Assembly (NCBI RefSeq): GCF_028330985.1
Contig: NZ_JAQMUE010000041.1
Coordinates: 1-51,095, forward strand
Length of the DNA: 51,095 nt
Direction: 5' to 3'
Source of the DNA: Roseofilum reptotaenium CS-1145
Lineage (GTDB): Bacteria; Cyanobacteriota; Cyanobacteriia; Cyanobacteriales; Desertifilaceae
Positions 1-51,095 of this stretch are shown in pieces; within the stretch, counting starts at the first letter, position 1, and each line of letters opens with the position of its first letter. A program made the position numbers and the translations under genes. The notes under the pieces were generated by a model. The model was not told the origin of the DNA and did not search any database. It was given only the letters and a program-made list of their open reading frames with translations.

Positions 1-145
1 ATATCTTTTCACCAATTCATATATCCACCAACGGCTATATCCTGTTATTTTTTGCACTTGCTCCGGGGTTTTCCCCTGAGCTAAGAGCCAAATCGTTTGA
101 TATTGCCGACTCTTCCAAGCTTCTTTGGCTTCCTGATAAGCAATG
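1..145 (-). mobile_element. IS630-like transposase N-terminal fragment, runs off the left edge
   Basis: Read on the minus strand from about position 145 to 1, one open frame gives a helix-turn-helix segment containing [20 protein letters not shown] followed by QVQKITGYSRWWIYELVKRY. This is the DNA-binding front end of IS630/Tc1-type transposases. The catalytic DDE part would lie beyond the window. No methionine start is present: the frame continues into receptor sequence on the other strand, so the transposase N-terminus is also lost or altered at the junction. Family assignment is by recognition. Confidence 0.65.
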
Positions 146-768
146 AACTGGTGGAGATGGAAACGGTTATGCGGCAACTGGTGGAAGCCACTGCCTCGAT
201 TTCCTCGAAACTAGGGGTCATGAATCAGAAAGCAGGTAATATCAACAATGTGGTGATCCCGATTACGAAAGTTGCCGATCAAACCAGTCTCCTATCCTTG
301 AATGCTGCTATTGAAGCCGAAAAAGCGGGAGAATATGGAGCGGGTTTTGCCGTCGTTGCTAGAGAAATTCGCCGCCTCGCTAATCAAACTGCTGTCGCTA
401 CCCTAGAAATTGAGCAAATTGTCAAAGATATGCAATCAGCCGTTACCGTGGGTGTGATAGAAATGGACAAATTTAACCACTCTGTGAGTACCAGTGTGGA
501 TCGAGTCAGCAAAATTAGTGATGAAGTCGCCAAAGTGATTCATCAAGTCCAAAGCCTACCCCCACGATTTGAACAAGTTAGTCAACGTATCGAAGAACAA
601 TCCGAGGGAGCGCAACAAATTAGTGAGGCAATGGGGCAACTGAGCCAAGCTTCCCATCAAACGGTAGATGCTCTCAGAGAAACTAATAACGCCTTGGAAC
701 AACTTGACGATACAACTCAAGGACTACGCCGAGAGATTTCCACGTCCCAACCCTATCGCCATATGTGA
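145..768 (+). pseudogene. Methyl-accepting chemotaxis protein, C-terminal signalling part only
   Basis: The translated product is the cytoplasmic signalling hairpin of a methyl-accepting chemotaxis protein. The conserved tip reads [20 protein letters not shown] followed by [17 protein letters not shown], and a C-terminal helical bundle rich in Q, E and S follows. This tip binds CheW and CheA. The sensor, membrane segments, HAMP domain and first half of the hairpin are missing, because recognisable receptor sequence begins near position 150, directly against the transposase fragment. The TTG at 97 that opens the frame lies inside IS-derived DNA, so it is not a natural start. The gene sits 116 bases ahead of the CheW gene and was presumably the receptor of the same pathway. 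Either the IS disrupted it or the contig was joined at a repeat. Confidence 0.8.
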
Positions 769-884
769 TATAGCACTTCGCGCTACCTAATAGGGAATAG
801 GCAATAGAAAATGTCCTAACTTTCCTTTTCCCTGCTACATGCGATCGCTCTCCGCATCCCCCATTCCCCCACCCCCATCCCTCT

Positions 885-1610
885 ATGAGCGTAGAAACTC
901 ACCCAATCGACGAACATCTAATCTTGCATGACTGCTGGAATCAAATCGGAGTCATGGGCGATCGCTCCTGCGATCAACTCGAAACCGTAATCCATTGTTA
1001 TGAATGTCCCGTCTATACCGAAGCAGGTGACAGTTTGCTCGAACGGGAGCCGCCCCCGAATTACTTGGATGAGTGGTGCGACATTCTGGCAGAAACGGCG
1101 ATCGAGCAAGAAGATATAGAAGGCGATGACATCGTGATTCATACTCTCGATGCCATTTCCGTGATTATCTTTCGACTGGGCAATGAACGGTTAGCCCTTC
1201 CCGTAAAAATGCTGCAAGAAGTCACCTCTCCCTGTGTGATTCAACCCCTACCCCATCGCAGTAATGAATTATTTTTGGGATTGGTCAATATTCGCGGTGA
1301 AATTTTGCTTTGTGTGTCCCTGAGCCATTTATTAACCTTAGAAACCACTGCCCCAGAGTCTGCCTTAGTCACCACAACTCAAAGCCAAAGGATGATGGTG
1401 GCTGGACAAGGAAGCGATAAGTGGGTGTTTCCTGTCGATGAGGTTCACGGAGTCTACCGCTTTGCCCTCAAGGAATTACGAGATACACCAGTCGTGATTA
1501 CCAAAGCCACAGAAGCCTACACCCAGGGCATTATTTATTGGCAGGGGAAGCAGGTGAATTATCTCGATTCTGAATTACTCTTCTATACCCTCAATCAGAA
1601 AATTTTGTAG
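885..1610 (+). CDS. CheW-like adaptor of the WspD type
   Basis: A 241-residue CheW-domain protein that would couple the receptor to the CheA-type kinase. The CheW fold occupies about residues 90-238 (IIFRLGNERLALPV, then GLVNIRGEILLCVSL). The first 50 residues carry a cysteine-rich signature, DCWNQIGVMGDRSC then HCYECPVY, which I recognise from the N-terminus of WspD-type adaptors in Wsp surface-sensing systems. The cysteines could bind a metal or mark a second interaction site; that is inference. It lies between the receptor remnant and the CheA hybrid, 23 bases from the latter, so the two are very probably co-transcribed. No clear ribosome-binding site precedes the ATG. Confidence 0.85.
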   Translation: MSVETHPIDEHLILHDCWNQIGVMGDRSCDQLETVIHCYECPVYTEAGDSLLEREPPPNYLDEWCDILAETAIEQEDIEGDDIVIHTLDAISVIIFRLGNERLALPVKMLQEVTSPCVIQPLPHRSNELFLGLVNIRGEILLCVSLSHLLTLETTAPESALVTTTQSQRMMVAGQGSDKWVFPVDEVHGVYRFALKELRDTPVVITKATEAYTQGIIYWQGKQVNYLDSELLFYTLNQKIL

Positions 1611-1633
1611 CTGAGTCTAGGAGTCAACCAACC

Positions 1634-4579
1634 ATGAGCGGGTACTCAAAACTGGAACTGTTTCGTGAAGAAGTGGAAACTCAGGTTAACGTCCTCAAAC
1701 ACGTGATTCCTTTACTCAAAACCCAGTCCTTACCTAAACAAGAATTGGGGCAAGCCATTCAGGCGGTTCATGCCATTTGGGGAACCGCTCGGATGGTTAA
1801 AAGAGAGGAAATGGCTAATCTGGCACAACTGCTCAAGGAATGCTTAATTGCCGCTCAAGAGCAAACGATTATCCTGGGTGATGAGCCAATCGATCTCCTG
1901 CTTCATGCTGGGGATTTACTCTTGGGTATGAGTCGAGTAGAGAGTGACGCTCTTGAGAATTGGATGACTGAGCATTCTTGGGGTTTGGGGGTGACTCAAC
2001 GGGGGATGGCTGCTCTGTTGGCTCCTAACTCGAGTGCGCGTTCTCAGACGTCCTCTGAGCCAGAACTCCCTGCTCTAGAAACCGATGAAGCGTCTGTCAA
2101 TGCTCCTGTTCCCCTGATTGATTCTAGTGAGGACAATGAGGAAATACCGGAGGTTAAGACCGAGATTCCCTCGCCTGAGCTAGAACAAGCCCAGGCTGCT
2201 CCTACCCCTACCATAACCCTCACGGCTGACGAGTCGATGATCGACCTATTTCGCCTGGAAGTAGAAGCACAGATGGTGGTTTTAAATGAGGGACTGCTGG
2301 CTTTGGAAAGTAATACTCAATCGACACAAGCTTTAGAACAACTGATGCGAGCGGCTCACTCGATTAAGGGTGCTGCGCGAATTATTGGACTCGATGCGTT
2401 TGTGAATCTGGCGCATGTGATGGAGGATTGTTTTGTCGCCGCTCAGAAGGGTTCCCTTGTCCTGACTGCCGATGATGTGGATGTTCTGTTGCAAGGGGTG
2501 GATTGGTTGGGTCGTGTTTGTGAGATTAATAATGAGGAATTGCCGGATTGGTTAGCTGGGCAATATTCATCTATAGAAACGACTAGAGAAGAGGTGAATC
2601 AGATTTTAAACCCTGAAACGTTACCCCCACGCCAGAAGCAGTCGAGTTCGGTGGTGGTTAGTACACCTGAGTCTTCATCATTGGTGGAATCTTCGCCCTC
2701 TTCTCATGTGCAAGATAGCTCTGGTGAGGGGGCGATCGCCACCCAACCCAGTTCAGAGGTCATTCAACCCTCTAGTGATCCATCTGGCTCCTTGAGCGTA
2801 GTCGAAGGGAGCAAAGGGGGAGGACAACAGAGCAATATTAGCGATCGCGTCGTGCGAGTCAGTGCGGAAAACTTGAATCGGATTATGGGATTAGCTGGAG
2901 AATCTCTCATTGAAGCCAATTGGTTACAACCCTATGCCGATTCTATGATGACCTTGAAACGGCGCATGGTAAAGCTCTCACGCATCCTAGAACAGTTGGA
3001 GGATAGCCTAGGAGACAGTGTTTATAGCCAGGAAGTAAACGATTATTTAGAACAAGGGAGAAACAAGGCACAGGAAGGTCTGGATTTTTTAGGCGATCGC
3101 CTCGAAGAATTAGAACTCTATGCCCAGCGCACTGCGAACCTCTCTGATCGCCTCTACCGAGAAGTGATCACCTCCCACATGCGTCCCTTCGTCGATGGCG
3201 TGCAAGGTTTTCCCCGCATGATTCGCGACTTAGCTCGTAAACTAAATAAGCAAGTGCGCTTAGAAATCCTGGGTAAAGCCACCCCTGTCGATCGCGACAT
3301 ACTCAAGAAATTAGAAGCACCTTTAACTCATATTCTACGCAATGCCACAGATCACGGCATCGAACTACCGGAACAGCGGATTGCCGCTGGGAAATCTCCA
3401 GAAGGTACAATCCGCCTAGAAGCTTTGCATCGTGGCGGAATGCTGGCGATTACTATTACCGATGATGGCAAAGGTATCGATCCAGAAAGGTTACGCCAAA
3501 ACGTGATGAACAAAAATCTCGCCAATGCAGAAATGGCAGCCAAACTAACCGAGATCGAGCTGATGGAGTTTTTATTTTTACCTGGATTTTCTACTGCCCA
3601 ACAGGTTACAGAGATTTCTGGACGGGGAGTCGGTTTAGACGTAGCGAAAAGCATGGTGCAGGAAGTCGGGGGCACCGTGCGAGCCATGTCTCAACCGGGA
3701 AAAGGAACCAGTTTTCATTTTCAACTGCCCCTCACCCTTTCTGTTGTTCGCACCCTGTTAGTAGAAATTTCTGGCAAACCCTATGCAATTCCCCTAGCTC
3801 GCATCGATCAGATTATGACCCTGGAGAAATCACAAATTTCAGAGGTCGAAAATCGCCAATATTTCACCATGAACCAACAGCATATTGGCTTAATTGCGGC
3901 CCATCAAGTTCTGGAGTTAGCTGAAGTTACTTCTAGTCCAGGTTCCCTATTTGTGGTGATTCTTAGTGATGGACCCCATACCTATGGTTTAGTGGTTGAT
4001 CAGTTTTTAGGAGAGCGAGATTTAGTGGTGCGTCCCCTCGATCCTCGGTTGGGTAAAGTCCCTGATATTAGTGCTACGTCTTTAATGGGAGATGGATCGC
4101 CGATTTTAATTGTTGATGTCTCGGATATGGTGCGATCGATTGATCGGATTCTGAATGCGGGACGACTCATGAGAGTGGGGAATGAAATACAGAAATTCCT
4201 GACTCAAAAGCATAAGCGGGTTTTAGTGGTTGATGACTCAATTACCGTACGGGAAATGGAGCATAAACTCTTGGAAAATAGTGGCTATCAGGTGGATACC
4301 GCAGTCAATGGTGTGGAGGGATGGAATGCTGTTCGCACTAACACCTATGATTTAGTAATCAGTGATATTGATATGCCCCGGATGAATGGTATTGAATTGG
4401 TGAAGCAGATGAAGGGGCATCCCCGCTTGTATGATATTCCTGTGATTATTGTTTCGTATCGCGATCGCGAGGAAGACCGGATTCAAGGTTTAGAAGCAGG
4501 TGCAGATTATTATCTTACCAAAAGCAGTTTCCATGATAAAACCCTGATTGATGCTGTAGTGGACTTAATTGGGCATTGA
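1634..4579 (+). CDS. CheA-type hybrid histidine kinase with two Hpt domains and C-terminal receiver
   Basis: A 981-residue kinase with the order Hpt (1-110), Hpt (200-315), low-complexity Ser/Pro linker (325-405), dimerisation and HATPase (405-700), CheW-like (700-840) and receiver (860-980). Phosphotransfer histidines are H46 and H242. The second Hpt is canonical (AAHSIKGAARI); the first has W49 where the usual lysine follows (VHAIWGTAR). The N box is HILRNATDHG near 566-575, with G boxes DDGKGID (610) and GRGVGLDV (663). The receiver keeps D867, D868, the phospho-acceptor D911 (SDIDMPRMNG) and K963. The CheA-CheW-REC order matches WspE. A good Shine-Dalgarno (AGGAG at 1619) precedes the ATG. 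No CheR, CheB or diguanylate cyclase partner lies in the window. Confidence 0.92.
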   Translation: MSGYSKLELFREEVETQVNVLKHVIPLLKTQSLPKQELGQAIQAVHAIWGTARMVKREEMANLAQLLKECLIAAQEQTIILGDEPIDLLLHAGDLLLGMSRVESDALENWMTEHSWGLGVTQRGMAALLAPNSSARSQTSSEPELPALETDEASVNAPVPLIDSSEDNEEIPEVKTEIPSPELEQAQAAPTPTITLTADESMIDLFRLEVEAQMVVLNEGLLALESNTQSTQALEQLMRAAHSIKGAARIIGLDAFVNLAHVMEDCFVAAQKGSLVLTADDVDVLLQGVDWLGRVCEINNEELPDWLAGQYSSIETTREEVNQILNPETLPPRQKQSSSVVVSTPESSSLVESSPSSHVQDSSGEGAIATQPSSEVIQPSSDPSGSLSVVEGSKGGGQQSNISDRVVRVSAENLNRIMGLAGESLIEANWLQPYADSMMTLKRRMVKLSRILEQLEDSLGDSVYSQEVNDYLEQGRNKAQEGLDFLGDRLEELELYAQRTANLSDRLYREVITSHMRPFVDGVQGFPRMIRDLARKLNKQVRLEILGKATPVDRDILKKLEAPLTHILRNATDHGIELPEQRIAAGKSPEGTIRLEALHRGGMLAITITDDGKGIDPERLRQNVMNKNLANAEMAAKLTEIELMEFLFLPGFSTAQQVTEISGRGVGLDVAKSMVQEVGGTVRAMSQPGKGTSFHFQLPLTLSVVRTLLVEISGKPYAIPLARIDQIMTLEKSQISEVENRQYFTMNQQHIGLIAAHQVLELAEVTSSPGSLFVVILSDGPHTYGLVVDQFLGERDLVVRPLDPRLGKVPDISATSLMGDGSPILIVDVSDMVRSIDRILNAGRLMRVGNEIQKFLTQKHKRVLVVDDSITVREMEHKLLENSGYQVDTAVNGVEGWNAVRTNTYDLVISDIDMPRMNGIELVKQMKGHPRLYDIPVIIVSYRDREEDRIQGLEAGADYYLTKSSFHDKTLIDAVVDLIGH

Positions 4580-4604
4580 GTCGGGAGTAAGTAGTCGGAA
4601 CGAT

Positions 4605-4690
4605 ACAGCGCAAAGCGTTGGGGAATAGGCACGAATCGCAATAGGGTTGTGGTATATGGAGAGAGAGGATTCAAGCTTGTGTTTTATAAC
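4605..4690. repeat. Dispersed repeat, copy A (51-bp core 4640-4690)
   Basis: The core at 4640-4690 starts AATAGGGTTGTGG and ends TTTTATAAC. Its reverse complement recurs at 42368-42418 with five mismatches in 51 positions. A GCGC-type palindrome (ACAGCGCAAAGCGTTG, 4605-4620) stands to its left, as one also flanks the other copy. The element lies in the gap after the CheA hybrid and has no coding potential. It could be a small non-autonomous mobile element. Confidence 0.7.
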
Positions 4691-4774
4691 AATTGTCCTA
4701 TTTCTGGTTCCCTATTTCCCATTGCTGACGGCGCTATTGTAAGATCAAACCAATTTTTAATTTTTCATTGAACC

Positions 4775-6040
4775 ATGCGAGTCCTGTGCTTGAGTAATGG
4801 CCATGGGGAAGATGCGATCGCCACTCGCATCTTACGCCAATTGAGAGCCACCCCCAATCCCCCAGAATTATCAGCTTTATCCTTGGTGGGAGAAGGTCAA
4901 GCCTATCGACACATGGATATTCCTCTGATTGGCCCAGTCAAAGCCATGCCCTCTGGTGGCTTTGTATATATGGAGGGTCGCCAATTAGCCAAAGATGTCA
5001 AAGCGGGAATGCTGCAACTCCTTTGGCAACAGTATCAAGCCATTCGCTCCTGGGCAAAAGATGGAGGTTCAGTCTTAGCTGTTGGAGATATTATACCTCT
5101 ACTGTTAGCTTGGCTCAGTGGCTTGCCCTATGGATTTGTAGCGACAGCCAAGTCAGAATACTGGATTCGGGATGAGAATGGGCCCTTAACCGCTGGTGTC
5201 GCCCAGGGTTGGTCCGGTTCGGTGTATTTGCCTTGGGAGCGCTGGTTAATGGCACGGCGGCGCTGTATGGGCGTGTTTCCCAGGGATCGGTTAACGGCTC
5301 AAACCCTACAACAATGGCAGCGGTTACCCGTGTTTGATTGTGGGAATCCAATGATGGATGATTTATTACCAGTGGAGCAAGAACCCGAAGAAGAGGAAAA
5401 AGGGAAACCCTTGGCATTGGTTTTACTCCCCGGTTCCCGCGCTCCAGAAGCCTATGAGAATTGGCAGGTGCTATTAACTGCACTGGGGCAAGTTATGGGC
5501 GAACCAAAACCGTTTCCAGGGTTGCATCGACCGATAAGGGTGTTTGCGGCGATCGCTCCCGGATTAGGTTTAGAAACCTTTGGCCAAATCCTGGAATCCT
5601 TTGGATGGCGGCGCAAAGACCTCCCTGAAAGCATGGCTCTGCCTTCTCCAGAAACACTCTGCTATACCCTCAGTAATGGCACATTGTTCTTAACTGAAAA
5701 CGCCTATAATTGTTGTCTACAACAAGCCCATTTTGCCCTGGCCATGGCTGGAACCGCCACTGAACAATTTGTCGGTCTCGGTAAACCCGCCCTGACTTTC
5801 CCCGGAAAAGGCCCCCAATTCACCTCCCAGTTTGCCCAAGTGCAAGCCAAACTTCTGGGCCCATCCGTTATACCAGTTCAAAGCCCTCAAGCTGTAGCCC
5901 AAACCCTCCAAGACCTTTTACACGATCCTGACCGCCTACAATTGATCTATGCCAATGGCAGACGGCGGATGGGCGAACCTGGTGCTTCCCAAAGAATTGC
6001 GACTTGTTTCTTAGAAAAAATTTCTGCTCAGGGTGGCTAA
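4775..6040 (+). CDS. Lipid-A-disaccharide-synthase-related protein (cyanobacterial family)
   Basis: A 421-residue protein resembling the cyanobacterial family annotated as lipid-A-disaccharide synthase related, a GT-B glycosyltransferase-like fold. The N-terminus MRVLCLSNGHGEDAIATRIL carries the glycine-rich first loop of such folds. Other features are AVGDIIPLLLAWLSGLPYGFV (near 109-129), LPGSRAPEAYENW (near 220) and the C-terminal donor-site stretch MAGTATEQFVGLGKPALTFP (near 326-345). The family is wider than organisms that make lipid A through LpxB, so the substrate is unknown. The ATG at 4775 is the natural start because the family begins right at this motif. It stands alone, between a dispersed repeat and tRNA-His. 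Confidence 0.8.
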   Translation: MRVLCLSNGHGEDAIATRILRQLRATPNPPELSALSLVGEGQAYRHMDIPLIGPVKAMPSGGFVYMEGRQLAKDVKAGMLQLLWQQYQAIRSWAKDGGSVLAVGDIIPLLLAWLSGLPYGFVATAKSEYWIRDENGPLTAGVAQGWSGSVYLPWERWLMARRRCMGVFPRDRLTAQTLQQWQRLPVFDCGNPMMDDLLPVEQEPEEEEKGKPLALVLLPGSRAPEAYENWQVLLTALGQVMGEPKPFPGLHRPIRVFAAIAPGLGLETFGQILESFGWRRKDLPESMALPSPETLCYTLSNGTLFLTENAYNCCLQQAHFALAMAGTATEQFVGLGKPALTFPGKGPQFTSQFAQVQAKLLGPSVIPVQSPQAVAQTLQDLLHDPDRLQLIYANGRRRMGEPGASQRIATCFLEKISAQGG

Positions 6041-6082
6041 TTGCCTAAACCTGTGTTATGCTGAGATATAGTCTCAATTTAT

Positions 6083-6156
6083 GGCGAGCGTAGCCAAGTG
6101 GTTAAGGCAGCGGATTGTGGTTCCGCCATTCGCGGGTTCAACTCCCGTCGTTCGCC
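6083..6156 (+). tRNA. trnH: tRNA-His (GTG)
   Basis: A full cloverleaf folds from 6083 to 6156. The acceptor stem is GCGAGCG/CGTTCGC, the D arm GCC/GGC, the anticodon stem GCGGA/TCCGC with loop TTGTGGT, and the T stem GCGGG/CCCGT. The anticodon is GTG. As in bacterial tRNA-His, an extra G at -1 (6083) faces discriminator C73 (6156). No CCA is encoded, which is normal in cyanobacteria. A promoter-like TATAGT lies at 6067-6072. Confidence 0.95.
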
Positions 6157-6354
6157 CTCTTCAAAAGCATTTAGCTCCGGGATTTTCATCCGCCAATGGC
6201 AGAACTGCAATCCTTTGCACTGCACGCATTCAACACAAAACCACTCTACCACTCCAAAATGGAGTATGAGGTAAATAGGTTATAGGAACAGAGAAAACTC
6301 ATCTATGGAAGCATTACCATAGACTTTCATCAATATATCAATCACATGACCATC

Positions 6355-6869
6355 ACCTTAAGGGGTGACAAGGAGACTAAAGAGTAGACTGTATAAGGGA
6401 TAGAACCTTTAATCCCTTCTGGAAAAATAAGGGTTTATGAGGTTTAGAATCCATCAGTTCTTGAGCCAAAGAAGACCAACATTGAAAGGAGTGAGCCCAC
6501 AATAACCCATAGCATTCGATATAAAAATGACTGTGGCGTTTTACTTTACGTTCCTTTTCTGTAATCCGGGCAAGATAAGGACTTACCTCCATTTTTTCCC
6601 AAGCTATTCCTTTTAGGGTTGCCCAAGTATAAGCCATTGCTATGACTAATATAGTGGCCAATATTCGTTGCTCATTGACTCTCGTATTCTCTTATAATTC
6701 AGGGAACATTTGCATTTTTGGTGGTCTCTACCAGACCACTTTACCTCTTTTAGCGTTCGCGAAGCGACTCTGTAGGAGTATCGCGACCTTTTAGTTGATG
6801 TTTTCGGCAAAATACCACCAAAAAAGCTTGCTATAGCAACCTTTGAGTTGCCTTGTCACCCCTTAAGGT
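6355..6869 (-). mobile_element. Internally deleted IS4-type element bounded by 19-bp inverted repeats
   Basis: Perfect 19-bp inverted repeats bound the segment: ACCTTAAGGGGTGACAAGG at 6355-6373 and its reverse complement at 6851-6869. Inside, the minus strand carries only the C-terminal end of a transposase (6377-6691). A non-coding stretch of about 160 bases to its right includes a hairpin-rich piece (GCGAAGCGACTC..GAGTATCGC near 6755-6785). At about 515 bp it is far shorter than a complete IS4-family element, so most of the transposase gene is gone. No obvious target duplication flanks it. It can only move if a full-length relative supplies transposase. Confidence 0.7.
6377..6691 (-). pseudogene. 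IS4-family transposase, C-terminal remnant
   Basis: About 105 codons on the minus strand end at a TAG (6377-6379) and are preceded by an in-frame TAA at 6692-6694. The product contains ILATILVIAMAYTWATLKG, then KRHSHFYIECYGLLWAHSF and a C-terminus HKPLFFQKGLKVLSLIQSTL. This is the typical tail of cyanobacterial IS4-type transposases, just after the last catalytic acidic residue. The upstream catalytic core is missing, so it cannot be active. It lies within the inverted-repeat-bounded element at 6355-6869. Confidence 0.7.
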
Positions 6870-7456
6870 TTTTCAATCAAGTTAATGATTTCCTCCGCAG
6901 ACAAAGGAACTGCATCTTCAGCCGTTTTCAGTGTTGTAACTAATGTGTTTATCCTATCTTGGCGTTGATTTCTTTCAAACAACAGCAATCGAATAATTTC
7001 AGCCATCAGAATATGAGGTAAAACTCGATGGCGATAAATATCATCGAGTAAATTCAGAACAGCTTGATACAACTGTGGCGGTTTGCCAACAAGATTCAAC
7101 TCTTTAGTCAGTGGAAGATTGCGATTTCTTAGGGCGGGAGTGAGAAAAGCAGTAGTATTATTACAGGGCAAGTTATGCTGATTAATGAAAGGTGTAATAT
7201 AGCGCTCATCATAAGTTCTACCGGAAAAACAGTCCGGATCGCCAATTTCTGTATATGGCTTTCTAATATCGAGATCTGGTCGATGTAATTTGGCCAATAA
7301 ACATGCCATTAAAATACGAACTCCTGCACGATTTTTCAGATTACAAGCAACATAGTCAGCCGATTCTCGGATCTGGGGATCTTCAATAAAAGAGTCTTCT
7401 AAGTTGGTGTTAGCTTGTCGAAAAGTGGCATTGAGGATGTCGATAGGTTCTGACAT
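6863..7456 (-). pseudogene. Restriction endonuclease-like protein, probably truncated at the IS remnant
   Basis: A 197-residue product beginning MSEPIDILNATFRQ, with a basic, helix-rich body (ILMACLLAKLHRPDLDIRKP) and a segment GDPDCFSGRTYDERYITPF that I associate with type II restriction endonuclease N-terminal parts. No PD-(D/E)xK nuclease core is visible, so the catalytic half seems to be missing. Its stop codon TAA (6863-6865) lies inside the right inverted repeat of the IS4-type remnant, which explains the premature end. The start overlaps the end of the adenine methylase gene by 58 bases, the classic layout of a restriction-modification pair. The function is inferred mainly from this context; the specificity is unknown. 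Confidence 0.55.
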
Positions 7457-8287
7457 TGGCTCATCTCGGGTGGCAAATCATAATTTGTCCAAAACACCTC
7501 TGTTCGAGGCTTTTTTACTGAAAGACATTGTTTTGAGGGAGCTTCAGTACGGTTCCAATCTTGGTAGAGTTGATCGAATAATGAACAACCATAGCCGGAT
7601 AGAGCGACTTTTCCTTTAACCTGGTTCAAAACTGCCGCTAATTCTCGATGATTGTCATCGGTCATTTCGTATCGGTAAGCGTAGAGATCTCCTCGTGAAT
7701 CATGGGGATAGGGAGGATCGCAATAAAATAAGGTTTCTTCACTATCATATCGCCTAATGACTTCTATCGCTGTCCCTTGTTCAATTTGAACCCTTAACAG
7801 TCTTTGCACAATTTCTGAGAGTCCTTCCACGCTTCCTAACCAACGAGAAACTGCTCCTGCCATTTCTGCTCGACTAGTTAGTTTACAATGGGCCGGCCGA
7901 TCTTCCCACGCTAGCAGTTTGAGCTAGTCCTGTTCTCACTTGACGAGCGCGAACAAAAAAACGCCGCGCTCTTTCGAGTTCTGTAAAATGTTCGCTGGGT
8001 TCTTGTACGGCAATTCTTAGTTCTTCTCTGGAAAATGGGGTTAAGGCTATTGCTTTAATCAAGTCTTCTTGTTGGTCACGCAGAACCCGAAAAAAGTTGA
8101 CGACTTCCCCATCAATATCATTATAGGTTTCAACAGGAGACGGTTTACGATTCAGGAGTACAGCCGCAGATCCTGCAAACGGTTCACAGTAATGGGTAGC
8201 TTCTGGTAATAAAGGCAGAAGCCAGTTTAAATGATTAAATTTTCCGCCATACCAACCAAATGCAATCCGTTTTCCCATGACTTTCAA
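7399..8287 (-). pseudogene. DNA adenine methylase (D12/Dam class), frameshifted
   Basis: Two minus-strand frames together make one D12-class N6-adenine methyltransferase. The upstream part (8287 to 7883) has FGWYGGKFNHLNWLLPLLP and the SAM-binding CEPFAGSAAVLLNRK. The downstream part (in frame from about 7887 to 7399) has the catalytic DPPY motif in LFYCDPPYPHDSRGD. The frame shifts around the GGCCGGCC at 7892-7899: the first frame reads ..ASVGRSAGPL then stop, while the other continues HCKLTSRAEMAGAVSRWLG. An odd base count there (one extra or two missing) accounts for it. No intact methylase remains unless this is a sequencing error. The gene precedes the endonuclease-like remnant. Confidence 0.8.
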
Positions 8288-8293
8288 AATTTA

Positions 8294-9196
8294 TTAATAA
8301 CGCAAATTCCGCCCCAATTCCTGGATATATAACCCTGGATCTTCAGCCACCCAACCCACAGCCGATTTATAGCGCATTTCAAAATGGAGATGGGGAATGG
8401 AAAACTGGGGATTTCCAGTTGTTCCCACGGTTCCTAGTACGTCTCCTTGGCGAATATTTTGACCGGGGGAAACTTGAATCGTTTGTAGATGAGCGTAACG
8501 GGTTTGTCGTCCTCCAGGATGGTTAATGACGACGAGTTGACCATAGGAAGCGCGATCGCCTGCATAAGCAACGATACCATCTCCCACTGCCGAAACGGGA
8601 GTACCAATGGGGGCGCGGATATCTACACCACTACTAAATTCTCGTCTTGAGGTTTGTGAATTTAAATACCAACCATATCCTTTGAGCAAGGGCGCAACAG
8701 CCGGAAGGGGATAGGCCGAGAGCTGAGTGCGCATTTCCCTAGAAGGACGACCGGGAGACCAATTGACTCCTGGGACAAACACCATTTCTGGGTTCTGTTG
8801 ACATCCATTTACCTCAAATAGGGCATCAGCAGGAACTCGGTATGCTTCGGCTACATCGCGCCAAGTTTTACCGACTGGAATCCGCACTAAGACCCCATCA
8901 TAAGGAGGAATCACAATTTGAGTGCCAACGGGGGCTTGTCCGTTGCGTAAGGAACGATTGAGACCCATTAAAGTTGACGGCATTAATTGATGATTTGCAG
9001 CAATTTGGCTTAGGCTTTCTCCCGGAGAAATTGTGTAATAAATAAAGCGATCTATGGCAGGTTCTTGGGGACAAAATTGTTCTGGATTCGGTCGTAAGGG
9101 AATAAAAGATGGCTCATCCATGGGGGTTTGAGCGAGACTCGCAGGAGTCAATAGAACAGGTAAGATTAAAGACAGGCAAGCAATGAAGATCCCTCT
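8294..9196 (-). CDS. Secreted LysM / M23-type peptidase-like protein, first zinc ligand missing
   Basis: An exported envelope protein of about 300 residues: a hydrophobic signal segment (IFIACLSLILPVLLTPASLA then Q), a LysM-like module (YYTISPGESLSQIAANHQL) and a C-terminal M23 LytM domain. The M23 domain keeps YAHL and HLHFEMR but reads EFSSGVDIRAP where active members have H-x-G-x-D, so the first metal-binding histidine is Ser. It may therefore be a non-catalytic, EnvC/NlpD-like regulator; this is inference. The frame stays open upstream to 9313, but that part overlaps repeat-like intergenic DNA. I suggest a TTG at 9196, although the AAGGAGG before it is unusually close. The start is uncertain. 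Confidence 0.8.
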   Translation of the reverse strand, partial: RGIFIACLSLILPVLLTPASLAQTPMDEPSFIPLRPNPEQFCPQEPAIDRFIYYTISPGESLSQIAANHQLMPSTLMGLNRSLRNGQAPVGTQIVIPPYDGVLVRIPVGKTWRDVAEAYRVPADALFEVNGCQQNPEMVFVPGVNWSPGRPSREMRTQLSAYPLPAVAPLLKGYGWYLNSQTSRREFSSGVDIRAPIGTPVSAVGDGIVAYAGDRASYGQLVVINHPGGRQTRYAHLQTIQVSPGQNIRQGDVLGTVGTTGNPQFSIPHLHFEMRYKSAVGWVAEDPGLYIQELGRNLRY

Positions 9197-9322
9197 CAAT
9201 CCTCCTTGAGAAAGGGGATTTTCATTGCTTCCCAAACGTAAGTACCCCAAGCTATTTCCTCTTGCCTCTTGCTTTTTGCCGAGCGCGAAGCGCTGTAAGT
9301 GCCACATAGTCAAGAATTCCTA

Positions 9323-11041
9323 TTAATTCGCTTTCGCTTTCTTTTTGGCCTTTTGTTTCGCTTTTTGTTTTTCCCGTTTTGCGGCTGCTTTTTCTGCTTT
9401 CGCTTTGGCAATTTCCGCTAACTTCACCTTTTCTTTTTCTTCGGCAATTTTATCCAGATAGTAATGGTAGTTCCCCAGATAGACGTGAAATTCACCTTCG
9501 CGAATTTCCACAATCTTATTGGCGACTTTGGAGATAAAATAACGGTCGTGGGAGACAATAATAGCGGTGCCATCATAATGTTGGAGCGCTTCCTCTAACA
9601 TTTCCTTAGCCGGAATATCTAAATGGTTGGTCGGTTCATCTAAAATTAATAAATTCGCCGGCTGTAATAACATTTTGGCTAGGGCTAACCGGGCTTTTTC
9701 TCCCCCACTCAGGGCTTCCACCTGTTTATAAACGGTATCCCCACTAAATAAGAATCCCCCTAAAAGGGTACGTACTTCCTCATTTTTCCAATCGGGGACT
9801 TCATCATGAATGGTATCCATGACCGTTTTATCTAAATCTAAGGCTTCCGCTTGATTTTGTTCAAAATAACCTGGAATCACGTTATGTTTCCCTAGGCTGA
9901 CGCTGCCTTCTATGGGTTGTTCCCAGCCCATCATTAATCTCAGGAGGGTGGATTTTCCACAACCATTGGGCCCCAGAATGGCGATGCGATCGCCCCGTTC
10001 AATCCCCAGAGATGCCCCCAGGAAGAGGATTTTATCATCATACAAGTAGGTTAAATCCTTGATATTGACCACGTCGCGACCACTGCGGGGGGAGGGAGGA
10101 AAGCGGAAATGGAGCGTTTTTAGGTCGCTGATGGGGGCTTCGATGCGTTCTATTTTTCCGAGTTGTTTCTCGCGACTTTTGGCTTGGGTACTGCGGGTGG
10201 CACTGGCGCGAAATCGTTCAATATAAGCTTGCTGTTTCTCTAATTCCTTTTGCTGATTTTCGTAAGCACTTTGCTGGGCAGCTTTTTGCTCGGCTTTTTG
10301 TTCCAGATAGGCGGAATAATTGCCTAAATAGGTCGTAGACACTCCGCGCTCGGTTTCCACAATTTGCGTACAGAGGCGGTCTAGAAATTCCCGGTCATGG
10401 GAGACAATTACCATGGGGATCGTTGAGCTTTTTAGATAGGTTTCTAACCATTCAATGGTTTCTAAATCTAAATGGTTTGTCGGCTCATCGAGCAACAGCA
10501 TATCGGGAGATTGCAGCAAAATTTTACCCAATTGAATCCGCATTTGCCAGCCCCCAGAAAAGGCGCTGACCAGGCGATCGCCATCATCTGCCTCAAATCC
10601 CATCTCGGGTAACATCTTCTCAATTTGTGAGTCTAACCCATATCCATCCAGCGCTTCAAAGTGCCGTTGTTGCTTATCGAGTTTATGGATAAGAATCTCT
10701 AGCTCCTCTGGAGTCGCCGTTTGCATCAGATGCTGAATCTCGGCGATCGCATGATGGACTGCATTAGCCTCATGAAAGACCGTCCAAAATTCCTCCCGCA
10801 CCGTATCCCCAGGATTGACATCAAATTCCTGGGTCAAATAGGCGATCTGCAAATTTGCTGGTCGGATCACCTCCCCAGAAGTCGGCTCAATTTCCCCCGC
10901 AATAATCTTGAGCTGCGTCGATTTTCCCGCACCATTGACCCCCACCAAACCCACGCGATCGCCAGGTTTCACTTCCCAATTGATATCATTGAGCACTTGG
11001 CCAGTCGAATAGATTTTGCTGATATGCTCTAATCGCAGCAT
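9323..11041 (-). CDS. ABC-F family ATPase
   Basis: A 572-residue protein with two fused ABC domains and no membrane segment: an ABC-F ATPase that acts on ribosomes. The first domain has the P-loop GVNGAGKST, signature SFSGGWQ and Walker B LLLDEPTNHLD. A charged, Gln/Lys-rich linker of about 80 residues follows. The second domain has GPNGCGKST, signature LSGGEKARLAL and LILDEPTNHLD. The tail is lysine/alanine-rich (AEKAAAKREKQKAKQ), suited to RNA contact. I chose the ATG at 11041 because GGAGG sits just upstream and the family starts MLRLEHISK. It resembles Uup/YkpA-type members; whether it works in ribosome rescue or antibiotic protection cannot be read from sequence. Confidence 0.93.
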   Translation of the reverse strand: MLRLEHISKIYSTGQVLNDINWEVKPGDRVGLVGVNGAGKSTQLKIIAGEIEPTSGEVIRPANLQIAYLTQEFDVNPGDTVREEFWTVFHEANAVHHAIAEIQHLMQTATPEELEILIHKLDKQQRHFEALDGYGLDSQIEKMLPEMGFEADDGDRLVSAFSGGWQMRIQLGKILLQSPDMLLLDEPTNHLDLETIEWLETYLKSSTIPMVIVSHDREFLDRLCTQIVETERGVSTTYLGNYSAYLEQKAEQKAAQQSAYENQQKELEKQQAYIERFRASATRSTQAKSREKQLGKIERIEAPISDLKTLHFRFPPSPRSGRDVVNIKDLTYLYDDKILFLGASLGIERGDRIAILGPNGCGKSTLLRLMMGWEQPIEGSVSLGKHNVIPGYFEQNQAEALDLDKTVMDTIHDEVPDWKNEEVRTLLGGFLFSGDTVYKQVEALSGGEKARLALAKMLLQPANLLILDEPTNHLDIPAKEMLEEALQHYDGTAIIVSHDRYFISKVANKIVEIREGEFHVYLGNYHYYLDKIAEEKEKVKLAEIAKAKAEKAAAKREKQKAKQKAKKKAKAN

Positions 11042-11341
11042 CGAAACCTCCAAGGGCAGGGTAATAGTCAGGATTCAGGGGAATGAGTTAATGGACTTCT
11101 GGTTTGACCTCAAAATTGGAGGAGATAACCGCGATCCATCACTAGGGGTTTGAGCGTAGTGCTTGTAAACTTGCACAATATTGTACAAAGTTTGACAGAT
11201 AGTGGCATATAGAGATTATAGGTCTAACTCATGCGAGAGTATCTGAAGCAGCCAAACTATCAGGCGTGTCAACGCCAGACTATATGCCGTAGAATAAATA
11301 GATAGTACAACAATTAAAGGAAGTAGCCAACGATTTTTGTT
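11042..11341. other. Intergenic region with palindrome and possible HTH remnant
   Basis: This 300-base gap separates the ABC-F gene from tnpB, transcribed away from each other. It holds a near-perfect 18-bp palindrome TTGCACAATATTGTACAA (11171-11188). A short frame near 11230-11295 reads ARVSEAAKLSGVS before a stop, like the first turn of a MerR-type helix-turn-helix. That would fit a lost IS607-type TnpA ahead of TnpB, but it is too short to be sure. Confidence 0.35.
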
Positions 11342-12553
11342 GTGAAATCATTCAAAACCTCACTCAACCTCAACAAAAAGCAACGCACCTTAATGGCTAA
11401 ACACGCAGGAGTGGCTCGTCACGCCTATAATTGGGGACTAGCAATTTGTCTTGAAGCCAAAGAAAAAGGTGAAAAGCGCCCCAGCGCGAACACCTTACAT
11501 AAGCGTTTGGTAGCTGAGGTAAAATCTCAATATGAATGGTACTACGAAGTTTCTAAATGCGCTCCCCAACAAGCCTTGAGGGATTTGGATAGTGCATTCA
11601 AGAACTTCTTTACTGTCAAAGGGCGTGGGTTCCCTAGATTTAAAAAAAAGGGGAGGCATGACAGCTTTTACTTAGAAGGAAACATTCAAATAAGAGGAAA
11701 CCAAATCAGGTTGCCTCGCATTGGGTGGGTAAAGACCTATGAAAAACCTCTTCCTCCTATCTTGGTAAAATCCAACAGCAACGTAACAATTAGTCGTCAG
11801 GCTAATAAATGGCTTATTTCTTATAAGGTTGATGTGGAACCGGAAAAAATTGACCATTCTAAAGGCGTTGTGGGTGTGGATTTGGGAGTAAGGACTCTAG
11901 CTACATTGTCTAATGGGGTGATATTTCCGGCGGTTCATGCTTATCGGAGTGCTAAGAGAAAATTAGCCTCACTCTCTAGAAGTGTCAGTCGTAAAGTCAA
12001 AGGTTCCAACAACCACAAAAAAGCAATCAAGCGTTTAGCCAAAGCACATTATCGAGTTGCCTGTATTCGTAAAGATGCCACCCATAAGTTAACGTCCTAC
12101 TTAGCTAAAAACCACAGCGAAGTAGTCATAGAAGACTTAAACGTGAGCGGGATGCTCAAAAACCATCGGTTAGCTCAAGCTATAGCAGATGGTGGTTTTT
12201 ATGAGTTTAGGCGGCAACTGGAGTATAAATGTCAATGGTATGGCAGCTTTTTAACAGTCGTAGATAGATTTTTCCCTTCTTCTAAAACTTGTTCAGATTG
12301 TGGAGAAATCAAGAAAGACTTAAAACTCAAAGAGAGGATGTTTATCTGTCCATCTTGCAGCTTCTTTTTAGACCGTGATTTAAATGCTGCCATTAATTTG
12401 TCGAAGGCTTGCCCTGAGCGAAGCCGAAGGGCGGGAAGTTCTCCCGTGTCAGCCTGTGGAGTATCAGATAAACGCAATGCTATGGCAAAGTGGACACAGC
12501 GAAGCAGGAAGAAAACATCAGATTATGTACAGCTTAGTTTAGGCTTATCATAG
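11342..12553 (+). CDS. tnpB: TnpB RNA-guided nuclease (OrfB of IS200/IS605 or IS607 type)
   Basis: A 403-residue TnpB with the N-terminal helical/WED region (MKSFKTSLNLNKKQRTLMAK) and a RuvC nuclease. RuvC residues are D180 (VGVDLGVRTLA), E264 (VVIEDLNVSGM) and D344 (FLDRDLNAAINL). A zinc ribbon of C317/C320 and C336/C339 lies between the last two. All catalytic residues are present, so the protein may be active. No tnpA lies next to it. GTG is the likely start, since homologues begin at this lysine-rich stretch. After the RuvC domain the protein contains ACPERSRRA, encoded by a short dispersed repeat inserted in frame (12411-12432). The basic C-terminus (KRNAMAKWTQRSRKKTSD) follows. Confidence 0.92.
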   Translation: MKSFKTSLNLNKKQRTLMAKHAGVARHAYNWGLAICLEAKEKGEKRPSANTLHKRLVAEVKSQYEWYYEVSKCAPQQALRDLDSAFKNFFTVKGRGFPRFKKKGRHDSFYLEGNIQIRGNQIRLPRIGWVKTYEKPLPPILVKSNSNVTISRQANKWLISYKVDVEPEKIDHSKGVVGVDLGVRTLATLSNGVIFPAVHAYRSAKRKLASLSRSVSRKVKGSNNHKKAIKRLAKAHYRVACIRKDATHKLTSYLAKNHSEVVIEDLNVSGMLKNHRLAQAIADGGFYEFRRQLEYKCQWYGSFLTVVDRFFPSSKTCSDCGEIKKDLKLKERMFICPSCSFFLDRDLNAAINLSKACPERSRRAGSSPVSACGVSDKRNAMAKWTQRSRKKTSDYVQLSLGLS

Positions 12554-12595
12554 TTTGTCTAAGTTTTTCAGAACGGTTTATAATTCTTAACCATT
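12440..12595 (+). ncRNA. Candidate omega/reRNA region at the tnpB 3' end
   Basis: TnpB systems make their guide RNA from the 3' end of tnpB and the right end of the element. Here that stretch covers the last roughly 110 bases of tnpB and an AT-rich tail with a small stem GGTT..AACC (12575-12592). The right boundary of the element, and therefore the guide sequence, cannot be fixed from one copy. The position is inferred from family knowledge, not from a recognised RNA structure. Confidence 0.3.
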
Positions 12596-12802
12596 ATATC
12601 TGGTTCAGTCCCCTGCTGAAGGCCATCTCTTAAATCCAGTTTATTTAGGGAAAAATCCGGTTGTCCTTTGATTTCCAAGATAAGTGTGTTGTTTAACACC
12701 CAACCCGTGTAAACTGATCTAACTGAAACGGGAATTAAGGGTCTCAAGCTTTTTAGGCCGTTCTATCATCATCCGTTCTGACTATTATCTTCAACCCTAG
12801 CT

Positions 12803-13102
12803 ATGGCGACATCTTCTAACTCAACTTCCTCCACCATGTCAAGTGAATCGAGCAACCTATTACGCACGACCACTCAAATTGCTCTATATCTTAAGGACTC
12901 TCCCCAAAGTCAGGCGTTATCTACATTCGTTGAAGTCAGTCGCATTCCCATGATGGGCGAATTTATTGAAATTGGAGGCACGCTCTATCGCGTCTTTCTC
13001 GTTTGCCATCAACCTGACTCCCAAGAGGTTACTGCATCTGTAGGAGCAGTCAAAACCCCTTGGGAAGGTTGCCAAAGTTTAATTGAAACCCAAAATATAT
13101 AG
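12803..13102 (+). CDS. Hypothetical protein, 99 residues
   Basis: I do not recognise a family. The product has a Ser/Thr-rich N-terminus (about 20 residues), then a compact region IALYLKDSPQSQALSTFVEV followed by PMMGEFIEIGGTLYRVFLVC, with alternating hydrophobic residues that suggest a small beta-rich fold. There is no signal peptide or membrane segment. It stands 250 bases after tnpB and 76 bases before the SGNH hydrolase gene, on the same strand. The ATG at 12803 starts the frame; no strong ribosome-binding site is seen. Codon use resembles the neighbouring genes, which supports a real gene. Confidence 0.55.
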   Translation: MATSSNSTSSTMSSESSNLLRTTTQIALYLKDSPQSQALSTFVEVSRIPMMGEFIEIGGTLYRVFLVCHQPDSQEVTASVGAVKTPWEGCQSLIETQNI

Positions 13103-13178
13103 TGCCTGATGCTGGTAATGGGTAATCCGTAAACTGCTACAATCAGAGCTTCTAGAACTCTCAACGCTCAAACTCTCA

Positions 13179-14534
13179 ATGAAGACAAACGGGTTAAAAA
13201 CATGGATGAGTAATCTAGGGTTAGCAGCCGGAAGCTTACTCTTTGCCCTATTAATGGCTGAAGTGGGACTACGCATTGCCAATATTCCCCCTCAAGCAAA
13301 ACCGGAACCCCAACCCCAAGCATCAAGTTCTCCAGAACCGACTCCCTCTCCTGTCGAACCCTCTCCCTCTCCAGCGCCTTCACCTGCTCCAGCACAGGAG
13401 AATATCTTGCCTTCCCAGAGAAATGCGCCGCCTAAACCTGCACGGGGAACTCCTCAACCGAACTTTTTCCAAACCGATCAGGATTTGGGATGGACGCATC
13501 AAGCGGGAGTGTCGGGATGGTGGACAGCCGAAGGAGAAGCCTATATTGAGATTAGCTCTGCTGGATTGCGCGATCGCGAACATCCGATCGAAAAACCACC
13601 CAATACTTTCCGCATTGCCCTCTTAGGTGATTCCTTTTCCGAAGCACTGCAAGTTCCACTCGAACAAACCTATTGGTGGTTCATGCAACACGCCCTGCAA
13701 AACTGTCCAGCGTTGCAAGGACAAACGGTAGATGTGATTAATTTTGGTGTAACCAACTATGGAACGGGACAACAGTTATTGCGTTTGCGTCGGGATGTAT
13801 GGCAGTACAACCCAGATATAGTCCTTTTAGCTGTGTTTACAGGCAATGATGTCCCGGATAATTATAAACCTTTAGATGCTCGCAATCGTCCCTATTTTGT
13901 CTATAACAATCAGGGAGAGTTAGTGCCAGATATGTCGTTCCGAAATCCGGATAAAACTCTACCTCCCTATAATTTATCTAGGGTAGATAGGTTACCGGAT
14001 TGGTTGGTGGATCATTCTCGGATTTTGCAGTTGGTGCGTAAGGTGGAAAAGGATATGAAAAACCGAGAATTGGAAGCGCTGCGCCAGTATACTTATAATT
14101 ATTTGTATCGGGAACCAGAAGATGAAACCTGGGGAAAAGCTTGGCAAATCACGGAGGATTTAATCGGGTTAATGCATCAGGAGGTTAAAGAGAAGAGTGC
14201 CGAGTTTATGGTGGTGACGTTAAGTAATGAGGCGCAAGTCAACCCCGATCCAGCCTTTCGTGATGGGTTTGTAGCCAGTAATGGGATTACGGATTTATTT
14301 TATCCAGATAACCGGATTAAGGCATTAGGCGATCGCCTGAATTTTCCGGTGGTGAATTTAGCGCCAACGCTACAAACCTACGCCGAAGAGAATCAGGTGT
14401 GCCTACATGGATTTGCCAATGCGGTAGAATGTGGGGGACATTGGAACGATCGCGGTCATGCGATCGCCGCTCAAGTGTTAACTCCCCAAGTGTGCCAATA
14501 CCTCAGTTCAACCCTCGGAAAACAGGAAAACTGA
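13179..14534 (+). CDS. Membrane-anchored SGNH/GDSL-type hydrolase
   Basis: A 451-residue protein with an N-terminal transmembrane anchor (LGLAAGSLLFALLMAEVGLR, 13-32), a Pro/Ser-rich linker (37-90) and an SGNH hydrolase domain. Block I is LLGDSFSEAL with nucleophile S152, block III is FTGNDV, and the C-terminal catalytic pair is D424/H427 in HWNDRGH. It would be a periplasm-facing esterase or acyl-transfer enzyme. The layout resembles membrane-bound SGNH proteins that act on polysaccharide acetyl groups, but the substrate is unknown. Its stop codon touches the ATG of the next gene (TGAATG), so the AAA protein is probably translated by coupling and linked functionally. Confidence 0.85.
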   Translation: MKTNGLKTWMSNLGLAAGSLLFALLMAEVGLRIANIPPQAKPEPQPQASSSPEPTPSPVEPSPSPAPSPAPAQENILPSQRNAPPKPARGTPQPNFFQTDQDLGWTHQAGVSGWWTAEGEAYIEISSAGLRDREHPIEKPPNTFRIALLGDSFSEALQVPLEQTYWWFMQHALQNCPALQGQTVDVINFGVTNYGTGQQLLRLRRDVWQYNPDIVLLAVFTGNDVPDNYKPLDARNRPYFVYNNQGELVPDMSFRNPDKTLPPYNLSRVDRLPDWLVDHSRILQLVRKVEKDMKNRELEALRQYTYNYLYREPEDETWGKAWQITEDLIGLMHQEVKEKSAEFMVVTLSNEAQVNPDPAFRDGFVASNGITDLFYPDNRIKALGDRLNFPVVNLAPTLQTYAEENQVCLHGFANAVECGGHWNDRGHAIAAQVLTPQVCQYLSSTLGKQEN

Positions 14535-15968
14535 ATGTCTGGCGATCGCACCACCGCTTTTAATAATAACTGGGGCTATTTGAAAACCGAGTTTAACTGG
14601 CTCGATCGCGTTCTCCGTTTGGCAGTTGCTAAACGACAACGAGAGAGAAAAGCCATCGATCGGGTGTCCAAAACTCCAGGCGATCGCGCCAGTAGTGATT
14701 GGTGGAAAGGACTCGTTACTCTAGACGGAACAGTGGGACGAGATGAAATTGACAAACTAGAGGTTTTTGCCCAGAAATCTGAGACTTTAAACTATCAGCA
14801 ACAATTAGAAGAAAAAATTCAGGCTAGTCAAGAACAAGGGGTTTTATTGGGATTGCCGATGCTCTGCAATCGCGCAGCTTTAACCCTATTTGAAAAACAC
14901 CTGGTGTTAGCCAGTTTAGCACCAGAGGTTAATCATCGCTATTCCCGTCTCTATCAGTATTTGCAAGAGGATCGGCACAGTTTTTTACCCACAGTCGATC
15001 TGATTTTACGCTTATTTTGTCGAGGGGATAATCAATGGAAAGAGGCAAGAAATTTGCTGACTTCTACCTCAATTTTAACTCAATTGGGTTTAGTGCAATT
15101 TTTGCCCCTTGACTCAGAAACATTTCTCAATAGTGGGGTGAAGCTTACCCCAAAGTTAATTAATTATTTGTTAGCCGATCGCCCAGATGAACCAAGTTTA
15201 AACGATTTATTACACCCCACAAGAGAAGCTCTGAAGATTAAATCGTATACTCCGAAAAAATCTTGGTCAGAGTTGATTGTGGCTTCGGGTTTGCAGGAGA
15301 CTCTTAAGTATATGGCTTACCGATATCGATGCGATCGGGAGATGGAAATCGAGGGAATTCATCCAGGGCAAATTATGGTTTTCTCTGGAATTTCTGGAAC
15401 TGGAAAAACTACAGCAACCGAAGCGATCGCTACTGAGGTCAACCAGAATATTACTGAAGTCGATCTTCAGCTTTTGCCCGATCCGATAACTGAATTATCC
15501 GATCTTAAAGCACTCAAGGCTCCCATTTTGCTGATTAAATCGGCTCATTTGTGGTTAAAAAGATGTAATCAAACACCAGTCTATCGATTTTTACGCGATC
15601 GCCAGCAACACGAAAGCCTCACCATTTTAACCTTCGATCCTGCCTATCAAGGGTCTGTGGTGCTGCAAAAATGGCTCAGAGAAGGGGTTGTAGAGCAAAT
15701 TTTAGCGTTTCCTGTTCCTGGAACAGGCGATCGCCTCAAGCTCTGGAAACAAGCCTTTCCTTCCCCCATTCGAGTCAGTCCATCCTTAGACTGGGAAGAC
15801 GTAGCGCAGCGTTGGAAACTCACAGGGGGACAAATTCTGGCGATCGCCCATAAAGCCAGGATTTTTGCTACTCTCGAATCACTAGAAACTGCCATCACCC
15901 AAGAACATTTACAACGCGCCTTTTCAACCTTTCCCCTACTTCAAAACAAGAAATCCCGAAAATCCTAA
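14535..15968 (+). CDS. AAA-family ATPase with degenerate Walker B
   Basis: A 477-residue protein with an N-terminal helical/winged region (about 100-240, including NRAALTLFEKHLVLASLAPE) and a C-terminal AAA module. The architecture recalls AAA ATPases seen in extracellular contractile injection loci, but no such genes are nearby. The P-loop is intact (GISGTGKTT, K291). Where Walker B should end in two acidic residues it reads ILLIKSAHLWL (K335, S336), so hydrolysis may be lost or altered. It starts directly at the stop of the SGNH gene. Several HIP1 sites in the gene argue against recent transfer. Confidence 0.8.
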   Translation: MSGDRTTAFNNNWGYLKTEFNWLDRVLRLAVAKRQRERKAIDRVSKTPGDRASSDWWKGLVTLDGTVGRDEIDKLEVFAQKSETLNYQQQLEEKIQASQEQGVLLGLPMLCNRAALTLFEKHLVLASLAPEVNHRYSRLYQYLQEDRHSFLPTVDLILRLFCRGDNQWKEARNLLTSTSILTQLGLVQFLPLDSETFLNSGVKLTPKLINYLLADRPDEPSLNDLLHPTREALKIKSYTPKKSWSELIVASGLQETLKYMAYRYRCDREMEIEGIHPGQIMVFSGISGTGKTTATEAIATEVNQNITEVDLQLLPDPITELSDLKALKAPILLIKSAHLWLKRCNQTPVYRFLRDRQQHESLTILTFDPAYQGSVVLQKWLREGVVEQILAFPVPGTGDRLKLWKQAFPSPIRVSPSLDWEDVAQRWKLTGGQILAIAHKARIFATLESLETAITQEHLQRAFSTFPLLQNKKSRKS

Positions 15969-16018
15969 ACTATGACTTAACGTTCATTAGCAGCATTTAA
16001 AATAGTTATGTAAAGTTG

Positions 16019-16465
16019 CTAACTAATACGAAAGCCAGCTCGATCGATCAAATTATCCATGATTGGTTTAATAACTTCGATCAATCCTTCTTGCTTGGCA
16101 GTTAACAAAACACCCAAAATACCAATAAATTCCAGATTAAATTCAGTAGCAACTTTCCTACCTGGATTTTCATCTATGATTAAGAGATTAGCATTTAATT
16201 CAATAGCCAAGGCGATCGCCTCAGACTCTCCTCGATCTAACTCAGTTTGAAATTGACTAACCAGATCTTTATTTTTGACCGGTTCAGTTCTAATCCAAGA
16301 CAGGGTTTGAACTTCAGCCCTCCCTGGAACAGGATAACCTACATCGGTCATTTCCCGATCGACAGCTTCTGGAATAATAATGCTTCCATAGATTTGTTGT
16401 AATAAATTTAATTGTCCAATCGCAGCTAAACTTGTAATTGGTGATGTATCGCTGACGACAATCAT
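16019..16465 (-). CDS. DUF3368 PIN-like toxin
   Basis: A 148-residue DUF3368 protein, a PIN-fold ribonuclease usually acting as toxin. Acidic residues typical of PIN nucleases are visible: D6 in VVSDTSPI, the glutamates in GESEAIALA, and the aspartate in LLIIDENPGRK. The gene overlaps its upstream partner, a UPF0175 protein, by four bases, which is standard for such toxin-antitoxin pairs. Length is normal for the family and there is no frameshift, so the pair looks intact. RNA target unknown. Confidence 0.85.
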   Translation of the reverse strand: MIVVSDTSPITSLAAIGQLNLLQQIYGSIIIPEAVDREMTDVGYPVPGRAEVQTLSWIRTEPVKNKDLVSQFQTELDRGESEAIALAIELNANLLIIDENPGRKVATEFNLEFIGILGVLLTAKQEGLIEVIKPIMDNLIDRAGFRIS

Positions 16466-16707
16466 AATTTACCCATTCGCTTTAAGGTTTCTATATCAGC
16501 CTCAAAATCTGCTACATCATAGTTGACACAAATTCCTCGACTAGATATTTCTCTCCTAAATTCTAGTAAGTTCATTTCTGCAAGACGGCGAGCTTGTCCT
16601 GTACTCAGTTTCCTTTGTTGATAGAGTGAGATTGCCAATTCTACTTTAAGATCTGCTTCGGACAGTTGAGCAGAGTTCAGGATTTCGTCAGGGATGGTAA
16701 TATTCAT
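16462..16707 (-). CDS. UPF0175 family antitoxin
   Basis: An 81-residue UPF0175 protein. It begins with a short strand MNITIPDEIL, then a helical body with ELAISLYQQRKLSTGQARRL and LLEFRREISSRGI, the family's DNA-binding-like core. It is translated just before the DUF3368 toxin (four-base overlap), and presumably neutralises it and represses the shared promoter in the 16708-16832 gap. The ATG at 16707 is the only sensible start. Confidence 0.85.
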   Translation of the reverse strand: MNITIPDEILNSAQLSEADLKVELAISLYQQRKLSTGQARRLAEMNLLEFRREISSRGICVNYDVADFEADIETLKRMGKL

Positions 16708-16799
16708 CTATCGCCTAATGCTCTTACCTTAGCAAGATATAGTTTTCCTCTAGAGTACCATATTACTCATAGCTAGAGCTTACCAATAGCCAAATCTAT

Positions 16800-16806
16800 G
16801 TATAAT
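16800..16806 (+). promoter_or_regulatory. Candidate -10 box for the DUF4419 gene
   Basis: A perfect TATAAT (16801-16806), preceded by TG, lies 26 bases before the likely ATG at 16833. No clear -35 hexamer is seen at the expected spacing. Confidence 0.35.
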
Positions 16807-16832
16807 AGAAATGGATTTTGGGGAATCACATC

Positions 16833-18386
16833 ATGCCACAGATTGCGCCCATACTTAACCAACAGCACAGCCAAATCTCCATCTCGGTGGATGAAGTCGA
16901 ACAAGCTAAAGAGCTTCTGCCTACTCAAGAGGCGAAATCTCAGTTTGAGCGCCAATTGGAAAAACCGGTATTAGCCTTTAGTCATGACGATCGCTTTCAG
17001 ACGGTTAGCACTCGCTACAATGCTCCATTAGCTCGTGGGATTCATCCCCTAGCATTTGCAGTTCATCTGGCATTTTCCGAGCATCGTCCCTTATTGCTCA
17101 CCCCGGATATTATTTGGATAACGATCTCTTAAGGATTTGCCCACCATGTTAACAATCATGCCGAAGAATTGCGCGATCGCTTTGTATCCCATTCGGGTAA
17201 AGAGACTCTGACTATCGAAGTCTTGGAGATGCCCAAACAAGCAGACGAGTGGAGCCAAGCCGTTCATGAGTGGACGTTGTTGATTCGCGATCGCGTTGGA
17301 GCAGAAGTTTATCATCTCTTAGAATGTAACTTTAGCACCACCACCCCTAACGCGCTAACCGCCAGTCGCATCGTGATGATGGATGCCTTTCGCCAGTATT
17401 TTGACTATAAAATGATAGGTGCTTGTGGTATTCCGAAGATTACTCTATTAGGAACAGTACAAGATTGGCAGAGTATTTGCGATCGCGTCCGCATGATGGC
17501 TGAATATAACTTAAACTGGTGGACAGATCGATTATTACCCATCTGTGAAGAGTTGGTAAACACTGCATCAGGACATCCTTCCTTGTCATTTTGGCAACAA
17601 ATTTACAAACCCCAAGAAGTATATCTTGCAGACTTAACTAACGGTTGGTTAGCCGATTTATTTCCCTATCTCCTTGATCCGATTACCCGCGAGCCTTCAA
17701 GACGAAATCCTATTTTGGCGATCGAGCGATCGAATATTCAAAGTGATGATGGTATTCCTCTTCATCGATTACCTGTAGGTCTGTCTAAAGTTCCCTTTAA
17801 ACTTACACTAAATCAACAAGAATATTCTCTAGAACTATTGGCTGGCTTGATTGGCGTTTACCAAAATCCAGATGAAAGCACGTTGACTCCTGAAATCGGG
17901 TGGTCTGTTCAAGAAGGAGATCGATTTCAACGATTATTAGATAAGATTGAGCGCGAACATATCATAGAAAAATCGATTGATTGGTCGAACTTTAGATCGA
18001 AGAGTTATCTTTCTAAAGAACATATCCAAATTCTAGAACGATTTGATGGAGCGACGCTTTACCCAAACAGTAGTCATAGTTGGTTCTTTTCTAAATATGA
18101 TGTTTTTAAAAGTTATAGATGCGATACAGTCAATGATTATGGCTCATCTCAACCGTTGATCGAACTAGAGGATGGACGCTGTATTGGCTACACCTACAAA
18201 GGATTAATTTTACTAGGAAAACCTGTTTCATCTCCCCATCCTTTATTTGAAGATATGACAGATTATGAGTTAAAAGATTCCGTCGTTATTGCTGAAGGAA
18301 TCGAACAACTCCTAGAGCGCATCTTCCAATCTGAAGGTCGTTATTACTTTGACGATCCTTCATTTCAAATGCAACTACGATCCTAG
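16833..18386 (+). pseudogene. DUF4419 family protein interrupted by one in-frame stop codon
   Basis: The reading frame is open from the ATG at 16833 to the TAG at 18386 except for a single TAA at 17130-17132. Around it the sequence reads HRPLLLTPDIIWITIS, stop, GFAHHVNNHAEELRDRF. In DUF4419 proteins this position is usually glutamine, so a CAA to TAA change is the simplest cause. Everything after the stop stays in the same frame with no other lesion (ASRIVMMDAFRQYFDYKM, GIPKITLLGTVQDW), so the mutation is recent or is a sequencing error. The full product would be about 517 residues. DUF4419 has no established function. It lies next to the toxin-antitoxin pair and starts a run of decayed genes. 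Confidence 0.8.
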
Positions 18387-18403
18387 AAGACGAACAGAAA
18401 TAA

Positions 18404-18690
18404 ATGAAAACTCTACAAGAGATTAAATGCTTTTTACATGAACACCAGGAATTGGTATTCCAACAGGTTCGGGTGACAGAAATGCGAGTTTTTGATTCTT
18501 ATGCACAAAGATTCAGGAACAGGTTTGGGTAGAGGGAGTTGAGATATTAGTCAAGGAGATTTAACAGATTTTTTACAAGATATTTTAGTGCATGAGTATT
18601 GGAAAGTTGATGTTCAAGTGGTTTGGGAAACTGTTTCTGAGGCATGACCTTTGCTCAAGTCCGTTATTATCCAAATAATTAGTGAGAGTA
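18404..18690 (+). pseudogene. Decayed MntA/HepT-type nucleotidyltransferase and HEPN pair
   Basis: Translation from 18404 gives MKTLQEIKCFLHEHQELVFQ then VRVTEMRVFDSYA, the start of a minimal nucleotidyltransferase (normally ..GVFGSYARGE); it then breaks up before the catalytic DxD. From 18567 another frame gives FLQDILVHEYWKVDVQVVWE, a TGA, then PLLKSVIIQI, the C-terminal half of a HEPN (DUF86/HepT) toxin. Both genes of the pair are thus present as fragments with large losses between them. No product is expected. Confidence 0.65.
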
Positions 18691-18783
18691 GGAAGACATA
18701 TTTTCCTAACAGAAACTCGAAAATCCAGTCAGATCAGTACATCTCTCTCTCCATAGGGGATACAGCGATCGCGATTTCCGAAA

Positions 18784-19255
18784 GTGACAGAAGAGGGATT
18801 AGATATCGGTTGTAGTATTGGGGGCAGTAGCCGGATTTTAGCGACCGAATATGGTTTTGATGTGACTGGAATTACCATTATTCCCCAATAGGTACAACGG
18901 GCCTAAGAATTACTCCGAGTCCTCAAACCCGGTGGAATTTTAGTGCTGGTTGACTGGAATCAACGGGATGACCGGCAACTTCCTCTGAATGGCCTAGAAC
19001 GGGTGATGATCAAACAATTGCCAGATCAGTAGTCTCATCCCGCGTTTTCCAGTATTCAAGAGTTTTCTGAACTCTTAAAACCATAATCTAACTATCCTAA
19101 CCAACTCTTTCTCTGCTATGCCCACTCTATTGTTAATGCGGGTGGCTTTTGGGACGAGTTTATGTCGGCTTGGCATGTTTTGCGCCATTCGGGGAAGTGG
19201 CCCTGGGGATCTCACGGAATCCAAATCCGATCGGATGAGTATAATTACTTCTTAG
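18784..19255 (+). pseudogene. Decayed SAM-dependent methyltransferase
   Basis: One frame from 18784 shows a SAM-binding motif I (LDIGCSIGGSSRILATEYGF) and VTGITIIPQ, followed by stops. It then jumps straight to the post-motif segment LLRVLKPGGILVLVDWNQRD. The intervening middle of the domain is missing. A second frame carries a tail MPTLLLMRVAFGTSLCRLGM that ends in TAG at 19253-19255. The pattern matches cyanobacterial methyltransferases related to MPBQ/tocopherol methyltransferases, which end this way. There are at least four stops, a frame change and an internal deletion, so it is not functional. Confidence 0.65.
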
Positions 19256-19359
19256 TCTGACTTATGATTGCGATCGCGCATCTCAATCAAAAAGTAACGT
19301 TACATAAGTTCAAAATTGGCTATAGTAGACAACAAGACTTTATCTTGAGATTGAGAAAG

Positions 19360-20067
19360 ATGATGATCGATCTAGCTCCAGCTCCATGCTTGTCAAACCA
19401 GGCTGGAGAGCAGGAAGAAGCACGGGCCCTCAGAGAAGTATTGGCGAACATTGATGAAAGGAGTTGTCCCGATTCCTACAATTTTCATATGCATACCCAG
19501 TTTTCTGATGGAAAATTACGCCCGGAAGAGATTATTGACCAGGCAATCGCGATCGGATTACAGGGACTGGCGATCACAGATCACCATAGTGTTGGCGGTT
19601 ACAAAACCGCCCAAAACTGCCTCAATCATCCCAATCTCAACCCTAAACCCTCCCTCCACCTATGGAGTGGTGTAGAAATCAATGCTTATTTGTTGAAAAC
19701 AGAAGTTCACATTCTCGGTTACGCCTTTGACCCCGATCATCCGGCTTTAGAACCCTATCTCCAAGGCCATGCTGTGGAAGGCAACGCCTATCAAGCCTCA
19801 GCAGTTATTGATACCATTCATAAAGCGGGCGGTTTAGCCGTTCTCGCTCATCCGGCTCGATATCGTTATCCAGCTACTGAATTAATTCCTGAAGCTGTCT
19901 ATCTTGGTATTGATGGGGTAGAAACTTATTACGCTTATAATAATCCCACACCTTGGATACCGAGTCCCAAACAAACCAAGCAGGTTCGAGAACTGGGCGA
20001 ATTCTATAATTTACTGCATACCTGTGGTACAGATACTCACGGTCGAAATATCCAGAAGCGATTGTAA
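19360..20067 (+). CDS. PHP-domain metal-dependent phosphoesterase
   Basis: A 235-residue PHP protein. Metal-binding motifs are in family order: FHMHTQFSDG, AITDHHSVGGY, a glutamate in WSGVEIN, VLAHPARYR and the C-terminal CGTDTHG. Such enzymes hydrolyse phosphoesters of small molecules or oligonucleotides (YciV/TrpH-like); the substrate here is unknown. The frame is open upstream to 19264, but those 32 residues look unlike the family and adjoin a decayed gene, so I prefer the ATG at 19360 (or 19363). It is a single gene with the dead region upstream and Uma2 convergent downstream. Confidence 0.85.
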   Translation: MMIDLAPAPCLSNQAGEQEEARALREVLANIDERSCPDSYNFHMHTQFSDGKLRPEEIIDQAIAIGLQGLAITDHHSVGGYKTAQNCLNHPNLNPKPSLHLWSGVEINAYLLKTEVHILGYAFDPDHPALEPYLQGHAVEGNAYQASAVIDTIHKAGGLAVLAHPARYRYPATELIPEAVYLGIDGVETYYAYNNPTPWIPSPKQTKQVRELGEFYNLLHTCGTDTHGRNIQKRL

Positions 20068-20222
20068 TGGGAATAGGGAATAGCCAGAGTCGAGCAGTGG
20101 GGGTTCTGCACTCTCGCTAACACACCTTGCATCTATAGCAAGGGAAGAGGGAGTTAAGACATTTTCTGTTCCCTGTTTCCTAAAACTACAATTTAGCTGT
20201 CCTAACTTAACGAGTTCCTTGA

Positions 20223-20837
20223 CTATGAATTAACTCCACCTCTTAAAACTTGCACCACAGACAAAGTCCTATCTCCTGAAAATCCCTGCAAAAAGGGTGA
20301 CTCTAGCACTTCTTCTCCAGAAAACCCTCGCGACTCATACAACCCTTCGACTAGCACAAATACGGTTATTCGTTCTTCCATGGGATCGACAATCCAATAC
20401 TCGGAGATGCCCCTGGACTGATACTGTGAAAGCTTATACCGATAATCTCGGTTTGCGTTCTCTTTGCCTGGTGAAACCACTTCCACGACTAACTGAGGTG
20501 GAGACATCTCCAAGCTAACTGTGGAGCGACTTGCTCCTTGTAGGGACTGCGCTCCTTCTTCTGACAACACTAACAGATCGGGCACTCTAACTGTTGGCCG
20601 AAGTCCACTCACCACTACTTCCGTCTTCATCCTCAAATAGTGAGGTAAAATTCCAATCTGTAGGAAATACGCAAACAGAAACGATTCAATACGCTGATTG
20701 CGATCGCTCTCTGGAGGCATAACTACCAACTCCCCATCTTCTAACTGATATACCGTATCTGTGCCATCATCATAATTCAGAAACTCCTCTAGACTCATAC
20801 CCTTAAGCTCCTGCAAAGCTTCAAGTGCGACTACCAT
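20223..20837 (-). CDS. Uma2 family (DUF820) endonuclease-like protein
   Basis: A 204-residue Uma2-family protein, PD-(D/E)xK-like fold, abundant in multiple copies in cyanobacterial genomes. Visible core: YQLEDGELVVMPPESDRNQR, then VRVPDLLVLSEEG (acidic residue), LVVEVVSPGKENANRDYRYK (Glu and Lys of the nuclease-like site) and GISEYWIVDP. The site residues are kept. Many copies are thought to be domesticated or mobile; no partner gene is evident here. The ATG at 20837 fits the family start. Confidence 0.85.
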   Translation of the reverse strand: MVVALEALQELKGMSLEEFLNYDDGTDTVYQLEDGELVVMPPESDRNQRIESFLFAYFLQIGILPHYLRMKTEVVVSGLRPTVRVPDLLVLSEEGAQSLQGASRSTVSLEMSPPQLVVEVVSPGKENANRDYRYKLSQYQSRGISEYWIVDPMEERITVFVLVEGLYESRGFSGEEVLESPFLQGFSGDRTLSVVQVLRGGVNS

Positions 20838-20984
20838 TTTTGCTCTACCTCCCAGACAATAATGGATCGAGATCTATACTTATCTTATCAATTAAAAATT
20901 TAAAATTTAAAATGGTTTTTTGTAGTTGGTAATTACAAGTTAAGGTGATGTACAGTTTGTCAGCTCCCTCTTCCCTAACCCCCC

Positions 20985-22493
20985 TTACCAAAGTACTAAA
21001 TAGGGATCGTCTAAGGTTTGGTTAGAGGTGGCGAGAACTTGCTTAAATTGATTCATCACGATCGCTCTTTGTTCTGGATTGAGAGTATATAATCCAGTTC
21101 CTTGAGCAATAAATAGGGGTTGATTAAACTCTAATTGAGGACTCAGGTAAAGGCGATCTGATGTTTTCGGAAGTAGTCCAGGAGGAAGATTGCCTGCGAG
21201 CAGTTTGCGCAAGCGATCGCCACAAACTGCCGTATTAATCCCCCGTTGTTCTAACAAGGAGAAAATCTGCCCTTCGGCGATCGCCTCATTGGGGATTACC
21301 CTAAGCAATTCTAACAACAGAAAATAATCACTATATTGATGGCGTACTGTATTGAGAACTTGGGGATAGAGCGGTACATTCGCTAATCCATAAGCTACCC
21401 GACTACATTTAGGCGGTTGACCTTGTGGGGTACGGTCTTGAATAATTGCCGCGCTGGGTAGTTTTTGCCGTAACCAACGGGCGATCGCCACTAAAGATGC
21501 ACTCCCCCCCGTACACAAAGCCTGGCGTATTCCTTGAGGGGCGACTCCCGTCTTGATAAACAGGCGATTAATCTCCCGATTCAGGGCACGCAAAAAAGGC
21601 ACAAACACCTTCATCTCTAAATCGCGACGCTGAATAGTCCACTTTTGCTGCTTGAGGCGTACTGTAATCTGGTTTTGTGCCTGAAGTCTATGCTTAACCT
21701 CTCTGGCGATCGCCAATAACCCCTGACCCCAATCTGAACGTCCCAAATATTGGCTGAACTGATAACGGGTTTCTAAATCCACCTCTCCCACTTGGGGCAA
21801 CTTTATTCCCTGCTCTTGCTCTGATGAAGCAGATAATAAGGGATGATCCCCATTCAACAACAACTGAGCAATAATATCCTGATCGATCGCATCTCCCCCA
21901 TAAGCCAAAGATCCCAAATAGAAATTTTCCGACTTGAGTTGGGATTTGTTTAACGGAACATCCACCAGAGCGAACTCCGTCGTCGTTGCTCCCGAATCTA
22001 GAATTAATGTTGCGCCTTGCCATTGAGTACCCTGAGCCGTATCACGCAACTCTGATATGACTAAAGCAATTGGCTCCTCTAAGAACAGAATTTGGTGAGG
22101 CTGATCTACCCAACCTGTCCTTAAAATTGCCTCTCGCAGATTAAAGCGATAGGCATCACTCCAATGGGCCGGACAGCCCACAATTACCCCACTTAACTGA
22201 TTCCAAATCTCTTGGCCATACTGTTCTTGCTCATTCGCCATCCCTTGCAACTGGGCCACCATCTCCTCAATAATCGAGGCCCCATCGACCCCAGGTAAAC
22301 TCCAATCTAAGTAAAGTTTTAGAGACACCCCAACCTGGGTTCGCTGAGTGGGGAAACGCTCCCAGGGATAAAAACAGCGTGTTGAGTAATTGAGGAACAC
22401 GGCTGAGATGCCAGTCGTTCCCCAATCGATTCCTAGATACCACAGCGGATTTTGCCCATCAGAATGACTCTTCACACTTCTGCTCTCTTTCAT
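20985..22493 (-). CDS. Hsp70/actin-fold ATPase, partner of the acidic repeat protein
   Basis: A 502-residue protein of the Hsp70/actin ATPase superfamily. Phosphate-1 motif YLGIDWGTTGISAVF lies at 19-33, an LEEPIALVISEL stretch (138-149) takes the place of the Hsp70 NEPTAAA segment, phosphate-2 is LILDSGATTTEFALVD (163-178), and an adenosine-type motif CTGGSASLVAIARWL follows. The canonical Hsp70 peptide-binding domain is absent. The C-terminal region of about 110 residues is unlike DnaK and contains KTSDRLYLSPQLEF. It starts 8 bases after the stop of the 884-residue protein, so the two form an operon. The ATPase could act on, or be recruited by, the motif repeats of that protein (inference). 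Confidence 0.8.
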   Translation of the reverse strand: MKESRSVKSHSDGQNPLWYLGIDWGTTGISAVFLNYSTRCFYPWERFPTQRTQVGVSLKLYLDWSLPGVDGASIIEEMVAQLQGMANEQEQYGQEIWNQLSGVIVGCPAHWSDAYRFNLREAILRTGWVDQPHQILFLEEPIALVISELRDTAQGTQWQGATLILDSGATTTEFALVDVPLNKSQLKSENFYLGSLAYGGDAIDQDIIAQLLLNGDHPLLSASSEQEQGIKLPQVGEVDLETRYQFSQYLGRSDWGQGLLAIAREVKHRLQAQNQITVRLKQQKWTIQRRDLEMKVFVPFLRALNREINRLFIKTGVAPQGIRQALCTGGSASLVAIARWLRQKLPSAAIIQDRTPQGQPPKCSRVAYGLANVPLYPQVLNTVRHQYSDYFLLLELLRVIPNEAIAEGQIFSLLEQRGINTAVCGDRLRKLLAGNLPPGLLPKTSDRLYLSPQLEFNQPLFIAQGTGLYTLNPEQRAIVMNQFKQVLATSNQTLDDPYLVLW

Positions 22494-22501
22494 TCTCAGA
22501 A

Positions 22502-25156
22502 TTAATTCTTCTTCAAAGAATTCAATGGTGGCTCAGGATCATCATCATCTGCAAACCCTTCAAAGACATCATCTAGGCTCAAGGTTTCTTCTACAGTTGT
22601 CCCATCAGGTTGACTTGATGCCGGGAGGGGTTCATCGACATTTACCGTTTCTCCCCGCAAAAATCCTTCAAACATATTTTCTATCGTAGATGTGCCTTTT
22701 GGCGATCGCCCAGTGGATGGATCGATAGCATCCTTATCCCCCTGATTGTATTCCTCAAACACATTATCTACGGTAATGGATTTCGGCTCTTCAGTGTCTA
22801 AATTCTCAGACTCTTCCCCAAACACCGTATCGATGCTTAAAGACTCTGGCAAGTTGATACTGCTTTCATCTTCCCACAGACCGGTTAAATCTGCTGTTTC
22901 TTCCTCTGGAGTTGACTCCTGAAATGTAGGATCTTCTGGGAATCCTTCAAATAAACTATCTACTGTTACTCCAGGTTCAGAATTTTCTCGATCTTCAGGT
23001 TCTTCTTGTTCTGCCGAAGTCCCTGACTCAGGAGAAGTTAAAATTTCATTGAGGAAATTCTCCGTATTTATGGGAGCCTCTTCTTCATTCATGACGGTCT
23101 CTTCTTCAGGAGCAGAAATTGTAGAACTGGCGGGTTCTAAATTCCCAAAGAGATCCGTAACTTGCTCTTCTGGAACTGGCTCAGGAACGGGTAAAGTTCC
23201 CTCACCTTCGAGACTAAATAAATCCTGACTTAACTGTTCTAAGACTTCGCCTTGTAAATTTAACTGACTGACCTCCTGTGGTTCTTGGATCTCGGTGGGT
23301 AATAAGACTTCATCGGGAGAAGCAGAGATATAAAGATCTTCTGTGGCGTTTAAGGGGGTTTCGTCGGCCCAATGGGTTTCTAGGCTCTGTGATGTAATCT
23401 GAGGTGGTGAATCTTCTTCGCCAAATAACTCCATAAAAGTTTCTAGAGATACTGGATCTTCCACTTGGGAAGGAGCCGGAGCGCCTTCAAATAAATCTGA
23501 TTCTAGAACTGAAGAGGGTGAGGATAAGTCAGTTGCAGGGAATTCCTCTGCTGCTAAAGGTTCTTGTGGCTCGTCTGTTTGGGCTTCAACATCACCTAGT
23601 CCTTCAAATAAATCTGATTCTAGGGTTTCGGCGATCGCCTCTTCATCTACAGGTTGCTCCCCTTGTGCTTCTGGTGGCGCGATCGCTTCTACATCCAATT
23701 CTGGTTCAGGTTCTTCAGCAATTTCATCCACTTCTGCCTGTTCTGCAAACTCTTGCAGGGGATCATCAGATTCCCCCTCGTCTTCCCTTTCACCTGTTGT
23801 AAACCGATCGGAAGCAAACAGTGCATCATAAAATTCATCACCTTCCATTTCCTCTTCTAGGAGCTGATTGGCATCCGCTGATGGCTCGTTAGAGAGTTGA
23901 TCGATTTGATTCTCTTCAATCTCTGTAATTTCAACAATCTCTTCAACCTCTTCAAATTGTTCAAAAAACTCCAACCCGATCTCTTCATCAAGATCTACTA
24001 ACTCTTCTAATTCCTCTGTATCCTCATCATCTATGGATTCCGGTTCAAAGCTATCCTCTTCCTCCTCAACCTCTTGGGCTAACTCAACCGACTCGGTTAA
24101 ATGCTGGAGATCGCTAGGTTGGACAATAGGGCGATCGGGAGGATCTGAGGTTTGGGCATTTTGGGCTGCTCGATCGGTTTCAGGAGCGATCGCCGAAGGA
24201 TTCAGGGATTTCCCTCCACTTGGTGTTTCTAATGTTTCTCCCAAAGAGTCTTCAGAACGGCTTTGAATATAAGAGGATGCTTCTCGTCCCAACTGGGATG
24301 CTAACCGATTTACCAAGGCACTAAACATTACCTCGCCCTGTTGACCCAAGCTGTACATATGCTCAATGCCTTGAGTCATTGATTCACTGTAGCTTTGAAG
24401 ATTACTTTGCAGTGTCTCAAAAACCACATTGATCGAGGCATCTAGGGTTTTGAGTAGTTTATCTGATTGAGCTTGCAGCGCCCTCAATTGTTCAAGTCGT
24501 TCTTGGGGAGTCAACAGAGATTGATCGGTGCTACTATCCGCAGCCAGAATTGGATCGTGGGGTTCGCGGGACTGATATTGCAGAAATTCTACCTGCAAAT
24601 CGGCTAAATTTTGAGCTACCTGTTGGGTGAAACTTTCTGCACAGCGATCGATCAGAGTTTGGAAAAACTCAGTCATCATTTTCTGAGATTGACCCGACAT
24701 CGCATTCTTGCCACGCTGTTGATCCAGATATTGCAGCTCCTGGCGCATCTGTTCCCGCTGGTTTTGTAGGGCCGCAATTTCTTCTTGCAAGGGGATCAGA
24801 ATGCTCGATCGCAAATCTTGCACCACAGCTTGCACAATTTGTTGATTTGCCGAGTTCGGTGGTTCTAGTATCGGTTGGCGCTCTTGGGACAGATCCGCCC
24901 CCAGTAAAGAAAGACGACGGCGACTGGCAGGTGTCGAACGGCTTGAGGGAGGAAGTTGACCTTTAGCAGTAGGGCGCTGAGTTGGGGAAGGGGGTAAACT
25001 GCCTAAATACTCCCGAACCCGTCTTAAAACTCGACGTTGTTGGCTCACCTCTCCCGCCATCACCCAGGGAAGGCGAGACTGGGTTTTGGATAGCACACTA
25101 TCGATTTCTGTTATCAGTGCTTGACGCTGGTCAGTCTGAGGTGTCACAATCGTCAT
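22502..25156 (-). CDS. Large acidic coiled-coil protein with repeated FEGF-like motifs
   Basis: An 884-residue protein of no family I can name. Residues 1-90 are basic/Pro/Ser-rich, 100-300 are Gln-rich helices (LQEEIAALQNQREQMRQELQ) likely to form a coiled coil, and 350-884 are strongly acidic and probably disordered. Seven related motifs occur in the tail at about residues 512, 551, 731, 774, 795, 824 and 860: LESDLFEG twice, TVDSLFEGF, SIDTVFGEE, TVDNVFEEY, TIENMFEGF and SLDDVFEGF, roughly [VIL]-[DE]-x-[VLM]-F-E-[GE]-[FY]. Such linear motifs usually dock a partner. It lies upstream of the Hsp70-like gene with only 8 bases between. No signal peptide or membrane segment is seen. Confidence 0.75.
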   Translation of the reverse strand: MTIVTPQTDQRQALITEIDSVLSKTQSRLPWVMAGEVSQQRRVLRRVREYLGSLPPSPTQRPTAKGQLPPSSRSTPASRRRLSLLGADLSQERQPILEPPNSANQQIVQAVVQDLRSSILIPLQEEIAALQNQREQMRQELQYLDQQRGKNAMSGQSQKMMTEFFQTLIDRCAESFTQQVAQNLADLQVEFLQYQSREPHDPILAADSSTDQSLLTPQERLEQLRALQAQSDKLLKTLDASINVVFETLQSNLQSYSESMTQGIEHMYSLGQQGEVMFSALVNRLASQLGREASSYIQSRSEDSLGETLETPSGGKSLNPSAIAPETDRAAQNAQTSDPPDRPIVQPSDLQHLTESVELAQEVEEEEDSFEPESIDDEDTEELEELVDLDEEIGLEFFEQFEEVEEIVEITEIEENQIDQLSNEPSADANQLLEEEMEGDEFYDALFASDRFTTGEREDEGESDDPLQEFAEQAEVDEIAEEPEPELDVEAIAPPEAQGEQPVDEEAIAETLESDLFEGLGDVEAQTDEPQEPLAAEEFPATDLSSPSSVLESDLFEGAPAPSQVEDPVSLETFMELFGEEDSPPQITSQSLETHWADETPLNATEDLYISASPDEVLLPTEIQEPQEVSQLNLQGEVLEQLSQDLFSLEGEGTLPVPEPVPEEQVTDLFGNLEPASSTISAPEEETVMNEEEAPINTENFLNEILTSPESGTSAEQEEPEDRENSEPGVTVDSLFEGFPEDPTFQESTPEEETADLTGLWEDESSINLPESLSIDTVFGEESENLDTEEPKSITVDNVFEEYNQGDKDAIDPSTGRSPKGTSTIENMFEGFLRGETVNVDEPLPASSQPDGTTVEETLSLDDVFEGFADDDDPEPPLNSLKKN

Positions 25157-25392
25157 CCCTAACTATATGTTCGGTCGGTTTTGCTGAAGGTGAGCATACT
25201 GCAAGCAGTTTAAGTCAAAACTGAGTAAGAAGGGGGGATTTGATGCGAAAATTAACTTTATCTTACTTTATGAGTTCACGTTATTGAGGGCGATCGCCCC
25301 AATCGACTGATAAATCTTGTAGATTTTGAGGCACTTTACGTTATGATTGCCTTATCGTTTAGGTTGTAAACTCATGGCCTGCCCTCCAGACC

Positions 25393-25424
25393 CATTTTTA
25401 ATTTTTAATTTTTAATTTTTAATT
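25393..25424. repeat. Heptamer tandem repeat TTTTTAA
   Basis: About four copies of the heptamer TTTTTAA stand directly upstream of the Crp-type gene. Similar AT heptamers occur at 4754-4767 and 38603-38645. They are typical short tandem repeats of cyanobacterial intergenic DNA. Confidence 0.7.
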
Positions 25425-25436
25425 GATATTACCCCT

Positions 25437-26144
25437 ATGGTAGAACGACACAAGTCCCGTGGTGAATTGAATCAGCGTGAACTGATTAAGTCAGCGCCCT
25501 TTTTTGAAGGGTTACCGGAGGAGATTGTTGAACGGACGACGGCGCAAGTGGTGGTGCGAGAACATCCTTCTAACCAGGTCATCCTATTGGAAAATGATTG
25601 GGGTAGCTCGGTTTATTTTATTTTGGAAGGATGGGTTAAGATCCGCACTTATAATTTAGATGGTAAAGAGGTTACCCTCAATATTATTGGTAAGGGGGAG
25701 TTATTTGGAGAAATGGCTCCCCTCGAAGAGGTGCCACGCTCTACTGATGTGATTACCCTCGCCCCAACCACGATTGGCAATATGCCCGCTAGTGATTTTG
25801 TTAACTTGATTCATACGGAACCAAAGGCGGGTATCCGGTTGGCCCAATTGATGGCACGGCGCTTACGACAAGTCAACCGACGGTTACGACTACGGGAGTC
25901 TGATAGTACCTCCCGTGTAGCGGATATCCTCTTGTTTTTGGCTGATGGTCAAGGAACGAAAACGGCTGAGGGGGTAGAAATTCCCAATCTCCCCCATCGG
26001 GAATTAAGTAGTTTGAGTGGATTAGCGCGTGAAACGGTTACCAGAGTTTTAAGTAAATTGGAAAAGAAAAAGTTGATTGTGCGCCCCGATCGCGATACTC
26101 TTTGTATTCCAGATTTGGGTGCTTTAGAGCGCCTGATGGTTTGA
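25437..26144 (+). CDS. Crp/Fnr-family transcription regulator with cAMP-type binding pocket
   Basis: A 235-residue regulator with an N-terminal cyclic-nucleotide domain (20-140) and a C-terminal winged helix (155-230). The pocket reads GKGELFGEMAPLEEVPRST, keeping the glutamate (E92) and the Arg-Ser pair (R101, S102) that in E. coli CRP contact cAMP; cAMP binding is therefore plausible. The recognition helix is in LSSLSGLARETVTRVLSKLE. It resembles cyanobacterial cAMP receptor proteins rather than NtcA, whose effector loop differs. The gene is divergent from the acidic-protein operon and 31 bases ahead of the DUF2232 gene. No clear CRP palindrome is seen in the 280-base upstream gap. Confidence 0.87.
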   Translation: MVERHKSRGELNQRELIKSAPFFEGLPEEIVERTTAQVVVREHPSNQVILLENDWGSSVYFILEGWVKIRTYNLDGKEVTLNIIGKGELFGEMAPLEEVPRSTDVITLAPTTIGNMPASDFVNLIHTEPKAGIRLAQLMARRLRQVNRRLRLRESDSTSRVADILLFLADGQGTKTAEGVEIPNLPHRELSSLSGLARETVTRVLSKLEKKKLIVRPDRDTLCIPDLGALERLMV

Positions 26145-26175
26145 TGGGTAATGAGGTAATAGGTAGTCATAGGTA

Positions 26176-26820
26176 ATGGGTAATCAGAAGCCGGAGAGTC
26201 AAGTTAATCTGACCTTACCTCTAGTAGAATCAGCGTTTTTGGCAAGTACGTCTAGTCTGATTTGGTTGGTGAATTATTATTTTCCACCCGGGCCATTATT
26301 GCGGATCTTTTTTCCCGTACCGATCGCCTTGGCCTATTTGCGTTGGGGCAGTCGCAATGCTTGGATGACTATGACGGTAACGGGTTTGCTGTTAACCGTT
26401 TTAATGGGACCAACCCGCAGTATCCTGTTTCTGATTCCCTTTGGACTGTTGGGAGTGCAGTTGGGGATGATGTGGAAGCGGGGAGCAAGTTGGTTGGTGT
26501 CTATTGGTTTAGGAACGCTGTTGGGAGCGATCGGATTTTTCTTCAAAATTTGGTTGGTGTCCATTCTCCTGGGTGAGGATTTATGGCTGTATCTGATGGC
26601 ACAGGTGACCAGCTTGATCGATTGGATATTCCTGAAGTTGGGATTATTGGCCGAGCCGGATATCACGATCGTACAGGCGATCGCCGTAGTCATGATTTTA
26701 GTCAATAATTTGATCTATTTGTTCGTTGTCCATTTGGTCTCTAGTTTGCTTCTCGAAAAGTTGGGTAACCCCATTCCCTTGCCTCCCGCTTGGGTGGAAA
26801 TTCTGTTAGATCGGGAATAG
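26176..26820 (+). CDS. DUF2232 membrane protein
   Basis: A 214-residue integral membrane protein of the DUF2232 type. Hydrophobic segments cover about 18-38, 42-55, 62-78, 80-98, 105-130, 140-160 and 168-195, giving six to seven spans. The family resembles S-components of ECF vitamin transporters in size and topology, but no function is established. The gene follows the Crp-type regulator closely and precedes the CobT-like gene, so a link to corrinoid or cofactor uptake is possible but only contextual. Its stop TAG lies in the first unit of a GGGAATA tandem repeat. Confidence 0.8.
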   Translation: MGNQKPESQVNLTLPLVESAFLASTSSLIWLVNYYFPPGPLLRIFFPVPIALAYLRWGSRNAWMTMTVTGLLLTVLMGPTRSILFLIPFGLLGVQLGMMWKRGASWLVSIGLGTLLGAIGFFFKIWLVSILLGEDLWLYLMAQVTSLIDWIFLKLGLLAEPDITIVQAIAVVMILVNNLIYLFVVHLVSSLLLEKLGNPIPLPPAWVEILLDRE

Positions 26821-26851
26821 GGAATGGGGAATAGGGAATGGGGAATAGGGG
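26813..26851. repeat. GGGAATA-type heptamer tandem repeat
   Basis: Five to six units alternating GGGAATA and GGGAATG, starting at the end of the DUF2232 gene. The same unit recurs at 35631-35660 and, shorter, at 788-806 and 42414-42428. Confidence 0.75.
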
Positions 26852-26932
26852 GATATGGAGGACACGGAGACGCGGGGACATCGAGATCGGCTATTATCTA
26901 TTACCCATTACCCATTACCATTGTTAACTGAT

Positions 26933-28024
26933 ATGATTTCTGTTTATACCGAGTTTGAGCGGGGAGAAAATTGGTTAAATAAGTATCGTGGAAGTCGGCC
27001 CCATTTTGCTTGTATTCTCGGTTTCACAGAAACGGCATTAATTCCGGGAATCTCTGCTGCCGGAGCAACGCCGGAAGACCGGCGCTATACCTGTTTGGCA
27101 GATGCTGAGTTTTTATACAATGGAGTAACTCCGAGATATGCTTATCCGTTACCTCCCTTACATGCCGGTATTTCTCCCGTCTTTATCTCCCGTGCTATTT
27201 GTGAAGCGCTCCAGATTCCCATTACTTTGTTGAACGCGGGATTACCCATTCCTCCCCCTGTAGAAGCGGTAGATTTGGGGGGAACTCCTGCCTTCTGTGT
27301 CAGTAGCGGACAAGCTTTAGATCGAGAAAGGGTTCGTCATCTGTTTAACCAAGGGCAAAAATGGGGAACACAGTTAGCTCAACACACTGATTATTTAATT
27401 ATCGGTGAATGTGTCGTAGGCGGAACAACCACCGCATTAAGTATTTTAACGGGATTGGGATGGCCAGCATCGGGTAAAGTCAATAGTAGTCATCCCACCT
27501 GTAACCACGCTCAGAAAATAGAGGTCGTGAAGCAGGGGTTAGAGCGTGCAAGATGGTTCAATCGGCCCGGATCGGTGTGGGAATTAATGGCAGCAGTAGG
27601 CGATCCCATGCAACCGGTAGCTGCTGGAATGGCGATCGCCGCGAGTCAATATTGTGGTGTTCTCTTGGCTGGCGGCACTCAACTGTTAGCTGTGTATGGT
27701 TTAATGCAAGCTATTGCTCAGGAGGAAAACCGGATTTGGGATACGTCTGAAGTGGTGGTGGGAACGACGCGATGGGTGGCTGAAGATCCAACGGGAGACA
27801 CGGTTGGTTTAGCGAAACTATTACCTCCAGTTCCATTAATGGCAACCCAACTGAGTTTTGCTAAGTCTAACTATCACTCACTTCAAATGTATGAACAAGG
27901 GTTTGTAAAAGAAGGTGTTGGTGCGGGGGGTTGTGCGATCGCCGCTACCCTGTGCCAAAATTGGAGACGAAAAGACCTCCTTGAGGCGATCGAAACCTTA
28001 ATCGACCGTTATTCTCATGGGTAA
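26933..28024 (+). CDS. CobT-like nicotinate-nucleotide phosphoribosyltransferase family protein (UPF0284)
   Basis: A 363-residue protein of the cyanobacterial UPF0284 family, related to CobT (nicotinate mononucleotide:dimethylbenzimidazole phosphoribosyltransferase). CobT-like landmarks are LLNAGLPIPPPVEAVDLGGTP, YLIIGECVVGGTTTALSILT (phosphate loop), VAAGMAIAASQYCGVLLAGG and the C-terminal VKEGVGAGGCAIAA. In corrin metabolism CobT activates the lower ligand base; whether this branch uses the same base is not known. The longer frame from 26855 begins in repeat-derived sequence (MEDTETRGHRD..), so I choose the ATG at 26933, where homologues start (MISVYTEFERGENWL). Confidence 0.85.
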   Translation: MISVYTEFERGENWLNKYRGSRPHFACILGFTETALIPGISAAGATPEDRRYTCLADAEFLYNGVTPRYAYPLPPLHAGISPVFISRAICEALQIPITLLNAGLPIPPPVEAVDLGGTPAFCVSSGQALDRERVRHLFNQGQKWGTQLAQHTDYLIIGECVVGGTTTALSILTGLGWPASGKVNSSHPTCNHAQKIEVVKQGLERARWFNRPGSVWELMAAVGDPMQPVAAGMAIAASQYCGVLLAGGTQLLAVYGLMQAIAQEENRIWDTSEVVVGTTRWVAEDPTGDTVGLAKLLPPVPLMATQLSFAKSNYHSLQMYEQGFVKEGVGAGGCAIAATLCQNWRRKDLLEAIETLIDRYSHG

Positions 28025-28090
28025 TGGGTAATATATTAGGTATAGGTCAATCATTTTCCCTATTTATCCCCTATTTCCTAGTCCCCAGCG

Positions 28091-28477
28091 CTATAATTGA
28101 ATCCGCTTAGACAGTAATTGCTCCTCTAGAGCAGCAATGCGATTATAAGCAGCGGTCAGTTGTGCAGTTAAGCGCTGCACTTGCAGTTCAGGAGATAAAT
28201 ATGCATCTGACCGGGATTCAGATATCTCACGACGGTTATCATAATCATCATCAACTAATACATCTTTATGATCCCAAATGGGGAGATCGGATAACTCATG
28301 AGTATAGGAATGATTACTAGTACCCCGTTCTGGCAGATGAGTCTCTTCTGCGGGGAGATGGCTCGACCCAGGTTGAGATTCTAGCAAAGAGAATTTAGAA
28401 TTAAGCCGTTCAATCGCATGGGACATGCTTTCTATTTTTTCCATCAGCATCATAATTTGGGTTTCCAAAATTTCCAT
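28091..28477 (-). CDS. Small coiled-coil protein, 128 residues
   Basis: No named family. Residues 1-33 (METQ-type helix with METQIMMLMEKIESM-like heptads) and 97-125 (VQRLTAQLTAAYNRIAALEE) are predicted coiled coils by eye. The middle, 35-90, is acidic and polar and probably flexible. The protein lacks a signal peptide or membrane segment. Cyanobacteria often have short proteins of this type; a scaffolding role is only a guess. It is convergent with the CobT-like gene and divergent from the solute-binding protein gene. Confidence 0.6.
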   Translation of the reverse strand: MEILETQIMMLMEKIESMSHAIERLNSKFSLLESQPGSSHLPAEETHLPERGTSNHSYTHELSDLPIWDHKDVLVDDDYDNRREISESRSDAYLSPELQVQRLTAQLTAAYNRIAALEEQLLSKRIQL

Positions 28478-28611
28478 GGGGGACTCCAGAAGTTACAGGT
28501 AAGGATTGTTCTCTACGATTTTAGATAGGCTTTGACAAGATTCTTGATTTATTTTTGAATCATTTAACTTTTAGTAAAAACTGTAAATAAATACTTAACA
28601 TTTTCTCAGTT

Positions 28612-29772
28612 ATGGATCGTCGAAGATTTTTGTCAGGAAGCCTGAAAACCGCCACTTTAGCACTATCGAGCCTATCATTGTCCTCAGTCTTGACTACGGG
28701 ATGCAGTCCCACTGCCAGCTTAAAGATTTCGATTCTCAAGGGATCGATTCCAGCGACGTTGATCAATGAACTCAAAAAAGGACTACCGGAGAGTGTGAGT
28801 TTAGAAGCGATCCCGGTTAGTCAACTCGATCGCCTATTCCAATCTTTGAAGCGAGAACCCAAGGATTCTGAGAATTCGGTATGGAGAAGTTTAGCTTTTT
28901 GGCAAACGGCTCCCTCTGCTCCGGATCTCGTGACGCTTGGAGATGCTTGGTTAAGGGAGGCGATCGCCAATCAACTCATTCAACCCATCGATACCTCTTT
29001 ACTTTCTTGGGATCAATTACCTAAAAGTTGGCAGAGCTTAGTAATGCGCGATCGCCAAGGGAATCTCGATCCGAATGGCGAAGTTTGGGGAGTACCCTAC
29101 AGTTGGGGAACCACGGCGATCGTTTATCGACCAGATAAATTTAAATCCCTCGGTTGGGAACCCACAGATTGGTCAGATTTGTGGCGACAAGAATTGCAAG
29201 GTCAAATTTCCTTACTCAATCAACCCAGAGAAGTGATTGGTTTAACCCTAAAATCCCTCGGTTATTCCTATAACACTCCTGATTTAGAAACCATTCCCGA
29301 ATTACTTCCAACCTTAAAACAACTCAATCGCCAAGTTAAATTTTATAGCTCTGACCAATATTTACAACCTCTAATTGAAGGGGATTCTTGGATAGCTCTC
29401 GGATGGTCAACAGATATTCTACCGATCTTAAATCGGTATAAACTTAAAGCTATTATTCCCCAATCTGGAACTGCACTGTGGGCGAATACTTGGGTCAGTC
29501 CTAAGCTGAGTCCTAAGAACTCCGGTATTCAGGAATGGATGAACCAGTTTTTAAACTCGGATTTAGCCCTCAAACTCTCTCAATTTACCGATACCGCCTC
29601 ACCGCTATTAATTACTACGAACCGTGAGAGTTTACCTACATCTATCCTTCAATCTGGAGTGAAGTTCCCCGATCCTAGCATTTTTGCCAATAGTGAATTT
29701 CTCTTACCCCTCTCGGAGCAAACTCAGCAGAGCTATACCCAACTTTGGAAACAGATGCGGAGTCATGAATAA
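28612..29772 (+). CDS. Tat-exported lipoprotein, PotD-like solute-binding protein
   Basis: A 386-residue periplasmic-binding-type protein. The N-terminus has a twin-arginine motif (MDRRRFLSGSLKTATLAL) and a lipobox LTTGC at about 26-30, so it should be a lipoprotein. The body is PotD-like: PDLVTLGDAWLREAIANQLI, GEVWGVPYSWGTTAIVYRPD and WIALGWSTDILPILNRY. PotD homologues bind polyamines; the ligand here is not proven. No ABC permease or ATPase gene is adjacent. Instead a hybrid sensor kinase follows 40 bases on, so this protein may deliver a ligand signal to the kinase. Confidence 0.82.
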   Translation: MDRRRFLSGSLKTATLALSSLSLSSVLTTGCSPTASLKISILKGSIPATLINELKKGLPESVSLEAIPVSQLDRLFQSLKREPKDSENSVWRSLAFWQTAPSAPDLVTLGDAWLREAIANQLIQPIDTSLLSWDQLPKSWQSLVMRDRQGNLDPNGEVWGVPYSWGTTAIVYRPDKFKSLGWEPTDWSDLWRQELQGQISLLNQPREVIGLTLKSLGYSYNTPDLETIPELLPTLKQLNRQVKFYSSDQYLQPLIEGDSWIALGWSTDILPILNRYKLKAIIPQSGTALWANTWVSPKLSPKNSGIQEWMNQFLNSDLALKLSQFTDTASPLLITTNRESLPTSILQSGVKFPDPSIFANSEFLLPLSEQTQQSYTQLWKQMRSHE

Positions 29773-29812
29773 TTGTTAATTGATACTACCAGCGCGAGGC
29801 GCTCTAAAGTCC

Positions 29813-32524
29813 ATGCAGAATAACTTTCTTTTTTTCAAGCGATATAACCAAATTATTTTGGCTACTTTCTCTGTGATTTTCTTATCCTGTTGTGGATTGG
29901 TATACCTCAAATTTGAGACCCAATACAATTATCGCATTGATGAATTAGAAGATAGCTTTGAAAAACGGGTACTCAATCTCGATTTTTGGATGAAATCTGC
30001 CACCCTACAAATTGATGGGTTACAAGTTCAAGCTCAAGCTTTTTTAAGAAATCATCCTGAACCCTCAAACAATTGGCCATTATTAGAACAGTTTGCCCAA
30101 ACCGATGGCATTTTTAACCTGGATGCGGTTACACCAGAGGGAGACCCTCGGGAAATGGGTAACATTACAGGTTTTGGTTCAGTACAAAACCGCTCGCCAG
30201 ATTTCTATCGAGATTTAGAAATGACCTGGAATCTGAATTCCAAATTTGAGGCAGTTCTTCAGACGGTACCCAATGTGGCATGGCTTTACTATGTGTCCAA
30301 GCACAATTTTATTATCGTTGCTCCTTGGTTTTCATCTGAAGAGGTAACTATTTTGGATACAACGATCACTAAAGATTTTTATATTTTGGGATTACCGGAA
30401 AATAATCCAAAACGCGAGCGCTTTTGGACACAACCCTATATTGATGAAAGTGGCAAAGGTTTAATGGTAACCTTGGCCAAGCCGATTTACGATAAAGATG
30501 ATTTTTTGGGGACGGTTTGTCTCGATTTTACTCTGGATGTATTGACGGATTTTGTCATTAGTGAAGATCCAGATGATGGAACGCTGCTAGTAATCGACAG
30601 TTATGGCAATTTGCTCGCACATCCCACCTTAGTCAAATCATCCGATCAAGACGTTCAATCGGTACAAACTTCACTTCCTGAAGGGATTGACCTCAAGGAT
30701 ATTTTGCAGACTGAACCCAACTCCATTGTGCAAATCAATAATCACTTATTCATCTACCGAGAACTGGATAATGTGCCCTGGAAAACCATTTTATTTGTGC
30801 CCAAACAAGTCATTTTGTGGAAATCCATATCGGATGCTGGTGTGAGCTTTATTCTGCTACTTCCTGGAATTGGATTAATTTTAGGATTGAGTGCCTTTAT
30901 GACTCACAAAGAATTTATTTATCCCTCTCAACAATTAGTGCAGCATATCGAAAGAGAAAATAGTGGAAAACCGTCTCCTATTCCTCAAGTTCCCAAAAAT
31001 TGGAATCCTTGGTTTACAACGGTTTCCAGTACTTTTTCACAGAACCGCAGCCTGTTGACAGAATTAGAACAAAGGGTTGCCGATCGCACGGCTGAATTAG
31101 AAGTTGCCAAGAAAAAAGCCGAGGTTGCTAACCAAGCAAAGAGCGAGTTTTTAGCGAATATGAGCCATGAGTTACGAACGCCTCTAAATGGCATTTTGGG
31201 TTATGCCCAAATCATGGAACGCTCTCAGGATTTGAATGAACATCGCCAAGGAGTTCATGTTATCGAACAAGCAGGTTCTCACTTATTGACGTTAATTAAT
31301 GATATTTTAGACTTAGCTAAAATCGAAGCCAAAAAAATGGAACTTTATTTGAAAAGCTTCTATTTTCCTTCTTTTTTGTCGGGAGTGTCAGAAATTGGAC
31401 GAGTACGAGCGGAAACCAAAGGAGTCAGCCTAAGTTTTCAGGCTGGAGAACATCTCCCTAATGCTATCCTAGCCGATGAAAAGCGCTTGCGTCAAGTTCT
31501 ATTGAATTTGTTAGGAAATGCGATTAAATTTACTGAAGAAGGTCAAGTTATTTTGACGGTAACCAGTCAAGATTTACCCGGGGATAGCCCAGAGAAAAAT
31601 CCTCTTTCTCCGAAAGCAAGAATTTGTTTTACGGTACAAGATACGGGAGTGGGAATGACTCCAGAACAATTGGAAAAAATCTTTCTTCCCTTTGAACAAG
31701 TGGGGTCTAAGTCGAAGCAATCAGAGGGAACCGGCTTAGGGCTAACGATTAGTCGTCAAATTGTGGCGATGATGGGCAGTGAAATTAAGGTGGAAAGTAG
31801 GTTAGGTGCGGGGAGTACGTTTTGGTTTGAACTGGATGTAGCGATCGCCGAGGAATGGGTTCAAAGCGCGACCGTATCGAAAAAAGGGAAGATTATTGGC
31901 TATGAAGGGGAACCAAAGAAAATCTTGATTGTCGATGATGGCTCGGTTAATCGCGTTGTAATTGCTGAAGTTTTAAGACCGTTAGGATTTATCATTGATG
32001 AAGCAGGAAATGGTCGCCAAGGACTAGAAGAGTTGGAAGCTTTTCAACCTGATTTTATCATAACTGATATTGTAATGCCGGAAATGGATGGTTACGAATT
32101 AGTGCGAACCATTCGTGAGTCCTATGCCCAAAACTTGCCCATTTTAGCGGCGAGTGCAAGTATCTCGTTAGCGGATCAAAGTTTAGCAATCGCTGCTGGA
32201 TGTAATGACTTTTTATCCAAGCCAATTAATTTTGAAATGCTATTTGATCATCTACAAAAATACTTAAATTTACAGTGGATCTATGAAACAGGAAATGAAG
32301 GGAAAACCGATACAGAACTAGCAGCAATGGTTATTCCTCCTATCGAGAAACTACAAGCTATTTATGAAGCGGCTAAAATTGGGGATATCGAAGAAATCGA
32401 ATTACTTGCTGGAGAAATCGCTGAACAGGATTCAAGATACGAGCAATTTACACAACGACTACTAGAATTAGCTTCTCGATTTGATGATCGCCCCATTCTT
32501 GACTTAATTCAACCTTATATTTAA
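29813..32524 (+). CDS. Hybrid sensor histidine kinase with Cache-type periplasmic sensor and receiver
   Basis: A 903-residue kinase from the ATG at 29813 (the frame opens earlier, at a TTG in repeat-like DNA). TM1 is near 13-33, then a periplasmic sensor of about 300 residues with a double-Cache look ([31 protein letters not shown]) and TM2 near 343-362. HisKA follows with the phospho-acceptor H452 in [14 protein letters not shown], then the HATPase with LLGNAIKF (N569), DTGVGM and [10 protein letters not shown]. The receiver has the phospho-acceptor D752 ([13 protein letters not shown]) and K803. A helical tail of about 70 residues lacks an Hpt histidine. It follows the PotD-like gene by 40 bases and probably shares its transcript. 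No separate regulator is adjacent. Confidence 0.9.
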
Positions 32525-32552
32525 GCAGTCTTTCCTCCTAATTTATATCGGT

Positions 32553-32578
32553 GGTGCGTTACACTGCACTAACGCACC
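32553..32578. terminator. Hairpin between convergent genes, GGTGCGTTA type
   Basis: A perfect 9-bp stem GGTGCGTTA/TAACGCACC with an 8-base loop lies between the convergent kinase and cimA genes. It may end transcription from both sides. The same stem is a widespread repeat in cyanobacterial intergenic DNA, and no T-run follows, so its role as terminator is uncertain. Confidence 0.5.
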
Positions 32579-32634
32579 TTACTTGAGTGTCTCCCCTGTT
32601 CCCTAACCTCCACAGATCATGTTTTCAGCCAGCC

Positions 32635-34296
32635 CTAGCCTAAAGAAGCCATATCAATAGATTGAGAATGGTCTTTTTCCTGGGCTTGATGAACTAAGAG
32701 TAAGCCATATTCTAGACCTTCAACAACGGCTTGATAGGACGCATCTAAAATATTTGTGGATACGCCTATGGTTGTCCATCGATTTAATCCATCACTCGAT
32801 TCGACTAATACCCTGGTTTTAGCTGAAGTTCCGGCTGTTCCATCAAGAATTCGGACTTTATAGTCAGTTAAATAGAAACCCCCAATTTCTGGGTAAAATT
32901 TCACCAAGGCTTTTCTGAGTGCTGCATCGAGTGCAGCCACGGGGCCATTTCCTTCGGCAACTTCGAGAAAATTGCGCTCATTTACCCTCACTTTGATGGT
33001 GGCTAACCCATTACTGGTCATGGTCGGATCTACCGTGGGCGCTCCCATGTCACAATGGACATTAAATCCCTTGATTTCAAACCAGGATTGAGCTTGCCCT
33101 AAAGCCGACCGCATTAAGAGTTCAAAGCTGGCTTCTGCCCCTTCAAATTGATAGCCTTGATTTTCTAGATCCTTCAGCCGTTCTAAAATTTGCCGACAAG
33201 CAGGATTGTGTTTATCTAATTCGATGCCAAAAGAGCGGGCTTTCGCTAAAATGTTACTTAATCCGGCTTGATCGGAGACCACAATCCGCCGTTGATTGCC
33301 GATTTTTTCCGGTTGTAAATGTTCGTAGGTGAGGGGATTTCGCGCGACCGCAGAGACATGAATACCACCTTTATGGGCAAAGGCAGAACGGCCGACAAAG
33401 GGGGCATGATGATTGGGGGCTAAATTGACGACTTCACTGACAAATCTACTGGTTTCCGTGAGGTTGGCTAATTGGTCTTCGGCTAAACAGGAATAGCCGA
33501 GTTTGAGTTGCAAGTTGGGGATGACAGAGCAGAGGTTGGCATTGCCGCAGCGTTCGCCATAGCCATTGATGGTTCCTTGTACCATTTGCGCTCCCTCTTG
33601 TACAGCAGCGATCGCATTAGCAACTGCCGTATCGGAGTCATTATGGGGGTGAATCCCTAGTTTGACTGTATAATTGTGCTGCTGAAAATGGGCTTTTACA
33701 TCTCGCACAATAGCAGTGATTTCATAGGGTAGGGTTCCGCCATTCGTATCGCACAGTACCACCCATTCTGCGCCTGCTTGTACCGCCTGGTCTAGGGTAG
33801 AGAGAGCATATTCAGGATTTTGCTTGTAGCCATCAAACCAATGTTCCGCATCATACATGATGCGACGACCTTGAGTGCGGAAATACTCGGCCGTATCTGC
33901 AATCATGGCTAAATTTTCTTCTAAGGTCGTATGTAATCCTTCGGTGACATGCAGATCCCAAGATTTACCAAAAAAGCAGATCCATTGGGTCCCAGCACTG
34001 AGAATGGCTTGGATCATGGGATCGTCAGCCGCTTGGGTATGAGGACGACGGGTAGAACAGAAGGCAACTAAGGCGGATTGCGTGAGGGGTTGTTCTTTCA
34101 GATGCCAGAAAAATTGTACATCTTTGGGGTTTGCACCGGGCCAACCCCCTTCAATAAAGGGAACACCTAGTTGATCGAGACGGCGGACGATTCGTAGTTT
34201 ATCGTCTAGGGAGAGTGAAAGTCCTTCTCGTTGAGCGCCATCTCGGAGTGTCGTGTCGTAGATCCAGATGGGTTGAAGGTTGGATAAGGTAGTCAT
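32635..34296 (-). CDS. cimA: Citramalate synthase
   Basis: A 553-residue member of the 2-isopropylmalate/homocitrate/citramalate synthase family, closest by length and layout to CimA. CimA condenses acetyl-CoA with pyruvate to citramalate, opening the threonine-independent route to isoleucine. The TIM-barrel start has YDTTLRDGAQREGLSLS with metal and catalytic residues, VLCDTNGGTLPYE and the metal histidines in IHPHNDSDTAVANA. The C-terminal regulatory (LeuA-dimer) domain begins near residue 400. The gene reads convergent to the sensor kinase and divergent from the ferredoxin gene, with 78 bases between. Confidence 0.92.
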   Translation of the reverse strand: MTTLSNLQPIWIYDTTLRDGAQREGLSLSLDDKLRIVRRLDQLGVPFIEGGWPGANPKDVQFFWHLKEQPLTQSALVAFCSTRRPHTQAADDPMIQAILSAGTQWICFFGKSWDLHVTEGLHTTLEENLAMIADTAEYFRTQGRRIMYDAEHWFDGYKQNPEYALSTLDQAVQAGAEWVVLCDTNGGTLPYEITAIVRDVKAHFQQHNYTVKLGIHPHNDSDTAVANAIAAVQEGAQMVQGTINGYGERCGNANLCSVIPNLQLKLGYSCLAEDQLANLTETSRFVSEVVNLAPNHHAPFVGRSAFAHKGGIHVSAVARNPLTYEHLQPEKIGNQRRIVVSDQAGLSNILAKARSFGIELDKHNPACRQILERLKDLENQGYQFEGAEASFELLMRSALGQAQSWFEIKGFNVHCDMGAPTVDPTMTSNGLATIKVRVNERNFLEVAEGNGPVAALDAALRKALVKFYPEIGGFYLTDYKVRILDGTAGTSAKTRVLVESSDGLNRWTTIGVSTNILDASYQAVVEGLEYGLLLVHQAQEKDHSQSIDMASLG

Positions 34297-34374
34297 GCAA
34301 TTAAACCCGCTTGCGTCAGGCGATCGATTTCGTCCTTAATTGTAGAGAAAGAGTTCAGCAGGAAAATGTAAATT

Positions 34375-34716
34375 ATGGTGAAGATTAAAGTAGCTAGCCA
34401 AGAGATTACCTGTGAGTCGGGAGCCAATTTGCGCCAAGTGCTGTTGGCCCATGATATTGCACTGTATAACGGTCAGTCAAAGGCGATCAATTGCCGAGGA
34501 ATTGGGACTTGTGGCACTTGTGCAGTGTATGTGGAGGGTGAGGTTTCGCCCCCAAATTGGCGCGATCGCACTCGGAGATCGCTTCCTCCCCATTCTGGCG
34601 ATCGCCCTTTGCGTTTGGCTTGTCAGACTCAGGTTTTGGGTGATATTTCTGTGACTAAATTTGATGGGTTTTGGGGACAGGGAGAGCAACCGGTTTGGAC
34701 TCCAGAGATCCGCTAG
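34375..34716 (+). CDS. 2Fe-2S ferredoxin-like protein
   Basis: A 113-residue [2Fe-2S] protein. Cluster cysteines are C40, C46 and C49 (NCRGIGTCGTC) and C83 (LACQTQV). The C-x5-C-x2-C spacing differs from photosynthetic plant-type ferredoxin (C-x4-C) and is shared with adrenodoxin-like ferredoxins, although the beta-grasp sequence KVASQEITCESGANL is ferredoxin-like. It would transfer electrons in the cytoplasm; the partner is unknown. Two HIP1-like sites lie inside a linker (WRDRTRRSLPPHSGDRP) between the third and fourth cysteines, which makes that loop longer than usual. Confidence 0.87.
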   Translation: MVKIKVASQEITCESGANLRQVLLAHDIALYNGQSKAINCRGIGTCGTCAVYVEGEVSPPNWRDRTRRSLPPHSGDRPLRLACQTQVLGDISVTKFDGFWGQGEQPVWTPEIR

Positions 34717-34735
34717 TCAGGAGTAAGCCCTTTGA

Positions 34736-35623
34736 TTAAGCCAAGAGTGTGCCGGAAATCATCGCAGCTAAGAGGACAAAGCCAATGATCACGTTTTGAC
34801 CAAAAATTTGACCGTAGAGGGTGGGGGAAATTTCCGGTTGCAGGAGATCGTAAACCTGTTTCGCCCAGAAGATAATGGCGAGGCTCCACCCCAACCAAAA
34901 TGTCCAGTTTAATGCCATGAATTGGCTCTCTAAGGCTAATAAAACAGCAGTTCCGGTAAAAAAGATGCCTACAGCGATGGGAGTCTTATCGCCGAAAAAC
35001 AGGGCACTGGAGTTGACACCGATCCGTTCGTCATCTTGGCGATCGGGGAGGGCGTAGACTGTATCAAATGCTAGAGTCCAGAGGATCACCGCGCTCCAGA
35101 GTACCCAAGTGGCAGGTTCGAGGTTAGCAGTAACGGCGCTCCAGCTAATCAGTACGGCAAATCCCCAGGCAATGGAGAGGACAAGTTGGGGAACCGGAAA
35201 TACGCGTTTAGCGGTGGGATAAAAGACAATGACGGGAACAGCAGCAACGCACAGAAGAAAGCTAAACCGGTTGAGATAGAGGGCTAAGACAGCAGCGCAC
35301 AACAGAGCTAAAATGGCGATCGCTACTCCAACCTGAATCGAGAGGGCGCGAGAAGCGAGGGGACGGCTACGAGTCCGTTCTACTTCTGGATCAATATTGC
35401 GATCCCATAGGTCATTAATCACACAACCCGCAGCACTAGTCACGAATGTACCAACAATGATGACCCCCACTAGGGGAAGGGGCGGAGTTCCCCGTGCTGC
35501 CAGAAATACCGCCCATAACGCTGGAACCATCAGAATAAATCGACCGGCAGGTTTATTCCAGCGCAAGAGTTTGATAATACTCAGCCAGGTGGGATCGCTT
35601 TGAGGTGTCGATGGGCTAGTCAT
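34736..35623 (-). CDS. 4-hydroxybenzoate polyprenyltransferase, UbiA family (plastoquinone pathway)
   Basis: A 295-residue UbiA-type membrane prenyltransferase. Two Asp-rich motifs mark the active site: NDLWDRNID (near 70) and DRQDDERIG (near 196), between eight or nine hydrophobic segments. Cyanobacterial members attach the solanesyl chain to 4-hydroxybenzoate in plastoquinone synthesis, which is the likely role here. I place the start at the ATG at 35623: the upstream extension (MSIPYSLFPIPYLP) is just the translated GGGAATA repeat. It lies 84 bases after the SDR gene in the same direction, downstream of hemE. Confidence 0.88.
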   Translation of the reverse strand: MTSPSTPQSDPTWLSIIKLLRWNKPAGRFILMVPALWAVFLAARGTPPLPLVGVIIVGTFVTSAAGCVINDLWDRNIDPEVERTRSRPLASRALSIQVGVAIAILALLCAAVLALYLNRFSFLLCVAAVPVIVFYPTAKRVFPVPQLVLSIAWGFAVLISWSAVTANLEPATWVLWSAVILWTLAFDTVYALPDRQDDERIGVNSSALFFGDKTPIAVGIFFTGTAVLLALESQFMALNWTFWLGWSLAIIFWAKQVYDLLQPEISPTLYGQIFGQNVIIGFVLLAAMISGTLLA

Positions 35624-35630
35624 GGGCAAG

Positions 35631-35660
35631 TAGGGAATAGGGAATAGGGAATAGGGAATA
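35631..35660. repeat. GGGAATA heptamer tandem repeat
   Basis: Four exact units of TAGGGAA/GGGAATA stand between the prenyltransferase and SDR genes. It is the same unit as at 26813-26851. Confidence 0.75.
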
Positions 35661-35707
35661 GACAATGGGCCATTTCCGCGTCACCGTGTCCTCCCCATCC
35701 AGAAAAA

Positions 35708-36730
35708 TCACTCAGTCTGAGTGACTGACCGAATACTGCTAATTTTAAGTAAATCGCTTAGGGTTGGACAATAAGTCGTTAAACCTAGAGTCTCTGGACT
35801 CACTGGATTTTGATAGCGAAAATGGCGATAGCGCATACAAAATTGATCCCAAGCTCCCATTTCAATTTTTACCCCAATTAGTCGTAAAATACCAATGAGG
35901 GTATCGGCTAAAGCGACAGATAGGGGAATCCGAAAATAGATTTTTTTCTGTAAAAACTGGCAAATTTGGGCAATCCCTTCATCGACGCTAAGGACGGGAT
36001 TTCCTAAAACTAAATGATGGGCAAAGGCAAAACTTTCATTGGGATCGGGGGGAAGCGTATGATCGACCAAATGGGTAATGACTTGGGCAATATCATAAGC
36101 ATGAAGAAAATGGAAACTACCATCGGCGCTAAAAAAACGAGCCAAGTTAATCCATTTGGGAATTTCTGATAATCCAGAGGAGAGATGGGAATAGGGTTTA
36201 TTCTCATCTCCCCCAAATACTAAGGTGGGAAAGACAATGGAAATGGGAGGAGCGCTCGTTAGTTTACTCAGTTGCTGATAACAGTCGTACTTAGAGCGAA
36301 TATAATCAGTTCCCAACTGTCCTGCTTGGGGTAAAAGCTGATTATCTTGACCCAAAATGCTAGCCGTAGAAAAGTAGATAACTTGGTTACAAACATTCGG
36401 ATCTAAGGCTTTGATCAATTGAATGGTTTTAACCACATTAATATCAAAAACTTCCCTAGGGCCACCCCAAGCAGTAGCGGCTAAAATTGCCCCATCGACC
36501 GTACTTAACAGATCGTTATATTGGCTAATCTCGCGCAAATCGCCTTCTAATATGGTAATTCCCGATCGCGCTTGATAGTCGAATTGTAATTTTTCTGGTT
36601 TTCTCACCAGCAAAAACAAATCATGACCGGTCTTTTGAATTAATGACTCAGCAATATAGTGGCCGATGCAACCACTGGCACCGGTTATGAAAATCCGTTT
36701 TTTTTTCGGGGTTGATGGGGTTAGAGTCAT
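35708..36730 (-). CDS. NAD(P)-dependent epimerase/dehydratase-like protein (extended SDR)
   Basis: A 340-residue extended short-chain dehydrogenase. The Rossmann motif GASGCIGHYI lies at 17-26, an acidic turn at EGDLRE, and the catalytic set at S122/T123 (YFSTASI) with Y144 and K148 (DYIRSKYD). The substrate is unknown. It starts 6 bases after the hemE stop, so both are co-transcribed, which fits tetrapyrrole or pigment metabolism only by context. The C-terminal third (YFRIPLSVALADTLIGILRL) has a hydrophobic helix seen in sugar or steroid-type SDRs. Confidence 0.82.
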   Translation of the reverse strand: MTLTPSTPKKKRIFITGASGCIGHYIAESLIQKTGHDLFLLVRKPEKLQFDYQARSGITILEGDLREISQYNDLLSTVDGAILAATAWGGPREVFDINVVKTIQLIKALDPNVCNQVIYFSTASILGQDNQLLPQAGQLGTDYIRSKYDCYQQLSKLTSAPPISIVFPTLVFGGDENKPYSHLSSGLSEIPKWINLARFFSADGSFHFLHAYDIAQVITHLVDHTLPPDPNESFAFAHHLVLGNPVLSVDEGIAQICQFLQKKIYFRIPLSVALADTLIGILRLIGVKIEMGAWDQFCMRYRHFRYQNPVSPETLGLTTYCPTLSDLLKISSIRSVTQTE

Positions 36731-36736
36731 AATCAG

Positions 36737-37813
36737 TTAACAGGTAGCCAGATCCAGTTGTTTCGCTGTTTCAAAGAAAAATTGGGCATTTTCTTCAGGG
36801 GTTCCTGGTAAAATCCCATGACCGAGGTTGAGGATATGACGCTTGTTGCCCGCTTTGCGAACGGTGTCTAACATGCGATCGCGGATAAAGTCTTTAGAGC
36901 CAAAGAGCGCACCTGGATCGACATTGCCTTGTACCCCCATGGTTTCTGGTAAGCGAGACCGAGCATCCTTCATATCTACAGTCCAGTCTACACTAATGAT
37001 ATCGACTCCCGATTTAGGCATCAAATCAAAAACACCAGCACTACCACTAATATATAGAATCAGGGGCGTGTCGGGATATTCAGCCTTCACTTGCTCAACC
37101 ACCCGTTGTTGATAGGGTAGAGCTAAAGCTTCATAGTCAATGGGACTGAGGTTACCCGCCCAAGAGTCAAATAATTGTACGACTTGAGCACCATTTTTAA
37201 TTTGGTATTTGACATAAGTCGCGATCGAATCAGCCACCTTACCCAACAGTTGGTGTAACATCTCTGGCTCACTAAAAGCCATTTGCTTAATGTTGCTATA
37301 GGTTTTTGAAGTTTTGCCTTCAATCATATAAGCGGCTAACGTCCAAGGAGAACCCACAAAACCCAACACAGCCGCCTTATTCCCAACTTCTGTCCGTAGC
37401 TCTCGCAATACTTGACCGACAAAGGGCAATGATTCTTCTGGGTTTAATGGAGTTACTGCTTCTATCTGTTGTAGAGAGCGAATCGGGGGGTCAATGACTG
37501 GCCCTTTACTCTCGACAATATCAAAGGGAATCCCCATTCCCGGTAAGGGCGTGAGAATATCGGAAAACAGAATCACCCCATCCGGTTGAAAGGCCCGATA
37601 GGGTTGCAGAGAAATTTCTAGGGATAATTCGGGATTTTCGGAGCGTTCCCGAAAGCTCGGATACTTATCTCGCAGGTCGCGGTATACTTTCATATAACGT
37701 CCTGCCTGCCGCATCATCCAAACGGGGGGGCGTGAGAGAACTTCGCCACGGGTAGCGCGTAATAGATAGGGTATCTCAGTTGATTTGGGAGATATCTCAG
37801 TTGATTCGGTCAT
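36737..37813 (-). CDS. hemE: Uroporphyrinogen decarboxylase
   Basis: A 358-residue HemE, which removes four carboxyl groups from uroporphyrinogen III to give coproporphyrinogen III, feeding heme, chlorophyll and phycobilins. Family landmarks: [20 protein letters not shown] then AGRYM near the N-terminus, the active-site aspartate in [14 protein letters not shown], and the C-terminal [18 protein letters not shown]. Length and start match the family. It leads a minus-strand unit with the SDR gene. The 274-base gap upstream (37814-38087) holds no other gene I can support. Confidence 0.95.
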
Positions 37814-38087
37814 GCTTTAAGGGTTTTTATTCCAAGGGCTGGAGATGAGTGCAAAAATTGAGGATAGGGAAGCCTGTTAGCTCGTTTCGTTGCTTCTTTG
37901 GGCTAAGAGTTGGGGACAAGCCGGTTAACTTCACCAATCCAGACAACCGGCTATAATGTTCCGGATTGCCTTACCTATCATCTCATAAGATGCGATCGCT
38001 TGAATCGTCTCCTGTAGCTCTAAAATAGAATTTTGGCTTTTTTTCCAATACTGATGCTCAACTTGTGGAGATAGTACGAGAGTTTTA

Positions 38088-38597
38088 ATGAATATTACGG
38101 AATTTTTACAACAGACTGCGGGGAAATGGTTTTCCCAGCGCACTGCCCATCCCGTCGAATCCAGTCAAACCCAGACCGGCAAATCTACCCTCTATGTCGA
38201 TTTTCTAGCCAGCGATGACCCCAAAGTAAAGGCACTTAGCGATCGCCAGGGTCTAAACAATGTCTTAGGAGGCACTCTTGTAACCTGGGAAGCCACCATT
38301 GATCCCTCTGCCCAATTCTACAAGGGAGAGCGTCTATTGGTTTGGGTGGGCGATAGTGATGTTCAAAACCCCCAGAGGGGCAAATTTTTCTCCTCCCTTG
38401 AAGGTTCTCCTCCGGGTTCTTTTAGCCTAGATGAAGACGAAATTTTAACCTTAAGAATAGAATCCCAAGGGCAAGTTTCCGAAGACCGCATCTGGTTTGC
38501 TTCCCCCAACTTTCGCCTCCGAACCAGTTTTACCCAAGTCTCGGGTGAAACCGTTTTTGCCTCTCTGTGTACTGAAATTCGATTGGGGAATGGGTAA
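38088..38597 (+). CDS. Phycobiliprotein lyase, CpcS/CpeS family
   Basis: A 169-residue chromophore lyase of the CpcS/CpeS/CpcU family, a lipocalin-like barrel that attaches phycocyanobilin to phycobiliprotein cysteines. Diagnostic: MNITEFLQQTAGKWFSQRTA at the N-terminus and RIWFASPNFRLRTS with SLCTEIRLG near the end. The variable middle (GGTLVTWEATIDPSAQ) does not let me choose between CpcS, CpcU and CpcT-like partners. It confirms a phycobilisome-bearing host. It is divergent from hemE, so pigment synthesis and attachment are neighbours. Confidence 0.87.
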   Translation: MNITEFLQQTAGKWFSQRTAHPVESSQTQTGKSTLYVDFLASDDPKVKALSDRQGLNNVLGGTLVTWEATIDPSAQFYKGERLLVWVGDSDVQNPQRGKFFSSLEGSPPGSFSLDEDEILTLRIESQGQVSEDRIWFASPNFRLRTSFTQVSGETVFASLCTEIRLGNG

Positions 38598-38602
38598 TGC
38601 TT

Positions 38603-38645
38603 AAAAATTAAAAATTAATAATTGTTGATTATTAATTTTTAATTA
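38603..38645. repeat. AT-rich inverted repeat between lyase and coaD
   Basis: An AT-only stretch reads TTAAAAATTAAAAATTAATA then its near reverse complement TATTAATTTTTAATTA around a short GTTG loop. It can form a hairpin and may act as a weak terminator or promoter spacer. Confidence 0.5.
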
Positions 38646-38669
38646 TATAATCCTCATGTACTTCATCTA

Positions 38670-39182
38670 ATGGGCCAATTTATGGGTTCACCCCTAACTG
38701 CCATTTACCCAGGAAGCTTTGACCCAATCACCCTAGGACATCTCGATATCATTGAACGGGGTTGTAATCTATTCCACGAGGTGATTGTGGTTGTCATGGT
38801 TAACCCCAACAAAAATCCCCTCTTTTCAGTCACCAAGCGGATTAGTCAGATCCAAAAAGCCACCGAACATTTAACCAATATCAAAGTTGACAGTTTTGAT
38901 GGTCTGACCGTAAACTATGCTAAAATTCAGCAGGCCCAAGTGTTGCTGAGGGGTCTGAGAGTGGTATCAGACTTTGAAAAAGAACTCCAAATGGCCCACA
39001 CCAATAAAACCCTCCTAGAGGAAATCGAAACGGTGTTTCTGGCAACGTCTACAGAATATGGCTTTCTGAGTAGTAGTCTGGTTAAAGAAATCGCTAAATT
39101 TGGTGCTTCCATCAATCACCTAGTTCCCCATCACGTTGCCCTCGATATCTATCAATGCTACAACAAGACCCCTCCCCCATAA
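38670..39182 (+). CDS. coaD: Phosphopantetheine adenylyltransferase
   Basis: A CoaD of about 166-170 residues, catalysing the fourth step of coenzyme A synthesis (4'-phosphopantetheine plus ATP to dephospho-CoA). The nucleotidyltransferase signature T/HxGH is in [19 protein letters not shown]. Further family marks are [19 protein letters not shown] and the ISSS-like [19 protein letters not shown]. Homologues begin right before AIYPGSFDP, so the ATG at 38682 may be the true start rather than 38670. Its end overlaps the start of the next gene by 28 bases. Confidence 0.93.
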
Positions 39183-39799
39183 ACTCAGAACGTGAACCCC
39201 ACGAACCACCCCAGGCCGAATCCTCTGCCAATGGAACCAGTGGACTCAATACTAAACCAGAAGTTGATATTCAAGAGGAATTAGAGCGCCTCAAGGAAAT
39301 GATTTTGATGAGTACTCGCATTCCTTGGACGCGCTATACATTTGTGGATGAAGACCAGTTATTAGATCAAATTGAGTTAATTCAGTTTCATTTACCCAAA
39401 GTCTTTGAGCAATCTGTGACCTTGGTGAGTAATCGGGATGAAATTATGCTCAAAGCGAAACGGTATTCTCAGGATCTCATTAGTGCCGCAGAACAACAGG
39501 CCAGTGAGATTCTAGACGAAATGAGCTTAGTCCAGCAAGCGGAACAGGAAGCTCAAGCCATTTGGCAACAAACGCTACAGGAGTGCCAAAAGACGAAGGA
39601 AAATTTAGTTTTGGAATTACAGGAGTTAGAAAAACAGTCCACGCAAGATTTAGAACTCCAGCGTCAGAAACTTCTGGAAGAGTGTGAGATGATTCAAAAA
39701 GGAGCTGATGATTACGCAGATCAGGTATTGCAGGATCTGGAAAGTCGTCTAGGAGAGATGTTGCGGGTGGTTCGTAACGGTCGCGAGCAACTCCAGTGA
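39155..39799 (+). CDS. DivIVA-like coiled-coil protein
   Basis: A 214-residue helical protein found beside coaD. After a polar N-terminus (1-35), a segment [20 protein letters not shown] followed by IQFHLPKVF resembles the membrane-proximal start of cyanobacterial DivIVA/ATPase-B-like proteins. The rest (80-210) is a long Glu/Gln-rich coiled coil ([20 protein letters not shown]). Related proteins mark membrane curvature or division sites, but a role here is only inferred. The 28-base overlap with coaD implies translational coupling. Confidence 0.7.
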
Positions 39800-39831
39800 A
39801 TTCACTTAACTGAGAAGATCTAAGTAATTTT

Positions 39832-41196
39832 ATGGCCGAGAAATTTCGTCGCCAATTGCGCCAAGAGGCTGAAATTTGGAAATCTGAAGGGTTAATTTCT
39901 GATGAAATTTATACTCAATTATCCGATCGCTATCAGTTCGATCGCCTGGAAGTGGCCGCCAGTAACCGATTTATTGCCGTATTGGTGGGATTAGGGGCAG
40001 TATTATTGGGATTGGGAGCGATCACATTTGTGGCAGCCAATTGGCAAGGATGGCCGCGATCGCTCAAAATAGGCATATTACTATCAAGTTTAATCCTAAC
40101 TCATAGTATTGGATTTTACTTATGGCGATTTCCCTCCGATCGATGGCAACATCGATTTGGCCAAGGGTTATTGCTCTTGGGTACTCTTCTCCTAGGTGCG
40201 AACTTGGGATTAATGTCACAAATGTTTCACTTAGATGGCCCCATTTATCAACTCTATCTGATTTGGGGATTGGGGGTAACCGGTTTAGCCATTAGCTTGC
40301 GAATGCCTCTCTTAGGCTTTGTTTCTCTTGTGTTACTGGCTCTTGCCTATGGATCGAGTCTAGATGATTGGTTGTCTATTGGGAGATTACCAGGGATTGC
40401 CGGAATTTTGCAACATGCACCCTTCATTACGGGAGTAGTTGGAATTATTTTAGCTCGTTGGTGGAATTCACGGGTCATTTTCACCTTAATGATGATCGCG
40501 TTTATCCCTACCGTATGGATACAGCTTGCGGCGATCGGCGTGTGGACTGTTCCCGCCGTAGTTAAACTGACATTAGGGTTAACATTACCCCCCGCATTTT
40601 TGTGGAGTTACAACGATCGCACGATCGCCTTTGGCAACTTCGATCACCAACTGTTTCAGCCCCTTGCTCGTAGATTAGCTCTATTGCTGATTGCTCTACA
40701 GTTATACCTCTTTTCCTTCCATGGATGGTGGAATGGCTGGGGCGGCTGGGGTAATATTGACGATACCCTAGGCGGATGGGAATTAAGTCTCGATATTTTT
40801 GCCTTAGTGGGGTTAACGGTATGGCAGTGGTTTCAACTGGCTAAATCTCGGCGATCGCCGGATCGCTGGCGTTTCGATAGTTCTAGCCTTCTAGTCATCA
40901 ATCTTTTAACCATAACCAGCGCTCTTTTCCTCTGGCACAGTCTAATCTATCCATTACCCATTTTCGCCCCCTTAATCATCAATATCGAGATCTTTCTTTT
41001 AGCGGTTAACTGGATTCGTGTCGGATTAAAACAAGGAACTCGCTTAAGATTTTGGAGTGGGTTAATATTATTAACCGGTCAAATTATTAGCCGCATGTTA
41101 GAATACGAGACAGGATTATTATTGAAATCTATTGTCTTCATTCTCTGCGGCTTAGGTGTAATGGCAGCCGGATTCTGGTTTGAAAAAAAAAATTAA
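39832..41196 (+). CDS. DUF2157 membrane protein
   Basis: A 454-residue protein with a soluble N-terminus (RQLRQEAEIWKSEGLISDEI, DUF2157-type) and about ten or more membrane spans beginning at FIAVLVGLGAVLLGLGAITF (near 47-66). The signature AANWQGWPRSLKIGILL follows. DUF2157 has no fixed function. It lies 32 bases after the DivIVA-like gene on the same strand, so may be part of the coaD transcript. A Trp/Gly-rich loop (GWWNGWGGWGNIDDT) sits between later spans. Confidence 0.8.
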   Translation: MAEKFRRQLRQEAEIWKSEGLISDEIYTQLSDRYQFDRLEVAASNRFIAVLVGLGAVLLGLGAITFVAANWQGWPRSLKIGILLSSLILTHSIGFYLWRFPSDRWQHRFGQGLLLLGTLLLGANLGLMSQMFHLDGPIYQLYLIWGLGVTGLAISLRMPLLGFVSLVLLALAYGSSLDDWLSIGRLPGIAGILQHAPFITGVVGIILARWWNSRVIFTLMMIAFIPTVWIQLAAIGVWTVPAVVKLTLGLTLPPAFLWSYNDRTIAFGNFDHQLFQPLARRLALLLIALQLYLFSFHGWWNGWGGWGNIDDTLGGWELSLDIFALVGLTVWQWFQLAKSRRSPDRWRFDSSSLLVINLLTITSALFLWHSLIYPLPIFAPLIINIEIFLLAVNWIRVGLKQGTRLRFWSGLILLTGQIISRMLEYETGLLLKSIVFILCGLGVMAAGFWFEKKN

Positions 41197-41285
41197 GAAT
41201 AGTCGATCTTACCGGAGTAGGGTGGGCAGGAAAAGAAATATTCTCTATGCCCTATTCACTACTCTCTATTTCCTAACTTCTAAAA

Positions 41286-42305
41286 ATGATCAAAACTCAA
41301 ACATTGGCTTGGAAATGCTCGGCTCGCCTGGTAACCCTACTCTTGACGACCAGCTTAGGTCTTCTAGGCTGCACCTCTGTTTTCTCTGAGGTGACTGAAA
41401 ACTCGACTCGCTCTTCTTCAATTCCTGAAATCGAGTCCTCGAATGGGGGAAAAGCCAACCCTACAGACTTGGCTCCCTCACGAACCTCTGCTACTCACGC
41501 ACTAGGCCCAGCAAGTATCCCCGCATTAAATGAGCAATGGAAGGCTGAAACGGGTCTGCGCTATGGAGAAGTACGGAGGCGATTAATGGCACAGGGATGG
41601 ATTCCCCATACTATAAAAACGACCGGCCCCGTGCGCCACTACAATCCTGGGGGGTTATTAAAAACAATGTATGACTTAGGGTATGAGGAAGTTGTTGATT
41701 GTGCGGGTACAGGTTTGGCCCCCTGCCGGTTTGAGTTTGTCTATGAAGATCGGGCTTTAGATAATGGTCCAGTGTTGGCTGTCATTGCCACAGTAGCGAG
41801 TGGTCCGAATCCCGATCCCTATTTTGCTGGTATGAATCCCGATGCTTATGGTGTTAATACAGAGTATCAAAATCGCTCTTTAGATGCTGCTTTGTTTGCA
41901 GAAATTCAACAGGATAAACGATTCTGTGGTGCGATAGGCACTTGCCCAGACTTATTTTCACCCTCTGAGTTGTATCAAGCTTACTCTGAGTTGTATCAAA
42001 CTCAATCACAATATGCATTTCAAGATGTGGTGATTCTGGCTCGTGCTTATTTAGAGGGGGGGAATCGAGCCGTTATGTTTCCCCGTAGACCCGTTTCCCG
42101 GGCACAAGCTCTAGAGTATGCTAGGATTCTCGATACTGAAAATACCATTGATTTAAGCGATCGCAATCGGGAACTCTACAACTATGGCCAGCCCATTGAA
42201 AGTTATGCTGCCCCAGGAGAAGGCCCTCGTAATTTAATTACACTCGTATTAACATCAGATGGACAAGTCTCTGAAATCAGTTTTACTAAACCTGGATCGC
42301 TTTAA
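41286..42305 (+). CDS. Lipoprotein of unknown function
   Basis: A 339-residue exported protein. A hydrophobic signal (RLVTLLLTTSLGLLGC) ends in a lipobox with Cys near 29. A Ser/Pro-rich linker follows to about 75, then a globular part containing GLRYGEVRRRLMAQGWIPHT and paired cysteines (CAGTGLAPC; CGAIGTC) that could form disulfides in the periplasm. A near-exact short tandem duplication occurs in the middle: SELYQAYSELYQTQSQ. I recognise no enzymatic motif. The gene is followed by dispersed repeat copy B. Confidence 0.65.
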   Translation: MIKTQTLAWKCSARLVTLLLTTSLGLLGCTSVFSEVTENSTRSSSIPEIESSNGGKANPTDLAPSRTSATHALGPASIPALNEQWKAETGLRYGEVRRRLMAQGWIPHTIKTTGPVRHYNPGGLLKTMYDLGYEEVVDCAGTGLAPCRFEFVYEDRALDNGPVLAVIATVASGPNPDPYFAGMNPDAYGVNTEYQNRSLDAALFAEIQQDKRFCGAIGTCPDLFSPSELYQAYSELYQTQSQYAFQDVVILARAYLEGGNRAVMFPRRPVSRAQALEYARILDTENTIDLSDRNRELYNYGQPIESYAAPGEGPRNLITLVLTSDGQVSEISFTKPGSL

Positions 42306-42351
42306 GAGCAGCTCAGGATGTTGGAGCGGATAGCTAGTTTGAACAATTCTT

Positions 42352-42445
42352 ACAGCGCTTTGCTTGCGTTATGAAACACAAGCTTAAATCTGCTCTCTCC
42401 ATGTACCACAACCCTATTCCCTATTCCCCAGCGCAAAGCACTGTA
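42352..42445. repeat. Dispersed repeat, copy B, inverted relative to copy A
   Basis: The core 42368-42418 is the reverse complement of 4640-4690 with five mismatches in 51. GCGC-type palindromes flank it on both sides (42352-42370 and 42429-42444), suggesting the whole element is about 95 bp with hairpin ends. It lies between the lipoprotein and GDYXXLXY genes. Confidence 0.7.
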
Positions 42446-42470
42446 ATAACACTGCATAATCGATCGGTTT

Positions 42471-43109
42471 ATGTCTAATTCTATTCCCCCGTCTGTCCTT
42501 TCTCACCCTCTACCAACTTCCCTAAAACGCTCTCAGATGCCGTGGTGGCGCTTAATTGTGCCCTTGGCTATTCAGGTAGGCTTAGTCGTAGCCATTCCGG
42601 GTCAAGCGTTCTATACTAGAATCACAGGCCAAACCGTGATTTTACAAACCCAACCGGTTGACCCCTACGATTGGTTACGGGGCTATTCCCAAACCTTAAG
42701 TTATGATATTTCTCGCTGGGAAACCTTGCAGAATCTTCCTGGATGGGATGAATTATCGAGTACCCCAAACCAGTTCAGTCGAGAGTTTTATCTAATTTTG
42801 GAACAACCGCAAGAGCAACAACAGGGAGAACTCCCACAACCTTGGAGTGCGATCGCTGTTAGTCCTCGTTTACCACAAAACTTACCCTCTAATCAAATTG
42901 CCTTACGGGGACGAGTAAATCAAGGACAATTGGTTTATGGATTAGAAACCTATTATATGCCAGAAGATCAACGGCAGAAAATTAATGAGGAAATCAACTT
43001 AGCACAACAACAAGAAAGTCAACCCTTTGTTGTAGAAATTAAAGTTGACGAGCGAGGGCGCTCGGTTCTGATTCAACTCTGTATTAATGACCAATGCTAT
43101 CAGTTTTAA
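42471..43109 (+). CDS. GDYXXLXY-type membrane-anchored protein
   Basis: A 212-residue protein with one N-terminal membrane anchor (WRLIVPLAIQVGLVVAIPGQ, about 26-45). It then has a motif region DPYDWLRGYSQTLSYDIS, matching the GDYxxLxY signature loosely (GYSQTLSY). The rest is beta-rich and would face the periplasm. In other bacteria such proteins pair with DUF2157 proteins; here the DUF2157 gene lies two genes upstream, which supports the call. Function is not known. Confidence 0.8.
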   Translation: MSNSIPPSVLSHPLPTSLKRSQMPWWRLIVPLAIQVGLVVAIPGQAFYTRITGQTVILQTQPVDPYDWLRGYSQTLSYDISRWETLQNLPGWDELSSTPNQFSREFYLILEQPQEQQQGELPQPWSAIAVSPRLPQNLPSNQIALRGRVNQGQLVYGLETYYMPEDQRQKINEEINLAQQQESQPFVVEIKVDERGRSVLIQLCINDQCYQF

Positions 43110-43112
43110 AAA

Positions 43113-45035
43113 TCAGGAATCATCCGGATCAATTGAAATAGGCAGGTGCAGTTTCTCATCCGATCGATAAGTGTACCAAATTTGCTGAGGAATTCCTAGA
43201 GAAATACCCGCTTCATCCAAAGCCTTCTTAATCCGTAAACGAAACGTCCGAGAAACCGCCCATTGTTCCCCCGGTACCGTTTTAATCAGAAACCGAATAA
43301 TGCTTCCTTCATGGGAAATATCATCCACTCCTAAAATATTGACAGGCTCTAAAATTTTATCTTTCCATTCTTCATCTTTTTGAAGTTCATTCGATACCTG
43401 CTTAATGGTTTCCATAGCTTTTTTTAAATCTGCCCCTAAAGCAATTTTGATCGTTAAATTACTTCTTGACCAATCTTTAGTACTGTTAATCACAGTGGAA
43501 ACTTGACCATTGGGGATAATAATCAGTTGACCATCTAAATTTCTGAGATGGGTAACATAAAGATTAATAATTTCGACTGTACCTGAAAAGTTGTTGATCT
43601 CAACAAAATCCCCCCTAGCATAGCGATCGGTCCAGAGAATTAGAATCCCATTAAGCATATCTTCCAATAAATTTCGCGAAATAAATGCTAGGACAACGGT
43701 TAACACCCCCATGCTAGCTAAAATTTTAATACTGACCCCTAACAGATTAATCGTAATATAAATGCCCAAGGCAAGAAATAAAGCATGTTTTCCTCCTTTT
43801 ATGGCTGGGGAATAAGTGGTTACACGCAATGTATAACGATTCGATAAAGTATCAACTTCTTTCATTTCTTTAGCCCATTCATTTAATGCATGATCGATGA
43901 TAAAGTCGAATATTTTATCAATTAGAGTAATAAGCATCCAAATCGCGGGCAGTAAAACTGCTTGAACACTAAAGGTAATGGTTAAAAATCGAGTCGTTCT
44001 AAATAATCCAAAAATCACAGCCAGACAAAAAAACAAAGCTGAGGGCTGTAAAATCAATAATATTCTTCTCAATAATTCGATTGAATTATTGATTTGATGA
44101 ATGAAAAATATTTGAGAAAAAATATCTTCATTATTATCTTTTGCTGAATCTAATCTTGCGATCAACTTCCAGTCAGAGAGTTCTAGAAACTTATCTATAT
44201 TTTTGGAGTCTATACTTTCTCCAGAATTTTCCTGGGAGTCACTCTCGAGTAATTTAACTAGGGTTTGGGTCTTTTTTTTGAACTCTCTTCTCCAGACCGT
44301 TACCTTCTCTCTTGCCACATGAAGAATCATGAAAATAATAAGGGTTAATAGAAGAGTTAGGATGCTCATTTTTAATCGAATCCAAGGATATCGAGCATCA
44401 AATTCTCTGCCCCATAAAATTTCACTAAAAGCCAGCTCTAAATTAGTCTGCCAGGTTTTAGCTAATTCTTCAATAGAGGTAAAATTGGCTCTGGAATCTA
44501 TTTCAGTAACTGTGACGATGGTACCGGAGATTAGAAGTCCTAATTCAGGCTGAGGAGGTGCATAGATAACCGTTTGATTTTTTATCTTTCCAATAGCTAA
44601 TCGTAGAGTCAGGGGATGTTGGGGTTTATCGTGATTCCAGAAAGACCAAAAATTCCAGCTTTTAGGCTCAGAGTTGTGGGGAAATTGGTGATTGTTTAGA
44701 GTTTTGTTAATTCCTGTATTCAGTAAAGATTGAACTAATTTTGCTCTTTGTTCAACTTCTATAATGGCCGGCTCTGGATTTTCTGATTGAAAATTTGAGG
44801 GAACCGCAAGCTTTAATTCTGGTTCTAAGATTCTATGGCTATAAAGATGTACTTCACTGCACCAATCTTGCCCACAGGGTTGCGCTTTGTTGAGATCCCA
44901 CCAAGGTGTATTATAGGGTGGGCTAGAAATAGGCGGTTGTCCTATGAAAGAAAATTGAGCGATCGCCAAAGGTTGAACCGCTATAACCCAGTACGCAACA
45001 CAGACTGCTATACCAATAAAATGAACGATTTTCAT
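43113..45035 (-). CDS. MscS-family mechanosensitive channel with large N-terminal domain
   Basis: A 640-residue MscS-type channel. A signal peptide (MKIVHFIGIAVCVAYWVIAV) supports the ATG at 45035. A periplasmic domain of about 200 residues follows, then a TM near 230, a cytoplasmic loop with a Glu/Ser-rich part, and the channel module. The pore and vestibule show VLAFISRNLLEDMLNGILIL, RYARGDFVEINNFSGTVEII and TKDWSRSNLTIKIALG. It would release osmolytes on hypo-osmotic shock. It starts 4 bases after the NlpC/P60 gene, so it belongs to the ruvC-NlpC/P60-mscS unit. Codon usage in the first half is more AT-rich than in the neighbours. Confidence 0.88.
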   Translation of the reverse strand: MKIVHFIGIAVCVAYWVIAVQPLAIAQFSFIGQPPISSPPYNTPWWDLNKAQPCGQDWCSEVHLYSHRILEPELKLAVPSNFQSENPEPAIIEVEQRAKLVQSLLNTGINKTLNNHQFPHNSEPKSWNFWSFWNHDKPQHPLTLRLAIGKIKNQTVIYAPPQPELGLLISGTIVTVTEIDSRANFTSIEELAKTWQTNLELAFSEILWGREFDARYPWIRLKMSILTLLLTLIIFMILHVAREKVTVWRREFKKKTQTLVKLLESDSQENSGESIDSKNIDKFLELSDWKLIARLDSAKDNNEDIFSQIFFIHQINNSIELLRRILLILQPSALFFCLAVIFGLFRTTRFLTITFSVQAVLLPAIWMLITLIDKIFDFIIDHALNEWAKEMKEVDTLSNRYTLRVTTYSPAIKGGKHALFLALGIYITINLLGVSIKILASMGVLTVVLAFISRNLLEDMLNGILILWTDRYARGDFVEINNFSGTVEIINLYVTHLRNLDGQLIIIPNGQVSTVINSTKDWSRSNLTIKIALGADLKKAMETIKQVSNELQKDEEWKDKILEPVNILGVDDISHEGSIIRFLIKTVPGEQWAVSRTFRLRIKKALDEAGISLGIPQQIWYTYRSDEKLHLPISIDPDDS

Positions 45036-45039
45036 GAAT

Positions 45040-45768
45040 TCATGGATCGGTGATAGGACATTCAAATTGAGCGTTGGGATTGCCGGTACTGATATAGCCT
45101 GTAGTGACTCGACCCACACCGCAGTAAAGTTGATGGTAATATCGACTGAAGGAATCTCCTTCAGGGGATAAAGTGTCTATACCAATGCCATTGCGACCGT
45201 TATCTTTTCCAGAGCTATGAATATATTTCCGATCGCCTAAATATAAAGCGACATGGGTAACTCGTTGTTTAGAAGAAAAAAATAGTAGATCTCCAGGTTC
45301 GGCTTCTTCAATAGCAATGGATTGAGTAAAATTATGTTGTTGATGGGCATCTCTGGGTATCCAGATCCCGACGGAGGCGAAAGCCGCTTGCATTAATCCA
45401 GAACAATCATAATTAGGGGGAACTGTTCCTCCCCACAGATAGTGATTGGGTTGATCGATGGCATATTGGGTGTAGGCAATAATGCGATCGATCTTTTTTT
45501 CTATTTCAGCACGGGAGACCGGACGCGGTTGATAGAGGGCTAAAGCAAGGTCGATTTTGTCCAAGTCCTTCAAAGATAACCAGCAGGAATAATCGTCTTC
45601 AGATAAGAGGATAGGAACGGCATTATTTTGAGGAGATCCAATGAGGTGAAATTGCCGATCGCCAGCCGCTTGGGTTGCTAACTCTTCTGTTTCACAGGAA
45701 TTGTATAAATCTACATTGCCACAAAATTGATAAGCTTGGGTCGTGGTCAGTTTTTCAAGAGCAATCAT
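45040..45768 (-). CDS. NlpC/P60 (C40) cell-wall endopeptidase with SH3-like N-terminus
   Basis: A 242-residue cysteine peptidase cutting peptidoglycan peptides. Catalytic triad: C122 (NYDCSGLMQAAF), H172 (VTHVALYLG) and H184 (YIHSSG). The N-terminal 80 residues (VDLYNSCETEELATQAAGDR then QFHLIG) form an SH3b-like targeting domain, the architecture described for Anabaena/Nostoc gamma-D-Glu-diaminopimelate peptidases. There is no signal peptide, as in those homologues. It lies 19 bases after ruvC. Confidence 0.9.
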   Translation of the reverse strand: MIALEKLTTTQAYQFCGNVDLYNSCETEELATQAAGDRQFHLIGSPQNNAVPILLSEDDYSCWLSLKDLDKIDLALALYQPRPVSRAEIEKKIDRIIAYTQYAIDQPNHYLWGGTVPPNYDCSGLMQAAFASVGIWIPRDAHQQHNFTQSIAIEEAEPGDLLFFSSKQRVTHVALYLGDRKYIHSSGKDNGRNGIGIDTLSPEGDSFSRYYHQLYCGVGRVTTGYISTGNPNAQFECPITDP

Positions 45769-45787
45769 AAGGGTTAATTGTTAAGGG

Positions 45788-46285
45788 TTAATCGAATTGG
45801 CAAAACCAGGCCGTTAAAGCGATCGCCAACGCATCAGCCGCATCATCTGGTTTGGGCATCTCTTCTAGAGCTAACTCTAGCATCACCGATTCTTGGACTT
45901 CCTCCTTATCAGCCTTGCCATATCCGGTCAGAGTTTGCTTGACTTGGGCAGGCGTATATTCAACCATAGGGATCTGGTGTTGAGCTAAAACCAGGAGCAG
46001 CACCCCTCGCGCTTGAGCCACCAGAATCGTATTACCCATACGATAGAAAAACAATTTTTCGATCGCCGCTAGATCCGGTTTCCACTGGGTGACAATCGCT
46101 TGCAGGTCATCATAAAGGGTACAGAGGCGATCTCCCACAGCTTGGGAACTCGGAGTGGTAATTACTCCAAAATCCAAGGGATTCAAGTGCTCCTCTTGGG
46201 TATCCTCGCATTGCTCGCAGTCCAGAATACCAAACCCCAAACGGGCTAATCCTGGATCTAACCCTAAAATCCGTTTTTGAATCAT
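45788..46285 (-). CDS. ruvC: Holliday junction resolvase
   Basis: A 165-residue RuvC, which cuts Holliday junctions during recombination. Active-site acids are D10 ([14 protein letters not shown]), E76 (AAIEKLFF) and D148/D151 ([12 protein letters not shown]). The family motif [17 protein letters not shown] is present. The frame extends to 46309, but homologues start at [12 protein letters not shown], so I choose the ATG at 46285. It is first in the ruvC-NlpC/P60-mscS unit and divergent from the phosphate transporter. Confidence 0.94.
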
Positions 46286-46330
46286 AATTGTGACTCTCTC
46301 TCCCATCAAGCTTAAATTAGGTATTACTGG

Positions 46331-47545
46331 ATGGATTTACTCTTACCTGTTCTACTGGCCTTCTACGTCGCCTGCAATTTGGGCGCGAATGATGTGGCCA
46401 ATTCCATGGGAACATCTGTCGGATCGAAGGCCATTACCCTCACCCAAGCGGTCTTGATTGCAGGTATCTTAGAATTTACCGGAGCGGTTTGGTTTGGCTC
46501 TCGAGTCTCCGAAACCTTAGCCACCGACTTGATTCATCTAGAAGAATTTGCCCCCGATCTGCAACTTCTTTTTCTGGGGATGGTTTCTGTACTGCTCACC
46601 TGCGGACTGTGGTTACAAATCGCTACGAGCTTTGGATTACCTGTGGCTTCTTCCCATGCCATTGTCGGAGCGATCGCCGGGTTTAGCGGGGTGGCGATCG
46701 GCCCAGAAGCCATGGATTGGTCTACCCTGGGGCGCATTTCCCTCGTTTGGGTCATTACCCCAGTGGTCAGTGGTAGCCTGGCCATGGTCTTTTATCATCG
46801 CCTCAAAGCCTGGATTTTAGACCATCCTCAATCCCAGCTCAGGCTGCAAGAATGGATTCCCTGGATCTGTACGGGTTTATTCAGTATCTTTGGGGCAATT
46901 GTCTTGCCCACCCTATTTGCCAATTGTTCCATTCCCCATCTTCCCAATCATACTGCCATGATTGGCACAGCCGCCTTGGGCACTCTCGGTCTGACAGCCC
47001 TCAGTTGGCATCAGTTTAGCTCAGAAAAACCCCTAGAAAGACTCTTTGCCCAATTCCAGGTGATCAGCGCCTGTTTTGTCGCCTTTGCCCATGGCTCAAA
47101 CGATGTCGGTAATGCGATCGCCCCCTTAGCCGTGATTAGCCAAATTAGACAGGGGGATATGCTGATAGCGGGAAACTTTCAAGTCCCCCTTTGGAGTTTA
47201 ATCGTTGGAGCGATCGGCATTGTTTTCGGATTAGCCATTTGGGGTAAAAACGTAATTTCTACCGTCGGCGAAAACATTACCCCCCTCAAACCCAGTGGTG
47301 GGTTTTGCGCCGAAGTGGCTACGGCTACCACCATTTTACTCGCCTCCCGGTTTGGGTTTCCCGTCTCCACCTCCCATGCTCTCGTGGGTGCTGTCGTTGG
47401 CATTGGTATAATACAGCGATCGCCTTCTTCACCCCTCAAATTCAAGACCCTCAAAGAAATTGGCCTAGTTTGGGCAATCACCCTTCCCCTGACTGCTAGT
47501 ATAAGTGCTACTATCTTGGCAATAGTTCGCCTGTTTTGGGCATAA
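46331..47545 (+). CDS. Inorganic phosphate transporter, PiT family
   Basis: A 404-residue PiT-type permease with about ten spans. The two repeated family signatures are intact: [20 protein letters not shown] near the N-terminus and [16 protein letters not shown] in the second half; each is followed by a GFPVSTSHA-like motif ([16 protein letters not shown] and [16 protein letters not shown]). It imports phosphate, usually with a cation and metals, at low affinity. No Pho box was noticed. The ATG at 46331 is 45 bases from ruvC's start on the other strand. Confidence 0.92.
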
Positions 47546-47754
47546 ACACGGCACAGATCAACTCGCTCTGTGGGTTAAAAGCTCCTGGGTGCAGTGACGG
47601 CTATCCTCCTTGCTGGTTCTTCATTAAGATTGTTAAATTCCTAGCAAAAATCCTCCGTTCTCTCCCTTGGATCGCTATGCTTAAAGCAACAAAGGCCTTA
47701 TTACTTCTGGAAAGGGCTTTCGCCCCCTACCCGTCGTCTTTCAAGTGAACATCA

Positions 47755-49050
47755 ATGGACAATACGGACTTAGACAACTCTAAGGCAAGAAGCGCCGAAG
47801 AGACTTTAAGGAAAGTTAATCAAGACCTGGAACGGCTACAAGAGGAGCTGGCCCATCAATTGAATCAAGATGGCCAGCCCCTCGGTGACAAAGGGGCTAG
47901 ACTTCTGGAGGAAATCAGAACTCTAGAGGGTTTGGCCCATCGCTTGCGATCGCAAATTGAAAAACCACAACTCACAGTAGAGCCGATACCCCCTTCTGCT
48001 ACTCGGGAAAAACCGGTTAATCGGCCCCCAACCCCACCTCCAACACCCAAGCCGAAGCCCAAAGAAGGTCAAGTGGTGACGGGTTTACTCTTAGCCTTCT
48101 TATCCGCTTGCGTCCTTTCTTTATTCAACGTCACCCTGAAAATCTTATTAAAACTCTCCCCTGAACCCCGACTGGTATTAGATATGTTTCCTGTCGATGG
48201 GTTGATTACTCCGGGGTTAGGCAATTCTTTGCTGATTCTGTTTTTGCGGATGATCGTGGTGATGTTGGTCTTTCCGATCTTGGCTACATTTCTCTATCCT
48301 TCCGTTTGGTCAGACCTGAAGCGCTTCATCGAGTCCAATGATTATGACCACATGCTCAAGGTGGTTGGCAGTGGATTCTTCCTGTTTTTGTCCCAAGTCT
48401 GTATTTATATCGCCATTGGTAATATTCCCACAGGGATTGCGATTACGATTTTCTTTATCTATCCGATTGTAACCGTGTTTGCTTCTTGGGCCCTATTTGG
48501 CGATCGCCCCAACCTGGCTCGCATTATTGCCATGGCCGTTATCCTTGCTGGGGGAATCATGGCCCTACCTCAAGGTGGTGTCGAAGGAAATACCCAACTC
48601 GGTATCTCGGCAGCGATCGGCGCTGGAGTCACCTTTGCAGGTTATGTGCTATTAGTGGGCATGGGAACCAAGAAATTACACCCAATTCCGTTTTCTCTAG
48701 TGTCGTTTGCCGCTATTTTTGTCTTTTCTGGAATTTCCCTGATGTTTCCCTTACCCCCTGAGTTGGGTGTAGTCATTGAACCGAATACTCAAATGGGTCT
48801 GTTGATTGGGGGAACCATTTTGGGACTTCTCACCCTTGGAAGTTACTTGCTTAATAACTTTGCTATTCGCTTTGCTGGCCCTGCTTTAGCCTCTATTGTA
48901 GGAGCGAGTGGTCCGGCTCTGACAGCTCTGTTTAGCTTATTCTTGATTGCTGAGGCCCTCAAAATGCAGCAATGGGTAGGTTTAGGCTTGGTAACTCTAG
49001 GAGTGTTGGGCATGAGCTTAGAACGCATGTTAGCCTCCAAAAAAGCCTAA
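47755..49050 (+). CDS. DMT/EamA-type transporter with cytosolic coiled-coil extension
   Basis: A 431-residue protein. Residues 1-70 are a charged helix with heptads (TLRKVNQDLERLQEELAHQL), 75-105 a Pro/Lys linker (PPTPPPTPKPKPKEGQ), and 107-425 about ten membrane spans with two EamA repeats (LSACVLSLFNVTLKILLKLS; TGIAITIFFIYPIVTVFASW; GPALTALFSLFLIAEALKMQ). The transporter core is usual for metabolite exporters; the added N-terminal coiled coil is not. The substrate is unknown. The 209 bases before it (47546-47754) contain no convincing gene. Confidence 0.85.
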   Translation: MDNTDLDNSKARSAEETLRKVNQDLERLQEELAHQLNQDGQPLGDKGARLLEEIRTLEGLAHRLRSQIEKPQLTVEPIPPSATREKPVNRPPTPPPTPKPKPKEGQVVTGLLLAFLSACVLSLFNVTLKILLKLSPEPRLVLDMFPVDGLITPGLGNSLLILFLRMIVVMLVFPILATFLYPSVWSDLKRFIESNDYDHMLKVVGSGFFLFLSQVCIYIAIGNIPTGIAITIFFIYPIVTVFASWALFGDRPNLARIIAMAVILAGGIMALPQGGVEGNTQLGISAAIGAGVTFAGYVLLVGMGTKKLHPIPFSLVSFAAIFVFSGISLMFPLPPELGVVIEPNTQMGLLIGGTILGLLTLGSYLLNNFAIRFAGPALASIVGASGPALTALFSLFLIAEALKMQQWVGLGLVTLGVLGMSLERMLASKKA

Positions 49051-49132
49051 AATAGAAAAATCCAGGAGAATATACGGATGGGAGAAGCGGTGAATTTTGG
49101 CTAGCTCACTCCCACCTCTCCTATCTTATGTG

Positions 49133-49151
49133 CATAATGATAATTATTAAT
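49133..49151. promoter_or_regulatory. Fur-box-like site
   Basis: CATAATGATAATTATTAAT matches 15 of 19 positions of the classic Fur box GATAATGATAATCATTATC, including an unbroken ATAATGATAAT. It lies about 30 bases before the HD-domain gene, a typical operator position. AT-rich DNA gives chance matches, so confidence is limited. Confidence 0.4.
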
Positions 49152-49179
49152 TGGATCGACGAAAGGTGCAGAGGTCTCC

Positions 49180-50571
49180 ATGAGTCTTGAAAATGACCAA
49201 AAACAATGTTTAGAAAAGCTGGTTTGGGCGATCAATCAGTTAGAGGTAAAGGTTGAGCCAAGTACGCTTTCCAATATTGCTGACCTGATTGTGCAAACCA
49301 TGACGGGGCCTTGGCGGTATTTCCATACGCCAGAGCATATTTTTGAAGTTGGAGGGAAAGACGATGCGATCGAAGTCCTGGCGGCTTTATTTCACGATGT
49401 GGTCTATGTACAAGTTGATAAAAGTGTAAATTTTAACTTAAGTTACTATATTAGTCCCTTTATTAGTCAAGTTGGAGAGGATCTGCTGATCCTAGACCGG
49501 GATAAATTGCCCAAAGATGGCATGTTTGAAATGGTCTTGGATTTGTTTAACTTCCAGGCTGGACAAAAACTTTCCCCCATGACAGGACAAAATGAATTCC
49601 TCAGTGCCTTAGTTGCCGCTAAGGTGTATGAAGATTTCTTGAGTCCGGGTCTAATCCTGCAAATTATCGCTTGTATTGAAGCCACGATTCCGTTTCGCTC
49701 TAAAACACCAGAAGGGTTAAGTAGTAGCGAAGTATTATACAAAAGACTAAGAGCAGTTAATGAAAAATATCAAACTGAACTCACGGAAGAAACTATGCTC
49801 GAAACCGTGTATAGTTCGGTACGAATGTCAAATCGTGATGTCGGTAGCTTTGCTTATGAAAGTGCGGCTCGCTTCCTAGATGGAACCTGGAATTTATTAC
49901 CAGAAACCAACCATCACCTGAAAAATTCCAATTCCTATACGGTGAGCCAATATCGCACAGCATTGCAGAAAATGGAAGGCTTCATGAATTTCTTGAAACC
50001 GGAGATTATTTTCCATGAATTTCGGAATGTACCTGAATCAACAGAGTATCAGCTTTTGATTGAGCGATCGCAACGGAACATGGATGTTGGTCGTCTCTAT
50101 TTAGGCACCAAGCTGCTCTCCATTGCCTTCCTGGAAGCCCTCTCCTTGCAATTTGGTAAAAACATCCCCATCTCCACCATGATGGGCGAAATGCGTACCG
50201 AAGGCAGTGTTGGAGTCGTCTTAGAGGAATTACTTCCCCCAGTCACCAATCCCCATCAACCCGGAAATGGACTAGAAAAAGAGGTTCTTACCCTCCTGGA
50301 AAAAGGACGTTTAAAAGATTCATCCTATGACCTGAAAAATTCCCCCTTGAGTACCTTTATGGTCAAATCCATGGGATTCGATCAGATTCGAGAACTCACC
50401 CTTCAGGCTAAAGCCTTTTTCAAAGGAGAACTCAAAGCCTCTGACTTTTTAGCACTGTTCCCTTCAGATGTTCTGCAAATTGTAATTGAAAAACTTTTGG
50501 AGTTGTTTGAAGCACGGAAAAGTGCCCTGAGAGCCGCACTTCCAGAAACAGAAGTTTTACCCGTGGGCTAA
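49180..50571 (+). CDS. HD-superfamily phosphohydrolase-like protein
   Basis: A 463-residue soluble protein. The first 230 residues resemble predicted metal-dependent HD phosphohydrolases: YFHTPEHIFEV gives H49 and H53, and ALFHDVVY gives the H72-D73 pair; a further acidic position is not certain. The remaining 230 residues (from about VSQYRTALQKMEGFMNFL) are helical and of unknown type. The substrate is unknown. A short Shine-Dalgarno GAGG precedes the ATG, and a Fur-box-like site lies just upstream. A strong hairpin follows the gene. Confidence 0.75.
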   Translation: MSLENDQKQCLEKLVWAINQLEVKVEPSTLSNIADLIVQTMTGPWRYFHTPEHIFEVGGKDDAIEVLAALFHDVVYVQVDKSVNFNLSYYISPFISQVGEDLLILDRDKLPKDGMFEMVLDLFNFQAGQKLSPMTGQNEFLSALVAAKVYEDFLSPGLILQIIACIEATIPFRSKTPEGLSSSEVLYKRLRAVNEKYQTELTEETMLETVYSSVRMSNRDVGSFAYESAARFLDGTWNLLPETNHHLKNSNSYTVSQYRTALQKMEGFMNFLKPEIIFHEFRNVPESTEYQLLIERSQRNMDVGRLYLGTKLLSIAFLEALSLQFGKNIPISTMMGEMRTEGSVGVVLEELLPPVTNPHQPGNGLEKEVLTLLEKGRLKDSSYDLKNSPLSTFMVKSMGFDQIRELTLQAKAFFKGELKASDFLALFPSDVLQIVIEKLLELFEARKSALRAALPETEVLPVG

Positions 50572-50962
50572 AAGGCAGAAGGTCAGCAATGGAGAGCGGT
50601 CACTAAGTGCAGTCGAAGTAACCGCTCTCCCTCATTTTTAAATTGTTCTAGGTGATACCCTTTCCCTATGAAGCGCTTCATGAGAAAGGGTATTAGCTTG
50701 ACAGTTACAGCGCTTTGCGCTGTTATGAGGGAGCGCAGCTTGATGGGGAAATGGTATCAGACGTTGGGCACTCAATGCTCTGCGTGAGGAAACGACTCTC
50801 AAGCGCAGTCTTCGACAGAAGCAGAAACGGGCAGCCATGAATAATAATTATATGTTCTCTATCCTCAGTTCCTTTTGTCAAGGATGATTGAGATGCTCTT
50901 ACCCTGAGTAGTATGGTTCTGTGACTTAGAAGAAAGAACTGAATATCGTCTGGTGACTAATA
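50572..50962. other. Intergenic region rich in hairpins
   Basis: No gene can be supported in these 391 bases. Besides the terminator, they hold a nested palindrome at 50655-50693 (stem ATACCCTTTC/GAAAGGGTAT enclosing ATGAAGCGCTTCAT) and a perfect mini-hairpin ACAGCGC-TTT-GCGCTGT at 50707-50723. The rest, up to the IS630-like fragment, shows nothing recognisable; the element's inverted repeat should be there but cannot be identified from one end. Confidence 0.5.
50591..50637 (+). terminator. Intrinsic terminator of the HD-domain gene
   Basis: A perfect 10-bp stem GGAGAGCGGT/ACCGCTCTCC (50591-50600 and 50621-50630), extended inward after one mismatch, is followed by CTCATTTTT. It stands 20 bases after the stop codon. 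Confidence 0.75.
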
Positions 50963-51095
50963 TCAAGTCCGTTGAATAAGTTGTGATATAGCAGTGAGTT
51001 CACTCCACCCGTAAAAATCGGTTAACCCTCCAATTAATTCTGGCTGTTTCAATAAGGTTTGGCAGCGCTGGTACAACACTTCTTCTAGCTGATCG
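50963..51095 (-). mobile_element. IS630-like transposase C-terminal fragment, runs off the right edge
   Basis: The minus strand gives DQLEEVLYQRCQTLLKQPEL then IGGLTDFYGWSELTAISQLI and a TGA at 50963-50965. The pattern LEE(V/T)L..RC..L...P..I...T.F..W is the usual C-terminus of cyanobacterial IS630-type transposases. The fragment has the same orientation as the N-terminal piece at 1-145, so each contig end stops inside a similar element. Confidence 0.5.

Follow-up and report, generated by a model that had tools for sequence, protein, structure and literature searches.

A cyanobacterial module coupling an ATPase of predicted Hsp70-type fold with a giant acidic, motif-bearing scaffold protein

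Our analysis identifies two neighbouring genes of Roseofilum reptotaenium CS-1145, lying in the 51,095-nucleotide stretch that was analysed (the window), as a real cyanobacterial module in which an ATPase with the predicted fold of an Hsp70-type nucleotide-binding domain is coupled to a giant acidic protein bearing conserved short motifs. We posit that together they make up a multivalent scaffold whose gate is an Hsp70-like switch that binds ATP, a reading to which we give a probability of about 0.5. The pair is uncharacterised: a search of open-licence papers, represented mostly by the openings of their abstracts, yielded nothing evidently on it, nor did the available parts of PMC7002697 and PMC9239167. 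The PADLOC models of anti-phage defence gave 0 families for either protein at E ≤ 0.1, and no plasmid copies of the module were found. The reading-frame coordinates bear out the spacing of 8 bases given in the original prediction, which was made from the sequence alone, and place both genes on one strand:

20985-22493, minus strand: ATPase, 502 aa, with a predicted Hsp70-type nucleotide-binding domain (residues ~17-373) and a C-terminal domain (~375-502)
20988-21371, minus strand: ATPase C-terminal domain, residues 375-502
22502-25156, minus strand: scaffold protein 'BIG', 884 aa
24992-25156, minus strand: scaffold head, residues 1-55, the part retained in minimal head-ATPase fusions
24257-24859, minus strand: Gln-rich, coiled-coil-like region of the scaffold, residues 100-300, common to EamA-fused paralogues
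22505-24256, minus strand: acidic tail of the scaffold, residues 301-884

The composition of the scaffold is likewise as described at the outset, with a basic head (15 K/R against 8 D/E in residues 1-100), a Gln-rich coiled coil (21 Gln within residues 101-200) and an acidic, probably disordered tail that holds 21-39 D/E and 0-6 K/R per 100-residue block from residue 301 on (the last block being 84 residues). Searched against Pfam up to E = 1, it matched only APP_E2 (0.24) and DYH2-5-8_CC (0.72), and no J-domain.

Strong evidence that the two proteins act jointly comes from their recurrent fusion. Among 292 genomes, which are not phylogenetically independent, 65 hold both proteins, 4 the scaffold only, 6 the ATPase only and 217 neither. 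The scaffold total of 69 is what remains of 74 after removal of five genomes whose matches lack the head (G051, G054, G118, G235 and G239), and it includes G193 and G282 although their match begins at model position 108; the ATPase total of 71 applies at E ≤ 1e-10, a threshold of 1e-3 giving 73 by adding G197 and G241. The anticipated co-occurrence of the pair across cyanobacteria is thus confirmed, and at many loci the two are a single polypeptide: 120 fetched loci comprised 62 with split neighbours, 44 with a fusion and 14 in which the first profile detected no scaffold, nine of these 14 starting no more than 1.2 kb from the end of a contig. Some genomes are represented twice (for example as L034 and L096), so the 120 loci are not 120 species. 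On a tree of 101 distinct ATPase rows, in which the states of six were assigned by hand (L034, L096, L097 and L106 as split, L044 and L062 as fused), the fused and split states require 16 changes, at least 11 of the changes being forced by supported branches; without nine doubtful rows (overlapping or distant reading frames) the figures are 14 and at least 9. The break point itself shifts, as L106 encodes the head alone beside a tail-ATPase protein and L097 has a divided tail. Scanning 84,980 species with one pattern gave 111 confirmed relatives, and the 80 kept of these all carried cyanobacterial titles.

Exceptions to the pairing run in both directions. Four genomes in which the search turned up no ATPase (G185, G229, G289 and G197, the last with an unplaced match at 3.7e-4) have scaffold homologues; the small scaffold of G289 ends in four tandem DLF motifs and the similar one of G185 has one NLF. 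Conversely, head-ATPase fusions in L044, L062 and the short L057-L059 have no acidic tail, and the related genomes G095, G097, G235, G237 and G253 show only a reduced ATPase-like frame of 400-417 residues. Either half of the proposed coupling can therefore be dispensed with, and the initial suggestion that the motifs dock the ATPase finds no support in the DLF/NLF scaffolds without ATPase or in the tail-less fusions.

Seven spaced copies of an FEGF motif had been proposed for the tail. The strict form, [VIL][DE]x[VLM]FE[GE][FY], occurs only four times (from residues 732, 796, 825 and 861), so the number does not stand, but the repetition does, since a looser core, [VLIM]F[EGS] with G, E, L or N as the next residue, is present in ten copies. 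These are listed here with three further elements:

23801-23833, minus strand: YxxLF element FYDALFASDRF, residues 442-452
23597-23620, minus strand: motif ESDLFEGL
23480-23503, minus strand: motif ESDLFEGA
23414-23437, minus strand: motif FMELFGEE
23291-23332, minus strand: single-copy conserved element YISASPDEVLLPTE, residues 609-622
23204-23260, minus strand: LxxLxxDLxxLE element, residues 633-651
23207-23230, minus strand: motif SQDLFSLE, overlapping the LxxLxxDLxxLE element
23138-23161, minus strand: motif VTDLFGNL
22940-22963, minus strand: motif VDSLFEGF, strict
22811-22834, minus strand: motif IDTVFGEE
22748-22771, minus strand: motif VDNVFEEY, strict
22661-22684, minus strand: motif IENMFEGF, strict
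22553-22576, minus strand: motif LDDVFEGF, strict

Over 5000 shuffles of the window's tail, the strict motif averaged 0.00 against the four observed, and the loose core, when a hydrophobic residue was required upstream, 0.27 against six. Three close relatives, UBA2566 (L072), Roseofilum acuticapitatum (L073) and R. halophilum (L074), share all ten motif phenylalanines; their motif octamers are 96%, 82% and 84% identical to the window's and the tail outside them 91%, 54% and 50%, so that the motifs are kept above the acidic-tail background, as the original prediction requires. In 77 non-redundant tails, each 100 residues or longer and drawn from 106 by removing four of fewer than 30 residues and near-duplicates, a generalised motif, [DENST][LVIM]F[GESADN], appears 280 times against 75.5 expected, with 37 tails individually enriched (p < 0.05) and seven lacking any copy. 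Five permuted patterns gave 57, 141, 85, 57 and 145 against 74-79 expected, two of them thus being nearly twofold enriched as well, and [DE][LVIMF]F is absent from 16 tails. The pattern YxxL[FL] is found in 45 of the 77 tails, LxxLxxDLxxLE in 42, and the single-copy [AS][SA]P[DEQK]ExL[LI] in 37 against 0.12 expected.

These counts bear on the possibility that the tail serves merely as a charged linker that evolves fast, or as a spacer against aggregation, its motifs remnants of ordinary hydrophobic spacing, with head and ATPase as the working unit. In its favour are a tail length that varies from fewer than 30 to 1643 residues across homologues, the lack of a tail in some lineages, the 40 of 77 tails that are not individually enriched and the two enriched permuted patterns; against it stand the ten invariant phenylalanines in a Roseofilum group whose remaining tail is only 50-54% identical in two of three relatives, and the excess of the ASPxExLL-type element. 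We consider the linker unlikely. A model of L096, a natural tail-ATPase protein, speaks both ways on the multivalent scaffold: in its favour, pLDDT is 68-76 for the LxxLxxDLxxLE helix and about 70 for a DAELDAIF segment, with most of the tail below 50; against it, the best-conserved tail element, there ASPEENLLP, also falls below 50.

The assignment of the ATPase to the Hsp70-type nucleotide-binding fold comes from its AlphaFold2 model (pLDDT 84.7, pTM 0.86). Foldseek against the PDB gave 504 matches at E ≤ 0.001, the best 50 of the 504 all being Hsp70-family by title, led by a RAC chain (E = 1.8e-14) and DnaK (7.4e-14) and with BiP also among the best, at TM-scores by query length of only 0.42-0.50. 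Actin-like filament behaviour of the ATPase finds no support here: the folds closest to it are those of Hsp70 nucleotide-binding domains, with MreB only at rank 47 of a second Foldseek list. The proposed absence of an Hsp70 substrate domain agrees with the model: the peptide-binding beta-sandwich and lid are missing from it, and residues 375-502 form mostly helices and a single short hairpin. This C-terminal domain, possibly winged-helix-like in the model, has Y387, D389, F391-L393, E395-L396, G418 and P437 invariant in 54 rows, and no relative of it rose above chance level among PDB and Pfam profiles; TcaR, a MarR-type regulator, was rejected at E = 0.75, as were MerR and Fe_dep_repress, chance-level matches of single members only. 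The window ATPase reached no Pfam or NCBIfam cut-off, matched Pfam HSP70 (PF00012) nowhere up to E = 1, and scored 15.7 bits against a PilM_2 cut-off of 27; weak matches occur among its 54 homologues, to HSP70 in six (E ≤ 0.01, best 2.7e-5) and to PilM_2 in 19 (best 5.8e-5).

The nucleotide site appears conserved in most respects and altered in one. The P1 Asp is present in all 51 rows with a letter at that position (three of the 54 have gaps), the P2 Gly in 52 of 54, the adenosine-motif Gly in 54 of 54, and position E139 is conserved in 52. By contrast, the putative P2 Asp, a position placed by a weak but collinear hhalign alignment over residues 102-372 to one DnaK of the same genome (L167, one of three; probability 1%, E = 0.056), is kept in 9 of 54, the others having Ser (19), Asn (18), His (5) or other residues (3). 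With so few retaining it, most homologues may, judging from their residues, bind ATP without hydrolysing it; this loss does not extend to the window ATPase, which keeps the Asp.

That retained Asp, the Hsp70 fold, the P1 and adenosine motifs, and the link that DnaK1/DnaJ3 makes between pili and polysaccharide in Nostoc punctiforme, as given in the available part of PMC9239167, would suit a specialised chaperone, whose active ATPase would work with the scaffold as a J-protein-like or client-presenting partner and whose C-terminal domain would replace the substrate domain. We think this improbable, given a scaffold without a J-domain or other Pfam domain, a model without the beta-sandwich, replacement of the putative P2 Asp in 45 of 54 homologues, and an HSP70 search of the window's own genome that found six places and missed the ATPase. 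Equally doubtful is a cytoskeletal pair, a polymerising actin-superfamily protein with a coiled-coil acidic cofactor in the manner of FcmB/FcmC or FtsA and the FtsZ tail: the superfamily fold, the MreB match, the PilM_2 matches and the precedent of FcmB/FcmC in filamentous cyanobacteria (PMC12645912, seen in part) speak for it, but Hsp70 folds outrank actins, frequent fusion to tails of 200-1600 residues would be expected to hinder filament packing, and FcmB, compared by description only, derives from a plasmid partitioning system according to the same source and so is probably not this ATPase.

Next to the scaffold gene lie two genes on the opposite strand:

25437-26144, plus strand: divergent Crp/Fnr regulator (PF00027 and PF13545), family in 90 of 124 loci
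26176-26820, plus strand: DUF2232 membrane protein (PF09991), a usual neighbour, family in 76 of 124 loci

The DUF2232 protein is only a candidate member of the system, as a neighbour. The regulator might be DevH. The accessible part of PMC7699953, consulted for this identity, names alr3952. Control of the pair by this regulator was not supported, there being no Crp-like palindrome in 68 non-redundant of 86 scaffold-regulator intergenic stretches; the excess over shuffles consists of A/T-rich patterns (for example AAAAT-5-ATTTT in 7) and AGCTC-7-GAGCT in 4 of 68. A sugar transferase gene lies downstream in about a third of loci. Furthermore, EamA membrane proteins carry the coiled coil of the scaffold too, and the genomes that have them largely coincide with those that have the scaffold (both in 59, the scaffold only in 10, the EamA coiled coil only in 2 and neither in 221), the EamA total of 61 being 67 less six genomes (G000, G213, G143, G268, G185 and G289) in which no more than the scaffold or a short remnant was matched. 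The window's genome is among the ten, its EamA relative carrying a mere remnant. Matches of the coiled coil to Max proteins (best E = 1.1e-4) were read as coiled-coil similarity only.

In the gated-scaffold reading, the two genes would form one functional module. The scaffold would self-assemble or attach through its head and coiled coil, and its tail would display an array of short DLF/VFEGF-type elements, each weakly binding a partner, beside the single-copy ASPDExLL element and the LxxLxxDLxxLE helix. The ATPase, fused to the tail in many lineages and ending in a C-terminal domain of its own where Hsp70s have the peptide-binding domain, would dock on the tail or on a tail-bound partner and open or close the scaffold according to ATP occupancy, acting as a switch and not as a folding chaperone. 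The downstream sugar transferase and the coiled coil on EamA proteins lead us to favour weakly, as a guess, envelope or polysaccharide work beside the membrane. More speculative, and in our view rather unlikely, is a distinct class of Hsp70-derived switches whose substrate-binding domain is functionally replaced by an external, motif-studded disordered scaffold, with non-hydrolytic ATP binding setting the valency of a cytoplasmic assembly, possibly a condensate, tied to the membrane by the pairing of coiled coils with EamA-type transporters.

What the analysis adds to the original prediction is the apparent replacement of the putative P2 Asp in most homologues, the ASPDExLL-type element and the EamA-borne coiled coil. 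An Hsp70-type domain has apparently been diverted from chaperone work, in a module that turned up here only among cyanobacteria, and the motifs, single-copy elements and altered nucleotide site make concrete predictions that are testable in a filamentous cyanobacterium. If the gating is true, a nucleotide-controlled scaffold would join the bacterial means of organising the cytoplasm.

Among known systems, FcmB-FcmC of Nostoc punctiforme resembles the module as a two-gene actin-superfamily system of filamentous cyanobacteria and differs in the plasmid-partitioning origin described for FcmB; the part of PMC12645912 available describes no giant acidic tail fusion. In Myxococcus, StkA, a DnaK/Hsp70 homologue encoded upstream of stkB and stkC and a regulator of exopolysaccharide (PMC4319316, in part), is similar, by description only, as an Hsp70-like protein with dedicated neighbours and a regulatory role. 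Ssz1, a non-canonical Hsp70 of the ribosome-associated complex (RAC), binds ATP without hydrolysing it, and its partner carries an LP motif, according to the portion of PMC7083937 available. The similarities are these: RAC chains, taken as Ssz1 although the chain is unnamed, hold Foldseek ranks 1 and 3, the Ssz1 ATPase structure 4gni is at rank 40, most ATPase homologues are without the putative P2 Asp, and many tails have an LL(P) element. Ssz1, however, keeps a substrate domain and a J-protein partner, neither of which turned up here, and the matched region is 13% identical. DnaK shares the nucleotide-binding fold and the weak collinear alignment, whereas the ATPase has a family-specific C-terminal domain where DnaK has its substrate domain. 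In PilM-PilN and FtsA-FtsZ, an ATP-binding actin-fold adaptor holds a short partner peptide, and the weak PilM_2 matches recall the former; PilN-like docking of the NLLP element is unsupported, as PilN of this genome has MYGLDINFLKDR at its start, which does not resemble the ASPDEVLLP of the scaffold tail. CsoS2 of carboxysomes is a disordered protein in which many copies of short motifs yield avidity. The scaffold, likened to it by description only, shares the repeated short motif in a disordered protein, and differs in that it comes with an attached candidate switch protein, which CsoS2 does not have.

Profile searches, motif statistics and structure modelling establish the architecture, conservation and coupling of this gene pair, which is a real and widespread cyanobacterial module. 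We favor a mechanism in which a motif scaffold is governed by an ATP-occupied Hsp70-like switch, and infer both the gating and the partner: the scaffold's weak repeated motifs would gather a partner, while the switch may set the valency or accessibility of the scaffold. The window is a complete contig of a 5.67 Mb cyanobacterial genome, in which the following features are relevant here.

20223-20837, minus strand: Uma2 family protein (PF05685)
20985-22493, minus strand: ATPase, 502 residues
22502-25156, minus strand: scaffold, 884 residues
47755-49050, plus strand: EamA-type transporter (PF00892)

The genes of the ATPase and the scaffold are separated by 8 bases, and neither protein is assigned by Pfam or NCBIfam, with the ATPase falling below the cut-offs of PilM_2 (Pfam; 15.7 bits versus 27 needed) and HscA (NCBIfam; 20 versus 620 bits). 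Its nearest named relatives are those of the uncultured Cyanobacteria bacterium UBA2566 (94% identity) and Roseofilum (75 and 70%).

When the profiles of both proteins were searched against the same 292 cyanobacterial genomes, 65 carried both, 4 the scaffold only, 6 the ATPase only and 217 neither, so the pair does occur elsewhere, as the original prediction requires. Five of the six ATPase-only genomes carry just a reduced frame of 400-417 residues; in the sixth (G118) the tail sits on the ATPase, and a 232-residue ORF just upstream has a head-like start. Across 120 loci, the two parts are split in 62, fused in 44 and lack a scaffold by the first profile in 14. Among these 14, L044 (6528-8471) and L062 (6123-8063) join the head directly to the ATPase with the acidic tail absent, a natural minimal form; in L034 and L096 the ATPase bears the tail, L064 has a reduced form, and the remaining nine start less than 1.2 kb from a contig end. 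Split ORF pairs are spaced by -11 to 194 bases in 54 of 63 cases. Supported branches of the ATPase tree force at least 9-11 changes between fused and split states, a count read from a quick tree with long branches in which a few assembly frameshifts may figure as changes. Because the split point itself moves, with the head alone beside a tail-ATPase protein in L106 and the tail divided in L097, head, tail and ATPase resemble three building blocks of a single machine.

Among 124 loci, three families lie almost invariably on the scaffold side: a divergent Crp/Fnr regulator (90 loci), DUF2232 (76) and a CobT-like protein (56). The family of a 128-residue protein without a Pfam match (28091-28477, minus strand) also occurs there, in 38 loci. 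Immediately upstream of the window's Crp/Fnr gene lies a short AT-rich tandem repeat of ATTTTTA units (25394-25424); no Crp-like palindrome was found in 68 non-redundant scaffold-regulator intergenic stretches. On the other side, past the ATPase, 110 of the 124 loci offer over 1.5 kb of sequence; here other genomes carry a CDP-alcohol phosphatidyltransferase (40 loci) and, in about a third (38), a sugar transferase at 150-631 bases downstream, on the same strand in 37 of 38. In the window, the gene directly downstream of the ATPase is the Uma2 gene instead.

The original prediction counted seven copies of [VIL][DE]x[VLM]FE[GE][FY] in the tail; only four are present, but the underlying signal exceeds what was claimed. 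The motifs are conserved: the Phe of ten [VLIM]F[EGS] cores is kept in all three close relatives, whose remaining tails are 91, 54 and 50% identical to that of the window. In the wider family, DLFG is the commoner form, and across 77 non-redundant tails DLF occurs 159 times versus 23 expected, LFG 95 versus 6.5, and the generalized [DENST][LVIM]F[GESADN] 280 versus 75.5, the last being enriched individually in 37 tails and absent from 7. Since two of five permuted control patterns are likewise enriched almost twofold, part of this excess reflects general acidic-hydrophobic alternation. A distinct element, [AS][SA]P[DEQK]ExL[LI], occurs as a single copy in 37 tails versus 0.12 expected, followed by Pro in 22. 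Raw counts, without a shuffle control, place an LxxLxxDLxxLE-type pattern in 42 tails and YxxL[FL] in 45; Y..LF alone occurs 44 times versus 1.2 expected.

We depart from the proposal that these motifs are docking sites loaded by the ATPase. Scaffolds in genomes where no ATPase was found can keep them: that of G289 (L159, 4996-6285; 429 residues) ends in four tandem DLF motifs and that of G229 has DLFG, DDIF and DDFF forms, while that of G185 (L160, 4737-5951; 404 residues) has one NLF only and none was seen in that of G197. These cases point to a third party, not the ATPase, as the one served by the repeats. In a model of the natural tail-ATPase protein L096 (893 residues), the ATPase part folds well and the tail is mostly below pLDDT 50, with the LxxLxxDLxxLE helix at 68-76, a DAELDAIF segment at about 70 and ASPEENLLP low.

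EamA-type membrane proteins in 61 of the 292 genomes begin with the scaffold's coiled coil, without the head, and the scaffold itself is present in 59 of the 61; the window's own transporter retains a remnant of only about 60 residues. This common coiled coil and the near-identical genome distribution suggest that scaffold and EamA proteins may pair at the membrane, though lineages that share ancestry could produce these counts as well.

The ATPase model is confident (pLDDT 84.7, pTM 0.86; alignment of 54 homologs), and the 50 best listed solved structures are all Hsp70-family by title (TM 0.42-0.50 by query length, identity 13-18%). The C-terminal part (residues 375-502) is a domain particular to this family; several of its positions are invariant, and PDB and Pfam profile searches detected no relative. 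Compared with most homologs, members of the window's clade lack about 100 residues; the gap falls after the P1 motif and before residue ~100. To place the nucleotide site, we aligned the ATPase with a single DnaK from its own genome; the match runs collinearly through residues 102-372 but is statistically weak (probability 1%, E 0.056). By this placement, all 51 rows having a letter at the P1 Asp position keep that residue, all 54 keep the adenosine-motif Gly, and the putative P2 Asp, retained in the window, is replaced by Ser, Asn, His or another residue in 45 of 54. The same genome encodes, besides three full-length HSP70 matches, a further Hsp70-like protein of 532 residues (L169, contig C31, 802-2400).

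The open literature searched, as far as its text was available, offered no name for the module, whose interest, pending a partner or phenotype, is clear but not exceptional. Among the nearest folds of the ATPase ranks Ssz1, which, according to PMC7083937, binds ATP and does not hydrolyze it. The module is a variation on the theme of non-canonical Hsp70 proteins and not a wholly new kind.
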